From Euzebya pacifica (GTDB lineage: Bacteria; Actinomycetota; Nitriliruptoria; Euzebyales; Euzebyaceae), in assembly GCF_003344865.1 (NCBI RefSeq), contig NZ_CP031165.1, forward strand, positions 4,965,910 through 5,029,909: a DNA stretch of 64,000 nt, read 5' to 3'. Shown here piece after piece: positions 1-64,000 of this stretch. Made by a program: the position numbers and the translations under genes. The notes under the pieces are model-generated. The model was not told the DNA's origin. It saw only the letters and a list, made by a program, of their open reading frames with translations, and searched no databases. Each line of letters starts with the position of its first letter. Positions within the stretch are counted from its first letter, which is position 1.

Positions 1-316
1 CGACGACCGTGCCGTGCTGGCGGAGGAACGTCTCGTCGGTGGCGTCGTCGGCGATCACGTGACCGGCCGGCAGGGGCAGCCCAGCGGCTGACAGGACCCG
101 TCGGCTGGCGACCTTGTGCTCGCAGCGAAAGTAGCTGACGGCGGGCAGGCGCTGCGACAACGACTGGATGACGACCTCCTCCCGCATGCCGTCACCGATC
201 CGCAGCTCGCCGAGCTCCGGGTCGAGCACCTCGACGTCCAGGCCGCGTCGCAACGCTTCGTCGACGATGATCGTCGTGTAGCGGTTGCACCGGTCGTACC
301 CGGTCGGCCGGGTCAC
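1..316 (-). CDS. ATP-grasp ligase, N-terminal fragment (cyanophycin synthetase / NAGGN synthetase-like), cut by window edge
   Basis: The first 105 codons of a minus-strand gene run off the left edge without a stop. The GTG start (316-314) overlaps the TGA of the upstream C26 gene as GTGA, so the pair is probably translationally coupled. Visible segments are TTIIVDEALRRGLDVEVLD, an ELGELRIGDG strand, and YFRCEHKVASRRVL followed by AAGLPLPAGHVIAD. This is the pattern at the entrance of ATP-grasp domains in cyanophycin synthetase, GshAB and N-acetylglutaminylglutamine synthetase, where a Lys after a Cys/Asp precedes the ATP-binding lobe. The substrate is inferred only from neighbours: a class I glutamine-amidotransferase-like hydrolase and a YbdK-type carboxylate-amine ligase, both acting on gamma-glutamyl compounds. 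The catalytic half lies outside the window, so the exact family is open. Confidence 0.7.
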   Translation of the reverse strand, partial: MTRPTGYDRCNRYTTIIVDEALRRGLDVEVLDPELGELRIGDGMREEVVIQSLSQRLPAVSYFRCEHKVASRRVLSAAGLPLPAGHVIADDATDETFLRQHGTVV

Positions 317-1053
317 GCGGCCCGCTCCGCGTGGTGCTCCATCGCCTCGTCCACCAGCCATCCGAACAGCTCACCCGAGACCGGATCACCGAACAGCATC
401 TCGGGGTGCCACTGCACGCCGAGGGCCCGCGGGTTGCCAGCGACCTCGAGGGCCTCCGCGACGTCGCTGTCGTCCCACGCCACCACCGACAACCCCTCGC
501 CGGTGGCGTCCACGCCCTGGTGGTGAAGGCTGTTGACGGCGATGTCGGTCCCCACCAGACCAGCCAGGAGGGTGCCCTCCTCGACCCGCACCTCGTGCGT
601 GCCCTTTGCCCAGGACATGGGCTCCATGTGCAAGCGGTCCTCCGGGTCGGCGAGGTGCTGGTGCAGCGTGCCGTTGCGGGCGACGTTCAGCACCTGCATG
701 CCCCGGCAGATGAAGAGGGACGGAAGCTGCTGCTCCAGCGCGGCGGTGGCGACGGCGAGCTCGAAGGCATCACGTTCCTGGTTGACCCCGTCGGTCTCGG
801 GTGCCCGCTGGTGGCCGTACATGGATGGATCCATGTCCCCACCGCCGGACATGACGATCCCGTCCAACCGCTCGACGTAGCGGTCGGCCAGCGTCGGCGA
901 CACGACGGGAAGCAGCACCGGTACGCCGCCGGCTGCCTCCACGCTGTCGACGTAGCTGCGGTCGAGCGCGTCGATCGGCCGTTCGATCTCCAGGGTTCGT
1001 GACATGTGCGTCGACGGGGTGGCGGTGATGCCGATGATCGGTGGTGTGGGCAC
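313..1053 (-). CDS. Gamma-glutamyl-gamma-aminobutyrate hydrolase family protein (peptidase C26)
   Basis: This 246-residue class I glutamine-amidotransferase-fold hydrolase cleaves gamma-glutamyl amide bonds in the cytoplasm. The oxyanion region is SGGGDMDPSMYG (about 69-80), the nucleophile elbow is LFICRGMQVLNV (Cys116), and the His/Glu pair is GVQWHPEM (His216, Glu218), so the triad is complete. The GTG at 1053 is chosen because AGAGGAG lies about 7 nt upstream and the protein then begins with the family's IIGIT strand; an upstream ATG would add a poorly conserved 28-residue extension. It is followed by an overlapping ATP-grasp ligase and divergent from a carboxylate-amine ligase. The context suggests turnover or trimming of a gamma-glutamyl or dipeptide product rather than putrescine degradation, but that is inference. 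Confidence 0.85.
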   Translation of the reverse strand: MPTPPIIGITATPSTHMSRTLEIERPIDALDRSYVDSVEAAGGVPVLLPVVSPTLADRYVERLDGIVMSGGGDMDPSMYGHQRAPETDGVNQERDAFELAVATAALEQQLPSLFICRGMQVLNVARNGTLHQHLADPEDRLHMEPMSWAKGTHEVRVEEGTLLAGLVGTDIAVNSLHHQGVDATGEGLSVVAWDDSDVAEALEVAGNPRALGVQWHPEMLFGDPVSGELFGWLVDEAMEHHAERAA

Positions 1054-1124
1054 GTGGGGCTCCTCTCCCTCGATGGTCCAGCGTCGGTGGATAGGCGGCG
1101 GCCCGCCTCGGGTATGGCCTACCC

Positions 1125-2261
1125 ATGCCTGCGACATCTGATTCCCTGACCCTCGGCGTGGAGGAGGAGTTCCTCCTCGTCGACCCCGACGACGGTCGGC
1201 TGGTCCCTCGAGTGGAGGAGGTCATCGCCAACCTCCAGTCCGCGTGGCCGAACCGCATCGAACGTGAGATGAACCGCTGCCAGGTCGAGCTGTCGACCAC
1301 GGTCCATCGGTCGCTCACCGACCTGGAGGCCGAGCTGGTGCTGCGGCGGGAGGACCTGGCCGGCGCCGCCGCTGCTGCCGGGTGTGCCATCCTGCCGACG
1401 GCCACCCACCCGTTCTCCTCGGCCGCGGAGCAGCAGGTCAGGCGGGAGGAACCCCGCTTCGACGCCATGTGGGAGCGCTATCGCCTGATCGCCGAGCAAC
1501 AGGTCGTGTGCGGTGCGCACTTCCACGTCGGGATGGGTGATCGCGACACCGATGTCCGGGTCGCGCGCATCCTGCGTCCGTGGTTGCCGGTGCTGCTGGC
1601 GCTGTCGGCCAACTCGCCCTTCTGGGAGGGACAGGACACCGGCTATGCCTCCTTCCGGTCAGAGGTGTGGCTGCGGTGGCCGACCGCGGGCTTCCCACCG
1701 CCGCTGGACGACGCGGCGGCGTTCGAACGCCATGTCGCCCAGCTGGTCGAGGCCGAGGTCGTGGCCGACTCCAGCTACCTCTACTGGTACCTGCGACCGT
1801 CCATGGTCCATCCCACGCTGGAGTGCCGGGTGGTCGACATCCCGCTCCACACCGAGGACACGGTGACGCTGGCGGGGTTGTACCGAGGTCTGGCTGCTGC
1901 GGCCCTGGACGGTGCGCTGCCCGACCCCGACGTCCCATCGGACCTGCTCGACGCGGCCATGTGGCGTGCCGGCCGCTACGGGCTGCAGGAGCGCCTGCTC
2001 GACCCGCTCGCGCTCCGACCCGTCCCGGCAGCCGAGGTGGTGGACACGACCCTCGTTGCGGCTCGCGACGCGCTGGAGCGGCACGGCGACCTCGATCGGG
2101 TCACCAGCGGCGTTCAGCAGATCCTGGAACGTGGGACCGGCAGCGAGCGTCAACGCCGCCTCGCCGAGACCGCCCCCGGCGCACAGGTGGTGCGGGAGCT
2201 CCGCACCGACGCCGGGGCACAGCCCGCCCTGCCCGCGGCCACGGGTGCACCGACGGGGTGA
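1125..2261 (+). CDS. Carboxylate-amine ligase, YbdK / glutamate-cysteine ligase family 2
   Basis: This 378-residue protein belongs to the GCS2 family, whose members form gamma-glutamyl amides with ATP; E. coli YbdK has weak glutamate-cysteine ligase activity. It opens with LGVEEEFLLVDPDDGRLVP, the family's metal- and substrate-binding strand. It continues with EMNRCQVELST, VCGAHFHVGMGD (about 125-136), SANSPFWEGQDTGYASFRS and VVDIPLHTEDTV, all diagnostic. Length is normal. The gene diverges from the C26 hydrolase/ATP-grasp pair with about 70 bp between starts, so a shared regulatory region is likely. A TATGGC box lies six bases before the ATG and there is no clear Shine-Dalgarno sequence. The true amine acceptor (cysteine, or another amine in an osmolyte pathway) cannot be read from the sequence. 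Confidence 0.85.
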   Translation: MPATSDSLTLGVEEEFLLVDPDDGRLVPRVEEVIANLQSAWPNRIEREMNRCQVELSTTVHRSLTDLEAELVLRREDLAGAAAAAGCAILPTATHPFSSAAEQQVRREEPRFDAMWERYRLIAEQQVVCGAHFHVGMGDRDTDVRVARILRPWLPVLLALSANSPFWEGQDTGYASFRSEVWLRWPTAGFPPPLDDAAAFERHVAQLVEAEVVADSSYLYWYLRPSMVHPTLECRVVDIPLHTEDTVTLAGLYRGLAAAALDGALPDPDVPSDLLDAAMWRAGRYGLQERLLDPLALRPVPAAEVVDTTLVAARDALERHGDLDRVTSGVQQILERGTGSERQRRLAETAPGAQVVRELRTDAGAQPALPAATGAPTG

Positions 2262-2280
2262 CGGCCGCCGCCGCAGGACG

Positions 2281-4050
2281 TCAGTCGTCCTCCTCGTCGT
2301 CCCAGTCGTCCCAGTCGTCAAGGTCGTCGTCGTCGCGATCGTCGTCGTCCCTGCCGTGTCGGCCGTCCCATCGGCCGTCGTCATCGTCGTCGCCACGGTC
2401 GTCGTCGTCACGGTCGTCGTCGTCACGGTCGTCGTCGTGATCCTCACCGTGCCGGGGCGGAGGCTCGTCGACGATCGGCTCGACCGCCTCCGGTTCCGCC
2501 ACGGGCTGGGGCTCCTCGACCGGCGGGTCGAGGTCTGGAGCAACCGGCTCCGGTCCTGCCGCTGACGGTGGTTCGGCCGGTTCGTCAGCCGGCGCCGGCG
2601 GGGCCGGTTCCGACGCCGGGGCGGGCTCGGCAGGAGGGGGTGCGGGAGTGGTCGATGTCGGCTCCACCGCGTGCGGGGCCGTGGTCGTGGACGCGGGACG
2701 CGGGGGCACGCGTGGGGGCGTCGACGGCGTGTCCTCGACGGGAGGCGGTGTCTCCTCGATGGGCTCCGGTGTCGGCGGAGCCTCCTCGACGACCGCCGGG
2801 ACGTCGACCTCGCGCGACGTCGCGCCCAGCGGTTCACCGACGTCGAAGGTGTGGCGTTCCACCTCCGGCACATCGACCTCGTCGTCGTCGAGCAACGACA
2901 GGAAGTCCGGCTGGTGGGGCACCGACGCCACCACGACCTGCGGGTCGCCCCCCACGGCAGGACCGGGCACACCGGGCATGGCCCCGGCCATCGCCACCGA
3001 CACGGCCACACCGCCCACGAGCGCCTGCTTGACGTGGGACACCTGCGGCGACGGGGCCCCCGCGAACATCCGGGCCAGCTCGTAGCCGCCACGGGCCAGC
3101 GGAGGCAGCGCCACGCCGATGAGGGTGGGGCGCAGGCGACGCAGCGGGATGGCCATGAAGGCCCGGACCATCTCGGGGTCGAACTGGGTTCCGGAGTGGG
3201 CCTTCAGCTCCTCCAGCGCCTCGCCGTGCGACATCGCGGGCTTGTAGCTGCGCGGCGCCGTCATCACCTCGTAGCTGTCGGTGAGGGTGATGATGCGTGC
3301 GGCCCGGCTGATCTGGTGGCCACGCAGTCCGCGGGGGTACCCCCGACCGTCCCACCGTTCGTGGTGCTCGGCGACCCCGTCGCTCCACGGGGCCAGCCAG
3401 TCCCCCAAGGGGCCCAGCAGCAGCCGCCCGGCGTCCGGGTGGGCGCGCAGCACCTGCCACTCCAGGTCGTCGGGAGCGCCGTTCTTGTTCAGCAGCTCGG
3501 GGCTGACGTGCAGCTTGCCGATGTCGTGCAGCAGCGCCACCCACCGCAGCTTGTCGCGATCCTCCTCGGCCAGGCCCAGCTCCAGCGCCAGGACGTCGGT
3601 GTAGACCCGGACGCGCTCGGCGTGACCGCGGGTGCGCCGATCGTGGCGGTCCAGGGCAAGCAGGAGCTCCAGGACGGCCTCGGCCGCGGCGGTCACGTCA
3701 TCACCCCGGCTGGCAGCCCGGGCATCCGCCACGCGCGCCTCGAGGGTGCGCTGGGCGTTGACGCGTCGAGCCAACCTGAACCGGCTGGGAATGGCTTCGG
3801 GGAACGCCAGGTCCAGCCGATACAGCGCCTCCAGCGGCAGGGCCAGCATCGCCAGCTTCCGGCCCACCACGAACACCGTGACCACGACGATCGCCATGGC
3901 GAGCGCCTGCAGCAGGACCAGGCCGATCCCGGCGGACGGCGGGGCCGGACGCCACAGCAGGGCGACCGCGGCCATGCTGGCGGCCACGGGGGCCACCGTC
4001 ACGAGGATGCGGATCACCGATGCGGTGATCGGTCGACGTTTCCAGCCCAT
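2281..4050 (-). CDS. Membrane-anchored HD-GYP domain protein with proline-rich linker and poly-Asp tail
   Basis: This 589-residue protein is a putative cyclic-di-GMP phosphodiesterase. Two N-terminal membrane helices (about 11-33 and 40-63) precede an HD-GYP domain at about 140-310. The metal-binding HD is in ALLHDIGKLHV (175-176) and the signature is in WDGRGYPRGL (237-239), with EHHERW and the HPDAGRLLL helix also present. A third hydrophobic segment (about 350-370) is followed by a Pro/Thr/Glu-rich stretch of about 150 residues. The last 55 residues are mostly Asp and Arg in repeated RDDDD units. With three membrane segments the tail should lie on the opposite face from the HD-GYP domain. 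The gene converges with the carboxylate-amine ligase, 19 bp away. The enzyme class is well supported; the role of the tail is unknown. Confidence 0.85.
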   Translation of the reverse strand: MGWKRRPITASVIRILVTVAPVAASMAAVALLWRPAPPSAGIGLVLLQALAMAIVVVTVFVVGRKLAMLALPLEALYRLDLAFPEAIPSRFRLARRVNAQRTLEARVADARAASRGDDVTAAAEAVLELLLALDRHDRRTRGHAERVRVYTDVLALELGLAEEDRDKLRWVALLHDIGKLHVSPELLNKNGAPDDLEWQVLRAHPDAGRLLLGPLGDWLAPWSDGVAEHHERWDGRGYPRGLRGHQISRAARIITLTDSYEVMTAPRSYKPAMSHGEALEELKAHSGTQFDPEMVRAFMAIPLRRLRPTLIGVALPPLARGGYELARMFAGAPSPQVSHVKQALVGGVAVSVAMAGAMPGVPGPAVGGDPQVVVASVPHQPDFLSLLDDDEVDVPEVERHTFDVGEPLGATSREVDVPAVVEEAPPTPEPIEETPPPVEDTPSTPPRVPPRPASTTTAPHAVEPTSTTPAPPPAEPAPASEPAPPAPADEPAEPPSAAGPEPVAPDLDPPVEEPQPVAEPEAVEPIVDEPPPRHGEDHDDDRDDDDRDDDDRGDDDDDGRWDGRHGRDDDDRDDDDLDDWDDWDDEEDD

Positions 4051-4137
4051 GGCTTCTCCCGGTCGGCGCTCACCGAGGGGTACGCCGGTCCGTAGTCCGA
4101 CCTTACGCCCAGTGCTGGAACCTGAAGCGAAAACGCC

Positions 4138-5262
4138 TCAGCCGGCAAGGGCGCGCGCGTGGGCGCCCAGCACGAAGGCCTCGATGGCCAGGTCCCACTT
4201 GACGTTGACCTCGATGGCCTCGCGCGTGTGCAGCGCGGTGTCGCAGACGTCCAGCAGGGTGGCCACGGAGAACGTCTCGGCGTCCTCGCGCAGCGCCGCC
4301 ATGGCGTCGATGTTGCGCACCGAGCCGCTGTCGCCGCCCTTGGCGACGACGACCACGTCACGGCACCAGGTGACCACGTCGTCGAGCGCCTGCTGGATGG
4401 TGATCGTCTGCTCGGCCCGGGAGAGGCGCTTGTACCGCTCCTCGAGCTCCTTCACGACCGGGCGGGGTGGCTGGTCGCCGTACAGCTCGGTCAGGGACTC
4501 CAGCGCGTTGGCGCCCTCGACGTCGATGGCCTTGCCCCTGCGCTGGACCTCGGCCTTCAACGCCGCCGTGGCCTGCAGCGCATAGCCCGGTCCGTCCGCG
4601 CGGACCCGGCTGATCCACTGCCGGTGGGTGCGGAAGTCCTCCAACGACTGGGGGTCCGCAAGCCGACGCAGCGTCGTCGGGGACCCCATGGCGACCCGGG
4701 CGACCAGTGCCGCATCGGGACCCTCCAGCCCCAGCTGACCGGCCAGGGCGAGCAGCCCGTCCAGCGTCCACGCAGCGAACGGCACGACCCGGCAGCGGGA
4801 GAGGATGGTGTCCGGCACCTCCTCGGGGTCGGCGAGGTCAAGGATCCACACCGTGCCGGGCGGCGGCTCCTCGAGGGCCTTCAGGAAGGCGTTGGCCGCG
4901 TTGTCGTTCATCAGCTCGGCCGCGACGATCCGCAGGACCTTGACGCGTCCCTCCTTCACCGTGGAGTTGGCGGCCTCCAGCCACTGGCCGTGCACGTCCT
5001 CCTTGCGATGGAACGCACCAGTCGGCACGAACTCGCGGTAGGCAGGGTGGGCACCGCGCATGAAGCGGCCGAGCAGGATCGGGTCGTCGAGGGCGTCGTT
5101 GGCTGCCGCGGCGAACGCGCGGGCCGCCTGTTCCTGCCCGACATCGGGCGGGCCTACGAAGGCCCACGCGTGGCCGATGTCGCCCCGGGCCGCGGCGCGC
5201 GACAGCACGTCGGTGGCCTTGCCCTGCGCCGGGATGTCCCAGATGTCGGTGTCGTGCTCCAT
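4138..5262 (-). CDS. holB: DNA polymerase III delta' subunit
   Basis: This 374-residue clamp-loader subunit carries the AAA+ layout of the family. HAWAFVGPPDVGQEQAARAF replaces the P-loop near residues 30-49, EEPPPGTVWILDLADP follows, and SRCRVVPF is the SRC sensor motif. The NAFLKALEEPPPGT block is diagnostic of DnaX/HolB proteins. The Walker A lysine is absent (GQE in place of GKT), consistent with a delta' that does not hydrolyse ATP, and the usual zinc-binding cysteines are missing. ATG 5262 is used; a longer in-frame extension looks non-coding. A TAGCCT box lies 10 nt upstream. The neighbouring dTMP kinase, topoisomerase and dGTPase genes make this a DNA replication cluster; tmk-holB pairs are common in bacteria. 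Confidence 0.85.
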   Translation of the reverse strand: MEHDTDIWDIPAQGKATDVLSRAAARGDIGHAWAFVGPPDVGQEQAARAFAAAANDALDDPILLGRFMRGAHPAYREFVPTGAFHRKEDVHGQWLEAANSTVKEGRVKVLRIVAAELMNDNAANAFLKALEEPPPGTVWILDLADPEEVPDTILSRCRVVPFAAWTLDGLLALAGQLGLEGPDAALVARVAMGSPTTLRRLADPQSLEDFRTHRQWISRVRADGPGYALQATAALKAEVQRRGKAIDVEGANALESLTELYGDQPPRPVVKELEERYKRLSRAEQTITIQQALDDVVTWCRDVVVVAKGGDSGSVRNIDAMAALREDAETFSVATLLDVCDTALHTREAIEVNVKWDLAIEAFVLGAHARALAG

Positions 5263-5379
5263 GTCGTGCCCGAGGCTACCGGCGCCCTGTGACAAACCGC
5301 ACCGCGGGTGGGGTTTGGGGACGGGGTGGGCTGGCAATGAGTGGTCGCAACCCGCAGTCGACCCCCAGAACCACCCACC

Positions 5380-5511
5380 ATGGACCTCACCACCACCCAC
5401 GCCGACGTGCCCCTCACCGTCCGTCAGCGCACCATCGAGATCATCGCCTTGCTGCTGGTCGCCTCACCGGTGATCGGCATCGCGCTGTGGTCGGTGCTGA
5501 CCGTCCTGTAG
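5380..5511 (+). CDS. Small single-pass membrane protein, 43 residues
   Basis: A short reading frame from ATG 5380 to TAG 5509-5511 fills the gap between holB (divergent) and the MFS-dTMP kinase gene (convergent). The first 20 residues are polar, ending LTVRQRTIEI, followed by one hydrophobic helix of about 22 residues (IALLLVASPVIGIALWSVLTVL) that runs to the C-terminus. Codon third positions are GC-rich like those of real genes here. There is no clear Shine-Dalgarno sequence, so it could be leaderless or spurious. No homology is recognised. It could be a membrane-inserted microprotein; function unknown. Confidence 0.4.
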   Translation: MDLTTTHADVPLTVRQRTIEIIALLLVASPVIGIALWSVLTVL

Positions 5512-5529
5512 GACCACCCGAACCAGCGG

Positions 5530-7776
5530 TCAGGCGGAGGATTCCTCGCCGGGGGGATCGCTGACCTCGGCCGTGCCCATATCGATGTCGTCGGCCTCGA
5601 TCCGAGCCGCCTCGACCTGCGCGGCTTCGACGTCAGTGATGTCGACCTCGCGGCCCGGTGCCACATCGTCCACCGGCAGCGGCACCCAGCGGTTCAGGCC
5701 GGCACGGACCTGGCGGGCCACGACGTCGCTGTCAGCGGTGGCGTCCACGACGACGTAGCGGCGGCGGTCCTGCCGGGCCAGGTCGAGGAACCCCCGGGCG
5801 ACCTTGCGGTGGAAGTCCAGCCCCTGGGCCTCCATGCGGTCCTTGGCGACCTGCTCGGTGAAGGTGCCCGGCAGCTCGAAGACCTTGCCCGTCAGCGAGT
5901 GCCTGGCCTCTGCACGGTTGCGTTCGGCCCGCTCCTCCACCCGACGCAGGCCCTCTCTCGGGTCCAGCCGCAGCAGCACCACCGCATCGGCGTTGACGCC
6001 GTCGACGGCCCACTTGTTGACCTCGCGGACGTCGGCGACCTCCAGGCCACGGGCGTGGCCCTGGTAGGCCAGCGAGCTGTCGACGAAGCGGTCGCACAAC
6101 ACGACCTTGCCGGCATCCAGCGCAGGCCGGATCAGCTTGTCGACGTGGTCGGCCCGGGCGGCCGCGATCAGCAACGCTTCGGTCCGGTCACCCATGTCCT
6201 CCACGCTGGGGTCGAGGACGAGCTTGCGGATGCGTTCGGCGATCGGGGCGCCGCCGGGTTCGCGGGTGACGACGACCTCGTGGCCCTCGGCCTCCAGCTG
6301 TTCTGCCAGGAGGCGAATCTGGGTCGACTTGCCCGCTCCCTCGACCCCCTCGAAGGTGATGAACAGGCCGGCGTACTGCCGCGGCACCGTCGAGGTGATC
6401 GTGACGCGATCGGCGTCCTCGGCCTTCATCTGGCCGATGGCGACACGGGCGCGCAGGCCGAACCACGCCGCCACGAGGCTGCCCGCCAGCAGCATCGTCC
6501 GGATGCCCGACAGCGGGGTCAGCCCCTCGATGGAGCCGGCCACGTAGGGACCCATCACGAACGACAGCAGCAGGGCGACACGGGTGAGGGTGTAGAAGAG
6601 CGCGAACGTGCGGGCGCGCGTCTCGTCGACGGTGTGCTCGTGCAGCAGGGTGTAGCCCTGCACGACGGCCACACCGGCGGCCGCCCCCAGCGCGAAGCCG
6701 AGCGGCAGCACCAGCTCGAAGGTGGGGACCACCGCGATGACCCCGGCGATCAGGCCCACCGCGGCGAGGAAGCCGGTGAAGGACTTCTCCTGGTCGAAGC
6801 GCCGCATGAGCGGGACCAGGCCGGCGATGCCCACGACCAGGCCCACGCCGACAAGGGTGAACAGCAGCGTCCAGTCCGACTCCGGCCGGTCCAGGGTCGA
6901 CTGCACGAACGGCGAACCGAGGCTGACGATCAGGCCCGCCCCGAAGAACACCCCGACCATGCCCGAGATCAGGGCACGCAGCAGGGGGAAGCCACGGATG
7001 AACTCCAGGCCGTCACGCAGCTCCTGGAGGACGTTGGTGTCGGACTCCGCCGCTTCGGCGCGGCGTTCCCGTTCACCGGGCAGGTCGACCCGGGACATCA
7101 GCCAGGCGCTGAACAGGTAGGAGATCGCGTCGACGACCAGCGCCACCCGAAGAGGGTCGGTCCCCTCCGGCAGGAGCCCGTCGAAGGTGGTCGCCAGCGC
7201 GGCGATGATGAACGTCGAGGCGGCACCGAGCGGCAGCGTGCCGTAGCTGACCAGCAGGTTCAGCTGGTTGGCCTCGCTCAGGTGTGCCTTGTCCTCCACC
7301 ACCGAGGGCATCGACGCGTCCTTGGCGGACAGGAAGACGACGCTGAAGATCTCCACGAGGAACGTCAGCGCGAACAGCGCGACGATGTCCTTGCTGAACG
7401 CCACGGCCAGGAACAACACGAACCGGGCGATGTCGGTGATGACGATCAGGCGCTTGCGGTCGTACCGGTCGGCGATGACCCCGCCCAGCGGCCCGAAGAT
7501 GACGTTGGGCAGCAGCCGCATCAGCAGCAACGTGCCGAGGGCGAACAGGCCCGCTTGGGCGTTGGCGCCCTCCAGGGCCGGCACGAGCGCGGTCAGCGCG
7601 GCGAAGCCGATCCAGTCGCCCAGCGCGGAGATGAACGACGAGGCGAACCACAGCCGGTAGTTCCGGTTGGACAGCAGCGCCTTGTAGGCCGACCCCGTGG
7701 ACGGGACGGCCACGTCGTCGGAGCCATCGTCGTGATGGGGGGGACGATCGAGGAAGGAGGAGGGGTCGCTGGGCAT
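5530..7776 (-). CDS. tmk: Major facilitator superfamily protein fused to thymidylate kinase
   Basis: This 748-residue fusion has an MFS-type membrane domain (about 30-450, roughly 12 helices, with GPLGGVIADRYDRKRL as the loop 2-3 motif). A complete dTMP kinase follows from about residue 475. The kinase carries the P-loop FEGVEGAGKSTQ, the TREPGG motif, the substrate DR in VLCDRFVDSSLAYQG, and a LID-like RNRAEARHSL. It should phosphorylate dTMP to dTDP on the cytoplasmic face. An acidic tail of about 55 residues ends the protein. MFS-dTMP kinase fusions are known in actinobacteria; the membrane partner's substrate is unknown. No separate tmk copy is in the window, so this is presumably the essential enzyme. 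It lies downstream of topA on the same strand across about 110 bp. Confidence 0.9.
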   Translation of the reverse strand: MPSDPSSFLDRPPHHDDGSDDVAVPSTGSAYKALLSNRNYRLWFASSFISALGDWIGFAALTALVPALEGANAQAGLFALGTLLLMRLLPNVIFGPLGGVIADRYDRKRLIVITDIARFVLFLAVAFSKDIVALFALTFLVEIFSVVFLSAKDASMPSVVEDKAHLSEANQLNLLVSYGTLPLGAASTFIIAALATTFDGLLPEGTDPLRVALVVDAISYLFSAWLMSRVDLPGERERRAEAAESDTNVLQELRDGLEFIRGFPLLRALISGMVGVFFGAGLIVSLGSPFVQSTLDRPESDWTLLFTLVGVGLVVGIAGLVPLMRRFDQEKSFTGFLAAVGLIAGVIAVVPTFELVLPLGFALGAAAGVAVVQGYTLLHEHTVDETRARTFALFYTLTRVALLLSFVMGPYVAGSIEGLTPLSGIRTMLLAGSLVAAWFGLRARVAIGQMKAEDADRVTITSTVPRQYAGLFITFEGVEGAGKSTQIRLLAEQLEAEGHEVVVTREPGGAPIAERIRKLVLDPSVEDMGDRTEALLIAAARADHVDKLIRPALDAGKVVLCDRFVDSSLAYQGHARGLEVADVREVNKWAVDGVNADAVVLLRLDPREGLRRVEERAERNRAEARHSLTGKVFELPGTFTEQVAKDRMEAQGLDFHRKVARGFLDLARQDRRRYVVVDATADSDVVARQVRAGLNRWVPLPVDDVAPGREVDITDVEAAQVEAARIEADDIDMGTAEVSDPPGEESSA

Positions 7777-7868
7777 GACGGTGGTGCCTCGTCGCAGAGG
7801 TGGGTCCAGCCTAGGTCAGGCGCACGAGCAGGTCACTGACCGTACGACCACGGTCGTGACCCGTGGCC

Positions 7869-7880
7869 GTGACCGGTCAC
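7869..7880. terminator. Palindrome downstream of topA
   Basis: GTGACCGGTCAC lies just after the topA stop in a G/C-rich stretch that also holds an imperfect repeat of GACCACGGTCGTGACC. It could fold in the topA transcript, but there is no U-tract and the stem is only 6 bp, so termination is uncertain. Confidence 0.25.
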
Positions 7881-7887
7881 CCGAACG

Positions 7888-10632
7888 TCAGCTCGACTTC
7901 TTCGCCGTCTTCTTGGTGCCCTTCTTGGCCGCCTTCTTCGTGGTTGCCTTCTTCGCCGTCTTCTTGGTCGACTTCTTCTTGGTGGCCTTCTTCGTCGACT
8001 TCTTCTTTGCGGCCTTCTTCTTGGGCTTGGTGCCCTTGGCCGCCATGCGCTCGCGGCGCATCTGCAGCAGCTCGGCGGCCCGTTCGGGCGTCAGGTCCTC
8101 GATGGTGTCGCCCTTGCGGAGCGACGCGTTGACCTCGCCGTCGGTCACGTAGGCACCGAAGCGACCGTTGCGGATCGACAGGTCGCCGCCGGAGATCGGG
8201 TCCTTGGCGCTCATCTCGCGCAGCACCGGGTTGGCGCGCTCGCGGGCGCTCTTCTTCTCCTGCGCCAGCAGCTTCAGGCCGTCGTCGATGGAGATGGTGA
8301 ACAGCTCGTTCTCGCTGCCCAGCGACCGGGTCTCCTTGCCCCACTTCAGGTAGGGGCCGTAGCGGCCGTTCTGCACCATGATCGGCTCGCCGTCCTCGGG
8401 GTGCGGCCCGAGGGAACGCGGCAGGCTGAGCAGCTTGAGGGCGTCGGACAGCTCGATGGTGTCCAGCGCCATCGTGGAGAACAGCGACCCAGTCTTCTCG
8501 GGCTTGCCGTCCGCCGGGTCACCCAGCTGGACGTAGGGCCCGAAGCGACCGTTGCGGGCCACCACGGGCTTGCCGGTCTCGGGGTCGTCGCCCAGGTACC
8601 GGTCGTCGTTGGGTGCCTCGAGCAGCGCCTCGGCCTTCTCGACCGTCAGCTCGTCGGGCGCGAGGTCGTCGGGGATCGACGCCGTGTCGTCACCACGCTG
8701 CAGGTACGGGCCGTACCGTCCGACCCGGGCGACGATCGTCGCGCCGGAGGAGTCCTCGCCCAGCGGGATGGAGTTGATGGACGCGGCGTCGATCTCGTCG
8801 AGCCGGTGGGTGACCATGTCGTGCAGGCCGTCACGCCCGTCGCCACCGAAGTAGAAGCCCGACAGCCATGGCACGCGGTCGGCGTTGCCGGCCGCGATCT
8901 CGTCGAGGTCGTTCTCCATGCGAGCGGTGAACTCGTAGTCCACGAGGTGGGAGAAGTGCCGCTCCAGCAGCGTCACCACGGCGAAGGCGGTGAAGGACGG
9001 CACCAGGGCGCCGGACTTCTTCCACACGTACCCGCGGCCGATGATCGTGCCGATGATGGAGGCGTAGGTGGAGGGGCGCCCGACGCCCAGGTCCTCCAGC
9101 TTCTGCACCAGCTTCGGTTCGTTGTAGCGGGCCGGCGGCTTGGTGGAGTGGCCGTCGGCGGTGACCTCGTCGGCGGACAGCACGTCGCCCTCCTCCATCG
9201 GGGGGAGGAAGGTCTCGCGGTCCGCCAGCGCCTCGTCGGGGTCGTCGGACCCCTCGACGTAGGCACGCAGGAAGCCGGGGAAGGTGATGGTGCGCCCGCT
9301 GGCGGAGAACGTCGCCGTGGCGCCCTGGAGCTGTCCGCTGGTGGCCGTGGCGTCCAGGCGCACGGACACGGTCTGGCCGACCGCGTCGGGCATCTGGGAG
9401 GCGATGGTGCGCATCCAGATCAGCTCGTAGAGCTTGCGTTCCTCGGCGCCGAGCTCGGACTTCAGGGACTCGGGCGTGCGGAACGTCTCGCCGGCGGGGC
9501 GTACGGCCTCGTGCGCTTCCTGGGCGTTCTTGGACTTCTTGGCGTAGATCCGCGGGCTGTCGGGCAGGTAGTCGGGCCCGAACATGTCGGTGATCTGCCT
9601 GCGCGCCGCCTGCAGCGCGGTGTCGGAGAGGATCGTGGAGTCGGTCCTCATGTAGGTGATGTAGCCGTTCTCGTACAGCCGCTGCGCCACCTGCATCGTG
9701 CGCTGGGTGGAGAACCGCAGCTTGCGCCCGGCCTCCTGCTGCAGCGTCGAGGTGGAGAACGGCGCCGGCGGCTTGCGCCGGTACGGCTTGGTCTCCACCG
9801 ACGCGACGGTGAAGTCCGCGCCGTCGAGGCCGTCGGCCAGCGCCTCTGCGCGGACCTGATCGAGGCGTTCGACCTCGCGGCTGGTCATCGTGCCGTCCTG
9901 GGCGAAGTCACGCCCGGACGCCAGCTTCTTGCCGTCGAGGGCGACCATCGTGGAGTCGAACGGCGCGTTGCCCGCCACCGCGTCCGCGGCGTCGGGCTTG
10001 CGCAGCTTGGCGGCGAGGTCCCAGTAATCGGCGGACACGAACGCCATGCGCTCGCGTTCGCGCTCGACGATCACACGGGTGGCGACGGACTGGACCCGGC
10101 CTGCGGACAGGCCGGGGTTGACCTTCTTCCACAGCACCGGCGACAGCTCGTAGCCGTACAGCCGGTCGAGGATGCGCCGGGCTTCCTGTGCGTCGACCAG
10201 CCGGTCGTCGAGGTCGATCGTGTTGGCGATGGCCTCCTCGATCGCCTGCTTGGTGATCTCGCCGAACACCATGCGCTTGACCGGGACCTTGGGCTTGAGG
10301 ATCTCGAGGAGGTGCCACGCGATGGCCTCACCCTCTCGATCCTTGTCCGTTGCGAGGACGAGCTCGTCGGCGTCCTTCATCAGCTTGCGCAGTGTGGAGA
10401 CCGTCTTCTTCTTGTCGGGGTTGATGACATAGACGGGCTCGAAGTCGTTCTCGGTGTCCACCCCCATCGACGCCCACGGCTTGCCCTTGTGCTCGGCAGG
10501 CACCTCCGCGGCGTTGGCCGGGAGGTCTCGGATGTGACCGACGGAGGACTCGACGACGTAGTCGGAGCCCAGGATTCCGCCGATCTTCTTCGCCTTCGCG
10601 GGCGACTCGACGATGACAAGTGATTTGGCCAT
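7888..10632 (-). CDS. topA: DNA topoisomerase I with lysine-rich C-terminal tail
   Basis: This 914-residue type IA topoisomerase relaxes negative supercoils. The Toprim domain is at the N-terminus (SLVIVESPAKAKKIGGILG, then LATDKDREGEAIAWHLLEI). The active-site tyrosine lies in ITYMRTDSTILSDTA, followed by HEAVRPAGE. GRPSTYASII begins the domain that closes the gate. The second half contains several repeats of the type NGRFGPYVQLG (about 650-850), as in actinobacterial TopA, in place of zinc fingers. The last 45 residues are a Lys/Ala/Thr tail (KKKSTKKATKKK), a non-specific DNA-binding tail that helps processivity in mycobacterial and Streptomyces enzymes. It lies downstream of dgt on the same strand. 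Confidence 0.97.
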   Translation of the reverse strand: MAKSLVIVESPAKAKKIGGILGSDYVVESSVGHIRDLPANAAEVPAEHKGKPWASMGVDTENDFEPVYVINPDKKKTVSTLRKLMKDADELVLATDKDREGEAIAWHLLEILKPKVPVKRMVFGEITKQAIEEAIANTIDLDDRLVDAQEARRILDRLYGYELSPVLWKKVNPGLSAGRVQSVATRVIVERERERMAFVSADYWDLAAKLRKPDAADAVAGNAPFDSTMVALDGKKLASGRDFAQDGTMTSREVERLDQVRAEALADGLDGADFTVASVETKPYRRKPPAPFSTSTLQQEAGRKLRFSTQRTMQVAQRLYENGYITYMRTDSTILSDTALQAARRQITDMFGPDYLPDSPRIYAKKSKNAQEAHEAVRPAGETFRTPESLKSELGAEERKLYELIWMRTIASQMPDAVGQTVSVRLDATATSGQLQGATATFSASGRTITFPGFLRAYVEGSDDPDEALADRETFLPPMEEGDVLSADEVTADGHSTKPPARYNEPKLVQKLEDLGVGRPSTYASIIGTIIGRGYVWKKSGALVPSFTAFAVVTLLERHFSHLVDYEFTARMENDLDEIAAGNADRVPWLSGFYFGGDGRDGLHDMVTHRLDEIDAASINSIPLGEDSSGATIVARVGRYGPYLQRGDDTASIPDDLAPDELTVEKAEALLEAPNDDRYLGDDPETGKPVVARNGRFGPYVQLGDPADGKPEKTGSLFSTMALDTIELSDALKLLSLPRSLGPHPEDGEPIMVQNGRYGPYLKWGKETRSLGSENELFTISIDDGLKLLAQEKKSARERANPVLREMSAKDPISGGDLSIRNGRFGAYVTDGEVNASLRKGDTIEDLTPERAAELLQMRRERMAAKGTKPKKKAAKKKSTKKATKKKSTKKTAKKATTKKAAKKGTKKTAKKSS

Positions 10633-10674
10633 GAGTGCCTAGAGAGGTATCAGGCCGCGAGCCTCCGCGCATTT

Positions 10675-11736
10675 CTACTGACGATGCGCGGGACTCGAAG
10701 GCGTGGTCTGGGAGGACGGAACGGGGGGCAGCACACCCACCTCGAACAGCCGCGGGCGGAACCAGCGATCGTGCAGGGCGAGGGCGTATCGGTCGGTCAT
10801 GCCGGCCACGAAGTCGGCGACCCGGGTGATCCGGTCGGCGTCGGGGTCGGTGTAGGTGTCGGTGATGTGCTCGGGGTGCTCGAGCAGGAACTCCACCAGC
10901 TCGGTGACGATCCGCTTGGCTGACCTCGTGTGGGTCTGCTGGTCGTGCCCCATGTAGACGCGGTCGAACATGAACGCGCGCAGCTCGTGCATGACGGGCA
11001 GGACTGCAGGGTCCATCTGGACCGTCCCGACGTCCAGGGAGCGCTGGACGACGGCGTTGATCAGCAGGCCGATCCATCCCGAGCCCGGTTCGCCGAACGC
11101 GGCGGTCACGGTGGCGGGCAGGTCCCCGGGTTCGATGGCGTGGGCGCGGATCGCGTCGAGCACGTCGTGGGTCAGGTAAGCGATGCGGTCGGCGAACCGC
11201 ACGCACATGGCCTCCGGGGTGGTGGGTGGCGGCTGGACCTTCCACGGGTGGCGCAGGATCCCGTCCCTGGTCTGCTCGCACAGGTTCAGGGGCTCGAGGA
11301 CGTCGAAGATTCGGACCGACTGGCGGGAGTGGACCCAGCCGTCGTCGAAGAACTCGGCCAGCGCGTCCTCGCCGATGTGGCCGAACGGGGTGTGGCCCAC
11401 GTCGTGGCCCAGCGCGATTGCCTCTGCGAGCGGTTCGTTGAGGGCCATGGCCCCCGCCAGCGACCGGGCCACCTGGGCGACCTGGAGGGTGTGGGTCAGC
11501 CGGGTGACGGTGTGGTCACCCGTGGGGTTGATGAAGACCTGTGTCTTGTGCTTCAGCCGGCGGAACGCCTTGGAGTGGATGATCCGGTCGCGATCGCGTT
11601 CGAAGCACGTCCTGAACTCGTGCGGTTCCTCGGGTTCGCGCCGGTCCCCGGCCCCGTGGGACCGCGTGGCAGCTGGGGAGAGCGCCGATTCCTCGGCCTC
11701 CCTGTCGATCCTCGTGCGCTGGCGGATGGCGCTCAT
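10675..11736 (-). CDS. dgt: Deoxyguanosinetriphosphate triphosphohydrolase-like protein
   Basis: This 353-residue HD-domain dNTP triphosphohydrolase should release tripolyphosphate from dGTP or other dNTPs. Motifs are RDRDRIIHSKAFRRLKHKTQ, TRLTHTLQVAQVARSLA (first metal His), GHDVGHTPFGHIGEDAL (HD pair) and DRIAYLTHDVLDAI (distal Asp). Length fits the shorter Dgt type found in actinobacteria rather than the E. coli enzyme. In many actinobacteria dgt sits beside dnaG; here it precedes topA and the dTMP kinase fusion, in keeping with dNTP pool control. The ATG at 11736 has a TACGGT box 8 nt upstream and no Shine-Dalgarno sequence, so the message may be leaderless. Confidence 0.92.
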   Translation of the reverse strand: MSAIRQRTRIDREAEESALSPAATRSHGAGDRREPEEPHEFRTCFERDRDRIIHSKAFRRLKHKTQVFINPTGDHTVTRLTHTLQVAQVARSLAGAMALNEPLAEAIALGHDVGHTPFGHIGEDALAEFFDDGWVHSRQSVRIFDVLEPLNLCEQTRDGILRHPWKVQPPPTTPEAMCVRFADRIAYLTHDVLDAIRAHAIEPGDLPATVTAAFGEPGSGWIGLLINAVVQRSLDVGTVQMDPAVLPVMHELRAFMFDRVYMGHDQQTHTRSAKRIVTELVEFLLEHPEHITDTYTDPDADRITRVADFVAGMTDRYALALHDRWFRPRLFEVGVLPPVPSSQTTPSSPAHRQ

Positions 11737-11744
11737 CGAGCGTC

Positions 11745-11750
11745 ACCGTA
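11745..11750 (-). promoter_or_regulatory. Putative -10 box of dgt (leaderless)
   Basis: TACGGT on the minus strand, 8 nt before the ATG at 11736. The spacing would start transcription at or next to the start codon. No good -35 element is visible. Confidence 0.4.
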
Positions 11751-11838
11751 CCCACTCGTGCCACCCCGGAGGACCGAAGCGACGCGTCCGTTGGGGACAA
11801 CGGCGCCGTGTTCGACGGCCCCCACCACACAACGGGAG

Positions 11839-13263
11839 CTACTCCCAGCCCTCCATGACCCAGCGAGCGCCCACCCAGCGGGCACCCACCCAACGAGCAC
11901 CCACCCAACGGGCACCCACCCAACGGGCGCCGACGTACTCGGGGTCGCCGGCGTGGACGTCCTCGCCACCCCCGAGGTTCCAGGTGTCGGGATCCGCCGC
12001 GCTGTAGCCGGCCACGATCCGGGTGATGGGGGAGGTGTCGCGACGGATGTCGTCGTCGTCATCGACGTCGTCGAGGCTCTCGTCGAGGTCCAGCCGAGCG
12101 TTCGGCACGTCCTCACCGTCGACCTCGATCGGCTCGGCGCCGGCGTGCAGCAGGCCGGCGACCTCGTCGGGGGTCAGCTCGGGGTGGGCCGACAGCACCA
12201 GCGCGGCGGCGCCTGAGACCACCGCGGTGGCCTGGCTGGTTCCCGACCCACGGACGAGGGTGTCCCCGAGGCGGACGGCCTCGGCGTTGTCGGCGACGGC
12301 AGAGCCCAGGGCGATGGCGGACGGGATGGAGCGGCCCGGCGCCCAGATGTCGGGGCGCTCCCGTCCTCGGGTCGTCCCGGAGGAGCTGGGGTCCGGCTGG
12401 GCGTCACCGGCCTTGGTGCTGTCGGCGTGGTCGAGCGCACCGACGCTGATGATGCGGGGCTCGTAGGCCGGGGAGGCAAGGCGGTGTCCGCCGCCGTCGT
12501 TGCCCGCGGCCGCGACGACCACGATCCCGGCGTCCCAGGCGAGGGTGACGGCATGGGCCAGGATGTCGTCGGTGGGGCTGTCGGCGGGGTCCGCTGCCAG
12601 GGAGAGGTTCAGCACCCGGATGTTGCGGCCGTCGGTGTTGCGGTTCTCGATGACCCACTCGATGGCGCTGACGACCTGGTCCAGCGAGGCGTTGCCGTCC
12701 TCCTGCCCGACCCTGACCGAAACGATCCGTGCGTCGGGTGCGATGCCGGTGAAGGCGGTCCTGTCCCCGTACGTCTCCGGCCCGCCCGACGAGCCGGCGA
12801 TGATCGCGGCGAGGTGGGTGCCGTGCCCGTCGGGGTCGCGAAGGGACTCGGGCAGGGTGTCACGTCGACCGTAGGGAGGGCCGCTCGGCCGCTCGGCTTC
12901 GGGCGCGGCGAAGGACGGACCGGCCAGGAGTGCGTCGCGCGACAGGACGGGCGTCGGACGGACGCCCGTGTCGATCAGCGCAACGTCGATGCCCTGACCC
13001 GTGATGCCCCGGTTCCAGAGCCGGGTGGCCCTGATGCCGCTGGCCGCTCGGTGCATCGACGCGGGATCCTCGTCCGCGGCATACCCGTCGGGGAAGCTCC
13101 AGCTGTCGTACTGGCTGTCGGCGGAGGCAGTGGAGACCGCACCCGGCACGACGAGCAGCCCGAGGGTCAGTAGCACCGCCATGGCGATGGCAGTCGCGCC
13201 CGAGTGGCTCGTCGTCATCCTGATCCCGTTCACTTGACTAGTTGTCGTCGGCTGATCACTCAT
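11839..13263 (-). CDS. Secreted subtilisin-like serine protease (S8) with C-terminal VGARW repeats
   Basis: This protein of about 474 residues has an N-terminal export signal: a positively placed hydrophobic run AIAMAVLLTLGLLVVPGA ends at an AxA-like TASADS site. The S8 triad is complete: Asp in DVALIDTGV, His in DGHGTHLAAIIAG, Ser in GSGTSQATAVVSGAAAL. The oxyanion Asn lies in VVAAAGNDGG. After the catalytic domain there is an acidic spacer (DDVDDDDDIRRD) and a tail of five VGARW units. Starts at 13263 (GGGA 6 nt upstream) and 13218 are both possible; the second gives a more typical signal peptide. The gene is divergent from the GGDEF/EAL gene. No calcium or PA domain was recognised. Target unknown. 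Confidence 0.9.
   Translation of the reverse strand: MSDQPTTTSQVNGIRMTTSHSGATAIAMAVLLTLGLLVVPGAVSTASADSQYDSWSFPDGYAADEDPASMHRAASGIRATRLWNRGITGQGIDVALIDTGVRPTPVLSRDALLAGPSFAAPEAERPSGPPYGRRDTLPESLRDPDGHGTHLAAIIAGSSGGPETYGDRTAFTGIAPDARIVSVRVGQEDGNASLDQVVSAIEWVIENRNTDGRNIRVLNLSLAADPADSPTDDILAHAVTLAWDAGIVVVAAAGNDGGGHRLASPAYEPRIISVGALDHADSTKAGDAQPDPSSSGTTRGRERPDIWAPGRSIPSAIALGSAVADNAEAVRLGDTLVRGSGTSQATAVVSGAAALVLSAHPELTPDEVAGLLHAGAEPIEVDGEDVPNARLDLDESLDDVDDDDDIRRDTSPITRIVAGYSAADPDTWNLGGGEDVHAGDPEYVGARWVGARWVGARWVGARWVGARWVMEGWE
11854..11932 (-). repeat. 15-bp tandem repeat encoding VGARW x5
   Basis: Five near-identical 15-bp units of the type gcacccacccaacgg lie at the 3' end of the protease gene and are read in frame as VGARW. 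Units differ at one or two positions, as expected of slippage followed by drift. The encoded tail is rich in Trp and Arg. Confidence 0.85.
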
Positions 13264-13340
13264 AGTAGTTCCCACATACGCCGAGGTCCACCTGTTCGAT
13301 AGCTCAAGTGAATGACGTTCGGCACCGATGAGCAGGAAAG

Positions 13341-15827
13341 ATGCCCGCAACCGCCGTCGCCAGACCCGAACGCGCATGGATCCTCTCCTGGACGATGGTT
13401 GCGGTCGGCCTGATCGGCACCGCACTCTCGGTGACACTGTGGGGGGTTCGCCCCACCCACCTGGTGGCCACGCTCGGCCTCGTCGTGGCGTTCACGCTCG
13501 CCGACCGGTTCCCCGTCTACTACGAGTTCCGCGAGAGCTCCGTCGCGCTGTCGTTGACCGATGCCATCACGACCGCCGGCTACTTCATCGTCTCCCCCAC
13601 CGAGCTCCTCGTCTCACGGGTGCTGGGTGGGCTGCTGGTCAGCCACGTCCTCGATCGGACCGGCCCCCTCAAGCGGGTCTTCAACACCGGGCTCGTCCTG
13701 CTGGAGGCCCTCGTGTCCGTGGGGGTGTTCGTCGCGATCAGCGCCGGCGGGGACCTGCAGGCCCCCCTCACCTGGCTGGCGGTTGTGACCGCCGTGTCGA
13801 CGTCGACCGCCGTGGACGTCGTGACCCTTCGGCTGGTCATGTGGTTCGCGACCGGCCAACGAGCCGGGATCGATCGCTGGACGGCGCTGATGATGCTGCT
13901 GTCCTCGACGCTGGCCGGCAGCACCGTGCTCGCGTCGCTGATCATGGTCGACACCTCCCCCGCCGCGCCGCTGCTGCTGCTCGGCCCGACCCTGGTGTTG
14001 TTCCTGGGTCATCGTGCCCACGTCCGCACGGTGCAGGAGAACCGCCGGATCCACAGCATGTACGCCCTCGCGTCCAGCCTGTCGCGCGCCCCCGAGCTGG
14101 ACCAGGTCCTGGTCGGGGTGGTCACCGAGGCCCGCCAGACCCTGCGATCGGCCGAGGCGGAGCTGCTGGTCCTGCGCCCGAGCGACGAACCGGACCTGTG
14201 GATCCACATCGACCGTGACGGGCTGCTCGACACCACCACCGAGGACGGCTGGACGGCACCGCCATCGCACCTTCGCCTGCTCCGGTCGTGGAACCCGGGT
14301 GACGGCGCCAACGGTCACGTCACCAGCGAGGAGGTCGCGGTGCCCATCGCCAGCGCGTCGGAGCTGTACGGCGTGCTCGTGGTCCGGGGGTTCCGTGCCG
14401 ACCGGTCCGCCTTCGACTCCGACGACCTGACCGTCCTCTCCGGGGTCGCCAGCCAGCTGGCTGCGCACGTGTCCACGAGCAGGTTGCGCAACAAGCTGCA
14501 GACCGCCGAGGACGCCCAGCGCTACCTCGCCTCCCATGACGTGCTCACGGGCCTTGCGAACCGCCGCCGGTTCGAGGCGTCCCTGGCCCAGCTCGAGACC
14601 GACCCACGGGCCGTGGCCGAGGGCCTCTCGCTGCTGGTCATGGACCTCAAGCGCTTCCGCCAGCTCAACGACACGTTGGGCCCCACGGCAGGCGACCGGG
14701 TGCTGGTCGAGGTGGCCGACCGCCTCCGGGACAGCGTCTCGGCCAACGCGTTGCTCGCCCGGATCAGCAGCGACGAGTTCGTCGTGGCCGAGATCGGGGG
14801 CGAGCCCATGCAGCTTGCCGCCCGGCTGCAGGACGCCGTGGCCAGGCCGATCAGCGTGCACGGGCGGGAGCTGGCGATGGAGACGGCGGTCGGCGTCGCC
14901 TGCTGGCCCGCCGACGTGGATCGGGTGCCCCACCTGGTCCGCTCGGCGGACCTTGCGCTCAGCGTGGCACGCGCGAGGGCCAGCAGCGCCGTCGAGCGGT
15001 ACACCGGCGAGCTGCAGACGACGCTGACCCGTCGAGCGATGATCGGCGACCTCCTCCCCGAGGCCATCCGCGCCGGTCTCATCCACCTGCACTACCAGCC
15101 GGTCGTCAACCTGCACACCGAGCAGATCACGATGGTCGAAGCGCTGGCCCGCTGGACCGACCCCGAGCTGGGGCCCGTCCGCCCGGACGAGTTCGTCGCG
15201 GTGGCCGAGGCCAACGGGCTGATCGGCGACCTCACCGACCTCGTGCTCGAGACGGCGGTCGCGCAGGCCGCTCGGTGGGCCCGGGCGGGCAGCCTCCTCG
15301 GTGTGGCTGTCAACATCAGCGTGCATGACCTGGAGCGGGAGGGCCTGGTCGGCACCATCCGCGAGGTCCTGGTCCGGCACGGCCTCCAGGCCGACCGCCT
15401 CGTGCTGGAGATCACCGAGACCGCCGTGATGTCGGATCCCGCGCGCAGCCACGACGTCATGGTGGCCCTGCGACGGCTCGGCGTCGGCCTCGCCATCGAC
15501 GACTTCGGCACCGGCCACTCCTCCCTCTCCTACTTCCGGGACCTTCCCGCGACGAAGCTCAAGGTCGACCGCTCGTTCGTGCACACGTTGCTGGACGGCG
15601 AGGACGACCGGCGGATCGTGCGGGCCATCGTCGACCTCGCCCGGGGCAAGGACCTCGTCGTGGTCGCCGAGGGCATCGAGGACCGCGAGACGTTCGACCT
15701 GCTGCGCGAGATGGGGGTGCAGTACGGACAGGGCTTCTTCATGGCTCGGCCGATGCCGGCCGCCGACGTCGACGTGCTGCTGACCACCGGCATGCACCTC
15801 CCGGCCCTGCGGGGCCTCCAGGGCTGA
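13341..15827 (+). CDS. Membrane GGDEF-EAL protein with GAF-like sensor
   Basis: This 828-residue protein has an integral membrane region (about 1-230, roughly seven to eight helices, MASE-like). A GAF-like segment follows (about 240-390, ending VLSGVASQLAAHVS), then a GGDEF domain (about 400-555) and an EAL domain (about 560-815). The GGDEF signature reads SSDEF, so cyclase activity is doubtful. The EAL motif is intact (MVEALARW), as are NISVHDLE, LEITETAVMSD, AIDDFGTGHSSLSYF and KVDRSFV, so c-di-GMP hydrolysis is likely. ATG 13341 follows AGGAAAG closely. With the HD-GYP protein at 2281-4050 the window holds two candidate c-di-GMP hydrolases. The gene is divergent from the S8 protease. Confidence 0.92.
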   Translation: MPATAVARPERAWILSWTMVAVGLIGTALSVTLWGVRPTHLVATLGLVVAFTLADRFPVYYEFRESSVALSLTDAITTAGYFIVSPTELLVSRVLGGLLVSHVLDRTGPLKRVFNTGLVLLEALVSVGVFVAISAGGDLQAPLTWLAVVTAVSTSTAVDVVTLRLVMWFATGQRAGIDRWTALMMLLSSTLAGSTVLASLIMVDTSPAAPLLLLGPTLVLFLGHRAHVRTVQENRRIHSMYALASSLSRAPELDQVLVGVVTEARQTLRSAEAELLVLRPSDEPDLWIHIDRDGLLDTTTEDGWTAPPSHLRLLRSWNPGDGANGHVTSEEVAVPIASASELYGVLVVRGFRADRSAFDSDDLTVLSGVASQLAAHVSTSRLRNKLQTAEDAQRYLASHDVLTGLANRRRFEASLAQLETDPRAVAEGLSLLVMDLKRFRQLNDTLGPTAGDRVLVEVADRLRDSVSANALLARISSDEFVVAEIGGEPMQLAARLQDAVARPISVHGRELAMETAVGVACWPADVDRVPHLVRSADLALSVARARASSAVERYTGELQTTLTRRAMIGDLLPEAIRAGLIHLHYQPVVNLHTEQITMVEALARWTDPELGPVRPDEFVAVAEANGLIGDLTDLVLETAVAQAARWARAGSLLGVAVNISVHDLEREGLVGTIREVLVRHGLQADRLVLEITETAVMSDPARSHDVMVALRRLGVGLAIDDFGTGHSSLSYFRDLPATKLKVDRSFVHTLLDGEDDRRIVRAIVDLARGKDLVVVAEGIEDRETFDLLREMGVQYGQGFFMARPMPAADVDVLLTTGMHLPALRGLQG

Positions 15828-15854
15828 CCGCACGGGCCGCCGCGACCGGCTCGT

Positions 15855-15885
15855 TTGCGCCCTCGCGGGGGCCGTCCCGTACACT
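15855..15885 (+). promoter_or_regulatory. Candidate promoter of the pyrophosphatase gene
   Basis: TTGCGC (15855-15860) and TACACT (15880-15885) are separated by 19 bp. The implied leader is about 165 nt and contains several G/C-rich inverted segments, for example ctcccccgggggg near 15897. I could not match the leader to a known riboswitch. Confidence 0.3.
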
Positions 15886-16056
15886 GCCGACCGAATCTCC
15901 CCCGGGGGGTTGTCCTGCCGTGCCGACAGCGCGACGGCGGACGACGGCGTCAATGCGCCGCGACAACGAGGACTCCCTCCGTCCCGCAAGCCCCGAGCCG
16001 CTCACCTTTCCGCATACCCGCGAGCGTGGGCGGCCCCGACCGACGAAGGCACACAC

Positions 16057-18201
16057 ATGAGCTTCATCCCCTACCTGGCCGCCGCCGCGGCCATCGCCGG
16101 CCTCGGCCTGGCGTTCTACTTCGCGAAGGTGGTGAACGCCGCCGACGAGGGCACCGACGTCATGAAGGAGCTTGCGGCCGCCATCCGCGAGGGCTCCCAG
16201 GCGTTCCTCAAGCAGGAGTACAAGTGGGTCGGCGTGTTCGTCGCCGTCATGACGGTCGTCATCGCGATCGTGCTGCCCTACGGCATGCCCTACGGTGCCG
16301 CCGCCTACCTGATGGGTGCGCTGTTCTCCTCCATCGCCGGCGTCGTCGGCATGCAGATCGCCACCGCCGCCAACGTGCGCACGGCCAACGCCGCGCGTGA
16401 GGGTGCCGCCAAGGCGCTGCCGCTGGCGTTCAAGGGTGGCGCGGTCATGGGCTTCACCGTCGCGGGCATGGGCCTGCTCGGTGTGTCGCTGTGCTACATC
16501 TTCTTCGTCGACATCGCTGGCGTCGACGATGCGTTCTCCGTCCTGGCCGCCTTCGGCCTCGGTGGGTCCTCCATCGCCCTGTTCGCCCGTATCGGCGGCG
16601 GCATCTACACCAAGGCCGCTGACGTCGGCGCCGACCTGGTCGGCAAGGTCGAGGCCGGGATCCCCGAGGACGACCCCCGCAACCCGGCAACCATCGCCGA
16701 CAACGTCGGTGACAACGTCGGTGACGTCGCCGGCATGGGCGCCGACCTCTTCGAGTCCTACGCCGGGTCCATCGTGGCCCCGATCGTGCTCGCCGCCCTG
16801 CTGTTCGGCGGGTTCGTCGGCCAGGACGCCATCTCCGGTGAGATCTCCGCGATCGGCGAGGGTGGCCTCCTCGAGGGCCTCTACCTCTTCCCGCTCCTGA
16901 TCGCCGCCCTCGGCATGATCGCCTCCATCATCGGCGCGCTGCTCGTCCGCGGTCGGGAAGGCAAGTCCCTGTCGGCGCAGCTGCACTTCGGCACCAACGT
17001 CGCGATGCTCCTCACCGCCGTGCTCTCCCTCGCGGCGGGCGCCTTCGTCTTCGGCGATATCGACGGCGTCGACAACGGCCTCTTCCTCGGCCTGGTCATC
17101 GTGCTGGGCCTGGGTGTCGGCTACGCCATCGGCTTCGTCTCGGAGTACTACACCTCCGACCACTACGGCCCCGTCAAGCGCCTTGCCGGTGAGTCCCAGA
17201 CCGGCCCGGCGACCGTGATCATCGGCGGCATCGCCGACGGCATGATCTCCACCGTCGCCTCCGTCATCCTGATCGTCGGCGGCCTGGTCGGGTCCTACGC
17301 GCTGGGCCAGGCCGCGTTCTCCCCCGAGTTCCTGGCCTCCGCAGGGTTCGTCGCCGAGGCCGGCGGCCTCTACGCCGCCGCGCTGGCCGCGATCGGCATG
17401 CTCGCCACCACCGGTGCCGTCGTCGCCGTCGACGCCTACGGCCCGATCTCCGACAACGCCGGCGGCATCGCCGAGATGGCCCACCTGCCGCCAGAGGTCC
17501 GTGAGGTCACCGACGGCCTGGACTCGCTGGGCAACACCACCGCTGCGGTCGCCAAGGGTTTCGCCATCGGTTCGGCGGCCCTGACCGCCCTGGCGCTGTT
17601 CCGGTCCTACACCGCCTCTGTCGGCCTGACGCTGGAGGGCATCGACCTCGTGAGCGTCGAGGTCATCTCCGGCCTCTTCCTGGGCTCCATGGCGACCTTC
17701 GCCTTCGCAGCCCTGACCATGAAGTCCGTCGGTCGCGCTGCCCAGGCGATGATCGTGGAGGTCCGTCGCCAGTTCGCCGAGATCCCCGGCCTGCGCGAGG
17801 GCAAGCCCGGCGTCAAGCCCGACTCCGCTCGTTGCGTGGAGATCTCCACCCAGGCCTCGCTGAAGGAGATGGTGATCCCCGGCACGCTGGCGATCGTCCT
17901 CCCCCTCGCGGTCGGCTTCGTGTCCGTCCAGGCCCTCGGCGGTCTGCTGGCCGGCGCCCTGTCCACCGGCTTCATGCTGGCGATCTTCATGTCCAACGCC
18001 GGTGGTGCGTGGGACAACGCCAAGAAGTACATCGAGGCCGGCAACTTCGGCGGCAAGGGCTCGGAGAACCACAAGGCGGCCGTCACCGGTGACACCGTCG
18101 GTGACCCGTTCAAGGACACCTCCGGCCCGGCGATGAACATCCTCATCAAGGTGATGACCATCGTCAGCCTCGTGTTCGCCCCGGCCTTCCTCGGCCTCTA
18201 G
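16057..18201 (+). CDS. hppA: Membrane-bound proton-translocating pyrophosphatase
   Basis: This 714-residue protein has about 16 membrane helices and couples PPi hydrolysis to H+ (or Na+) export. Active-site motifs are [20 protein letters not shown] with [20 protein letters not shown] in loop 5-6, [13 protein letters not shown] in loop 11-12, DNAGGIAEM, and [17 protein letters not shown] near the end. The residue that sorts the subfamilies lies in [12 protein letters not shown]: Ala where K+-independent enzymes carry Lys. This places it in the K+-dependent class by established family knowledge. ATG 16057 is preceded by GAAGG at 7 nt; an in-frame upstream extension lacks membrane character and is not used. 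The gene stands alone with its own terminator. Confidence 0.97.
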
Positions 18202-18215
18202 GCAACACCACCTCT

Positions 18216-18249
18216 CGACGGCCCGGCCCCACGTGGGGCCGGGCCGTCG
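18216..18249 (+). terminator. Perfect 17-bp palindrome after hppA
   Basis: CGACGGCCCGGCCCCAC (18216-18232) is followed immediately by its exact reverse complement (18233-18249), 14 bp after the hppA stop. The hairpin would be very stable with a minimal loop. There is only a short T-containing tail (GTCGTTCC), which is usual for high-GC actinobacterial terminators. Confidence 0.75.
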
Positions 18250-18288
18250 GTCGTTCCGATCCGGCACCGTCTGCACCACACTGCGGGC

Positions 18289-19647
18289 ATGGCACGCACC
18301 ACCGCACGACACGACCCGGTCCCGCACCATCGCCGGCCACGCCGCAACCGCTGGGCAGGGATCGTGCAGGCGGCGTTCTGGCTCATCGCCGTGGCCACGG
18401 TCGTCGGCGTGCTCGTCCTGTTCCCCTGGGGTGGGCCACCAGAAGCGGATCAGGCGGGGTTCGCGCAGACCTCCGAGGAACGGTTCGCCGGGCGGATCGT
18501 GGGGGTGGAGGAATCCCCGGTGCAGGACGACTTCCTGCTGCCCGGATCCGTCGCTGTCACCGTCGACGTGGTGCTCGACGACGGCCGCCAGGTGACCGTC
18601 GAGACGGTGGACGAGGCCGGGATCTTCGACCTGGGGCGTCGGGTGGAGGTGTCGCAGGTCGCCGCGACCGGAACCCCCGAGATCTGGGCGATCGTCGACC
18701 TGCCCCGCGGGGTGCCGTTGCTGGGGCTCTCGGCCGTCTTCGTCCTGGCCGTCGTGGCGCTGGGGCGGTTCCAGGGGGTGCGCGCGCTCGTCGGGCTGGT
18801 GCTGTCGGCCCTGCTGATCGTGGCGTTCCTCGTGCCCGCAGTGCTCAACGGGTCGTCCCCGACGGTGCTGGCGCTGGTGACCGCGACCGCCGTGATGCTG
18901 GTGACGCTGCCGCTGAGCCACGGGTTCGACCGGCCGGTCGTGGCTGCCGCGGTGGGGACGGCGCTGGCGCTGGCGCTGACCGTCGGACTGGCCGTGGTGG
19001 CGGTGGAGCTGACGGGGCTGACCGGCCTGGCCAGCGAGGACGTGCAGCTGGTCCGGTTCTCCACCGGCCAGTCGATCGACCTGCGGGGGTTGCTGCTGGC
19101 CGGGATGATCGTCGGAACGCTCGGCGTGCTGGACGACGTGACGGTCAGCCAGGCCTCGACGGTGGCGGCGCTGCGACGGGCGAACCCCACGCTGTCGGCC
19201 GGGCGGGTGTTCGGCGAGGCGCTGGCCGTCGGCCGGGACCACATCGCCGCGACGGTCAACACCCTGTTCCTGGCCTACGCCGGCGCGGCCCTGCCCCTCC
19301 TCATCCTCTTCTCCGTCGGCGACGCCCCGCTGGGCGAGACCCTGACCAGCGAGCTGGTGGCCCAGGAGATCGTGCGGACGCTGGTCGGCTCCATCGGCCT
19401 CATCGCGGCCGTCCCGTTGGTGACGGGGCTCGCCGCGTTGACCCTCGACGGCAGCGAACCCGACCACGGCCACGCCCACGGCGACGCGTCCGCTCCTCCC
19501 CCTGTTCCCGAACCCTCCAGCCCGGAGCCTCCCGCGGTGCCGCCCGCCGAGGTCGCGGGGACGGGGTCGGAGGCGGTTTTGGATCCGGACGCGTCGCTGC
19601 GACGCTTGTTCCGACTCGACGACGATGGGGAGGACCCGACGGAATGA
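18289..19647 (+). CDS. YibE/F-like integral membrane protein
   Basis: This 452-residue protein has an N-terminal membrane helix (about 24-44), an extracytoplasmic beta-rich stretch of about 100 residues and then seven or eight helices (about 145-390). LLLAGMIVGTLGVLDDVTVS and the following SQASTV match the conserved core of the YibE/F family, as does GRDHIAATVNTLFLAYAGA. Function in the family is not established; a transport role is often proposed. The C-terminal 60 residues are Pro/Glu/Asp-rich and cytoplasmic. The stop overlaps the ATG of galE (ATGA), so the two genes are co-transcribed. No Shine-Dalgarno sequence is obvious before 18289. Confidence 0.85.
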   Translation: MARTTARHDPVPHHRRPRRNRWAGIVQAAFWLIAVATVVGVLVLFPWGGPPEADQAGFAQTSEERFAGRIVGVEESPVQDDFLLPGSVAVTVDVVLDDGRQVTVETVDEAGIFDLGRRVEVSQVAATGTPEIWAIVDLPRGVPLLGLSAVFVLAVVALGRFQGVRALVGLVLSALLIVAFLVPAVLNGSSPTVLALVTATAVMLVTLPLSHGFDRPVVAAAVGTALALALTVGLAVVAVELTGLTGLASEDVQLVRFSTGQSIDLRGLLLAGMIVGTLGVLDDVTVSQASTVAALRRANPTLSAGRVFGEALAVGRDHIAATVNTLFLAYAGAALPLLILFSVGDAPLGETLTSELVAQEIVRTLVGSIGLIAAVPLVTGLAALTLDGSEPDHGHAHGDASAPPPVPEPSSPEPPAVPPAEVAGTGSEAVLDPDASLRRLFRLDDDGEDPTE

Positions 19648-20579
19648 AGATCCTCGTGGCAGGTGGCGCGGGCTACATCGGCAGCGTCGTGACCAGGCGG
19701 TTGCAGGAGGCCGGGCACGACGTGACCGTCCTGGACAACCTGTCGACCGGATTCGCCGACAACGTGGACGGCTGCGAGCTGGTCGAGCTGCCGATCAGCC
19801 GTGCTGGTGAGGTGCTGGACAGCTCCTTCGACGTCGTCGTCCACCTGGCCGCCTCGGCCCTCGTCGCGGAGTCCGTCGCCCATCCCGAGCGGTACTGGCA
19901 GAACAACGTCGTCGAGGGGCTGGCGCTGCTGGAGGCCATGCGGCTGGCGGGGGTCGGCGGGTTCGTCTTCTCCTCCACCTGCGCGACCTACGGCGAACCC
20001 GAGACGCTGCCGATCACCGAGGCGACGCCGACGGCGCCCGTCAACAGCTACGGCGCCTCCAAGCTGGCGCTGGACCACGCCATCGCCAGCTACAGCCGGG
20101 CGCACGGGCTGGCCGCGATCAGCTTCCGCTACTTCAACGTCGCCGGGGCCTACGGGGACCTGCGGGAGCGCCACGACCCCGAGACCCACCTGATCCCCAA
20201 CCTGCTGCGCGGTGCCACCGGCGGGACCTTCAAGATCTTCGGCACCGACTTCCCCACCAGGGACGGCTCGGCGGTTCGCGACTACGTGCACGTCCTCGAC
20301 CTGGCCGACGCCCACGAGATGGCGTTGGAGGCCCTCGAGCCGGGCACCCACCACATCGTCAACCTCGGCAGCGGCGACGGGACGACCGTCAAGGAGGTCC
20401 TGGCCGCCGTGGAGAAGGTGACCGGTCGATCGGTCCCCGCCGAGGAGCACGACCGCCGCCCCGGCGACCCGCCCGAGCTGGTCGCCGACTACGCCCGTGC
20501 CCGCGAGCTGCTCGGCTGGTCGCCCAAGCGAGGCCTGGAGGAGCAGATCGCCGACGCCTGGGCCGCCCTGCACCCCTGA
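19644..20579 (+). CDS. galE: UDP-glucose 4-epimerase family protein
   Basis: This 311-residue short-chain dehydrogenase/reductase of the extended type interconverts UDP-glucose and UDP-galactose (or their N-acetyl forms). The NAD-binding motif is GGAGYIGS (residues 7-14). The catalytic set is the serine of SSTCATYG plus YGASK (Tyr and Lys), and FRYFNVAGA, DGSAVRDYVHVLDLADAH and the C-terminal ARELLGWSPKRGL are typical of GalE. Length is slightly short (family about 325-340). It overlaps the YibE/F-like gene by 4 bp. Three 41-bp inverted-repeat elements lie directly downstream. The sugar specificity is not readable from motifs. Confidence 0.9.
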   Translation: MKILVAGGAGYIGSVVTRRLQEAGHDVTVLDNLSTGFADNVDGCELVELPISRAGEVLDSSFDVVVHLAASALVAESVAHPERYWQNNVVEGLALLEAMRLAGVGGFVFSSTCATYGEPETLPITEATPTAPVNSYGASKLALDHAIASYSRAHGLAAISFRYFNVAGAYGDLRERHDPETHLIPNLLRGATGGTFKIFGTDFPTRDGSAVRDYVHVLDLADAHEMALEALEPGTHHIVNLGSGDGTTVKEVLAAVEKVTGRSVPAEEHDRRPGDPPELVADYARARELLGWSPKRGLEEQIADAWAALHP

Positions 20580-20585
20580 CCCACG

Positions 20586-20726
20586 CGTGTCGGCTCACCG
20601 GCGCCGGGCGCCGTCGCGACGACACGGCTCGAAGGTGTGTTGCCTCACCCGCGCCGGGCGCCTGTCCGACGACACGCATCGAAGGGGTGTTGTCTGGCCC
20701 GCGCCGGGCGCCTGTCCGGCGACACG
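20586..20726. repeat. Three tandem 41-bp inverted-repeat elements, 50-bp period
   Basis: Units at 20586-20626, 20636-20676 and 20686-20726 are each exactly 41 bp and are joined by 9-bp spacers ending TCGAAGG. The first unit is bounded by CGTGTCG and CGACACG; the others have TGTGTTG or GGTGTTG on the left and CGACACG on the right. Each has the inner palindrome GCGCCGGGCGC at the same offset. The array fills the gap between the convergent galE and hydroxylase genes, so it may also act as a bidirectional terminator. Confidence 0.85.
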
Positions 20727-20729
20727 CGG

Positions 20730-21506
20730 CTAGCGGGCGTCGAGGTTCCTGGCCGTCGGTGAGGTGGGGACGGTGGCGGCGGCGGGGCAGGTCCGCAGCA
20801 GCCGGTCGGCGGTGCCGGACGTCGTGACGGTGAACCAGTAGTTCTCGTTCTTGTAGTGGTGCAGGCGGTGGTTGCGCCAGACCGCCCGGTAGGGACGGGT
20901 GACGGGCTTGTAGTCGCTGTGGATCAGGTAGTGGACCCACTCGTAGACCATGCCGATGGCGGTCAGTGCGACGAGGTAGGTCAGGCCGAGGCCGAGCCGG
21001 TCGAACGCGAACACGCTGACCCCGACGAGGGTCGGCAGCAGCCACCAGTAGACCTTCGGGGGGATGAAGACCAGCGGGATGTCCCGTGGGTCGGCGTGGT
21101 GGGCGCGGTGCTCGCGGGCCAGCAGCGGGTCGATGGTGACCCCGGCGACCTCGAAGGGCTTGAAGTGGAGGACGAAGACGTGGATCACCCACTCCACGAA
21201 CGGAAACGACGCGAGCATCAGCAGCGGGACGACGAGGTCGGTGACGTGGTAGCCACCGACGACGACCCGCGCCACGCTCGCCACGACCATGGTCGTGGCG
21301 ATGATCCAGGGGGAGGGGTGACGCCAGAACCGACCGGCGGCGTCGGTGAGGGTCGTGGCGGTCGTCCGCGAACGGCGGGCGAGGTCGTCCTCGTCGGCCT
21401 CGACGCGGGCGCTGGCGAGTGCCTCGACGCGGGCCTCCTCGACACGACGGGCGTGCAGCCAGCGGCGGAGACGGGCGATGGGGCGGGTCGGCTCGAGGGT
21501 GGTCAT
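20730..21506 (-). CDS. Fatty acid hydroxylase / sterol desaturase superfamily membrane protein
   Basis: This 258-residue di-iron membrane oxygenase-like protein has four to five hydrophobic segments (about 65-205). The histidine boxes are visible: EHRAHHADPR (about 135-144), HYLIHSDYKP, and NHRLHHYKNENYWF (about 213-226). This is the HX3HH / HX2HH arrangement that binds the iron pair in sterol desaturases and carotenoid or sphingolipid hydroxylases. A charged N-terminal region of about 60 residues precedes the first helix. The start codon overlaps the stop of the FadR-like regulator (4 bp), so the regulator probably controls it from one promoter. The lipid substrate is unknown. Some related proteins lie in carotenoid clusters, but none is seen here. 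Confidence 0.8.
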   Translation of the reverse strand: MTTLEPTRPIARLRRWLHARRVEEARVEALASARVEADEDDLARRSRTTATTLTDAAGRFWRHPSPWIIATTMVVASVARVVVGGYHVTDLVVPLLMLASFPFVEWVIHVFVLHFKPFEVAGVTIDPLLAREHRAHHADPRDIPLVFIPPKVYWWLLPTLVGVSVFAFDRLGLGLTYLVALTAIGMVYEWVHYLIHSDYKPVTRPYRAVWRNHRLHHYKNENYWFTVTTSGTADRLLRTCPAAATVPTSPTARNLDAR

Positions 21507-22249
21507 GCGTCGGCTCCTGTCGTCGGCTGGTGGGGGGGTTGGTCGTCGATCCGGTCGAGCAGGTCGCTGATGGCGCCGTGGCCCGACGACAGCAGGTCGG
21601 CGGCCAGGTCCTGGGCGGCGTCGGCGTCGCCGGCCTCGATGGCTGCGGCAAGGGCGGCGTAGGTGTCGACACGGTCGACCTCGGCGGCCATGGCACCGGC
21701 GAGCACGTCGAGCATGGGTTCGTAGGCGGCACGCAGGCCGTTGAACATCAGCCGGTAGACGATGGACCCGGACCGCTCCACCACGGCGTCCCAGAACGCG
21801 AGGGCGGCCCGCTGGCGGGCGACCCCGTCCGGGGCGACGTCGATGGCCTGCACCGCCTCCGCGAGCGGTGGTCCCTCCCCCGCCTCGGCGGCCGAACGGG
21901 CCAGGACCGGACCGATGGAGGAACGGGTGCGGATGACGTCGCGGACCACCCGCAGGTCCAGTCCCCCGTCCCCGACGATCAGGCGAGGGAGGAGGTCCAG
22001 GCCGGCGTGCCGGCGGAAGTCGCGGACACGAGTGCCCCCACCCTGACGGATCTCGACCAACCCCGACTGCGCGAGCCGCTGGAGGGCCGCACGGACGGTG
22101 GGTCGGCTGACGGCCAGGGTGTCGGCGAGGTCCCGCTCGCTCGGGAGCGGCCCGCCGGCGACGAGGCGGCCGGACACGATCCGGTCGACCAGCTGGTCGG
22201 CGACCTCGTCGGGCACCGACCTCCGCCTGACGGGCTCCAGGTCGTCCAT
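21503..22249 (-). CDS. FadR-subfamily GntR transcriptional regulator (FCD domain)
   Basis: This 248-residue regulator has an N-terminal winged helix (about 8-80) with RIVSGRLVAGGPLPSERDLA and SRPTVRAALQRLAQSGLVEI, the GntR signature. An all-helical FCD domain follows (about 95-235) that binds an acyl or organic acid ligand, often with a metal. The gene leads a two-gene unit with the hydroxylase-like protein. A 17-bp perfect operator and a promoter lie directly upstream, so autoregulation is likely. The ATG is 7 nt after the -10 box, so the mRNA is probably leaderless. The ligand is unknown; a fatty acid or its CoA ester would suit the partner enzyme. Confidence 0.9.
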   Translation of the reverse strand: MDDLEPVRRRSVPDEVADQLVDRIVSGRLVAGGPLPSERDLADTLAVSRPTVRAALQRLAQSGLVEIRQGGGTRVRDFRRHAGLDLLPRLIVGDGGLDLRVVRDVIRTRSSIGPVLARSAAEAGEGPPLAEAVQAIDVAPDGVARQRAALAFWDAVVERSGSIVYRLMFNGLRAAYEPMLDVLAGAMAAEVDRVDTYAALAAAIEAGDADAAQDLAADLLSSGHGAISDLLDRIDDQPPHQPTTGADA

Positions 22250-22256
22250 GCCCCGG

Positions 22257-22286
22257 ACGCTAGACCCACAGCGGTCATCTGGTCAA
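22257..22286 (-). promoter_or_regulatory. Promoter of the FadR-like/hydroxylase operon (leaderless)
   Basis: On the minus strand TTGACC (22286-22281) and TAGCGT (22262-22257) are separated by 18 bp, and the ATG follows after 7 nt. This is the clearest -35/-10 pair in the window. The -35 box overlaps the end of the adjacent operator. Confidence 0.6.
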
Positions 22287-22301
22287 CTGGTAAGACCAGT
22301 T
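22285..22301. promoter_or_regulatory. FadR/GntR-type operator, perfect 7+3+7 palindrome
   Basis: AACTGGTAAGACCAGTT is a perfect inverted repeat and contains TGGTNNNACCA, matching the FadR-subfamily consensus TNGTNNNACNA. It overlaps the -35 box of the regulator's own promoter, an arrangement expected for autorepression. Confidence 0.7.
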
Positions 22302-22305
22302 CGTG

Positions 22306-22758
22306 TCAGGCGATGGTCGCAGCCACCGTGGCCGCCAGCTCGATCGTCGCCGCGACCGCGTCGTCGTCGACGGGCCCTTCCAGCACCACCGGCGGGACGA
22401 CCCGCCGCCAGCGCATTCCCGTCGCGATGGCCTCGAGTGCGCGCACGGCACCGTCGGCGTCGGTGGTGCCCTTGATGACCGCCGCGTACGGCAGGTTGGC
22501 CGTCGTGTCCTCCAGCGCCCGGAAGGAGGAGTCGAAGAAGTGCTTGAGCGCCCCGGACATGTAGCCGAAGTTCACCGGCGTCACGCAGACGACGGCATCG
22601 CTGGCCAGCACGTCGGCGGCGGTGGCCTCCAGCGCCGGACGCCGCACGGCCTCGACCGCGCCCTCGAGATCTGGATGGGTGACGCCGGCGACGACCGCGT
22701 CGGTCAGTCGACGGACGGAGTCCATGGGCGAGTGGTGCACGATCAGCAGGCGGGCCAT
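22306..22758 (-). CDS. Flavodoxin / NAD(P)H-dependent FMN reductase-like protein
   Basis: This 150-residue flavodoxin-fold protein begins LLIVHHSPMDSVRRLTDAVV, the phosphate-binding loop after strand 1. CVTPVNFGYMSGALKHFFD follows at about 60-78; the P-x-N-F/Y-G-x-M-S-G motif is shared by NADPH-dependent FMN reductases and WrbA-like proteins. It probably binds FMN and acts in the cytoplasm as a reductase. It lies upstream of the FadR operon on the same strand but with its own TAGCGT box. Partner and substrate are unknown. Confidence 0.75.
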   Translation of the reverse strand: MARLLIVHHSPMDSVRRLTDAVVAGVTHPDLEGAVEAVRRPALEATAADVLASDAVVCVTPVNFGYMSGALKHFFDSSFRALEDTTANLPYAAVIKGTTDADGAVRALEAIATGMRWRRVVPPVVLEGPVDDDAVAATIELAATVAATIA

Positions 22759-22766
22759 CGCCGGCC

Positions 22767-22772
22767 ACGCTA
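22767..22772 (-). promoter_or_regulatory. Putative -10 box of the flavodoxin-like gene (leaderless)
   Basis: TAGCGT on the minus strand, 8 nt before the ATG at 22758. It is the same hexamer at nearly the same distance as in the neighbouring FadR operon. No convincing -35. Confidence 0.4.
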
Positions 22773-22799
22773 ACCGCCACGACCGCCCGTTACGGCCGA

Positions 22800-23564
22800 T
22801 TGGACAGCGGAGTGGTCCGCCTCCTACACGCACGCTGGTGGCTCGTGGATGTCGGTGCGCTGGTGCTGGTTGCCGCTGCCGCCGTCCTCGGTGGTGCAGC
22901 GCAGTCCGTGCTGGGCTTCGGCGCCGCGTTCACGCTGGTCCCCGCCCTCGCAGTGGTCGCCCCGGACCTGCTGCCGGGTGCCGCGATCACGGCGTTCCTT
23001 CCCCTGACGGCGCTCATGGCCTTCCGCGAGCGGCATCACGCCGACCGTCCGGCGGCCAAGCGGCTGGTCATGGCGCGGGTCCCGGGCACGCTGGTGGGTA
23101 CCGTCGCCGTCGCGCTGCTGCCGACGAGGGGCCTCGCGGCGACCGTGGCGATCCTGCTGCTGGCGGCGGTCGTGTCGACCGCCCGCGGATGGACGCTCCC
23201 CGAGACCCGGCGAACCGAGACGGCAGCCGGCCTGATCAGCGGCTTCTCCGGGACCGCGGTCGGCCTCGGCGGCCCTCCCCTCGCCCTGCTGTATCGCCAG
23301 CGCCACTCCAGCGAGATCCGACCGACCCTGGCGGTCGTCTTCGGCCTCGGCACGGTGCTGTCGCTGGCGACGCTCGGCGCCACGGGCGGCTTCGACGTCG
23401 AGGACCTGCGCGCCGGACTGGCGCTGGGTGGGCTGAACGTCGTGGGCATGGTCCTGGCCGCCCCGGCCCTGCGTCGGCTGCCCGAGACCGTGATCCGACA
23501 GGGCCTGCTCGTCTGGGCCTTCGTGGGTGCCGTGCTCGCCCTGTTCCGCGTCGTCGCCGGCTGA
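22800..23564 (+). CDS. TSUP (TauE/SafE) family membrane permease
   Basis: This 254-residue membrane protein has about eight helices in two halves. Each half carries the TSUP glycine-rich repeat: GGAAQSVLGFGAAFTLVPAL near residue 30, and GLISGFSGTAVGLGGPPLAL near 145-165. The family moves sulfonates, sulfite, sulfolactate or other organic anions, and nothing here fixes the substrate. Length is typical. The 41 bp to the divergent flavodoxin-like gene must hold both promoters. It converges with the methyltransferase gene 9 bp downstream. Confidence 0.85.
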   Translation: MDSGVVRLLHARWWLVDVGALVLVAAAAVLGGAAQSVLGFGAAFTLVPALAVVAPDLLPGAAITAFLPLTALMAFRERHHADRPAAKRLVMARVPGTLVGTVAVALLPTRGLAATVAILLLAAVVSTARGWTLPETRRTETAAGLISGFSGTAVGLGGPPLALLYRQRHSSEIRPTLAVVFGLGTVLSLATLGATGGFDVEDLRAGLALGGLNVVGMVLAAPALRRLPETVIRQGLLVWAFVGAVLALFRVVAG

Positions 23565-23573
23565 CCGACCCGA

Positions 23574-24191
23574 CTACTCGGTGGGGGCGAGGCCGATGCC
23601 CTGGACCCAGCGCTGGGAGATCCCGCGGGGATCGGGCCGGGACTCGACCTCGACGTCGACGTAGCCCATGCGCAGCATCAGGGCGCGAAGCTCCTCCGCG
23701 GTGATGGAGGTGGCCTGGACCATGCCGGCAGGCGGATCGTCGATGAGGGCGAGATCGGTCTCGCCCTCCGGGAAGCTGAGGTAGATCGGGCCGCCGGCCT
23801 GCACGCGACGGAACTCGCGCATCGCCGCCGGGATCGCACGGCGCGGGAGGTGCTGCAGCGCCGCGGGGGCCCAGATCCCCATGAACTGGTTGTCGGCGAA
23901 GGGGAGCGCGCGGTAGTCCCAGCGGGCGAGCAGGCCCTTGGGGAAGAAGGTCCGGGCGACCTTCATGCACTCCATGGAGATGTCACCGGAGGCCGCGCGC
24001 AGGCCGACGTCGCGCAGCAGGCGCACGTCGACGCCGGGGCCACCGGCAACGTCGAGCACCAACGCATCCTGTCCGGCCATGCGGGCGAAGGTGCGGGCGC
24101 TGTCGCGAGGCCGACGGTCCTTCCACGACTCCAGGTACTCCTGGGCACAGGCGTCGTACAGGTTGACGGTGGCGGTGAGAAGAGCATCCAC
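23574..24191 (-). CDS. Class I SAM-dependent methyltransferase
   Basis: This 205-residue Rossmann methyltransferase has motif I VLDVAGGPGVDVRLLRDVG (about 45-63), an acidic post-I region, and the motif near AALQHLPRRAIPAAMREF (about 110-127) that precedes the strand resembling YLSFPEGETDLALID. The layout fits the Methyltransf_11/25 families acting on small molecules, quinones or lipids. The start is GTG 24191; a TAGGAT box lies 9 nt before it. The C-terminal ten residues (QRWVQGIGLAPTE) are not conserved in any family I know. Substrate unknown. Confidence 0.8.
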   Translation of the reverse strand: MDALLTATVNLYDACAQEYLESWKDRRPRDSARTFARMAGQDALVLDVAGGPGVDVRLLRDVGLRAASGDISMECMKVARTFFPKGLLARWDYRALPFADNQFMGIWAPAALQHLPRRAIPAAMREFRRVQAGGPIYLSFPEGETDLALIDDPPAGMVQATSITAEELRALMLRMGYVDVEVESRPDPRGISQRWVQGIGLAPTE

Positions 24192-24200
24192 GAGACGGCG

Positions 24201-24206
24201 ATCCTA
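24201..24206 (-). promoter_or_regulatory. Putative -10 box of the methyltransferase gene
   Basis: TAGGAT on the minus strand, 9 nt before the GTG start at 24191. Confidence 0.35.
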
Positions 24207-24268
24207 GCTGCCACGACGATCGGCGAGTGCCAGGGGAGTGACCGGACGCTCGGGAACCGCGGCGATCC

Positions 24269-24727
24269 TCAACCGGCGGCGATGCCGTCGTTGCTCGGGA
24301 CGCCGCTCAGCGAGAAGCGCAGCCGGACGGTGGTTCCGCCCGCGTCCTCGGGAAGCTCGATCTCGAGGGCGTCGGCCAGGGACTCCATGACGGTCAACCC
24401 GTAGCCACGTTCGGCGAGCTCGGCGAGCTCGGTGCCCTCGACGGCGGAGACCACGACTTCCTCACGACGGAGACCGGGACCATGATCCATGATCTCCACG
24501 ATCAGGTTCTGCTCCTCGATCCCGACGCGAAGGGTGATGGCGTCCGCCACCCCTGCATCGCGATGCGCCTTGACGGCGTTGGTCACGCCTTCCGACACGC
24601 ACGTGCGCAGGTCATGGACGCGGGCCGGTTCCATCCGCCCGACCGTTGCGGCGGCAACGGCCATGGTGCGCGCCACACCGACCAACGCGGGGTCGGGGGG
24701 AAGCACCAGGTCCAGCCACTGACTCAC
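24269..24727 (-). CDS. Anti-sigma factor serine kinase-like ATP-binding protein (RsbW/SpoIIAB type)
   Basis: This 152-residue GHKL-fold protein has an N box TCVSEGVTNAVKAHRD (about 43-58), a G1 box IMDHGPGLRREE (about 78-89) and a G2 box ERGYGLTVMESLADALEIEL. These form the ATP site of RsbW/SpoIIAB kinases, which bind a sigma factor and phosphorylate an STAS antagonist on serine. It overlaps the upstream STAS gene by 4 bp, the classic partner-switch pair. No sigma factor gene is adjacent, so the target sigma is elsewhere or the pair serves another output. Length is normal. Confidence 0.88.
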   Translation of the reverse strand: MSQWLDLVLPPDPALVGVARTMAVAAATVGRMEPARVHDLRTCVSEGVTNAVKAHRDAGVADAITLRVGIEEQNLIVEIMDHGPGLRREEVVVSAVEGTELAELAERGYGLTVMESLADALEIELPEDAGGTTVRLRFSLSGVPSNDGIAAG

Positions 24728-25062
24728 GACTGATCGGCCACCTGGTCCAGCGAGTCGACGACGCCGAAAACGTCCACGAGTCCGGTCACCTCGAAGATCT
24801 TGCGGACCGAATCGGAGGGGCTGACCACCACGAGGTTGCCCTCGAGCTGGCGGAGCCGCTTGAGGCCGCCGATGAGCACACCGAGTCCCGTGGAGTCCAT
24901 GAACCCCACCTCGGTGAGGTCCACGGCGACCAGCCGGACACCGTCGTCGACGGCGTCCTGGATGCGTTGCCGAAGCGTCGGCGCGGTGGCGATGTCGATC
25001 TCGCCGTTGACCGCAAGCACGGTTCGTGTGCCGTTGCGGTCCTCGTTGATCATCACCTGCAC
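24724..25062 (-). CDS. STAS-domain anti-sigma factor antagonist (RsbV/SpoIIAA type)
   Basis: This 112-residue single-domain STAS protein reads VLAVNGEIDIATAPTLRQRI, then VAVDLTEVGFMDSTGLGVLI and a C-terminal VTGLVDVFGVVDS. The serine in FMDSTGLGVL is the conserved phosphorylation site. It should switch the partner kinase encoded immediately downstream: unphosphorylated, it sequesters the kinase and frees the sigma factor. Translation may begin at GTG 25062 or at the ATG nine bases later. No phosphatase of the RsbU type is in the window. Confidence 0.9.
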   Translation of the reverse strand: MQVMINEDRNGTRTVLAVNGEIDIATAPTLRQRIQDAVDDGVRLVAVDLTEVGFMDSTGLGVLIGGLKRLRQLEGNLVVVSPSDSVRKIFEVTGLVDVFGVVDSLDQVADQS

Positions 25063-25184
25063 AGGCGCCGCACCATCCTCTCGAAGTTCATCTTGGTCCC
25101 TCGTACACAGCCATTCCGGCCAAACATGTCCGCATCACACGCTACCTAATCATGCACGGGCCAACTCTTTTGGGGAGCTGACAT

Positions 25185-25201
25185 CCGCCGTCGCGCGGCG
25201 G
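25185..25201 (-). terminator. Weak hairpin after the Fn3-like gene
   Basis: CCGCCG and CGGCGG flank a 5-nt loop just past the stop of the 25206-26417 gene. There is no U-tract on the transcribed strand. The remaining 120 bp up to the STAS gene hold no other clear element and are somewhat AT-richer than average. Confidence 0.3.
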
Positions 25202-25205
25202 CGAT

Positions 25206-26417
25206 TCATCGTCGGGAACCCACCGAGAGATAGCGACGCAGGTGACCAGCGACGACCACGAGCAGCAAGCCCGTCGCGCTGGCCAGGACCAGCTGACGTC
25301 GTCGACCCTCCTCCTCGTCGGTGGTCAGGATGGCCTCGCTGCCGCCCGGGCGGACGCTGCCATCGAGCAGCGCCGTCTCGGTCTCGGTCAGCTCCAGCTC
25401 GGTCTCGGTCGGGCCGATCGGCAGCAGGGGTTCGAACACCCCGTCGTCGAGGGGTACGACGGCAGGTGGTGCCGGCGCGGGAGGGGCGGGCGCCGGAGCC
25501 GGAACGGTGACCGGCCGGGGTGTGCTCGGTTCGGGTGTCACCGTGGCGGTTCCGGTCTCGGCCGGGCCGGGATCCTGGGCGACGTCGTCGTTGCCGGGGC
25601 GGCCGATCGGCCCGCCGGGCTGGGAGGTCGGCGTTGGTTCGACTGACGGGCGGTCGTCTGGCTCCGATGGCGGGTCGAACGTCCCCGGGTCGGCGGGGTC
25701 GGCTCGCACACCCCGTGACGGGGAGAAGCCGACGACCTCGCCGTCGTCACCGTCGCTGCGCACCACCACGAGGCGGTAGAGGTAGGCGCCGGGGTCGTCG
25801 ACCTCGTCGTTGGTGTCGCGGACCGACGGGTCGTCGAACCGGGCGACGGTGCGCCACAGGCCGTTGTCGGTGTCGGGTCGACGCTGGATGCGGTAGGCCA
25901 GGAAATCGGGCAGGTCGACCGGATCCCACGTCAGCGCCACGACCGTGGCGTCCTCGCCGGTCGGGGCGGCGACCAGCTCGCCCTGGAAGGGGACGGCCAG
26001 GACGACCTCGTGTCCCTGGAACGCCGGCGGTTCCCCGGCGGCGGGGACGGGGCGCACGACCAAGCGGTGGCGGCCGTTGTGCATCGGCTGCTGGCCGAGC
26101 GGGTCGACCTGCAGGGCCCAGCGCTGCTCGCCGTCGAGCCCGGGACCGTCGACCCGGTTCAGCTGGAACACCCGGTTGGTGGGACCGGCCAGCTGCGCCT
26201 CGACCCCCTCGATGATCTCGCCGTCGGAGGGGTCGACGACCACCTCGATGGTGAACGTGTCCTCCAGGGACGTCCCGGCGGCCGGTGCAGCCAGCCGGAA
26301 GCTGTCGACCGCGGTGGCCGGCAGCCCGCCGAGCCGGAGCGTTGCCAGCAGGCACAACACGGCCAGCACCCATCCCAGCGGGAGGGATGCACGCAGCAGC
26401 AACGGGCCCCTGGTCAT
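25206..26417 (-). CDS. Secreted, membrane-anchored protein with fibronectin III-like domain
   Basis: This 403-residue protein has an N-terminal signal segment (LRASLPLGWVLAVLCLLATL), an extracellular region, and a C-terminal membrane helix (LASATGLLLVVVAG) followed by an Arg-rich tail (HLRRYLSVGSRR). About residues 150-230 read VALTWDPVDLPDFLAYRIQR and later YLYRLVVVRSDGD, the strand pattern of a fibronectin type III domain. Residues 240-370 are Pro/Thr/Glu-rich, a cell-wall-spanning linker. There is no LPXTG or LAXTG motif before the last helix, so it does not look like a sortase substrate. It lies 28 bp downstream of a class E sortase gene in the Tad-type block, suggesting a surface role. 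Confidence 0.7.
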   Translation of the reverse strand: MTRGPLLLRASLPLGWVLAVLCLLATLRLGGLPATAVDSFRLAAPAAGTSLEDTFTIEVVVDPSDGEIIEGVEAQLAGPTNRVFQLNRVDGPGLDGEQRWALQVDPLGQQPMHNGRHRLVVRPVPAAGEPPAFQGHEVVLAVPFQGELVAAPTGEDATVVALTWDPVDLPDFLAYRIQRRPDTDNGLWRTVARFDDPSVRDTNDEVDDPGAYLYRLVVVRSDGDDGEVVGFSPSRGVRADPADPGTFDPPSEPDDRPSVEPTPTSQPGGPIGRPGNDDVAQDPGPAETGTATVTPEPSTPRPVTVPAPAPAPPAPAPPAVVPLDDGVFEPLLPIGPTETELELTETETALLDGSVRPGGSEAILTTDEEEGRRRQLVLASATGLLLVVVAGHLRRYLSVGSRR

Positions 26418-26426
26418 CGACCGCCC

Positions 26427-26432
26427 ACGGTA
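26427..26432 (-). promoter_or_regulatory. Putative -10 box before the Fn3-like gene
   Basis: TACCGT on the minus strand, 9 nt before the ATG at 26417 and inside the short gap after the sortase stop. It may give the Fn3-like gene its own leaderless message. Confidence 0.35.
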
Positions 26433-26445
26433 GCGTCGGACGGGG

Positions 26446-27243
26446 TCACGCCCCGCCCGGGTCCGTTCCGTCGTCGGACAGGCCGTCGACGGGGATCGGC
26501 AGCCCGTCGGTGCCGAACTGCCGCGGGACGGTCTCGACCAGCTCGGCCCTGATGATGAGGCGTTCGCGCGCGCTGCCCTTGGGGTGGCAGGTCGTGAGGG
26601 TCAGCATGGCCGTCTCCGTCGGGCCGACCACCTCCCACTGGGCCGGGTCGACGATCCAGCAGGCACCCGTCGGACACGGTCGGGCGACGTCGGCGGGTGC
26701 CGGCACGATCCGGTAGGTGTGGACCTCCAGCGGCGTGACCAACGTGACCTCCGCGCCGACGACCAGCTCGTCGACCCGGTTGAACGGCTTGCCGTAGGTC
26801 GTCCGGTGGCCGGCGATGGAGACGTTGCCGACCTCGCCGGGCAACGGGGTGGTCGGGTAGTGACCGGCGCCGGCGCGCAGGGCGGCGGGCGAGGTCCCCT
26901 CGACGACCACCGTGTCCACACCCAGGTCGGGCATGACGATGCGGGTCAGGGGGTCACCGGTGGTGATGGTGCGGGTGCTGTACCGCTCGACCAGCTCGGC
27001 GGACTCGAACTGGTCCTCCAGCGGTCGTTGCACCAGCTGCGTGGTGTAGATGTCGGTGAAGAAGGGATAGGCGAAGATGCCTGCCCCGGCGACGAACAGC
27101 AGCACCGAGAAGAGGGACAGCAGCCGTCGACCCGCCGGACGCAGGCGTACGGCGTCCATCAGGTAGCCCGTGGTCGACGCGCCCGTCGCACCCCGTGGCA
27201 GCGGATCCGGCTGCAGCAGCCCGGCGGAGATCATCTCGCTCAT
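26446..27243 (-). CDS. Class E sortase
   Basis: This 265-residue membrane transpeptidase has an N-terminal helix (about 38-60, LLSLFSVLLFVAGAGIFAY) that anchors it with the catalytic domain outside. Catalytic residues are His in VSIAGHRTTYGKPF, Cys in MLTLTTCHPKGSARERLI and the Arg of the same segment. The TLTTC signature and an N-terminal extension are typical of actinobacterial class E enzymes, which recognise LAXTG. ATG 27243 is selected as the first start after the TadE-like gene; a second ATG is three codons inside. No LAXTG protein is encoded nearby, so its substrates are elsewhere. Confidence 0.88.
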   Translation of the reverse strand: MSEMISAGLLQPDPLPRGATGASTTGYLMDAVRLRPAGRRLLSLFSVLLFVAGAGIFAYPFFTDIYTTQLVQRPLEDQFESAELVERYSTRTITTGDPLTRIVMPDLGVDTVVVEGTSPAALRAGAGHYPTTPLPGEVGNVSIAGHRTTYGKPFNRVDELVVGAEVTLVTPLEVHTYRIVPAPADVARPCPTGACWIVDPAQWEVVGPTETAMLTLTTCHPKGSARERLIIRAELVETVPRQFGTDGLPIPVDGLSDDGTDPGGA

Positions 27244-27290
27244 GGGAGGGCGCCAGCGTAGCGTCGTGCCCGCCCCGCCGACCGGTCCGT

Positions 27291-27674
27291 TCATGGCGGG
27301 CGCAGCGCCGCTGCAGCTTCCACGGTCACCAGTCCGCCGACCAAGGGCAGGCCGATGTCGACGGCGACCACGACGAGGACGCGGTGGGGCCAACCGGCAA
27401 GGTCGACACCCACCAGGGTCGCCCCGTTCTCGAGGGTGACGTCGGCGGCCGCCTCGAGGGCAGGACTGCCGTCCCCACCGGCCAGCGTCGACCCGGTCAG
27501 CACCGCCAGCGCGGCCGCGTCAGCGGCAGCCGTGCCCTGCTGGAGCGACACCGCAGCCCGGCCGATCGACACGACCCCCACCGTCAACGCGAACGCCACC
27601 AGTCCGAGCACCAGCAGGGTCGTCGGCGCGGCCGCACCCTGCGTCGCGTCCCGTGGACGTGCGGCTGCGGTCAC
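27291..27674 (-). CDS. TadE-like pseudopilin (Rv3654c-type, Tad/secretion neighbourhood)
   Basis: This 127-residue protein has one N-terminal helix (APTTLLVLGLVAFALTVGVVS) preceded by RDATQGAAA, then an alanine-rich extracytoplasmic part (TAAADAAALAVLTG). This is the layout of the small TadE-like proteins found at the end of actinobacterial Tad loci. The Glu at +5 of true prepilins is replaced, so processing by a prepilin peptidase is doubtful. It overlaps the upstream TadE gene by 4 bp. It may be a minor pilus or assembly component; the assignment rests on position and layout more than on strong motifs. Confidence 0.7.
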   Translation of the reverse strand: MTAAARPRDATQGAAAPTTLLVLGLVAFALTVGVVSIGRAAVSLQQGTAAADAAALAVLTGSTLAGGDGSPALEAAADVTLENGATLVGVDLAGWPHRVLVVVAVDIGLPLVGGLVTVEAAAALRPP

Positions 27675-28141
27675 GGAACGTCCTCGGTGATCGTGGTCGC
27701 GGTTGCCGACAACGGGAGGCGGACCCCGGAGAGGATGGGGACCGAGAGGGTGGTGGCGACGCGGACCGTGACGGGGTCACCGGGTTGCCGGACGCCCGAT
27801 GGCGGGTCGACGGTGACGTCCAGCCACGGGCGGTCCGTGACGCGCTCGACGACAACTCGGTCGTGGTCGACGCTGGCGGCCCGGGCGAGCTCGACGGCAA
27901 GCGCATGGGTCCGCAGCGACGAGACGGCCACGCCACCGACGGCGACGAGGCCCACCACCAGCACGGCGACGAGCGGCAGGACCATGGCGAACTCCATGGC
28001 CTGGCTGCCGTCGTCGGCCCGCAGCATGTCCAGCCGCGACGGACGGCGGCGCGGGCGGGGTGACCGACGGGCCCGGCCGACGGGTGCCGCGAGGCGACCT
28101 CCCGTCGACCGGTGCCCGCCGCGTGGGTCAGACGATGGCAC
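27671..28141 (-). CDS. TadE-family pilus assembly protein
   Basis: This 156-residue protein begins with a basic cytoplasmic stretch and then reads DDGSQAMEFAMVLPLVAVLV, a TadE N-terminus. Cleavage after Gly would leave Glu at position 5, as in type IV pilin-like proteins. A mature extracytoplasmic domain of about 90 residues follows. GTG 28141 overlaps the upstream pilin gene by 14 bp and is probably coupled to it. ATG 28027 (starting MLRADDGSQ) is a shorter alternative that fits TadE lengths equally well. It forms part of the contiguous Tad block 27291-31603. Confidence 0.8.
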   Translation of the reverse strand: MPSSDPRGGHRSTGGRLAAPVGRARRSPRPRRRPSRLDMLRADDGSQAMEFAMVLPLVAVLVVGLVAVGGVAVSSLRTHALAVELARAASVDHDRVVVERVTDRPWLDVTVDPPSGVRQPGDPVTVRVATTLSVPILSGVRLPLSATATTITEDVP

Positions 28142-28427
28142 CGAAGGCCGGCAGGAGGTCGCCGATGCGGTCGAGGAGCGAGCCGAACAGGCCGGTGAAG
28201 AACTCCTGGATGGCTTCTTCGAACCACGGCTGGCGCATCAGCCAGGTCAGGACGCTGACCGAGGCGACGCCCGCGCCGCCGAGCATGGCGTACTCCATGG
28301 CCTGCGCGCCCGTGTCGTCGGCCAGGCGACCAACGACGTCGGGCGTCGTGTTCTGGTCAACCGGGCCGGGCGTCGGGTCGATACCGGTCGACGGGTCGGC
28401 CGTGGGTTCGTGGATGGTGTCGGACAT
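28128..28427 (-). CDS. Flp-type pilin-like small membrane protein (DUF4244-like)
   Basis: This 99-residue protein has a 38-residue acidic leader, then ADDTGAQAMEYAMLGGAG and a hydrophobic helix ending VLTWLMR, plus a 35-residue amphipathic C-terminus. GAQAMEY gives the Flp prepilin site, with Gly before the cut and Glu at +5. The leader is longer than in classical Flp pilins but similar to actinobacterial DUF4244 proteins in Tad loci. AAAGG lies 8 nt before the ATG, one of the better ribosome binding sites here, as expected for a highly made pilin. No prepilin peptidase gene is in the window. Confidence 0.8.
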   Translation of the reverse strand: MSDTIHEPTADPSTGIDPTPGPVDQNTTPDVVGRLADDTGAQAMEYAMLGGAGVASVSVLTWLMRQPWFEEAIQEFFTGLFGSLLDRIGDLLPAFGAIV

Positions 28428-28450
28428 TGCTGTGCCTTTCGATGTCGGTG

Positions 28451-29524
28451 CTACGGCCCCAGCCGGAAGCCGCTGAACGCCGAGACCACGAGCGGGACGA
28501 CGACCAGCAGCCCGAAGGCCGGGACCAGCAGCAGGGTTGTGGGGAAGACGAGTCGGACCGAGAGCTGCTCGGCAGCGGCTTCGGAGGCGGCGGCCGCGCG
28601 GCGACCCAGGTCGTCGGCCAGCAGCCGGAGGGACGCCACGGCGGGTGCACCCCACCGACGGCTGATGTCGATGACGTCCGCGGCTTCTGCCAGCCCCTCG
28701 GGGAACGCCTCGAACGGTGGGAGGCCGGCGCGGAGGCCGTCGGCGGCGCGGCGCAGCTGGCCGCGCACGGCGGGGGGACCGAGTCGGGCGACCAGGCCCA
28801 TGGCCTCGACCAGCGGCATCCCGGCGGCCAGCGAGACGGCGAGGAGCTCCAGCGCCTCCACGGTCGGCAGCCCCTCCCCCGGTGTCGGCGGGACGCCGAC
28901 CGACCCGGGCGCGGGACGTCCGATGCGGCGCATCGCCACCACGAGCGGGTCGACGTCGCGTACGGCCCGGCCCACGCTCGCGACGAGGTGGCGCATCCAC
29001 CACGACGCCACGACGACGAGCAGCCCGGCGACCACCACGAGCACCAGCCCGCCGGGTCCGGTCAGGAACGTGCGGGCACCCGTGTCGAACACGGCGATGC
29101 CGACCGCACCGACCACCGGGAGCGTGGTCAACATCCGCGCCACGAGCCGGGCCTGCGCGGAGCGGGTGCGGACCAGCCGGTCCAGCTCGGCGGCCCGTAC
29201 GACCCCGTCGACCAGCCCGTCGAGCACCGGGCCGGCCGCGGCACCGGCGACCTCGGCGACGGCAAGGGCGCGGACGAGGGGCCCACCGGGGCAGGCGGGG
29301 TCCAGGGCAAGGGCCGGCAGGTCCTCGCCGGCGGCGATCCGACGGGCGGTCGTGTCCAGCACGCCGCCCCGGTCGTGCAAGGCGGTGACGGCCTGCCCGG
29401 GAGTGGCCCCGGCATGCAGCGCTGCCCGAACCAGCAACAGGTCGACGGTGGAGATCTGCCCATCGGGCGAGGTGGGTTCGCCGAGGGGCCATGGCCGGGA
29501 TCGGGAACGCCGCAACGTCCTCAT
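28451..29524 (-). CDS. Tad/type II secretion F-family inner membrane protein (TadB and TadC fused)
   Basis: This 357-residue protein contains two T2SSF-type halves: the first at about 25-175 (LLLVRAALHAGATPGQAV) with a membrane pair near 135-175, and the second at about 215-350 (LELLAVSLAAGMPLVEAM) ending in a final helix (LLVPAFGLLVVVPLVVSAF). Typical Tad systems encode TadB and TadC separately, so this looks like a single-chain version of the platform that docks the ATPase. The start overlaps the stop of the ATPase gene by 4 bp. It is 23 bp upstream of the pilin gene. Confidence 0.82.
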   Translation of the reverse strand: MRTLRRSRSRPWPLGEPTSPDGQISTVDLLLVRAALHAGATPGQAVTALHDRGGVLDTTARRIAAGEDLPALALDPACPGGPLVRALAVAEVAGAAAGPVLDGLVDGVVRAAELDRLVRTRSAQARLVARMLTTLPVVGAVGIAVFDTGARTFLTGPGGLVLVVVAGLLVVVASWWMRHLVASVGRAVRDVDPLVVAMRRIGRPAPGSVGVPPTPGEGLPTVEALELLAVSLAAGMPLVEAMGLVARLGPPAVRGQLRRAADGLRAGLPPFEAFPEGLAEAADVIDISRRWGAPAVASLRLLADDLGRRAAAASEAAAEQLSVRLVFPTTLLLVPAFGLLVVVPLVVSAFSGFRLGP

Positions 29525-30723
29525 GCCGCCATCCCCTCCGACGCAGTCCTCCGACCTCGGTCGTCCACCGCCAGCGGCCCGCGCGGTGACCCCGACCCGC
29601 CGCCGGCCCAGGACGTCCGTTGCCAGATCGGTTCGGCTGCCGGCCGGCCACCGGCCATCGACACGCGCGCGATCTCCACGACGCCCCGTTGGCCGCCGGG
29701 GCCGCGGTCGAGCGCAACCACGAGGTCCAGCGCGCTGCCGAGCTGGGCGTGCACGGCCTGGACCGGAAGCCCGGCCTGCAGGGCCATGCCCTCCATCCGG
29801 ACCAGTGCCTGGGCCCCGCTGCGGGCGTGCACGGTGGTCATGCAGCCCTCGTGGCCGGTCACGAGCGCCTGCAGGACGTCGGCCAGCTCGACCCCGCGAA
29901 CCTCGCCGACCACGATCCGGTCGGGCCGCATCCGCAGGGCCTGCCGCACCAGGTCGGCGATGGTGACCGCTCCGGTGCCCTCCGCCGATGCGGGGTGGGC
30001 CTCGAGCCGGACGAGGTGCGGGGTCTCGGGTTGCAGCTCGGGCGCGTCCTCGATGAGGACCACGCGTTCGTCCTCACCGACGTCGGTGACCAACCGTTGC
30101 AGGAGCGTGGTCTTGCCGGTCCCCGTGCGTCCGCAGACGACGATGCACTCGCGTTCGGCCACCGCCTGCCGGAGCAGGTCGGCGACCTCGTCGGGCACGG
30201 CGGCGGAGGCCACCAGCGACGCCCAGGGCAGCAGGCGGGCGTCGAAACGGCGAAGGGTGACCAACGGCCCGTCGGCGCAGACCGGGGCGATCACGGCGTG
30301 CAGCCGGCTGCCGTCGGGCAGCCGGGCGTCGACCCACGGCTTGGTCCGGTCGATGCGGGCACCGGTCGGTCCGACGGCCCGGCGCACGGCGTCGAGCACC
30401 GCAGCGGCGGAGTCGAAGGTCACCTCGGTCCGTTGCAGCACGCCGTGCTGCTCGATCCAGACCTCGTCGGGCCCGTTCACCATCACGTCGGTCACACCCG
30501 GCCGGCGCAGCAGCTCCTCCAACGGCCCCATGCCGGCCAGGTGGTCGGCGAGGGTGCGAACGGCGTCGGCGAACCGGTCCTCGGGCAGGGCCACGCCTTC
30601 CTCACGCAGCGCACGCGCAACCGCCGCGCGGACCTCTGCCGGCCCGTGGGGAACGGTCCCGTCGGCGTCCTGGGCCAGCCGGCTGCGCAACCGGCCGAGC
30701 AGCTCCTCGCGTTCAGCGACCAC
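29521..30723 (-). CDS. TadA/CpaF-type secretion ATPase
   Basis: This 400-residue type II/IV secretion ATPase powers Flp pilus assembly. An N-terminal domain (about 30-170) includes VTDVMVNGPDEVWIE. The Walker A is CGRTGTGKTTLLQRL (about 200-214). The Asp box is VLIEDAPELQ, Walker B is RPDRIVVGEVRG, and the His box is GHEGCMTTVHARS. GTG 30723 is chosen because GGAGG lies 9 nt upstream, and it overlaps the CpaE-like gene by 11 bp. The C-terminal 40 residues are Gly/Arg-rich. All catalytic motifs are intact. Confidence 0.93.
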   Translation of the reverse strand: MVAEREELLGRLRSRLAQDADGTVPHGPAEVRAAVARALREEGVALPEDRFADAVRTLADHLAGMGPLEELLRRPGVTDVMVNGPDEVWIEQHGVLQRTEVTFDSAAAVLDAVRRAVGPTGARIDRTKPWVDARLPDGSRLHAVIAPVCADGPLVTLRRFDARLLPWASLVASAAVPDEVADLLRQAVAERECIVVCGRTGTGKTTLLQRLVTDVGEDERVVLIEDAPELQPETPHLVRLEAHPASAEGTGAVTIADLVRQALRMRPDRIVVGEVRGVELADVLQALVTGHEGCMTTVHARSGAQALVRMEGMALQAGLPVQAVHAQLGSALDLVVALDRGPGGQRGVVEIARVSMAGGRPAAEPIWQRTSWAGGGSGSPRGPLAVDDRGRRTASEGMAA

Positions 30724-31603
30724 GACCCTCGCCTCCCCCCGCCGCGTCGATCCATCCAAGCCCCGCGCGAAGGCCCGAGCCGAGGTCGGCGACCAGCCGG
30801 CCGGGCAGCGCCCCCGGCAGTCGACCGCGCAGCCCGGCACGGGCAACCCGGACACTGTGGTCCAGCGGCACGTGTCGTCGACCAGCCACGGCCCGCGCCA
30901 CCTCGTGGGGGTGGAGCCCGCCGGTGCCGACGGTCACGACGACGCTCGCCGACCCGCCCCGCACGGCGGCCAGGAGCGAGGCGTCGGGCCGGGCCACCAG
31001 CACGTGGCCGCGAGGGTCCACGCCCAGGTCGACCACGACGCGCTCCCCCACCCCCGACCGGCCGACCGCGTCGTGCAGGTCGCCACCGATCCGCAGGCCC
31101 GGCAACGACTCGACCTCCTCCAACGCCGAGCCGTCGACGCCGCACAGCCGCCGTCCGGTCGCATCGGTCACCAGCCACGTGGGCACACCCGACCATGCCG
31201 AGACCGCCGCTGCCGCGATGGCCACGGTGCTGGTGCCCACCCCGCCGGCCGCACCCGCGACGCCGACCACCTCGGCGGCCGGCCGGACCACCGCCGACGG
31301 TCGCAGGCCGGCCAGGCGTTCGGCCTCCTCGGGCCAGCGCACCACGTCACGGACGCCGGAGTCGATCGCGTGCCGGACGTCGGCCCCGTCCAGCGACCGC
31401 GCGATCAGCACCGCCCCCTCGTGTGCGGACCCGTCCTGCACCGACGCCACATCGACCAGGCGCAGCCGTGCCGGCAAGGCTGCGGAGTCGGCGACGACCT
31501 GCCATCCGAGGGTCGACTCGACCCACCGGACGACGTCGTCGGCCAGCTGTCGGTCCGCCATCTCGACGGCCACGGGAAGGGCTGTGGTGCTCACGGTCAG
31601 CAC
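30713..31603 (-). CDS. CpaE-like MinD/ParA-family protein of the Tad locus
   Basis: This protein of about 296 residues has an N-terminal receiver-like region (about 20-100, ending GVRDVVRWPEEAERL) and a P-loop ATPase core (about 110-260). VVGVAGAAGGVGTSTVAIAA is a deviant Walker A with Ser/Thr in place of the usual Lys-Thr arrangement, as in many CpaE proteins. RVVVDLGVDPRGHVLVARPD is the Walker B region. CpaE positions Tad pili. GTG 31603 or GTG 31594 may be the start; longer in-frame extensions overlap the divergent thioesterase. It is the first gene of the Tad block. Confidence 0.75.
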   Translation of the reverse strand: MLTVSTTALPVAVEMADRQLADDVVRWVESTLGWQVVADSAALPARLRLVDVASVQDGSAHEGAVLIARSLDGADVRHAIDSGVRDVVRWPEEAERLAGLRPSAVVRPAAEVVGVAGAAGGVGTSTVAIAAAAVSAWSGVPTWLVTDATGRRLCGVDGSALEEVESLPGLRIGGDLHDAVGRSGVGERVVVDLGVDPRGHVLVARPDASLLAAVRGGSASVVVTVGTGGLHPHEVARAVAGRRHVPLDHSVRVARAGLRGRLPGALPGRLVADLGSGLRAGLGWIDAAGGGEGRGR

Positions 31604-31668
31604 CGTAGGCAGGCCCACGCCATCGCGACCGAGCAACCCGTCCAGCCCTGTGGACAAGCCGGCGGGGG

Positions 31669-31674
31669 TAGGCT
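31669..31674 (+). promoter_or_regulatory. Putative -10 box of hotdog gene 31683
   Basis: TAGGCT, 8 nt before the GTG start at 31683. No recognisable -35. The 79-bp gap also has to serve the divergent Tad block. Confidence 0.35.
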
Positions 31675-31682
31675 GCGTTCTC

Positions 31683-32354
31683 GTGACGAACCCACCCTCG
31701 GAACCGCCGCCCCCGACCGTCGACGAGCCGATCGCGGCGGACACGCTGCCCGTGCGCATCGCCGCCGCCGAGGCGATGCGTCGGCTGAACCACGCGATGG
31801 TGGCCCACGAAACCGACCCCGAGCTGCTGCAACGCATCGCCCGCGAAGCCAACGCCACCGCGGCCATCGTCGAGGCCGGCGCCCGTCGTCAGCGCCCCAT
31901 CCGCCAGATGAAGACCCAGCTGTGGCAGACCACACCGGAGGAGGGGCAACGACTCGCCCACTTCGAGGAGTGCATGGTCAGCGGACGGGCCAACCCCATG
32001 GGCATCGCCATGCAGCCACGGCGGCAGGGCGATCGGATCGTGGCCGACGTCAACTTCGGCGCCGCCTTCGAGGGGGCACCCAAGCGGGCGCACGGCGGCG
32101 CGGTTGCCGCCGTCATGGACGACATCATGGGCTACGTCCTGCTGCTGACGGCCACCCCAGCGTTCACCGGCCGGCTCAGCATCAGCTACCGGGCCCCGAC
32201 GCCGGTCCAGACCGATCTGGTCGCCAGCGCCTGGATGGACCGACGGGACGGTCGGAAGGTCTTCCTGGTGGGTGACCTGCGCACCGCCGAGGGCGACCTG
32301 ATCGCCGAGGCCGACGCGCTGTTCGTCGCCATCCCCCGCGAACGGCTCACCTGA
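31683..32354 (+). CDS. Hotdog-fold thioesterase (PaaI-like) with helical N-terminal extension
   Basis: This 223-residue protein has an N-terminal helical part of about 85 residues (EAMRRLNHAMVAHETDPELL) and a C-terminal hotdog domain. In the latter, GAPKRAHGGAVAAVMDDIMG (about 135-154) is the PaaI/4HBT signature with the HGG motif and an acidic residue on the central helix. It probably hydrolyses an acyl-CoA thioester in the cytoplasm. The N-terminal extension resembles that of thioesterases in actinobacterial genomes but I cannot assign a substrate. GTG 31683 is the first start in frame; the coding signal is poor before it. It converges with the SnoaL-like gene across a hairpin terminator. 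Confidence 0.82.
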   Translation: MTNPPSEPPPPTVDEPIAADTLPVRIAAAEAMRRLNHAMVAHETDPELLQRIAREANATAAIVEAGARRQRPIRQMKTQLWQTTPEEGQRLAHFEECMVSGRANPMGIAMQPRRQGDRIVADVNFGAAFEGAPKRAHGGAVAAVMDDIMGYVLLLTATPAFTGRLSISYRAPTPVQTDLVASAWMDRRDGRKVFLVGDLRTAEGDLIAEADALFVAIPRERLT

Positions 32355-32400
32355 CCGCGAACGGCTCACCGGACCCGGACGAACGACAGGAAAACGGCGA

Positions 32401-32422
32401 ACGCACCCCCGAGGGGGTGCGT
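32401..32422. terminator. Bidirectional hairpin terminator
   Basis: ACGCACCCCC, a GA loop, and GGGGGTGCGT form a 10-bp stem between the convergent genes ending at 32354 and 32464. On the minus strand it is followed by TTCGCCGTTTTCC, giving a T-rich tail for that transcript. Confidence 0.75.
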
Positions 32423-32463
32423 GTCACTGCCCGATGCGCCGGCGGGGCCGGCCGGATCGGGCC

Positions 32464-32811
32464 CTAGTAGTAGTCGCGCTGGTAGGCGATGCCCTGGTCG
32501 GTGACCTCGATCCAGCTGGACCGGGGCAGGGAGTTCCAGCGACGGCCGGCCGCGGTGTAGGAGATCGCCCACTCGATCGCCGCGAACGAGCCGTCCTCGG
32601 ACTCGAGGATGCGCTTGGTCGAGACGTCGATGTTCTCGCGGGCCTGCATCCACGACGACAGGTACGCCTGGATCAGCTTGTTGGTCTCGTGGGGCGGGTT
32701 CTGCGGCTCGAGCCACACCGCGTCGGGGGCGTAGAGCTCACCGACGGTCTCCACGTCGACCTTCTCCAACGCAGCCCGAAGCTGCTCCCAGTGCTCGCGT
32801 GCGCGACCCAT
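32464..32811 (-). CDS. SnoaL / NTF2-like domain protein
   Basis: This 115-residue single-domain protein of the NTF2-like fold reads VDVETVGELYAPDAVWLEPQ near the N-terminus, SFAAIEWAISYTAAGRRWNS in the middle and SSWIEVTDQGIAYQRDYY at the end. This is the helix-strand pattern of SnoaL-like proteins, with the usual Asp and aromatic pocket residues. Members act as isomerases, dehydratases, hydrolases or binding proteins, so no reaction is proposed. ATG 32811 has no clear ribosome binding site. It stands alone between a terminator and the Bpa gene. Confidence 0.75.
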   Translation of the reverse strand: MGRAREHWEQLRAALEKVDVETVGELYAPDAVWLEPQNPPHETNKLIQAYLSSWMQARENIDVSTKRILESEDGSFAAIEWAISYTAAGRRWNSLPRSSWIEVTDQGIAYQRDYY

Positions 32812-32918
32812 GTACTTGACTCCTCGTGATGTACGGCGACGGATGCGTCACCGGCGAACGACCGCAGAGGGTATCGAACCCGTGCGCCGCCGACCCAACC
32901 GGCGGATCGATGTCGGGC

Positions 32919-33410
32919 CTAGAGGTAGTTGCCCGGGCTGCGGCCCGGGGTCTCGCCCTGCTCGCCGCCGGCGGTGGCGCCGGCCGGAAGTCCGCGGCCG
33001 CGCATGGCCTCCAGCTGCTTCCGCGCAGCGGCCTGCTGGTTGAAGATCGCCGCCTGGATGCCCTGGAACAGCCCCTCGAGCCAGCCGATCAGCTGGGCCT
33101 GGGCGATCATCAGCTCGCTCTGCGAGGGCGTCTCGTTGTCGAAGTCGAAGGTGAACTGCGACAGCTCGTCCTGCAGGTCGTTGCTGAGGATCCCGCAGAG
33201 CTCGTTGAGGGCGCGCTCGTGCACCTGCCGCAGGCGGCCACGGCCGGCCTCGTCGGCGTCGGCGCGGCGTGCCTCCTCCTGCACCTCGCGCAGCATCACC
33301 GCGATGCGCATCAGCTTGCCGGGTTCGCTGATCATCGGTTCGGACTCTTCGTCCTCTGCGACGTCGGCGTCCTGCGGTTCGTCGTCCACGACCTCGATCT
33401 GTTCAACCAT
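32919..33410 (-). CDS. bpa: Bacterial proteasome activator
   Basis: This 163-residue protein matches the Bpa (PafE) family of actinobacteria, ring-forming ATP-independent activators that open the 20S proteasome gate. The core four-helix region is recognisable: KLMRIAVMLREVQEEARRA (about 32-50), ERALNELCGILSNDLQDEL, and SELMIAQAQLIGWLEGLFQG (about 97-116), followed by IQAAIFNQQAAARKQLEAMR. The C-terminus is GNYL, close to the GQYL docking tail that inserts into alpha-subunit pockets. The acidic N-terminal 28 residues are variable. A TAGGGT box lies 8 nt before the ATG. No proteasome genes are in the window, but this gene implies a 20S proteasome in the genome. Confidence 0.9.
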   Translation of the reverse strand: MVEQIEVVDDEPQDADVAEDEESEPMISEPGKLMRIAVMLREVQEEARRADADEAGRGRLRQVHERALNELCGILSNDLQDELSQFTFDFDNETPSQSELMIAQAQLIGWLEGLFQGIQAAIFNQQAAARKQLEAMRGRGLPAGATAGGEQGETPGRSPGNYL

Positions 33411-33418
33411 CGGCGCGC

Positions 33419-33424
33419 ACCCTA
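33419..33424 (-). promoter_or_regulatory. Putative -10 box of bpa (leaderless)
   Basis: TAGGGT on the minus strand, 8 nt before the ATG at 33410. TGTCCA lies about 16 bp further upstream as a weak -35. Confidence 0.42.
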
Positions 33425-33488
33425 CCCCGCCGACCCGACGTGGACACGTCCGGTGGCCGGCGCCGGCTCGCGCCGGGTCAGCAGCGGC

Positions 33489-34304
33489 TCAGAACAGCGC
33501 GGCGGCCAGCCTCGGGCGGGCCTGCTTGACCAGCGGGTGGTCGTTGCCGAGGACGGTGAAGACCTCCAGCAACGCGTCGCGTGCCTCGTCCTTGGTCGAC
33601 GGGGTCCGGACCCCGTCCAGCAGCACCGCGATCGCGTCCTCGTGGTCCCCGCCGGCAGCCAGCGCACGACCCAGCGCAACCCGAGCTTCCTCGTCGCCCT
33701 GCGCGACGAGTCGACGGAGGTCCTCGACGTTGCCGACCTCCTCGCTGGTGGCCGTCAGGCTGAGCGCCGCGATGGCCTGCTGGACCTCGGGGGTCGGGCG
33801 GGCCCTGGCCAGGACGGCCCGCGCCGCCTCGACGTCGTCGGTGTCGGCGGCCAGCGCCAACGCCGCAGCGGGGTGGTCGACCTCCAGCTCCATCGCCTGC
33901 TCGAGCAGGCTGCGGCGGCGGTCGGCGTCGGATTCGGTCCCGGCGGCGATGACCAGCCGGTCGGCCTCCGACGGACCGAGCCCGGCGAAGAACTGCGCCA
34001 CGACGGGGGCGGGCTGCAGGCCGGTGAACTCGCCCGCGACCTTGCCGTCGACGAAGGCCTTCACCGCCGGGATGCCCTGCACGCCGAACTGCTGGGCCAA
34101 CCGTGGCGCGTGGTCGACGTTGACCTTGACCACGTCGACCTGGCCGGCGTGCTGCTCGGCCATCTGCTCCAGCAGGGGCGAGAGCTGGCGGCACGGCCCA
34201 CACCACTCGGCCCAGAAGTCGACCACGACGGGGCGGGACTTCGAGCCCTCCACGACGACGTCGACGAACTCCGATTCCTGTACGTCCTTCACGACAACGC
34301 TCAT
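33489..34304 (-). CDS. Thioredoxin-like co-chaperone with TPR-like C-terminus (CnoX/YbbN type)
   Basis: This 271-residue protein has a thioredoxin domain (about 1-115) with the redox site FWAEWCGPCRQLSPLL (Cys34 and Cys37 approximately) and the cis-proline loop FGVQGIPAVKAF. A helical repeat region follows (about 130-265) with TPR-like segments (ADRRRSLLEQAMELEVD; ALGRALAAGGDHEDAIAVLL). The architecture is that of CnoX/YbbN, which protects substrates from oxidation and hands them to chaperones. The CXXC pair is intact, so it may also have reductase activity. A TAGATT box lies 8 nt before the ATG. It is divergent from a hotdog thioesterase. Confidence 0.88.
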   Translation of the reverse strand: MSVVVKDVQESEFVDVVVEGSKSRPVVVDFWAEWCGPCRQLSPLLEQMAEQHAGQVDVVKVNVDHAPRLAQQFGVQGIPAVKAFVDGKVAGEFTGLQPAPVVAQFFAGLGPSEADRLVIAAGTESDADRRRSLLEQAMELEVDHPAAALALAADTDDVEAARAVLARARPTPEVQQAIAALSLTATSEEVGNVEDLRRLVAQGDEEARVALGRALAAGGDHEDAIAVLLDGVRTPSTKDEARDALLEVFTVLGNDHPLVKQARPRLAAALF

Positions 34305-34312
34305 GGCGCCCC

Positions 34313-34318
34313 AATCTA
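34313..34318 (-). promoter_or_regulatory. Putative -10 box of the CnoX-like gene (leaderless)
   Basis: TAGATT on the minus strand, 8 nt before the ATG at 34304. No clear -35. The nearby GGCGCCTGTCCGGC (34344-34357) resembles part of the 41-bp elements at 20636-20726 but lacks their ends. Confidence 0.42.
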
Positions 34319-34405
34319 GGCAGCGTCTGCAACGTCGACAGGCGCCTGTCCGGCCACCCGGCCTCGATGCAGCCGCGGCCCCGTCCACGAGCCAGACTGC
34401 CGGGC

Positions 34406-34810
34406 ATGGAAATCGACCCGAAGAACTTCCCCCGCGACGGATTCCTCGAGCTGCTCGGTGTCGAGGTCATCGACCTCACGCCCGAGCGCTGCGAGGTGCG
34501 CCTGGAGATCAACGACACCCACCACCAGCCCTACGGCATCGTGCACGGGGGCGTGTACTGCACCCTCGCGGAGTCAGCGGCCAGCGTGGGTGCGGTCATG
34601 GCGATCGGTGGCAAGCCGGCCGTCGGCATGTCCAACCACACCGACTTCCTCCGTTCGATGCGCGAGGGCACCATCACCGCCGTCGCCACCCCCATCCACG
34701 TGGGCCGGTCCTCCCAGCTGTGGGAGGTCGACATGACCGACCAGGAGGGACGGAAGGTCGCCCAGTCCAAGGTTCGGTTGTTCAACCTGCCCGACGGCGT
34801 CGCGGACTGA
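34406..34810 (+). CDS. PaaI-family hotdog thioesterase
   Basis: This 134-residue single hotdog domain carries GFLELLGVEVIDLTPERCEV at the start. YGIVHGGVYCTLAESAASVG (about 46-65) has the HGG motif and a Glu on the central helix as the catalytic residue. RSMREGTITAVATPIHVGRS follows, the signature of PaaI-type and menaquinone DHNA-CoA-type thioesterases. Length is normal for a 4HBT protein. ATG 34406 fits the start of the fold. It is divergent from the thioredoxin-TPR gene and convergent with PAC2 (19 bp). Substrate unknown; a DHNA-CoA role is possible but no men genes are close. Confidence 0.87.
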   Translation: MEIDPKNFPRDGFLELLGVEVIDLTPERCEVRLEINDTHHQPYGIVHGGVYCTLAESAASVGAVMAIGGKPAVGMSNHTDFLRSMREGTITAVATPIHVGRSSQLWEVDMTDQEGRKVAQSKVRLFNLPDGVAD

Positions 34811-34829
34811 CCGCCGCGTCGGGGCTGCG

Positions 34830-35699
34830 CTACTCGCCGCCCCGGTCGGACAGGAAGCGCTCGATCTCGGCGGCCAGGTCGTCACCGGACGGCACCTGCA
34901 TCGCCGTGCCGCCCTCGTCGTGGTGCGCCTCGAGCCGGCTGATCATGACGGCTGCCTCCGGGTGGTCGGCGACGGCGTCGTCGACCTGCTCCTCGTGGGC
35001 ACGTGCCGCGGCCTGCAGCTCGGTGGTGTCGATGGCCACCCCGAACGCCCCGGCCACCACGTCGACCAGCGCAAGCGCCGAGGAGGGATGGTTGTTGGCG
35101 GAGATGTAATGGGGCACCTCGGCCCACATGCCGACCGCCGGGATACCTGCCTCGCCCATGCGATGCTGCAGCATCACCTGCGCGCCCACCGGGCCCGTGT
35201 AGCCGGCGACCTCGCTGGTGGTGGGCAGCACCTCGCCGGAGGCGATGTTGCGTGCAGAGGTCACGTTGACCGGGCGGGTGTGGGGCACCGCGGCCGGATA
35301 GGCCCCCAGGCCGATGACCTGCTCGATGCCCAGGTCGCGACACAGCCGGACGACGGTGGCGCAGAACGCCTCCCATCGCATGTCGGGCTCGGGGCCGAGC
35401 AGGAACACCGCGTCGTGCGGCGAGTCCTCGACCCGTGCGACCAGGACCTGCAGCTCCTCGAACTCCATGCGTCGCAGGACCCCGCTGTCCATCACCGTCG
35501 TGGGCCGACGGGCGCGGTAGTCGATGAACGTGTCGTGGTCGAAGGTGGCCACGACCTCTGCGGTCCAGCGGTGCCGCAGGAACATGGCGGCCGTCTGGGC
35601 GGCGTTGCCCGCGTCGATGAAGCCATCGAGCGCGAGCAGCATCACCGGGCGCCGCAGCGCCGGCACTTCCTGGGTCCAGTGGATGGAGGGGGTGGCCAT
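34830..35699 (-). CDS. PAC2 family protein
   Basis: This 289-residue protein of the PAC2 family shares its fold with eukaryotic proteasome assembly chaperone 2 and occurs widely in archaea and actinobacteria. Family segments include RPVMLLALDGFIDAGNAAQT (about 17-36), FDHDTFIDYRARRPT, VFLLGPEPDMRWEAF, IGLGAYPAAVPHTRPV and GMWAEVPHYISANNHPSSAL. The C-terminus is helical and acidic. ATG 35699 gives the family N-terminus and has a TAGCCT box 8 nt upstream. It lies 1.4 kb from bpa. A link to the proteasome is plausible from family history, but bacterial PAC2 proteins have no firmly assigned function. Confidence 0.88.
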   Translation of the reverse strand: MATPSIHWTQEVPALRRPVMLLALDGFIDAGNAAQTAAMFLRHRWTAEVVATFDHDTFIDYRARRPTTVMDSGVLRRMEFEELQVLVARVEDSPHDAVFLLGPEPDMRWEAFCATVVRLCRDLGIEQVIGLGAYPAAVPHTRPVNVTSARNIASGEVLPTTSEVAGYTGPVGAQVMLQHRMGEAGIPAVGMWAEVPHYISANNHPSSALALVDVVAGAFGVAIDTTELQAAARAHEEQVDDAVADHPEAAVMISRLEAHHDEGGTAMQVPSGDDLAAEIERFLSDRGGE

Positions 35700-35707
35700 G
35701 ACCCTCA

Positions 35708-35713
35708 AGGCTA
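35708..35713 (-). promoter_or_regulatory. Putative -10 box of the PAC2 gene (leaderless)
   Basis: TAGCCT on the minus strand, 8 nt before the ATG at 35699. Confidence 0.4.
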
Positions 35714-35757
35714 GTCGGCGACGCACCGCTCCTCACGAGCGGCATGCCCGGACCGGG

Positions 35758-35763
35758 TAGGGT
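35758..35763 (+). promoter_or_regulatory. Putative -10 box of the tRNA-Sec gene
   Basis: TAGGGT ends 13 nt before the mature 5' end of the tRNA, which would allow a short 5' leader. The expected -35 position reads ACGAGC, a poor match. Confidence 0.35.
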
Positions 35764-35776
35764 GTGCGACCCCCAT

Positions 35777-35869
35777 GGGGGCGTCTGGGTTCCTGGTGGG
35801 CCCCACGGTCTTCAACACCGATGAGGGCGGCTCGGCCGTCCTGGCGGGTTCGATTCCCGTCCGCCTCCG
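35777..35869 (+). tRNA. selC: tRNA-Sec (anticodon UCA)
   Basis: This 93-nt tRNA folds as a selenocysteine tRNA. The acceptor GGGGGCGT (35777-35784) pairs with CCGCCTCC (35861-35868) with one G-U and one mismatch. The D arm has a 6-bp stem, GGGTTC with GGGCCC, around a 5-nt loop, a hallmark of bacterial tRNA-Sec. The anticodon loop is CTTCAAC with TCA at 35812-35814. The long variable arm AGGGCGGC-TCG-GCCGTCCT has an 8-bp stem. The T arm is GCGGG-TTCGATT-CCCGT. CCA is not encoded. No selA, selB or selD and no obvious selenoprotein lie in the window, but the gene implies selenocysteine use by this organism. Confidence 0.93.
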
Positions 35870-35962
35870 CTCTCGTACCGCCGAACCGGCATCCCGGTTT
35901 CGCGACCCCCATGACCGGATCTGGTTCACATCGGACCATCTGTCGCCGATCGTGGCCCTACC

Positions 35963-37807
35963 ATGTCGATGGTGGGACCTGACGGAACGCGGGACACCGA
36001 GGCGTCATCACGCTCGGTGTGGCCCGTCGCGCTGCCGTGGATCACGGGGGCGGTGCTGCTGGCGCTGACCGCCGTCCTCGCGGTCTGGGCAACCCGGACG
36101 GTGGACTCCAGCGCACAGGACCGGCTGGATCGACGGGCCAATGAAGCCCGGGAGGCCATCGACCGGCGGATGCAGGCCTACACCGAGTCGATCTTCGGGG
36201 GACGCGGCATGTTCGTCGCCGGTCCCGTCAGCCGAGCCGACTGGCGCGAGTTCGTCGGCGCGCTCGAGCTCGACGACCGCTATCCCGGCATCCAGGTGAT
36301 CGGCCACGCGACGCGTGTGGACGCGGACGGACTCGATGACCTCGTCGCCGCCGTCGATGCCGATGCGTCGGGTGTCGACGGCTACCCCGCGTTCGTGCCC
36401 CACCCGCGGACGGACGACGACACGAAGGTCCTGATCGACTACGTCGAACCGACGACGGGCAACGAGGCCGCGTTCGGCCTGGACTTCTTCTCCGAGGCCA
36501 ACCGTCGCGCCGCGGTCGAGCTGACCCGCGACACCGGGCAGGTGGCGACAACGGCCCCGATCGTCCTCGTCCAGGAGACCGGATCGCAGAGCGGGTTCCT
36601 CGTGATGGTCGCCATCTACGACGATCCAACCGCCTCCACGGTGGAGGAGCGGCGCGCCGCGTTCAGCGGCGTGTCCTACGCCGCCTTCCGCATGGGCGAC
36701 CTCGTGGAGGGGGTGCTGGAGGACGCCGATGCCCGGCTGGAGGTCTACGACGTCGGCACCCCCGACGACCCGGTGCCCGCCAGCATCGACAACCAGACCT
36801 ACGGCGACCGGGCAACCGTCCCCGACGGCGTCGACGACGCCGACTCCCGTCTGCTCCGCTATGACATCGGCGGTCGGCGCTGGGCGATCCTCTACCAGGC
36901 CGTCGAACCGCTGACCACCCCCTTCGAGCGAGCCACACCGTGGGTGATCGTGGTCGTGGGGTTGATCATCACGACCCTCATCGTGATGGGACTGTGGTCG
37001 ATGTCGACCGCCCGCATCCGCGCGGTGCGGCTGGCCGAGTCGATGACCAAGGACCTGCGGCAGAGCCGTGAGGAGCTTGCCCGGTCCAACCTCGAGCTCG
37101 AACGATTCGCCTACGTCGCCTCCCACGACCTGCAGGAGCCGCTGCGCACGGTGTCGAGCTTCGTCGGGCTGCTGCAGATGCAGTACTCCGAGGAGCTGGA
37201 CGAGCGAGCGCTGGAGTACATCGCCTACGCCCGCGACGGCGCCAGCCGCATGTCGACGCTGATCAGCGAGCTGCTGGACTACTCCCGCGCCGGTCGGGAC
37301 CACGTCCTGGAGGCGGTGGACCTCAACACGTCCTGGCAGCAGGCCGTCAGCTCGCTCGCGGCGTCGATCCTGGACGCCGAGGCCATCGTCGAGGCGGACC
37401 CGCTGCCGACGGTCCTGGCCGAACCGGCGGCGATGACCCAGGTCTTCCAGAACCTCATCGGCAACGCCCTGAAGTACCGCTCTCCCGGGGAGGTCCACAT
37501 CCGTGGCACGGCCACTCGCGAGGACGACATGTGGCGGATCACGGTGACCGACAACGGGATGGGCATCGACCCGAGCTATCACGAGGAGATCTTCGTGATG
37601 CTCCGCCGGCTGCACACCCGTCAGGAGTACCCCGGCACGGGCATGGGGTTGGCGATCTCCAAGAAGCACATCGAGGCGGCGGGCGGCCGCATCGGCGTGC
37701 GGTCCAGCCCCGGCAACGGCGCCACGTTCTGGTTCACGGTCGCACCGGCGCCCACCGAATCGAGTCGGGCGGAGGAGACCCCTGCCGCCGTCGACACCGC
37801 CGGCTGA
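35963..37807 (+). CDS. CHASE-domain sensor histidine kinase
   Basis: This 614-residue membrane histidine kinase has two helices (about 24-46 and 327-351) that bracket an extracytoplasmic CHASE domain (about 75-300, for example [17 protein letters not shown] and [20 protein letters not shown]). The kinase core is HisKA with [19 protein letters not shown] (phospho-His near 390) and HATPase_c with [23 protein letters not shown] and [23 protein letters not shown] domains sense small diffusible ligands such as cytokinin-like compounds or peptides. No response regulator is adjacent, so this is an orphan kinase here. The start may be ATG 35963 or ATG 35969. The C-terminus has a short acidic tail. 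Confidence 0.9.
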
Positions 37808-37825
37808 CCGCCGACGCGATCGGCA

Positions 37826-38272
37826 TCAGCTCGCCACGGCGTCCAGGTGGGCCAGCAGGCCGTCGAGCGCCACCGTGTAGCTGCGCCAGCCGAACCCCGC
37901 GACCACGCCGAGGCACACCCCGGCCAGCAACGACCGGTGCCGGAACTCCTCGCGGGCGTGCACGTTGGACAGGTGGGTCTCGACCACCGGCAGGCCGCAG
38001 GCGCTGATGGCGTCCCGCAGGGCGACCGACGTGTGGGTGTAGGCCCCCGGGTTGAACACGACGCCGGCACGGGTGCCGTGGGCGGCGTGCAGCGCCTCGA
38101 CCAGCTCGCCCTCGTGGTTGGACTGCACGTGGCTGATGACGGCCCGGTCGCCGGCGTGGGCGGTGACCTTCGCGACGATGTCCTGCAGCGTGTCGGCCCC
38201 GTACACCTCGGGCTCGCGCACGCCCAGCATGTTGAGGTTCGGGCCGTTGAGCAGCAGGACGTCGTGTGCCAT
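37826..38272 (-). CDS. aroQ: Type II 3-dehydroquinate dehydratase
   Basis: This 148-residue enzyme dehydrates 3-dehydroquinate to 3-dehydroshikimate in the shikimate pathway and forms dodecamers. LLLNGPNLNMLGVREPEVYG (about 6-25) holds the essential Tyr and Arg of the mobile loop. QSNHEGELVEAL and VVFNPGAYTHTSVALRDAI hold the catalytic Asn and substrate-binding residues. VETHLSNVHAREEFRHRSLL (about 98-117) contains the His-Leu-Ser binding motif. Length is exactly that of type II enzymes. It is not in an aro operon here. A TACGCT box lies 8 nt before the ATG. The gene converges with the histidine kinase gene. Confidence 0.95.
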   Translation of the reverse strand: MAHDVLLLNGPNLNMLGVREPEVYGADTLQDIVAKVTAHAGDRAVISHVQSNHEGELVEALHAAHGTRAGVVFNPGAYTHTSVALRDAISACGLPVVETHLSNVHAREEFRHRSLLAGVCLGVVAGFGWRSYTVALDGLLAHLDAVAS

Positions 38273-38280
38273 CGCCCTGC

Positions 38281-38286
38281 AGCGTA
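38281..38286 (-). promoter_or_regulatory. Putative -10 box of aroQ (leaderless)
   Basis: TACGCT on the minus strand, 8 nt before the ATG at 38272. No clear -35. Confidence 0.4.
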
Positions 38287-38316
38287 GTCACGTCGGTCGC
38301 GGGCGGCGGGGAGGGT

Positions 38317-38346
38317 TCTCAGAGGACCGCCAACGACCTCTCAGAG
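38317..38346. promoter_or_regulatory. Direct repeat TCTCAGAG x2, 22-bp period
   Basis: TCTCAGAG occurs at 38317-38324 and again at 38339-38346. Centre spacing is 22 bp (two helical turns), typical of sites bound by tandem response-regulator dimers. It lies in the 161-bp gap between aroQ and the acidic secreted protein gene, about 90-115 bp before the latter's start. Confidence 0.4.
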
Positions 38347-38433
38347 TCCCCTCACGAACGGCACCCAATCTGTTGTTCGAGCCGGACGGGACATCCGCCG
38401 GGCCACCGGACCGCAACGAAAGGCGTTTCCATC

Positions 38434-38982
38434 ATGACCACCACCGCCAAGACCGTGTCGGCGCTCGCCATCGCCGCGCTGCTCAGCCTGGCGCTGTTCC
38501 TCTCGCCCGTCGGCATCTCCCGGGCCCAGGAGGACGACGCCACGGAGGACACCACCGAGGACACCACCGAGGACGCGACCGAGGATGGCGCGACCGACGA
38601 CAGCAGCGACGAGGACAGCAGCGACGAGGACTCGACTCGTCCCGACCGTGAGTCCCTGACCGACGAGGAGCGCGAGGCCCTCCAGGCCGAGCGCGAGGCC
38701 GAAGGAGAGGCCTTCGTCGACGACGTCGCCGCCGAGCTCGGCGTGACCAGCGACGAGCTGACCGGTGCGTTCCGGACCGTCGCCATCGAGCGGATCCGGG
38801 AGAAGGTCGCCGACGGCACCATCACCCAGGAGCGCGCTGACGAGATCATCGAGCGCATCGAGTCCAACGAGGGCCTCGGCTTCGGCTTCGGCCACCGCGG
38901 CCACGGCCGTGGGCACGGACACCGGGGCATGGGCGGCGCGGGCAACGACGCCGGCGTGACCGAGTCCGGCTCCGAGATCTGA
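38434..38982 (+). CDS. Secreted acidic protein with His/Gly-rich C-terminus
   Basis: This 182-residue protein has an N-terminal signal peptide (VSALAIAALLSLALFLSPVG, with cleavage probably after SRAQ). Residues 35-75 are Asp/Glu/Thr/Ser repeats (TEDTTEDTTEDATED, SSDEDSSDED). A helical domain at about 85-140 includes VDDVAAELGVTSDELTGAFR and GTITQERADEIIERI, resembling DUF2680-like repeats of secreted proteins. Residues 145-165 are Gly/His/Arg-rich (GHRGHGRGHGHRG) and could bind metal. AAAGG precedes the ATG at some distance. Its upstream region carries a possible response-regulator repeat. Function unknown; ion or metal binding outside the membrane is a reasonable guess. Confidence 0.7.
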   Translation: MTTTAKTVSALAIAALLSLALFLSPVGISRAQEDDATEDTTEDTTEDATEDGATDDSSDEDSSDEDSTRPDRESLTDEEREALQAEREAEGEAFVDDVAAELGVTSDELTGAFRTVAIERIREKVADGTITQERADEIIERIESNEGLGFGFGHRGHGRGHGHRGMGGAGNDAGVTESGSEI

Positions 38983-39020
38983 CCACCTCCGGGGGAGGAC
39001 ACCCCCCACCTCCCCCGGAC

Positions 39021-39044
39021 GGGGCCGGCCCACGGGCCGGCCCC
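39021..39044 (+). terminator. Strong G/C hairpin after the acidic protein gene
   Basis: GGGGCCGGCC and GGCCGGCCCC flank a CACG loop. It is preceded by a second stem formed by CCGGGGGAGG and CCTCCCCCGG (38992-39018). The two stacked hairpins separate the secreted protein gene from the ligase cluster. Confidence 0.75.
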
Positions 39045-39178
39045 GCTTCTCGTCGTGGCTCGGGTACCTCGACGGGGACACGTGGGTTGCCGAACGGCCT
39101 TGGGCCCCGGGCTTCACTTCTCGGCGCGGAGGGTGCAGGATCCGGGCGACCCCCACCCCCGAGCCGAGGAACCCGTCC

Positions 39179-40741
39179 ATGGCGTCCATCGTCCACCAGA
39201 GCCCGCTGCCTTCCCTGGAGATCCCCGAACAGGCGCTGACGCCGTTCACCATGGCCAACGCCGCCCAGCTGGGCGACAAGCCGGCCCTGATCGACGGGCC
39301 GACCGGTCGGACGCTGACCTACAGCCAGCTCGACCAGGGCATCCGTGCGCTCGCCGGTGGGCTGGTGGCACGGGGCTTCGGCAAGGGCGACGTCCTGGCG
39401 ATCCTCGCCCCCAACCTCCCCGAGTACGCCGTGGTCTTCCACGGCGTGGCGATGACCGGCGGCGCGGTCACCACGATCAACCCGACCTACACCGCCAAGG
39501 AGATCCGCCACCAGCTGACCGACGCCGGCGCGACCATGCTGGTCACGGTCGGGATGTTCCTCGACACCGCCCGCGAGGCCATCGAGGGCACGACGGTGGA
39601 GTCCATCCACGTCATCGGCGAGGCGGAGGGGGCCGAACCCCTGACGGCGCTGTTCGGCGAGCCGCTTGCCGATCAGGTCGAGGTCGACCTCGACGACGTC
39701 GTCGTGCTGCCCTACTCCTCGGGCACCACGGGCCTGTCCAAGGGGGTGATGCTGACCCACCGAAACCTGGTCGCCAACATCCAGCAGACCCGTGTGCCGA
39801 TGGACCTGACGGCGGAGGAGTCGTTCGTCGCCGTCCTGCCGTTCTTCCACATCTACGGCATGCAGGTGCTGATGAACTCGGGGCTGCGGACCGGCGCGAC
39901 CATCATCACCATGCCGCGGTTCGACCCGATGCAGTTCCTGGAGCTGAACGCCCAGCACGGGTGCACCCGGGCCTTCGTCGCCCCGCCGATCGTGGTGTTC
40001 CTCGCCAAGCACCCCGCGGTCGAGGGCTTCGACCTGTCGAAGATGGAGACGATCTTCTCCGGTGCCGCGCCCCTTTCGGCGGAGCTCGCGGAGGAGGCCG
40101 CTGGCCGCCTGGGTTGCGAGGTGGTGCAGGGTTACGGCATGACCGAGCTGTCCCCGGTGACGCAGCTGACCACCCCCGGGGGCTACAAGCCGGGCAGCGT
40201 CGGCGTGACCACCCCCAACACCGAGATCATGATCGTGGACCCGCTCAGCGGTGAGTCGCTCGGCACCGACGCCGAGGGCGAGCTGTGGATCCGCGGCCCC
40301 CAGGTGATGAAGGGGTACCTCAACAACGAGCGAGCGACGGCCGACACCATCACCGACGACGGCTGGCTGCGCACCGGCGACGTCGCGAAGGTCGACGCCG
40401 ATGGGCACGTCTACATCGTCGACCGGCTCAAGGAGCTCATCAAGTACAAGGGCTTCCAGGTGCCCCCGGCCGAGCTCGAGGCGCTGCTGCTGACCCACCC
40501 GGATGTGGCCGACGCCGCGGTCATCGGCATCCCCGACGACGACGCCGGCGAGCTGCCGATCGGGTACGTGGTCCTCAAGGAGGGTCGCGGGACCACCGAG
40601 GACGACATCAAGGCGTTCGTCGCCGAGGAGGTCGCCACCTACAAGCAGCTCCACCGCATCACGGTGCTCGACGAGATCCCCAAGTCCGCGTCCGGCAAGA
40701 TCCTCCGACGCGTGCTGCGGGACCGCAACGACGCGGGCTGA
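39179..40741 (+). CDS. AMP-dependent acyl-CoA synthetase / 4-coumarate-CoA ligase family protein
   Basis: This 520-residue ANL-superfamily enzyme activates a carboxylic acid as an acyl-adenylate and transfers it to CoA. The P-loop is YSSGTTGLSKGVMLTHRN (about 180-197). Other motifs are VQGYGMTELSPVTQL (A5), GWLRTGDVAKVDADG (A7), VDRLKELIKYKGFQVPP (A8) and the catalytic Lys in PKSASGKILRR (A10). The sequence is closest in style to 4-coumarate-CoA ligase-like proteins of actinobacteria that act on medium-chain or aromatic acids. GAGGA lies 8 nt before the ATG. The stop overlaps the next start (TGATG), so it heads a five-gene unit with a DUF2510 protein, an Lgt-like protein and a radical SAM enzyme. 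Confidence 0.93.
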   Translation: MASIVHQSPLPSLEIPEQALTPFTMANAAQLGDKPALIDGPTGRTLTYSQLDQGIRALAGGLVARGFGKGDVLAILAPNLPEYAVVFHGVAMTGGAVTTINPTYTAKEIRHQLTDAGATMLVTVGMFLDTAREAIEGTTVESIHVIGEAEGAEPLTALFGEPLADQVEVDLDDVVVLPYSSGTTGLSKGVMLTHRNLVANIQQTRVPMDLTAEESFVAVLPFFHIYGMQVLMNSGLRTGATIITMPRFDPMQFLELNAQHGCTRAFVAPPIVVFLAKHPAVEGFDLSKMETIFSGAAPLSAELAEEAAGRLGCEVVQGYGMTELSPVTQLTTPGGYKPGSVGVTTPNTEIMIVDPLSGESLGTDAEGELWIRGPQVMKGYLNNERATADTITDDGWLRTGDVAKVDADGHVYIVDRLKELIKYKGFQVPPAELEALLLTHPDVADAAVIGIPDDDAGELPIGYVVLKEGRGTTEDDIKAFVAEEVATYKQLHRITVLDEIPKSASGKILRRVLRDRNDAG

Positions 40742-40998
40742 TGCCACCGGCCGGATGGTTCCCCGACCCTGCCAACCAACGCGCGATGCGGTGGTGGGAC
40801 GGGCAGGCATGGACCGACCACGTCGCTGACGTCCGGCTGGGTCCCGACCATCCACCTCCCAAGCCGCGGGCCAGCGGCGGCCGGATCGCCCTCGTCGTCG
40901 TGGGGTCCATCGTTGCGTGGCTGCTGGTCTCCGCGGCGATAATCGGCCTGCTGTTCGGTGCGTGCGTGGCGCTGCTGTCCGGGGCGACGCCGCAGTGA
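40741..40998 (+). CDS. DUF2510 single-pass membrane protein
   Basis: This 85-residue protein begins PPAGWFPDPANQRAMRWWDG and QAWTDHV, the DUF2510 motif, a short Trp-rich segment found at the N-terminus of many actinobacterial membrane proteins. A single helix follows (about 50-80, IALVVVGSIVAWLLVSAAII). The start overlaps the ligase stop and the stop overlaps the start of the Lgt-like gene, so all three are tightly coupled. DUF2510 function is unknown; it may organise partner membrane proteins. Confidence 0.85.
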   Translation: MPPAGWFPDPANQRAMRWWDGQAWTDHVADVRLGPDHPPPKPRASGGRIALVVVGSIVAWLLVSAAIIGLLFGACVALLSGATPQ

Positions 40999-41813
40999 CC
41001 CCGTCCTGGCAGGTCGGCGTGTGGTCCGTGCCGCTCCACGACCTGTTCGTCGTGCTCGGCGCGTTGGTCGGCCTGGCCGTGTACGTCGCCGAGGCGCGCC
41101 GTCGGGGCATGGCCGACCGTGCCCACCTCCTGGTGGCCGCCGGGGCGCTCGTGGGCGGGGTGGCGCTGGCCAAGGGCGCCACGACCTGGCGGTACCTGCT
41201 GACCGTCGACGACCCGTCGGTGCTGGGCGTGCTGGCCTACGGCGGCAAGTCGATCCTCGGCGGGCTGTTCGGGGCGTACGCCGGGGCCGAGGTCACCAAG
41301 AAGCTGGTCGGCATCCACCACTCCACCGGCGACCTGTTCGCCCCCGCGGTCCCGGCCGCGATGGCCGTCGGGAGGATCGGTTGCCTGCTGACCGAGCCGC
41401 TTGGCACCCCGACGTCGCTGCCGTGGGGTGTTGCGCTGTCAGCCGAGCAGGCCGACGCGGTCGCGGGCTGCGACACGGCGTGCCTGCTCCCGAGCCACCC
41501 GACCCATGCCTACGAGATCGGATTCCACGTGATGTCGCTGGTGGCGGTGCTGGCGCTGCGTGATCGCCTGCACAAACGAGGGATGATGTTCACGGTGTGG
41601 CTGCTTGCCTACGGGACGTTCCGGTTCGCCAGCGAGTTCCTGCGGACCAACCCCGACCTCGTGGGGCCGCTGTCGGGCTCGCAGGTGTTCCTGCTCGTGA
41701 CCGTGCCGTTGCTGGCGTGGCGTCTCGTCCGGACCTGGCGGTCGGGGCTGCTGCGACCGCCTGCCGTCGGCGTCGGGACCGGCATCGATGTGGGCGTCGG
41801 GGTGGGATCGTGA
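40995..41813 (+). CDS. Prolipoprotein diacylglyceryl transferase-like membrane protein
   Basis: This 272-residue Lgt-family protein has about seven helices. Core features are AVGRIGCLLTEPLGTPTSLP followed by WGVAL (about 130-155), where Lgt carries its signature with an essential Arg; HPTHAYEIGFH, which replaces the Lgt HPxQLYE segment; and LAYGTFRFASEFLRTNPD, the second essential Arg region. True Lgt transfers diacylglyceryl from phosphatidylglycerol to lipobox Cys. This copy is divergent and lacks the HGG-containing N-terminal motif I expect in housekeeping Lgt. It overlaps the DUF2510 and radical SAM genes by 4 bp each. I infer a phosphatidylglycerol-using transferase with another acceptor. 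Confidence 0.85.
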   Translation: MTPSWQVGVWSVPLHDLFVVLGALVGLAVYVAEARRRGMADRAHLLVAAGALVGGVALAKGATTWRYLLTVDDPSVLGVLAYGGKSILGGLFGAYAGAEVTKKLVGIHHSTGDLFAPAVPAAMAVGRIGCLLTEPLGTPTSLPWGVALSAEQADAVAGCDTACLLPSHPTHAYEIGFHVMSLVAVLALRDRLHKRGMMFTVWLLAYGTFRFASEFLRTNPDLVGPLSGSQVFLLVTVPLLAWRLVRTWRSGLLRPPAVGVGTGIDVGVGVGS

Positions 41814-43465
41814 GCGACCTGCGTGTCGGCCCACCCTCCGCGGTGCCACCGGCGAAGGGCATGGCGACGCGGACCGACCGGATCCGGCGCTACGTCACGT
41901 CGTGGTGTCCGCTGTGCCACGAGCGGGACGGTGGCTCGGTGGCCGGGGCCCAGCGGCTGCCCGGTTACCTGTCGGAGGCCGACGGCCACGTGTGGCTGGT
42001 CCGCGGCTGCCCCGACCACGGACGGATCGTCACGCTGTACGACGAGGACCCCGAGATCCTCGACTGGTTGGAGCGGTGGACGGCCCCGACGAAGGTGCAC
42101 GTGCCCGACACACCCGGCAACTTCACCCCTCCCCCTGCGGGCTACCTGCAGGGCCTCGGCGAGCTGCAGACCCAGCACACCTGCATCCTGCTGGAGGACC
42201 TGACCGACACCTGCAACCTGTCGTGCCCGACCTGCTTCGCCGGGTCCGGTCCCGACGTCGACGGCTTCGTGCCGGTCGAGGAGGCGCTGGCCAACGTCGA
42301 CCAGCGGCTGGCCCGCGAGAACGGCCGGCTCGACGTGGTCATGCTGTCGGGCGGCGAACCGACCCTGCACCCCCGCTTCGGCGAGCTGCTGGACCGGTTG
42401 CTGGAACGCGACGTCGTACGGGTGCTGGTCAACACCAACGGCCTGACGATCGCTCGCGGCGAGTCAGCGGTCCTGGACGTCCTGCGACGGCACCGGGATC
42501 GGGTCGAGGTGTACCTGCAGCACGACGGCTTCGACCTGGAGGGGCACCGCCACCACCGCGGCGCGGACCTGCGACGGGTCAAGGCCGAGGCGGTGCAGGC
42601 GCTGTCGGACGCCGAGGTGTTCACCACGCTGACGATGACGATCGCCAAGGGCGTCAACGACCACGAGATCGGCGCCGTGGTCGACCTGGCGCTGTCGACG
42701 CCCTACATCACCGGTGTGTCGTTGCAGCCGCAGTTCGGGGCCGGGCGGTCGGGCGCGATCGACTCGCTGGACCGCCTGACCCACACCGGCGTGCTGGCCC
42801 GGCTCGGCCCCCAGACCGACGGCCGGGTGACCTGGCGCGACCTGACCGCCCTCCCCTGCTCCCACCCCCACTGCTGCTCGGTCGGCTACATGTTCAGGAC
42901 AGACCAGCGGGGACCTGCCGATCAACCGGTCTGGCGATCCCTGGTCGCGTTGTTGGGGCCGGAGGTGCTGGCCGAGCACCTCGGGCTGGTGGCCAACACC
43001 GGCATGGCCAAGCCCGAGCTGGCGGAGGACCTGCGGGTGCTGGTCCGCGAGTCGTTGCTCGGGCTGCTGTCGGAGCGGTCGTCGTTGACCCACCCCGAGA
43101 CCGCCGAGCTGTTCAGGACCGTCTGTGACGCCTGCGACCTGGGGGTCCCCGGCCTGCTGAAGCTGGCGCGGGCGGGCGCGTCACGGCGGTCCCTCCGCAA
43201 GCTGCTGGCCGAACGGATCGTGCGGATCACCGTCAAGCCGTTCATGGACATCGACACGATGGTGGAGGAGCGACTGCTGCAGTGCTGCGTGCACGTCGGC
43301 ACCCGAGACGCCGAGGCGAACCAGTGCGCGCCGTTCTGCGCCGTGCAGAGCTGGACGGAGCTGTCGGGCCAACGGCTGTCGCGGTTGACGGCTGGTGAGA
43401 CGGCCCCGTCGGTCGGGCGGCCCGGCCGATCACTGCCGGTGGTGTCGACGGGACCCGGCCGGTGA
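41810..43465 (+). CDS. Radical SAM protein of the tetraether synthase (Tes / MJ0619-like) group
   Basis: This 551-residue protein has four cysteine sites. An N-terminal rubredoxin-like pair is SWCPLCHERDGG with RGCPDHGRIV. The radical SAM cluster is DTCNLSCPTCFAGSG (CX3CX2C, near 140-147). Further sets are LPCSHPHCCSVGYMF and a C-terminal CCVHVGTRDAEANQCAPFC, which could hold auxiliary clusters. LSGGEPTLHP follows the SAM motif and GVNDHEIGAVVDLAL is shared with the MJ0619 family. Archaeal Tes joins lipid alkyl chains through C-C bonds. GTG 41810 overlaps the Lgt-like gene (GTGA). Assignment to a Tes-like group is from motif layout; lipid coupling is inferred from that and the Lgt-like neighbour. 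Confidence 0.8.
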   Translation: MSDLRVGPPSAVPPAKGMATRTDRIRRYVTSWCPLCHERDGGSVAGAQRLPGYLSEADGHVWLVRGCPDHGRIVTLYDEDPEILDWLERWTAPTKVHVPDTPGNFTPPPAGYLQGLGELQTQHTCILLEDLTDTCNLSCPTCFAGSGPDVDGFVPVEEALANVDQRLARENGRLDVVMLSGGEPTLHPRFGELLDRLLERDVVRVLVNTNGLTIARGESAVLDVLRRHRDRVEVYLQHDGFDLEGHRHHRGADLRRVKAEAVQALSDAEVFTTLTMTIAKGVNDHEIGAVVDLALSTPYITGVSLQPQFGAGRSGAIDSLDRLTHTGVLARLGPQTDGRVTWRDLTALPCSHPHCCSVGYMFRTDQRGPADQPVWRSLVALLGPEVLAEHLGLVANTGMAKPELAEDLRVLVRESLLGLLSERSSLTHPETAELFRTVCDACDLGVPGLLKLARAGASRRSLRKLLAERIVRITVKPFMDIDTMVEERLLQCCVHVGTRDAEANQCAPFCAVQSWTELSGQRLSRLTAGETAPSVGRPGRSLPVVSTGPGR

Positions 43466-43788
43466 GCGCCGATCCGCGGGTTCCGAGGGCCTTCACCTCC
43501 GCCACCGAGGACGAGCCGCACGCCCCGACCGGGCAGACCGGACCCGCGCCGCCGGACCCGCTGCGGTTGTGCGTCGCGACGACGGTGGCGTTGATCGCAT
43601 GGCTCGTGTCCCCGCCCGTGGCCGTCATCGGGTTCGCCACGCTGGCGATCGTGGCCTACGTCCGTGCCTACCGGGCGGGCCTGCTGGCCTCGCGCTGCAA
43701 GCTGGGCGACACCCGCGTGGTCCTGGGCTACCTGTCGGTGGCCCTCCTCGCGGGTGTCGTGGGGGTCGTGGTCAGGCTGACCGGATGA
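43462..43788 (+). CDS. Small integral membrane protein, end of radical SAM cluster
   Basis: This 108-residue protein has a polar N-terminus of about 35 residues (rich in Pro and Thr) and three hydrophobic segments: LCVATTVALIAWLVSPPVAV, IGFATLAIVAYVRAY and VVLGYLSVALLAGVVGVVV. GTG 43462 overlaps the radical SAM stop by 4 bp, so it belongs to the same unit. No domain is recognised. It could be a membrane partner for the radical SAM enzyme. Its 3' end overlaps the convergent GST-like gene by 17 bp. Confidence 0.75.
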   Translation: MSADPRVPRAFTSATEDEPHAPTGQTGPAPPDPLRLCVATTVALIAWLVSPPVAVIGFATLAIVAYVRAYRAGLLASRCKLGDTRVVLGYLSVALLAGVVGVVVRLTG

Positions 43789-44827
43789 TGCCGCCGGCCG
43801 GGTTGCTGGCCGGGGCGACCCGTTCGTGCTCGGGCGGCGGGGGCGGCGGGGTGCCGTCCCCGAACGGTCGGCCGCCGAGCTGCTCGCGGTGGTGCAGGGT
43901 CATCCAGCCCGACAGGTCCGGCCCCTTGGGCACGATGCCGGTGGGGTTCACGTCCCGGTGCACCTCGTAGTAGTGCGACTTGATCTGGTCGAAGTCGATC
44001 GTGTCGCCGAACCCGGGGGTCTGGAACAGGTCGCGGGCGTAGGCCCACAGGACCGGCATCTCGCTCAGCTTGCTGCGGTTGGCCTTGAAGTGGCCGTGGT
44101 AGACCGCGTCGAACCGGACGAGGGTGGGCCACAGCCGCACGTCGGCCTCGGTGATGGTGTCGCCGACCAGGTACCGCTGGTGGCTCAGCCGTTCGCCCAG
44201 CCAGTCGAGCCGTTCGAACAGCTGGTCGTAGGCCTCCTCGTAGGCCGGCTGGGTGCCGGCGAACCCGCAGCGGTAGACCCCGTTGTTGACGGCCTCGTAG
44301 TTGCCGCGGGCGACGTCGTCGATCTCGTCGCGGAGGTGCTCGGGGTACAGGTCGGGCGCGCCGTCACGATGGTGGGCGGTCCACTCCAGCGAGAAGTCGA
44401 TCGTCATCTGCTTGAAGTCGTTGGTGACCACGCCGCCGGTCTCCAGGTCGACCATGGCGGGCACGGTGATGCCCTTGGGATAGCGGGGGAACCGCGCCTC
44501 GTAGGCGTCCTTCAACCGGGGGATCCCGAGGACGGGGTCGACCGCACCGGGGTCGAGGTCGAACGTCCAGGAGCGCTGGTCGTGCACCGGCCCGGCGATC
44601 GCCATGGAGATCGCGTCCTCCAGGCCGAGCAGCCGACGGACGATGACCGCCCGGTTCGCCCAGGGGCAGGCGCGGGCCACCGCCAGCCGGTACCGGCCGG
44701 CCTCGACCGGCCACCCGTCCCGCGCGTCGACGGTGATGCGGTCGGGGATGTAGGCGGTGTCGCGCTGGAACGACGGCTCCACGTAGGAACCCTGCGACGA
44801 CTCGGACGGTTCGGCTCGATCACTCAT
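43772..44827 (-). CDS. Glutathione S-transferase family protein, glutathionyl-hydroquinone reductase type
   Basis: This 351-residue protein of the Xi-class (YqjG/ECM4/PcpF) family contains RYRLAVARACPWANRAVIVR (about 45-64), with the ACPWA active-site Cys; IAGPVHDQRSWTF; YPKGITVPAMVDLETGGVVT; and a C-terminal helical domain with YLVGDTITEADVRLWPTLVR and RFDAVYHGHFKANRSKLSEM. These are all diagnostic. Family members reduce glutathionyl-hydroquinones; in actinobacteria, which often use mycothiol, the thiol partner is uncertain. A proline-rich segment and a loop near the C-terminus (GTPPPPPPEHER) are extra to the usual length. GGATTCAT precedes the ATG. Two 41-bp elements lie just upstream. Confidence 0.9.
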   Translation of the reverse strand: MSDRAEPSESSQGSYVEPSFQRDTAYIPDRITVDARDGWPVEAGRYRLAVARACPWANRAVIVRRLLGLEDAISMAIAGPVHDQRSWTFDLDPGAVDPVLGIPRLKDAYEARFPRYPKGITVPAMVDLETGGVVTNDFKQMTIDFSLEWTAHHRDGAPDLYPEHLRDEIDDVARGNYEAVNNGVYRCGFAGTQPAYEEAYDQLFERLDWLGERLSHQRYLVGDTITEADVRLWPTLVRFDAVYHGHFKANRSKLSEMPVLWAYARDLFQTPGFGDTIDFDQIKSHYYEVHRDVNPTGIVPKGPDLSGWMTLHHREQLGGRPFGDGTPPPPPPEHERVAPASNPAGGIIRSA

Positions 44828-44870
44828 ATGAATCCATACTATCCGTCGGACTTGTCCTGCAAACCCCAGG

Positions 44871-44961
44871 CGTGTCGGCCCAGTCGACCCGTGCGCGACC
44901 CACACGACACGCCCCGGATGCGTGTCGTGTCGCTCGCAGGGGGGTCGACGGAGACGACACA
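44871..44961. repeat. Two 41-bp inverted-repeat elements, 50-bp period
   Basis: Units at 44871-44911 (CGTGTCG...CGACACG) and 44921-44961 (CGTGTCG...CGACACA) repeat the size and 9-bp spacing of the array at 20586-20726, but the interiors differ. They fill the 186-bp gap between the GST-like start and the ABC permease stop, where no gene is seen. Confidence 0.8.
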
Positions 44962-45013
44962 GGGTGGTGGGGCCGGCCACGGTGGGGGGTGGGTTGCGGT
45001 CGCGGGGGGTGGA

Positions 45014-46725
45014 TCAGGCACGTCGGGGCGTCCAGGTGAAGCGGAAGCGGACCACGACGGTGCCGACGGCGGCCCACGCCAGCAACACCGCCAGGCGCGC
45101 CCACGGGACGCCGCCGTCCATGGTGGGGTTGAGCACGTCCGACAGCGCGGTCACGGCCGGTCGCAACGGCAGGACGTCGGCGATGGTGACGAGGAAGCCG
45201 GGCAGCTCACCGATCAGGAAGACGTCGGAGACGAAGGCCATCGGCAGCAGCGCGGCGTTGGCCAGCGGCGAGACGGCCTCGGCCCGCGGCGCGATCGCGA
45301 CCAGCGCCAGGCCCAGCACCGTGAACGTGGCGATCCCCACCGCGAGGACGAGGACAGCGACGGGCAGCCTGGAGGGTGGCACGGTCACCCCGACCAACAG
45401 CACCCCGACCAGCAGCACCACGGCGGTGGTGACCACGCCCAGCACGACCGCCGCGCCGATCCGGCCGGCCACGAAGGCGCCGAGGGTCATGGGTGTCCCC
45501 CGGATGCGCTTGAGGATCCCACGGTCGCGTTGGGTGGCCAGCCGTTCGGCCAGCTCGGCGAAGGTGACGGTCGCCATGCCGAAGATGCCGAGCGCCGGCG
45601 CAAGGTGCTGGGCCAGCGGTATGCCGCCCCGGTCGTCCAGCTCGGGGTCGCCGAACACGGCGTTGAACAGCAGCAGCATGACCACGGGAAAGGCGAGGGT
45701 GAAGAACGCCGAGGACGGCACGCGGACCGTGGCGAGGATCCCGTCGACCACCTGGCCGCGGACCAGCGTCGACCGGCGGACGACCCCCTCCTCCACCACG
45801 TGCGCGTGTCGGGCAACTTCGACGGGCGGCCCCTCTTGCGACACGCTCGGCCGGGACGACGTCCCTGACCCCGGCGCGTGTCGGGTATCGACGACGGGCG
45901 GCCCGTTTTCCGACACGCGGGCGGTTCGGCTGGACGTGCGGGGGGTCTCCCAGGTCCAGCGGCGGGTGGCGACCACGGCCGCACCGACCGCCCAGGCCAC
46001 CATGAGGGCGAGGTGGCTCCACGCGAAGCCGGCGCCGGCGGTGAAGGGGTTGAAGGCCTCGGCCATCGCGTTGGCGAACGCCTTCAGCGGGAAGATGCCG
46101 CCCACGATCGACAGCACTTCGGGCAGGTCGTCGCCGACCACGAAGACGTCGGAGACGAACGCCAGCGGGACCAGCGTGCCGTTGGTGATCGCCTGGGTGG
46201 CCGCTGGCGTCCGGGCGATGGAGGACACCGCGAAGCCCAGCGCTGCGAAGCAGGCGATGCCGATGACCAGCGTGAGCGCCGCCGCGGGCAGCTTGCCCCA
46301 GACGATCTGCACGTCGAGGAACACCACACCGGCAACGACCATGAGCAGCACGGCCGCGGTTCCCGACACGATGCCGGCCCCGACTCGTCCGCCGAGCAGC
46401 GCCGCGGTGGGGATGGGCAGCGCCCGCTGGCGACGCAGGACCCCCCGCTCGCGGTCGATGGACAACCCGATCGCCAGCGACGTGTAGGCCGCCGTCGCCG
46501 CCGCGTACGCCGCGATGGCCGGCGTGAAGAACTGGGCGACCCGCACCCCCGATCGCGACTCCAGCACGGCGTTGCCGACCAGGGTGCCGACGAGCAGCAG
46601 CACGATCAGCGGGAAGACGAGGGTGAAGAACGCGGCGATCGGCGTGCGGACGAACGCGGTCACGCGCGCACGGGTCTCGCCGAGCAGCAACCCGATGACG
46701 GTCGGACGCCCGGTCACGGCCGTGC

Positions 46726-46729
<4 letters not shown>
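45014..46729 (-). CDS. ABC-2 type transporter permease, two permease units fused in one chain
   Basis: This 571-residue protein contains two complete ABC-2 permease modules of about 250 residues, each with six helices. The first has FVRTPIAAFFTLVFPLIVLL, IDRERGVLRRQRALPIPTAA and VPLAFVSDVFVVGDDLPEVL. The second has VRVPSSAFFTLAFPVVMLLL, TQRDRGILKRIRGTPMTLGA and LPMAFVSDVFLIGELPGFLV. They are clearly duplicates, both ending in a W-T-W/F-T-W-type strand. Between them lies a hydrophilic linker (about 263-310) read from two 41-bp repeat elements. GTG 46729 overlaps the ATPase stop (GTGA). With the ATPase it should form a complete exporter; drug, lipid or antibiotic export is usual for the family. 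No stop or clear internal start separates the modules. Confidence 0.88.
45805..45917. repeat. Two 41-bp elements inside the ABC permease coding sequence
   Basis: Units at 45805-45845 and 45877-45917 are each 41 bp with CGTGTCG and CGACACG ends and share the core GACGGGCGGCCC. Starts are 72 bp apart, a multiple of three. Read on the minus strand they give two similar peptides, VSENGPPVVDTRHA and VSQEGPPVEVARHA, in the linker between two permease modules. Confidence 0.85.
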
Positions 46730-47688
<959 letters not shown>

Positions 47689-47717
47689 GCACGGCATCCT
47701 CCACGACCTCGCGGTCG

Positions 47718-47744
47718 GATGTCGTCCTCCACGAGGACGACATC
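47718..47744 (-). terminator. Perfect 12-bp hairpin after hmgA
   Basis: GATGTCGTCCTC and its complement GAGGACGACATC flank a CAC loop in the 60-bp gap between the hmgA stop and the ABC ATPase start, both on the minus strand. It probably ends the hmgA transcript. There is no U-tract. Confidence 0.65.
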
Positions 47745-47748
47745 GGGG

Positions 47749-49056
47749 TCAGCCCGTGGGAGGGTCGAAGTGCCGCTCGAGGCTGTGCCAGACGCTCGGG
47801 TAGTCGTCCTGCAGCGCGGGGATCTCGCCCGCCCAGCCCGTCGGAACCAGCGGATAGCGACTCTCGAACATGAACGACATCGTGTCGGTCAGCTTCTGCG
47901 GGGTCAGGTCGTGCTGGGTGGCCTTCAGCCAGGCGTCGTGGTCGGGGCCGTGGGGGAAGTACATGTTGTGCAGGCTCATCCCGCCGGGCGAGAACCCCTC
48001 CTCCTTGGCGTCGTACACGCCGTAGAGGATCCCCATGAACTCGCTCATGATGTTCTTGTGGTACCAGGGCGGGCGGAACGTGTCGTCGGCCACGAGCCAG
48101 CGGTCGCCGAAGATCACGAAGTCGATGTTGGCCACGCCCGCGTCGGGTGAAGGCGAGGTCAGCACCGTGAAGATCGACGGGTCCGGGTGGTCGTAGCTGA
48201 TCGACCCCATCGTGTTGAACTTGCGCAGGTCGTAGCTGTAGGGCACGTGGTTGCCGTGCCACGCGACGACGTCCAGCGGCGAGTGGTCGGTCTCGACGAC
48301 GAACAGCTTGCCGTCGAACTTCACGTACAGCTCGCCCTGGGTGTCGGTGTCCTCGTAGGCGGCCACCGGCGACAGGAAGTCCCGCGGGTTGGCCAGCCCG
48401 TTGGCGCCGATCGGCCCTCGTTCGGGCAGCTCCAGCAGCGTGCCGTAGTTCTCGCAGACGTAGCCGCGGGCGCGCTCGTCGAGCAGGTCGACGGCGAACA
48501 CCATGCCGCGCGGCATGACGGCGATCTCCCCGACCCCGATCTCGAGCACCCCGCACTCGGTCCGGAACCGCAGCCGACCCTCCTGGGGCACGACCAGCAG
48601 CTCGCCGTCGGCACAGTAGAAGTACTGCTCCTCCATGGACTGTGTCGCCATGTAGACGTGGGCGGCCATGCCCGTCTGCAGGTGGGCATCGCCGTTGGTC
48701 GCCACGGTCCGCAGGCCGGTGAGGAAGGTCGTCGGCTCGTCGGGCCACGGTGGCGGGTTCCAGCGAAGCTGCCCGATCGGCGGGTCCTGCTCACGACAGG
48801 GAGCGCTGCGGATCAGGTGGTCGGGCCCCGGGCTGAACCGCCAGGCGTGCCGGACCGACGGGCGGATCCGGTACATCCACGTCCGCCGGTTGCGGTCGTT
48901 GGGCACCGTGAACGCCGTCCCGGACAGCTGCTCGGTGTACAGGCCCAGCGGTGGGGTCTGGGGGTTGTTGCGGCCGCGGGGCAACGCGCCGGGCACCGCC
49001 TCGGACTCGAACTCGTTGCCGAAGCCGGACTGGTAGCGCAGCGGGTCGTGGCTCAT
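47749..49056 (-). CDS. hmgA: Homogentisate 1,2-dioxygenase
   Basis: This 435-residue Fe(II) ring-cleaving dioxygenase of tyrosine and phenylalanine catabolism opens homogentisate to maleylacetoacetate. YQSGFGNEFESEAVPGALP at the N-terminus and GLYTEQLSGTAFTVPNDRNR are family blocks. The iron ligands are in PPWYHKNIMSEFMG (His and Glu) and YFPHGPDHDAWLKA (His), equivalent to the established sites of the human enzyme. Length is normal (family about 430-445). No maleylacetoacetate isomerase or fumarylacetoacetase gene is adjacent. It starts 85 bp from a divergent membrane protein gene. Confidence 0.96.
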   Translation of the reverse strand: MSHDPLRYQSGFGNEFESEAVPGALPRGRNNPQTPPLGLYTEQLSGTAFTVPNDRNRRTWMYRIRPSVRHAWRFSPGPDHLIRSAPCREQDPPIGQLRWNPPPWPDEPTTFLTGLRTVATNGDAHLQTGMAAHVYMATQSMEEQYFYCADGELLVVPQEGRLRFRTECGVLEIGVGEIAVMPRGMVFAVDLLDERARGYVCENYGTLLELPERGPIGANGLANPRDFLSPVAAYEDTDTQGELYVKFDGKLFVVETDHSPLDVVAWHGNHVPYSYDLRKFNTMGSISYDHPDPSIFTVLTSPSPDAGVANIDFVIFGDRWLVADDTFRPPWYHKNIMSEFMGILYGVYDAKEEGFSPGGMSLHNMYFPHGPDHDAWLKATQHDLTPQKLTDTMSFMFESRYPLVPTGWAGEIPALQDDYPSVWHSLERHFDPPTG

Positions 49057-49141
49057 GGGCGCGGTGTACACGTTCTGGCGCGTGACGCCAAGGGTGCCGT
49101 CCGCTCCGGGCCGGGCCGCGGCGAACTGCAACACTGTCACC

Positions 49142-50401
49142 GTGCCCGTCCCCCTCCTCGCCCATGCCCTGCCGAAGTCCGTCGGTGCCGTCCCGCTGAC
49201 CCTGATCCTCACCGGGCTGCTGGCCGCGTTCCTCGCCGTCAACGCCGTCGGTACCCGCCGGGCGGCCGGCCGCATCGGCGGTGGGGCCCACCCCACCGGG
49301 ACCATCGACGGGCTGTCGATCCCGTGGGCATCGCTGCCGCTGTCGAAGGCGTCGCTGGCCAGCACCGGCAACGTGATCGGCCTCGTGCTGCTCGTGCTGA
49401 CCGTGGTGCTGTCGGCGTTCGGTCCGACCGACCCGGCGACCAACCTGACCGACATCGCCGTGCTGACCCTCGGCTGGGGGTTCGTGGCCCTCACCAGCCT
49501 CCTCGCGGGCGGCTGGTGGCCGGTCATCGACCCGGTGGCCGCGTCCAGCAGGACCCTGCGGACGCTGGCCGGCGACACGCCCGCGGAAACCCCCCTCCCC
49601 CAGCGCACCAGCACCGTCGCCATGGTCGTGCTGATGGTGCTGTGGGCCCACCTCCAGCTGTTGACCAACCTGACGCCGCTGGCGTTCACGGTGATCGTCG
49701 TGGTCTACGTCGCGGGGCACGTGCTCGCCACCGCACGGTTCGGTCCGGCATGGCTGACCCGAACCGAGTCGGTGACCGTGATGAGCCGGACGCTGGGGCT
49801 GCTGCGTCCCGGCGACGGTGGTCCGACCGCCCGGCTGACGGCGGTCGACGACACCGACCCGCTGCGCTGGACCTCGGCGATCCTCATCGGCTGGAGCCTC
49901 GTCGACCTGGTGCTGGAGACCGACTGGTGGCACGACCTCGCGATCAGCCAGTCGGCCCGCGAGACCCTCGGCCCGGTCGTCCTGGTGGGCGTCATCGTGG
50001 TGCTCTACGGGGCCATCCGCGGGTCCAGCGGCCGCGGGCACCTCGGGCCGGCCTTCGTCGCCGTCGCCGGTGGCTGGGTGGTCTCGCACTACCTGTCGAT
50101 CCTGCTGATCGAGGGGCAGGGCATCCCGATCTGGCTGTCCGACCCGTTCGGGACGGGCGCTGACTACCTCGGCCAGCGGGGCGACCTGGTCAACCTCGAG
50201 CCGCTGCCCGTGGCCGTCATCACGGTGCTGCAGATCGTGCCGTTCCTGGCTGGCCACGTGCTCGGCGTCGTCGTCGCCCAACGGCGCGCCGCCGACGTGG
50301 TCCGCACCGAAGGACAGCTCGGCGCGGTCACCCTGTTCGCCCGGGCCGTCATCGCCGTCCTGCTGCTCGGCGGCGCGTGGATGCAGCTGGGTGGCCTGTG
50401 A
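49142..50401 (+). CDS. Polytopic membrane protein of unknown function
   Basis: This 419-residue protein has about ten hydrophobic segments, for example VPLTLILTGLLAAFLAVNAV, NVIGLVLLVLTVVLSAFG, AMVVLMVLWAHLQLLTNL, AFTVIVVVYVAGHVLATA and VAVITVLQIVPFLAGHVLGV. Conserved-looking polar sites are in LVLETDWWHDLAISQSARET and ILLIEGQGIPIWLSDPFGTG. I do not recognise the family with confidence. It resembles unassigned actinobacterial membrane proteins with fenestrated loops and no known domain. GTG 49142 is used because the upstream frame overlaps hmgA's start region and lacks membrane character. It is coupled to a 38-residue downstream frame. Confidence 0.8.
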   Translation: MPVPLLAHALPKSVGAVPLTLILTGLLAAFLAVNAVGTRRAAGRIGGGAHPTGTIDGLSIPWASLPLSKASLASTGNVIGLVLLVLTVVLSAFGPTDPATNLTDIAVLTLGWGFVALTSLLAGGWWPVIDPVAASSRTLRTLAGDTPAETPLPQRTSTVAMVVLMVLWAHLQLLTNLTPLAFTVIVVVYVAGHVLATARFGPAWLTRTESVTVMSRTLGLLRPGDGGPTARLTAVDDTDPLRWTSAILIGWSLVDLVLETDWWHDLAISQSARETLGPVVLVGVIVVLYGAIRGSSGRGHLGPAFVAVAGGWVVSHYLSILLIEGQGIPIWLSDPFGTGADYLGQRGDLVNLEPLPVAVITVLQIVPFLAGHVLGVVVAQRRAADVVRTEGQLGAVTLFARAVIAVLLLGGAWMQLGGL

Positions 50402-50514
50402 CCGACCCCGATCTGCTGGTCCCGATCGTCGCGTTGCACGGCGAGGACATCCTGGCGATCTCCGGTGTCGTCCTGCTGTGGGTCGTCGTCCGCAAGCTGA
50501 CTCGCGGTCGTTGA
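50398..50514 (+). CDS. Small membrane protein, 38 residues, coupled to upstream membrane protein
   Basis: GTG 50398 overlaps the TGA of the preceding gene (GTGA), the same overlap used by true gene pairs across this window. The product has a 17-residue polar start (TDPDLLVPIVALHGEDI) and one hydrophobic helix (LAISGVVLLWVVV) followed by RKLTRGR, a positive-inside C-terminus. It is too short for homology by eye. The overlap and topology make it a credible microprotein, probably a subunit of the 49142-50401 protein. Confidence 0.5.
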   Translation: MTDPDLLVPIVALHGEDILAISGVVLLWVVVRKLTRGR

Positions 50515-50748
50515 ACCCCTCGCCGACGCGTGTCCCCGCCGAGGCCAAACCATCGGCTGCGGAGCGGTAGCCTCGCCGTCAGTGTCATGCTCCCCAGGCC
50601 CCGCCCAGTTGGCTCATAGCCTCGCTGCCTCGCTCTGGTGATGGCTTCCACGCGAAGTGTCGCTGGGTGGGGGCGTCGGACCGGCCGGCGTGACTTGATA
50701 GGAGCTTGGCGTTTCCTGACCTCAACTGAGGTGTGTCCACCGACCGGT

Positions 50749-50772
50749 CCTGTCACCCATCAACGACAGGAG
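50749..50772 (+). promoter_or_regulatory. Hairpin overlapping the transposase ribosome binding site
   Basis: CCTGTC (50749-50754) pairs with GACAGG (50765-50770) across a 10-nt loop. The Shine-Dalgarno AGGAG (50768-50772) is partly in the 3' arm, 9 nt before the ATG at 50782. Occlusion would hold transposase translation low. Confidence 0.45.
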
Positions 50773-50781
50773 ACACATCCC

Positions 50782-51834
50782 ATGATCAGGCTCGGAGTCG
50801 ACGCGCACAAGCGCACCCACACCATCGTCGCCATCGATGATGCAGGCCGTGTCCTGGATGACATCACCGTGCAGACCACGGTGGCCGGCCACGTGAAGGC
50901 CGTCGCGTGGGCTGAACAGCTCGGCGATGAGCGCTGCTGGGCGCTTGAGGACTGCCGGCACCTCACCCGCCGGCTGGAGCAGGACCTGATCCGCGCCGGC
51001 GAGGCGGTCGTGCGAGTCCCACCGCGCCTGATGGGCCAGGCCCGCCGCGGCGGCCGCAAGCGCGGCAAGTCTGACCCGATCGATGCCGAAGCGGTCGCCA
51101 TCGCCGCGCTGCGCAACCCCCAGCTGGCCTCAGCACGACTGGACGGGCCCGAGCGGACCATCCGCCTGCTGGTGGATCATCGTGAGGACCTGGTCACTGA
51201 GCGCACCCGCATCCACAACAGGATCCACTGGCACCTACACGAGCTGCGCATCGACGACATCGCCCCCAAGACCCTCAGCCGCTACACGGTGCTCGACGGG
51301 CTGACCGCCAGGCTGGCTGAGCACGATGGAACGGTGGCCAACATCGCCACAGAGCTCATCGACCGGTGCCGCCATCTGACCGTGCGGATCAACGACCTGG
51401 AGCGGGAGATCGCCGAGCTGACCGCTGCCCAGGCCCCGTCGCTGCTGGCGCTGCCAGGCTGCGGGGCGCTGACCGCAGCCAAGCTGATCGGCGAGACCGC
51501 TGGAGTGGATCGCTTTCACTCCAAGGCCGCGTTCGCGATGGTCAACGGCACCGCGCCGATCCCGGTGTGGTCATCCAACCGTGAACGGTTCCGGCTCAAC
51601 CGTGGCGGCAACCGGCAGCTGAACGTGGCGTTGCACCGCATCGCGATCACCCAGATGCGCATCCACCCCCCGGCACGCGCCTACGTCGACAAGAAGCTTG
51701 CCGAGGGCAAGACCAAGACCGAAGCGATCCGGGCGCTGAGACGACGCCTCTCCGACGTCGTCTACCGCGCCATGGTCACCGACCAACAGACCCCTCAACC
51801 GGCCCCGGCGACTTGCGTCGCACTCGCCGCTTGA
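50782..51834 (+). CDS. IS110-family transposase
   Basis: This 350-residue protein has an N-terminal RuvC-like DEDD domain: GVDAHKRTHTIVAIDDAG (first Asp), CWALEDCRHL (Glu) and RGKSDPIDAEAVAIAAL (two Asp). The C-terminal Tnp20 domain has LLALPGCGALTAAKLIGE with the helix-hairpin-helix, and AFAMVNGTAPIPVWSSNRER with RGGNRQLNVALHRIAI, where the conserved serine of this family acts. Both domains are complete, so the enzyme is probably active. In this family the enzyme works with a structured bridge RNA from the non-coding end. AGGAG lies 9 nt before the ATG. The coding sequence is slightly less GC-rich at third positions than its neighbours. Confidence 0.95.
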   Translation: MIRLGVDAHKRTHTIVAIDDAGRVLDDITVQTTVAGHVKAVAWAEQLGDERCWALEDCRHLTRRLEQDLIRAGEAVVRVPPRLMGQARRGGRKRGKSDPIDAEAVAIAALRNPQLASARLDGPERTIRLLVDHREDLVTERTRIHNRIHWHLHELRIDDIAPKTLSRYTVLDGLTARLAEHDGTVANIATELIDRCRHLTVRINDLEREIAELTAAQAPSLLALPGCGALTAAKLIGETAGVDRFHSKAAFAMVNGTAPIPVWSSNRERFRLNRGGNRQLNVALHRIAITQMRIHPPARAYVDKKLAEGKTKTEAIRALRRRLSDVVYRAMVTDQQTPQPAPATCVALAA

Positions 51835-51848
51835 CATAGGAGATTCCC

Positions 51849-53165
51849 GTGATCGAACCCACCGCCCCCGACTACGCCGAGTACCTCCAGCGGATCTTCA
51901 CCGCCGCCCAGGACGTGGCGAGCCATCCCCGACCCGACTCGCCCCACGCGGGTGCCCCCGCCGAGGTCGCCGACGCCGCCGAGGCGGCCATCGAGGCCAT
52001 GCGCGAGGACCTGGTCGGGCTGTCCCACGACATCCACGCCCATCCGGAGCTGTGCTACGAGGAGCACTACAGCGCCGCCGCGGTCGAGGCGTTCGTGGCC
52101 GACCGTGGCCACGTCGTGACGCGACCCGCGTGGGGGCTGGACACCGCGCTCCTGGCCGAAGCCGGGGCAGCGGACGGGCCGACCGTCGCGATCCTCGCGG
52201 AGTACGACGCGCTGCCCGACATCGGGCACGGGTGCGGGCACAACGTCATCTGCGCCACCGCCGTCGGCGCCTTCCTCGGTGCAGCCGCGGTCGTCGAGCG
52301 CACCGGTGGGCGGGTGCAGCTGATCGGCACCCCCGCCGAGGAGGGTGGCGGCGGCAAGGAGAAGATCGCACGCGCCGGTGGGTTCGACGACGTCGACGCT
52401 GCCGTCATGCTGCACCCGTTCTTCGCCGACATCGCCGACCACCCGTTCATCGGCGTGCGGACCGTCCAGGTCGTCTACACCGGGATGGCCGCCCATGCCT
52501 CCGCGCTGCCGTTCATGGGCCGCAACGCCCTCGACGCCGCGGTGCAGGCCTACACCGGGATGGGCCAGCTGCGCCAGCACATGCTGCCCACCGACCGGGT
52601 CCACGGGATCTTCACCGACGGCGGCCAGAAGCCCAACATCGTGCCGCAGCGGGCGGCGCTGGAGTTCTACCTGCGGTCCGCCGAACCCAGCACCCTGGAG
52701 GAGCTGTCGAAGCGAGCGGAGGCGATCTTCGAGGGCGCAGCCCAGCAGACCGGCTGTGGCGTGGAGATCATCTGGGACGTCACGCCCGTCTACCTGCCGA
52801 CCCGCCTGAACGGTCCGCTGACCGAGCGCTACGCCGTTGCCGCGGCCAAGCGCGGCCGGCCGGTCATCCCCAGGGGCCTGCTGCCGGAGTCGATGACCGG
52901 CTCGACGGACCTCGGCAACCTCAGCGTCCGCGTCCCGAGCATCCACCCGTTGCTGGGCATCGCGCCGTTCGGGACGCCGCTGCACACCAGCGACTTCGCG
53001 GCCGCCGCGATCACCGAGGAGGCCGACAACGGCGTCATCGACGGTGCCGTCGCGATGGCGCAGGCAACCCTCGACTTCCTGGCCGACGCCGACCTCCGCG
53101 CCGCGGCGGCCCGGGACTTCGAGCTGGGCGGCGGGCTCCTGGACGTCGAGGCGATGTACCCGTGA
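51849..53165 (+). CDS. M20-family amidohydrolase/peptidase
   Basis: This 438-residue zinc amidohydrolase resembles the AbgB/IlvE-type subgroup that cleaves N-acyl or p-aminobenzoyl-glutamate amides. Zinc-site segments are LSHDIHAHPELCYEE, LAEYDALPDIGHGCGHNVIC (about 114-133) and GTPAEEGGGGKEKIARAG with the catalytic Glu. The dimerisation domain has GMAAHASALPFMGRNALDAA and STDLGNLSVRVPSIHP (about 350-365). GTG 51849 follows TAGGAG at a proper distance (51837-51842). That ribosome binding site abuts the IS110 right end, so the IS insertion preserved or restored it. The gene forms a coupled unit with DoxX-like and ATP-grasp genes downstream. Confidence 0.9.
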   Translation: MIEPTAPDYAEYLQRIFTAAQDVASHPRPDSPHAGAPAEVADAAEAAIEAMREDLVGLSHDIHAHPELCYEEHYSAAAVEAFVADRGHVVTRPAWGLDTALLAEAGAADGPTVAILAEYDALPDIGHGCGHNVICATAVGAFLGAAAVVERTGGRVQLIGTPAEEGGGGKEKIARAGGFDDVDAAVMLHPFFADIADHPFIGVRTVQVVYTGMAAHASALPFMGRNALDAAVQAYTGMGQLRQHMLPTDRVHGIFTDGGQKPNIVPQRAALEFYLRSAEPSTLEELSKRAEAIFEGAAQQTGCGVEIIWDVTPVYLPTRLNGPLTERYAVAAAKRGRPVIPRGLLPESMTGSTDLGNLSVRVPSIHPLLGIAPFGTPLHTSDFAAAAITEEADNGVIDGAVAMAQATLDFLADADLRAAAARDFELGGGLLDVEAMYP

Positions 53166-53602
53166 GGTCGCTCCTGCGGGGACCGGCGAAGGCGCTGCTG
53201 CTCGGCGGACTCCTGCTGGGCGTCGGCACGCTGCACTTCGTGGCCCCGAAGCCCTTCGACAGCATCATCCCCCGGGCGCTCCCCGAGGAGGCCCGACGGC
53301 CGTTGACCTACGCCTCGGGTGTGGTCGAGGTGGCCGCCGGCGCCATGCTGCTGGCCCCCCGCACCCGTCGTCTCGGCGGGCGGCTGGCGTTCTGGCTGAT
53401 CCTCGCCGTGTGGCCCGCCAACATCGACGCGGCCCTGCGCGGCGGCTACCCCGGCCTGCCCGGCGTCGTGGGCGGCGCCACCGCCGCCTGGATCCGTGTG
53501 CCGCTGCAGCTGCCCCTGCTGTGGCTCGCCCACCGCATCGCCCGTGACCCCGGGGCTCCGACCGGGCCGGCCACCGAAACCAACGCCAGGACCGACGCAT
53601 GA
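53162..53602 (+). CDS. DoxX-family membrane protein
   Basis: This 146-residue protein has four helices (about 8-24, 48-65, 72-90 and 98-120). HFVAPKPFDSIIPRALPEEA near the N-terminus and LTYASGVVEVAAGAMLLAPR are typical of DoxX-like proteins, which are suggested to act as quinone-linked or redox membrane partners. GTG 53162 overlaps the M20 stop by 4 bp, and its TGA overlaps the next ATG. The tail is Pro/Thr-rich. Function unknown. Confidence 0.8.
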   Translation: MRSLLRGPAKALLLGGLLLGVGTLHFVAPKPFDSIIPRALPEEARRPLTYASGVVEVAAGAMLLAPRTRRLGGRLAFWLILAVWPANIDAALRGGYPGLPGVVGGATAAWIRVPLQLPLLWLAHRIARDPGAPTGPATETNARTDA

Positions 53603-54480
53603 TGCTCGATCGGATCGCGCGCGTTGCGCTGGCCACCTGCGCGGACTTCCCTGATCTCGAGGAGCCCGAACGGCTGGTCCTCGACCCGCTGCGGGACCGC
53701 GGCATCGAGCCGGTTCCGGCCGTCTGGGACGACCCGGCCGTCGACTGGTCGAGCTTCGACCTGGTGGTGCTGCGCGGGACGTGGGACTACGCCGAACGGC
53801 TGGAGGAGTTCATGGCGTGGACTCGCCGCGCCGACGCCGTCACGACGGTGCTGAACCCGCCCGACGTGGTCTCGTGGAACACCGACAAGCGGTACCTGGC
53901 CGAGCTCGCCGAACACGACGTGCGGATCGTCCCGACGACGTTCCTGGCTGCCCACGACGCCCCGATGCTGCCCACGAGCAGTGAGTACGTCGTCAAGCCG
54001 ACGGTGTCGGCGGGCTCGCGCGACACCGCGCGCTACCTCGCCGGGCGTGACGACGCGGTCGCCCGTGCACACGCCGAACGGCTGCTGGCCGCCGGCCGCG
54101 AGGTCATGATCCAGCCCTACGTCGACACGGTGGACGACCACGGCGAGACCGCGCTGCTCTACCTCAACGGCCGCTTCTCCCACGCCATCCGCAAGGGGCC
54201 GCTACTGGAGTCCGGCGCCGCGCCCACCACCGAGCTGTTCGCCCAGGAGACCATCGACCCGCGCACGCCGTCGGCGGCGGACCGAACCGTCGCCGATGCC
54301 GTCACGGCGTTCCTGACCGACCGCTTCGGCACGCTGCTGTACGCCCGCGTCGACCTGCTGGAGGGTCCCGACGGCCCGATGGTGCTGGAGGTCGAGCTGA
54401 CCGAGCCGTCGTTGTTCATCCAGTCCGACGACGCCGCCCCTGCGCGGCTGGCCGACGCGATCAGCGGTCGCCTGGGCTGA
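53599..54480 (+). CDS. ATP-grasp domain protein
   Basis: This 293-residue protein has an N-terminal pre-ATP-grasp region with LVVLRGTWDYAERLEEFMAW (about 54-73), a motif of the RimK/cycloserine ligase DcsG-like group. The ATP-grasp follows: WNTDKRYLAELAEHDVRIVP, EYVVKPTVSAGSRDTARYL (about 128-146), EVMIQPYVDTVDDHGETALL, FSHAIRKGPLL and YARVDLLEGPDGPMVLEVEL with the metal-binding Asp/Glu/Glu. It should join a carboxylate to an amine with ATP. AGGA lies 7 nt upstream of the ATG. Coupled to DoxX and M20 genes; an opposing amide synthase/hydrolase pair is a reasonable idea. It overlaps the convergent membrane protein gene by 20 bp. Confidence 0.87.
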   Translation: MMLDRIARVALATCADFPDLEEPERLVLDPLRDRGIEPVPAVWDDPAVDWSSFDLVVLRGTWDYAERLEEFMAWTRRADAVTTVLNPPDVVSWNTDKRYLAELAEHDVRIVPTTFLAAHDAPMLPTSSEYVVKPTVSAGSRDTARYLAGRDDAVARAHAERLLAAGREVMIQPYVDTVDDHGETALLYLNGRFSHAIRKGPLLESGAAPTTELFAQETIDPRTPSAADRTVADAVTAFLTDRFGTLLYARVDLLEGPDGPMVLEVELTEPSLFIQSDDAAPARLADAISGRLG

Positions 54481-55924
54481 CACCCGGATCGGTGTCGGCT
54501 GCGGTGACGGCCATCGGTTCCACCACCGCGGGATCGCCGTCGGCTGGCGCGTCCTTCACCGTGGCGTTCCACACGAGGTCCAGCACGACCAGCACGCCGG
54601 CAAGCTGGACCAGCTGACCCCACGGCGCACCGAGCCATGGGGTGAGCAGGTTCTGGCCGAAGCGGCCCTCGGCGATCCGCCAGAGCCAGTGGCCAGCGGC
54701 GAAGGTCTCCGTCGGCTGGGCCAGCGGGTTGGTTGCGATCGAGGCGAACATGGCCACGGCGCCGATGACGATCGAGCCGATGACGGCAACACGACTCCAT
54801 CGCCAGGCACGCGCCACGCCGACCGCGACGAACGGCAGTGCGGGCACCACGTAGCGCGGGCCCGGTGCGGCGCCGGCGGTGACGCTGAACCAGCCGCCCT
54901 GGACCGCCACGAAGGCCGCGAAGACGACCAGGCCGACGACCGCCACCTCACGCGTGCGCCGCTGCCGGGCCAGCATGACCAGGCCGATGACCCCGACGAG
55001 CACGACGGGGGTGAGGGTCAACAACCCGCGTTCGCCCATCAGGACCTGCACGGTCAGGCCCGGGTCGGGCACGCGGATGCCGAACAGGCCCTGCTCGTGG
55101 AACTGCTGGAAGGACCCGGAGTTGCTGTAGCTGAACTCCAGGGGGTCGCCCCAGGTGATGGCGTTGTAGACCGTCAGGACGGCGAGGGCCGGCAGCCCCC
55201 CGGCGACGTAGGCCACGGCGCCCGCCTTGTGGCGGACCAGCACCAGCACGCCGACGACGACCACAATGATCCCGGTCGTGTACTCCGACACCACTGCCAT
55301 GCCGCCGAGCAGCCCCGCCGCGGCCAGCCGGAGGGTTGGCGCATCCGGATCCCGGGCGGCCAGGTAGGCCGCGTACCCCAGGGCTGCGGCCAGCACATGG
55401 CTGAACAGCACGGTGGCGAAGGGCAGCAGGAGGGTCGACAGGGACATGCCGACCGCGGCGACGGTGGCGGCTCGCGGGTCCCCGGTCACCTTCAGCGCGA
55501 AGCGGCGCATCATCACGGCCAGCACGGCCGCGGGGATGGCGGCGGACCACAACGACGTCCACCAGAGCGTGTAGTTGTCGAAGTACCGCTCCTCCACCCC
55601 GGGTTCGGCGCCGGCAAGCCGCGCCAGGCCGTAGAAGGGCGCGGCCAGCAGCGGCTGCCCGGGGGCCTTGTCGGAGTACAGGTGCCCCTCCCGCTCGGCG
55701 TAGTCCACCGAGAGGATCCCGCCGCTGTCGCGAGGACCCAGCCCGAGCAGCAGGCCGGGCCCGTACTCGTCGATCTGCACCGTCCCGTCGTCCCACATGG
55801 CGGCCGTCAGCGCCAGCCGCGAGGCCTGATGGGCCATCAGCAGCTGCACGGTCGGAGCCGTGGCAACGAGCACCAGGGCGAAGACGAGCAGCTCGGTTCG
55901 CCACCGGGACAGGAACGCACGCAT
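54461..55924 (-). CDS. Polytopic membrane protein, glycosyltransferase-C / PMT-like
   Basis: This 487-residue protein has about eleven helices. A first helix (ELLVFALVLVATAPTVQLLM) is followed by an extracytoplasmic loop with TAAMWDDGTVQIDEYGPGLL and YSDKAPGQPLLAAPFYGLAR (about 70-100), which resembles the loop 1 region with catalytic Asp in GT-C enzymes and actinobacterial mannosyl- or arabinosyltransferases. Later segments include VSEYTTGIIVVVVGVLVLV, WGDPLEFSYSNSGSFQQFHE and AGAAPGPRYVVPALPFVAV. The function proposed is transfer of a sugar from a polyprenyl donor on the outer face. ATG 55924 has a TACGGT box 7 nt upstream. Family assignment is moderate. Confidence 0.68.
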   Translation of the reverse strand: MRAFLSRWRTELLVFALVLVATAPTVQLLMAHQASRLALTAAMWDDGTVQIDEYGPGLLLGLGPRDSGGILSVDYAEREGHLYSDKAPGQPLLAAPFYGLARLAGAEPGVEERYFDNYTLWWTSLWSAAIPAAVLAVMMRRFALKVTGDPRAATVAAVGMSLSTLLLPFATVLFSHVLAAALGYAAYLAARDPDAPTLRLAAAGLLGGMAVVSEYTTGIIVVVVGVLVLVRHKAGAVAYVAGGLPALAVLTVYNAITWGDPLEFSYSNSGSFQQFHEQGLFGIRVPDPGLTVQVLMGERGLLTLTPVVLVGVIGLVMLARQRRTREVAVVGLVVFAAFVAVQGGWFSVTAGAAPGPRYVVPALPFVAVGVARAWRWSRVAVIGSIVIGAVAMFASIATNPLAQPTETFAAGHWLWRIAEGRFGQNLLTPWLGAPWGQLVQLAGVLVVLDLVWNATVKDAPADGDPAVVEPMAVTAADTDPGVSPGDR

Positions 55925-55931
55925 GGCCCAT

Positions 55932-55937
55932 ACCGTA
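55932..55937 (-). promoter_or_regulatory. Putative -10 box of the membrane glycosyltransferase-like gene
   Basis: TACGGT on the minus strand, 7 nt before the ATG at 55924. Confidence 0.4.
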
Positions 55938-55968
55938 GGCCCTCGGCTCGTCCTCGGACCCCACCCGC

Positions 55969-56135
55969 GGATGGATCGGATCCCACCCGCGGATGGAATC
56001 GCCTCGTGCGCCGGACGGAATCGCCTCAACGTACCGGTGACGGAGCGTCGTCCATGCTGGTCAGGGGCCTTCGCCCGGACGGAATCGCCTCCACGCTGCG
56101 GTCGGCGCCCGTACCGCGGAGGCGTATCCATCCGG
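55969..56135. repeat. 22-bp imperfect tandem repeats with an inverted copy
   Basis: Units starting at 55969, 55991 and 56013 have a 22-bp period with core GGAYGGAATCGCCTC. A further direct copy is at 56077-56091 and an inverted copy (GGAGGCGTATCCATCCGG) at 56118-56135. They fill the 224-bp gap between divergent genes. Function unknown; tandem operators or folded RNA ends are options. Confidence 0.65.
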
Positions 56136-56148
56136 TTGGCGGGCGTCC

Positions 56149-57279
56149 GTGGCCGCTACCGTTCCCCGCATCGCCAGCCGTTCCCCCGATCCGTGGACAC
56201 CGCCGGATGCGCCACTCGCACCGGTGGAGGTCGGGCGTGTCCGGATCGTCACCGACCACGTCGGGGGTGACGCGGTCGCGGGACGGATCAGCCTCCACGA
56301 CGGTGAGGTGGTCGGGGCCTTCCACGCCTCGATCGACGTCCACACCCACGCGGCGAAGGGGCACCTCCGGGTTGCCGACCCGGCCCGCCGACACGGCATC
56401 GCCCGCCACGTCGTCCCGCGGCTGATCACGGTCGCCCTCACCCCACAGCGCGAGGGAGGGATGGGGCTGCGCCGCGTCCAGTCGGCGACCGCGAGCAGCA
56501 ACGTCGCCGCCATCGCACTGGCCCGCCGGCTCGGGGTCAAGCGGGAGACACGCGCCCGACAGGACCGCTGGACCGAGGGCGTCGGCATCGACGACACCCT
56601 CGCCTGGGGCGTCCTCGCCGACGAGTGGGACACCTCGGCCCATCGGATGCGCGGCGCCGACCCCGACGTGACGATCGGCGTCGGTCCGCACCCCGACCCG
56701 TGGCCGACCGACGAACGCTACGACCCTGCGCTGCTGGCCGCCGGGGACCGTCGCAACGTCGCCGACCACTACCGCTACTGGACCGTCGAGGCGATCCGCG
56801 CCGACCTCGCCGCATCGGCCCGCCCGTTCCACGTCGCGATCGAGAACTGGCGGCACGACCTCAACATCGGCACCGTCGTGCGGACCGCCAACGCCTTCGG
56901 GGCAGGCGGCGTCCACATCGTGGGCAAGCGGCAGTGGAACAAGCGTGGGGCGATGGTGACCGACCGCTACCTCGACGTGCACCACCACGATCGGTTCGAG
57001 GGGCTCCGCCAGTTCGCCGTCGACCACGACCTGACCCTGACCGGCATCGACAACCTGCCGGGCTCCCGGTCCCTGCTGACGACCCCGCTGCCCGAACGAT
57101 GCCTCATGGTCTTCGGCCAGGAGGGCCCGGGCCTGTCACCCCAGGCGCGCACCCACGTCGAGGCCGTCCTGCACATCCCGCAGGTCGGATCGACCCGCTC
57201 GATCAACGCCGGCGTGGCCAGCGGGATCGCCATGGCGGCCTGGACCGCCCAGCACACTTCCGGGAACCAGTCAGGCTGA
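56149..57279 (+). CDS. Fusion of a GNAT acetyltransferase-like domain and a SpoU-type RNA methyltransferase
   Basis: This 376-residue protein has two domains. Residues about 25-165 resemble a GNAT acetyltransferase (RVADPARRHGIARHVVPRLI, ASSNVAAIALARRLGVKRET). Residues about 215-370 are a SPOUT-fold SpoU methyltransferase: AIENWRHDLNIGTVVRTANA (motif 1, Asn and Arg), MVFGQEGPGLSPQ (motif 2) and IPQVGSTRSINAGVASGIAM (motif 3). The second half should methylate a 2'-O ribose in rRNA or tRNA. In the GNAT-like half, the acetyl-CoA loop is RRHGIAR. GTG 56149 is the first usable start. The pairing of domains is unusual. It lies 97 bp upstream of the Kgd gene. Confidence 0.83.
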   Translation: MAATVPRIASRSPDPWTPPDAPLAPVEVGRVRIVTDHVGGDAVAGRISLHDGEVVGAFHASIDVHTHAAKGHLRVADPARRHGIARHVVPRLITVALTPQREGGMGLRRVQSATASSNVAAIALARRLGVKRETRARQDRWTEGVGIDDTLAWGVLADEWDTSAHRMRGADPDVTIGVGPHPDPWPTDERYDPALLAAGDRRNVADHYRYWTVEAIRADLAASARPFHVAIENWRHDLNIGTVVRTANAFGAGGVHIVGKRQWNKRGAMVTDRYLDVHHHDRFEGLRQFAVDHDLTLTGIDNLPGSRSLLTTPLPERCLMVFGQEGPGLSPQARTHVEAVLHIPQVGSTRSINAGVASGIAMAAWTAQHTSGNQSG

Positions 57280-57376
57280 TTGCCCTTCCGGTCCCTCCCG
57301 TGGTGGGTCGCACACGGCCGGGGCCGATACGATGCCGTCCGAAGACTGCCTTCCCTACCCAGGTGGTGACCTGACA

Positions 57377-61071
<3,695 letters not shown>

Positions 61072-61072
<1 letters not shown>

Positions 61073-62376
61073 TGCACGACGACGCCACACCGGCCGGGGT
61101 CCAGCACGAATCCCGGCCGGGTGACCCAGCGGGCCTGATGGCGTTCATCGACGCCTCGCCCACGCCGTTCCACGCGGTCGCCAGCCTGGCGGCGCGGCTG
61201 GAGCAGGCCGGGTTCGTGGCGTTCGACGAGCGGGAGCGGTGGACCGTGGAACCCGGCACGGCCGGGTACGTCGTCCGGGACGGCGGCTCGATCATCGCCT
61301 TCCGGGTGGGATCGGCCCCGCTCGCCGAGGCCGGGTTCCGCATCGCCGGTGCCCACACCGACTCCCCCACCTACCGGCTGCGTCCGCACGCCGACGTCGA
61401 GCGGACCGGCTACCGGCAGGTGGCCGTCGAGGTCTACGGCGGCCCGCTGCACTACACGTGGCTGGACCGCGACCTGACCGTCGCCGGCCGGGTCGTGACC
61501 GCCGACGGCGACATCGAGCTGGTCCGCCTGCCCGGTGCCCCGCTGCGCATCCCCAGCCTTGCGATCCACCTCAACCGCGGGGTCAACGACGAGGGGCTGA
61601 AGCTCAACCCGCAGCAGCACATGCTGCCGATCTGGTCGGCTGCGGTCGAGGACGCCTCGATCATCGAGGAGGTCACCGACCACGTCGGCGCCGACGAGCT
61701 GCTCGCCTGGGACCTGATCCTGGCCGACACCCAGCCCTCGGCCCTCGGCGGTCGCGACGACCAGTTCGTCATGGCCCCGCGCCAGGACAACCTGGTCTCG
61801 TGCCATGCCGCCGTCGATGCGATCATCGCCGCCGGCCCGGCCGAGGCGACCCAGGTCGTGGTCTGCAACGACCACGAGGAGGTCGGCTCGGGCAGTGCGG
61901 AGGGTGCCAGGGGGGCGATGCTCGAGGACACCCTGTCCCGGCTGGTCGTGGCCAGCGGCGACACCGACCCGCAGGCCCGACCGCGGGCGTTCGCCGGGTC
62001 GATCCTGGTCAGCGCCGACTCGGCCCACGCGGTGCACCCCAACTACGCCGACCGGCACGACCCCGGCCACCAGCCCCGCCTCGGCGGCGGCCCCGTGGTG
62101 AAGGTGCATGCCAACCAGGCCTACGCCACCGACGCCGGCACCGCAGCCTGGTTCATCAGCCGCTGCCGCGAGGCGGACGTTCCCGTGCAGGCGTTCACCA
62201 ACCGCGCCGACTCCCCCAGCGGGTCGACCATCGGACCGCTGACCGCGACGCGGCTCGGCATCCACACCGTGGACATCGGCAGCCCGTTGCTGTCCATGCA
62301 CTCCATCCGCGAGCAGTCCCATGCCGAGGACCTGGCGCACCTGACGCGCGCGCTGGCCCAGCACATGGCAAGCTGA
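61072..62376 (+). CDS. M18-family aminopeptidase
   Basis: This 434-residue metallo-aminopeptidase of the ApeB/aspartyl aminopeptidase type has FRIAGAHTDSPTYRLRPHAD (about 89-108, first zinc His and Asp). QDNLVSCHAAVDAIIAAG is the second Asp region, and VVVCNDHEEVGSGSAEGARG (about 262-281) holds the catalytic Glu and a zinc ligand. SADSAHAVHPNYADRHDPGH and the final SMHSIREQSHAEDLAHL hold the remaining His ligand. It trims N-terminal residues (acidic or neutral) in the cytoplasm. The start overlaps the Kgd stop (TGATG). Length is normal for M18. Confidence 0.93.
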
Positions 62377-62417
62377 CCGCCGCACACCGCCGCGATCGAG
62401 GCAGAGAGGAACCCGCC

Positions 62418-63668
62418 GTGCCGGGTGAGGGGAACAAGGAGAGGGAGCTGACCGCCGCCGAACGGCGCGCCGAAGCGGTGCGTGCCCGGCTGGCCCGTGT
62501 CCGCCGTCATGCCCCTGCCAGCGAGACCGGCCCGGCTGGCAACGGCGAGGAGGTCTTCAAGGACGACACCGACGCCTTGGTCCATCCGCCCGACGAACGC
62601 CCCGACACCGAGGTGATGCTCAAGCGGCCGCTGACCGAACGCCCCACGGTGCGCGCCGGCGTCTACGCCTGGTCGGGCATCGGCATCACCATCATCGTGA
62701 TCGCCACCGCGCTGGTCATCGCGACCCTCTCCAGCGTCGTCATCCCGATCGTGATCGCGCTGTTTCCCGCCGCGGTGCTGTACCCGTTCGTCAACCGGCT
62801 GAAGAACGCCGGCGTGCCACCCGCGCTGGCGGCCGCCGTCGTGCTGCTCGGCACGCTCGGGATCATCGGCGGCATCGGGGCCCTCATCGTCCCGGCTGTC
62901 GGCGAGCAGATCGACACCCTGAGCACGTCCATCATGGACGGCTACGCCCAGATCGACACGTTCCTCCGCAGCGGGCCGTTCGGCCTGGACCCCATCAACC
63001 TCGACGAGCTGGTGGAGGGGTTCTCCGAGGGAATCTCCGGCGGCGTCGGCGCCGCAGCCGGCAGCGCCCTGGGTGTGGCCCAGGCGTTCTTCCAGGGTGC
63101 GACCAGCGTCCTGCTGACCCTGATCGTGCTGTTCTTCTACCTCAAGGACGGCCCGACGATCGGGCGCTGGGTCAAGAGCCTGTTCCCCCACGCGCTGCAC
63201 CGCGACGTGGAGATCCTCGGCGATCGCATGTGGACCACGATCGGTGGCTACATCCAGGGCCAGCTCGCCGTCGCCGTGGTCGATGCGGTGTTCATCGGCC
63301 TTGGCCTGTGGCTGCTGGGCGTCCCCCTTGCGTTGCCGCTGGGTGTCATCGTGTTCTTCGGTGGCCTGTTCCCCGTCGTGGGTGCCAGCATCTCCGGGTT
63401 CCTGGCCGCCATCGTGGCGCTGGCCACCAACGGGCCGGGAACCGCGTTGCTGGTCATCGGCGTCGTCGTGGCCGTCCAGGCGCTGGAGGGCAACCTGCTC
63501 CAGCCGCTGATCCTCGGCCGGGCGCTGGAGCTGCATCCGCTGGCGATCGTGATGGCCCTGGCCACGGGCGGCTTCCTGCTGGGCATCCTCGGCGCGTTTC
63601 TGGCCGTCCCCGTGGCCGCCGCGTCGGCCCAGACGGTCGGCTACATCCGCAACCGCGTCCCCGGCTGA
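62418..63668 (+). CDS. AI-2E family (PerM/TqsA-like) transporter
   Basis: This 416-residue protein has a charged N-terminal tail of about 80 residues (RELTAAERRAEAVRARLARV). About eight helices follow, with a large extracytoplasmic loop between the third and fourth (about 145-215). LPLGVIVFFGGLFPVVGAS and the ALEGNLLQPLILGRALELHP segment (about 350-370) match the AI-2E/PerM family core. Family members have been linked to autoinducer-2 export, Na+/H+ exchange and sporulation, so the substrate is open. GTG 62418 follows AGAGGA at about 9 nt. It converges with alanine racemase. Confidence 0.87.
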   Translation: MPGEGNKERELTAAERRAEAVRARLARVRRHAPASETGPAGNGEEVFKDDTDALVHPPDERPDTEVMLKRPLTERPTVRAGVYAWSGIGITIIVIATALVIATLSSVVIPIVIALFPAAVLYPFVNRLKNAGVPPALAAAVVLLGTLGIIGGIGALIVPAVGEQIDTLSTSIMDGYAQIDTFLRSGPFGLDPINLDELVEGFSEGISGGVGAAAGSALGVAQAFFQGATSVLLTLIVLFFYLKDGPTIGRWVKSLFPHALHRDVEILGDRMWTTIGGYIQGQLAVAVVDAVFIGLGLWLLGVPLALPLGVIVFFGGLFPVVGASISGFLAAIVALATNGPGTALLVIGVVVAVQALEGNLLQPLILGRALELHPLAIVMALATGGFLLGILGAFLAVPVAAASAQTVGYIRNRVPG

Positions 63669-63676
63669 CCCGGGGG

Positions 63677-64000
63677 CTACTCGCCCAGGTGGACGCGGGG
63701 GATGCGGGCGCCGATGCCGCAGGTGACCTCGTAGGTGATGGTGTCCAGCCACGCGGCCCAGTCCTCTGCCGTCACCGGGTCCTCAGCCGGGCCGCCGAGC
63801 AGCCAGACGTCGTCGCCCGCCTCGGCGTCGGCGTCGGGGCCGAGGTCGACCAGCAGCTGGTCCATGCACACCGTCCCCGCCATCGGGACCCGACGGCCGC
63901 GGTGGGTCGCCTGTCCCTTCCCGGTCAGGCCCCGACGGATCCCGTCGGCGTAGCCAGCCGGCACCGTGCCGATGACCGTCGGCTCGGTCGCGGTCCAGCG
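63677..64000 (-). CDS. alr: Alanine racemase, C-terminal part, cut by window edge
   Basis: This is the last 107 codons of a PLP-dependent alanine racemase that runs off the right edge. VPAGYADGIRRGLTGKG holds the conserved Tyr that acts as the second catalytic base (in the GYADG motif). RRVPMAGTVCMDQLLVDLG is the beta-domain block with the MDQ motif, and ITYEVTCGIGARIPRVH is the family C-terminus. It makes D-alanine for peptidoglycan. The frame continues without interruption to base 64000. Confidence 0.93.
   Translation of the reverse strand, partial: RWTATEPTVIGTVPAGYADGIRRGLTGKGQATHRGRRVPMAGTVCMDQLLVDLGPDADAEAGDDVWLLGGPAEDPVTAEDWAAWLDTITYEVTCGIGARIPRVHLGE

Follow-up and report, generated by a model that had tools for sequence, protein, structure and literature searches.

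A 39-bp palindromic repeat pair in the linker of an older double ABC-2 permease fusion of Euzebya pacifica

In the genome of Euzebya pacifica (G000), a single chain consisting of two ABC-2 permease halves carries two copies of a 39-bp palindromic repeat in its linker, and both copies lie in the reading frame of the gene. The fusion is older than the repeat, and it is very probable that the pair, a palindromic repeat resembling REPs and Rickettsia palindromic elements (RPEs), invaded the linker of an already fused, ordinary exporter permease and did not create the fusion. This dated account of a repeat entering an existing linker supplants the story put forward in a first-pass annotation of the locus, in which the repeat made one chain from a two-gene transporter. 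The transporter itself is ordinary, and the interesting part is the repeat family, through which palindromic repeats of the Rickettsia type within proteins are extended to an actinobacterial lineage. The window is the whole stretch of 64,000 nucleotides that was analysed, and its relevant features are as follows.

45014..46729, minus strand: fused double ABC-2 permease, 571 aa (stop-free frame; PF01061, 148 bits; AlphaFold model)
45944..46729, minus strand: first permease half, residues 1-262 (37.7% identity to the second half over 247 aa)
45017..45793, minus strand: second permease half, residues 313-571 (half-versus-half alignment; best PF01061 stretch 331-532)
45788..45934, minus strand: linker, residues 266-314, predicted disordered (low pLDDT)
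45878..45916, minus strand: first 39-bp class A element, residues 272-284, VSENGPPVVDTRH
45806..45844, minus strand: second 39-bp class A element, residues 296-308, VSQEGPPVEVARH
46726..47697, minus strand: ABC ATPase, DrrA-like (PF00005, 107.9 bits; DrrA model below cutoff)
44872-44910 and 44922-44960, unstranded: pair of 39-bp elements of class C with a 50-bp period, downstream of the permease gene

The fused permease and its predicted fold

The permease gene is a single open frame with a GTG start and zero internal stops, and it received a strong coding score from a codon-usage caller. The product matched the Pfam domain ABC2_membrane (PF01061) in two stretches (148 bits, cutoff 26.9), which places it among the ABC-2 permeases, and its orthologue in the sister species (G002) was 88% identical. 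The two halves (residues 1-262 and 313-571) aligned with each other at 37.7% identity over 247 aa (E=6e-51). These results bore out the first-pass reading of two duplicated permease halves joined in one chain. In the AlphaFold model, for which 28 fused relatives were aligned (mean pLDDT 86.7, pTM 0.84), the same helix pattern was repeated in both halves, in agreement with one six-helix module per half. The sole long stretch of low confidence, residues 266-314, coincided with the linker, with pLDDT below 50 at residues 266-273 and 281-314.

A sequence search of the PDB with the permease found zero relatives. By fold, the best matches were the structures 8k1n, 8k1o and 8k1m of a mycobacterial efflux pump with a chain of 510-530 residues, and the match was moderate (probability 1.00, whole-chain TM about 0.5, 17% identity). 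The Rv1217c/Rv1218c system of M. tuberculosis is described as having a large 12-helix membrane domain (PMC7761784). With its two six-helix halves in one chain, its similar fold and a separate ATPase gene adjoining, the present permease belongs to this single-chain 12-helix type, from which it differs in the moderate fold match, in the repeat and in a longer linker (57 residues versus a median of 35 among relatives in the same alignment columns).

The ATPase gene overlaps the permease start by 4 bp, the usual operon layout of DrrA/DrrB-type exporters. All DrrA/DrrB-type matches of the two proteins in NCBIfam were below cutoff: the permease scored 51.8 bits against the DrrB family TIGR00025 (curated cutoff 146.9) and falls outside it, and the ATPase scored 231.8 bits against the DrrA model (cutoff 312). 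The permease is probably the membrane component of an ABC-2 exporter of the DrrA/DrrB type, with the overlapping ATPase gene as its partner, whose product would form the nucleotide-binding pair, with the fused chain as the whole membrane part. It is plausible, as suggested in the first pass, that one chain fixes the pairing of the halves; this would hold for the whole protein family and is unrelated to the repeat.

Relative age of the fusion and the linker repeat

The linker elements form a direct repeat (D18, 45802-45846 and 45874-45918) of 84% identity. The earlier description of two in-frame elements 72 bp apart stood, and the unit size given there, 41 bp, was corrected to 39 bp with weakly conserved flanks. 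The unit corresponds to 13 codons and the 72-bp period to 24 codons, and the pair spans 111 bp. Read in the phase GTG TCG, the elements encode the peptides VSENGPPVVDTRH(A) and VSQEGPPVEVARH(A), and an example of a tryptic peptide from the linker is VSENGPPVVDTR.

Full-length, stop-free fusions were found in the sister species, in G003 and G001 of the same genus, in another family of the same order (G005, G007, G009, G011) and in the wider class (G059). Fusions in a single open frame were also present in four genomes at a greater distance (G042, G043, G051 and G057). In an independent collection of named genomes, 38 of 79 related loci held single-chain fusions, among them loci of Nonomuraea, Micromonospora, Actinoplanes relatives, Cellulomonas and Rhodococcus ruber. 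Among the aligned linkers, the element pair was present only in E. pacifica (class A) and its sister species (class B), with a 72-bp period in both, and the linkers of the 27 other aligned fusions were variable, with lengths of 20-60 aa. Since repeat-free fusions are widespread and the repeat is found in the linkers of these two species only, the repeat entered a linker that already existed.

In the first-pass annotation the order was the reverse, with a repeat from the gap between two permease genes turning into coding sequence and thereby creating the fusion. The repeat does sit exactly at the junction of the halves, and the claim that a mostly intergenic repeat is coding sequence here was confirmed by the position of the other elements in this genome, mainly between genes. 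As an origin of the fusion, this sequence of events is nevertheless close to untenable, because repeat-free fused chains are both widespread and older, including those in the same genus, and no 39-mer was seen between the halves at any related locus examined. Orthologous linkers without the repeat had been named beforehand as evidence against it, and these were found in G003, G001 and others. The check for an internal stop came out in favour of a genuine fusion, with the frame open in E. pacifica and the orthologous fusions full-length and stop-free.

In the favoured account of an invaded linker, the fusion of the permease halves would greatly predate this lineage. A 39-bp palindromic pair would have entered the flexible linker afterwards, and the simplest timing places this event in the common ancestor of E. 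pacifica and its sister species. One insertion preceding the split of the two species is the probable course; two separate insertions into the same linker are possible. The insertion may have survived through the combination of a 13-codon unit, a 24-codon period, a reading phase without stops and a disordered linker. Because the linker is predicted to be disordered, the addition of 37 codons would be tolerable, and it probably did no harm to the protein. After the split, the pair would have been rewritten in concert, to class A in E. pacifica and to class B in the sister species.

Selection of the linker repeats at the protein level, with a role such as that of a motif in the regulation or assembly of the transporter, would account for the frame kept in both species and for the likeness of the peptides VSENGPPVV and VSSNRPPVV. 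We consider it highly improbable, since the same peptide-coding element occurs in unrelated proteins (FlhF-like, QueA-like, a kinase and a peptidase), is absent from most fused orthologues and lies in a stretch predicted to be disordered.

The repeat family in the genome and in other genes

Genome counts were obtained from pattern searches and from sequence stretches around the elements. The pattern GTGTCG-N27-CGACAC was matched exactly at 85 sites of the genome (6.37 Mb) versus 0 for the reversed control, and the motif CGTGTCGG-N9-ACGGGCGGCCC with at most 2 mismatches gave 62 matches versus 3 for its reversed control. When the spacer was left free at 14-44 bp, 217 sites were found, about 4.4 for each other length versus 85 at 27 bp. 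The repeat unit is accordingly described as 39 bp with invariant 6-bp arms and a class-specific 27-bp interior: class A, the class of the E. pacifica permease, has the core ACGGGCGGCCC, class B has a core like TGTGGCCGGTT, and class C has a 50-bp period. In window 44700-47000, the Rfam 15 covariance models gave no match at E values of 1 or below. A CRISPR-like array was ruled out by the variation among units, the presence of one to three of them per site and the lack of a long array. In window 20587-20725, three head-to-tail GTGTCG..CGACAC elements of 39 bp fill a convergent-gene gap with an exact 50-bp period.

About 28 of the examined class A loci were intergenic, as judged from the gene calls of a simple codon-usage caller. 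Convergent-gene gaps accounted for 15 of 28 class A loci versus 6 of 59 element-free gaps (p=2.4e-5), and the distance from an intergenic copy to a stop codon was often 20 bp or less. Together with the good folding of L046 (z -2.46) and of window 44862-44920 (z -3.03), these positions would suit elements that are primarily bidirectional terminators or mRNA 3'-end hairpins, with the in-gene copies as rare misplacements. Ordinary terminators, however, would not be expected to have a length of exactly 39 bp, to stand in tandem at a fixed period or to occur inside genes, and REPs elsewhere likewise prefer such intergenic and convergent places. We therefore regard a primarily terminating role as possible and rather doubtful; a terminator role and mobility are compatible. 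Termination is one of the hypotheses listed for REPs (PMC3733652).

In addition to the permease, five genes carry the element in frame, and five of the six in all use the same phase. Named from readings of their translations and not from database matches, the genes in the permease phase encode an FlhF-like protein and a UbiB/ADCK-like kinase, each with an element pair, a QueA-like enzyme with a single element, and a prolyl-oligopeptidase-like enzyme with a single element at the C-terminus. The sixth gene, for a small protein, has its element near the N-terminus and in a different phase. The insertion in the kinase was absent from homologues in six other genomes, and that in the QueA-like enzyme from the five outgroups aligning there. 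The spacing of the elements also differed by location: in-gene pairs were 72 bp apart in 4 of 4 cases, and of the intergenic spacings 19 were 73 bp and 3 were 72 bp (Fisher p=0.0023, or about 0.013 if L040, one of the four in-gene pairs and with a doubtful gene end, is reckoned intergenic).

Turnover of the arrays and comparison with known repeats

Class A motif matches numbered 70 in E. pacifica and 35 in the sister species, and were not abundant in G001 and G003. Exact 39-mers within the genus numbered 85 in E. pacifica, 52 in G002, 15 in G001 and none in G003, where the family was lost or never gained. Across the order, 39-mers with other interiors exceeded controls (G015 59, G022 22, G017 16, G001 15, G008 12, G012 12), whereas elsewhere in the phylum the 39-mer architecture was hardly above controls, with a maximum of 5. 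In G012 and G008, 39-mers with very different interiors were paired exactly 62 bp apart, a third fixed spacing beside 50 and 72/73 bp.

Orthologous sites in the two sister species were usually both occupied, often with a different class or number of elements, although the G002 sites had been picked for holding elements and occupancy is biased upward. Among the nine arrays comparable as pairs, copies within an array were 92% identical versus 71% between orthologous copies (p=2e-5). In both the permease and the kinase, class A elements in E. pacifica stand at the same place as class B elements in G002, each with a 72-bp period. From these comparisons, the arrays appear to have been rewritten in concert after the split, probably by turnover in place through conversion or re-insertion. 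At position 0/40, C-G predominates in class A and T-A is frequent in class B. Because this compensatory change keeps the arms paired, it suggests that the hairpin, whether of DNA or of RNA, is important at some stage; as RNA, the in-gene copies folded no better than shuffles (z -1.2 to +0.6).

A RAYT gene (Y1_Tnp, PF01797) gave no match in this genome, with control genomes matched, and RAYT mobilisation was thus ruled out; no transposase or other mover was identified in the genome for the 39-bp repeat. Movers of small palindromic repeats are often unknown. The element is most likely a small non-autonomous palindromic repeat recognised through its hairpin, REP-like and especially RPE-like. A more specific proposal, which we offer tentatively and think unlikely to hold, is an undescribed order-specific system in which an enzyme recognises 39-bp GTGTCG/CGACAC hairpins whatever their interior and rewrites paired arrays concertedly, even in open reading frames. 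If so, the linker peptides of a species would have been swapped for another version with the 24-codon period kept. The fixed 39-bp length, the free interiors and the coordinated replacement of copies provide a testable lead to the mobilisation or conversion mechanism of small palindromic repeats.

RPEs are dispersed palindromes, many of them in frame within unrelated protein genes (PMC10969869, PMC3733652). The present repeat resembles them in its in-frame insertion into six unrelated genes and in the outgroups of the tested genes, which are without the insertion. It differs in size (RPEs are about 150 bp, compared with the 39-bp unit and 111-bp pair), in its head-to-tail pairs at 72/73 bp and in its actinobacterial host, the comparison being by description and not by sequence. 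REPs of the GTAG and CGTC families are short palindromes, often dimers, mostly intergenic and sometimes genic, and are targets of IS elements (PMC3733652); the present repeat is likewise short, palindromic, often paired and mostly intergenic. CGTC families lack a dedicated transposase and have stems of 8-9 bp, loops of 4-5 nt and mainly head-to-head dimers (PMC3733652), in contrast to the fixed 39 bp, 27-bp interior and head-to-tail direct copies found here, and RAYT-mobilised REPs differ in having the gene that this genome lacks. Because of the missing RAYT, the different size and arrangement, and a comparison with RPEs by description, the repeat was assigned to neither group. Within the collection of papers searched, nothing relevant was found on such repeats in Euzebya or Nitriliruptor and nothing on concerted evolution of REPs.

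Several elements looked broken off and were followed by IS-like sequence (L039:3345-3383 onward, L071:1526-1564 and L187:1498-1628), and L071 and L187 have GGCAGCCTCAAGACTTCGTTGCAACACGACACTTCGAGGTGGAG in common. These junctions suggest that IS elements insert into the 39-bp repeats, as with REPs. In window 50782-51834, an open frame starting with MIRLGVDAHKRTHTIV resembled, on reading by eye, an IS110-type transposase.
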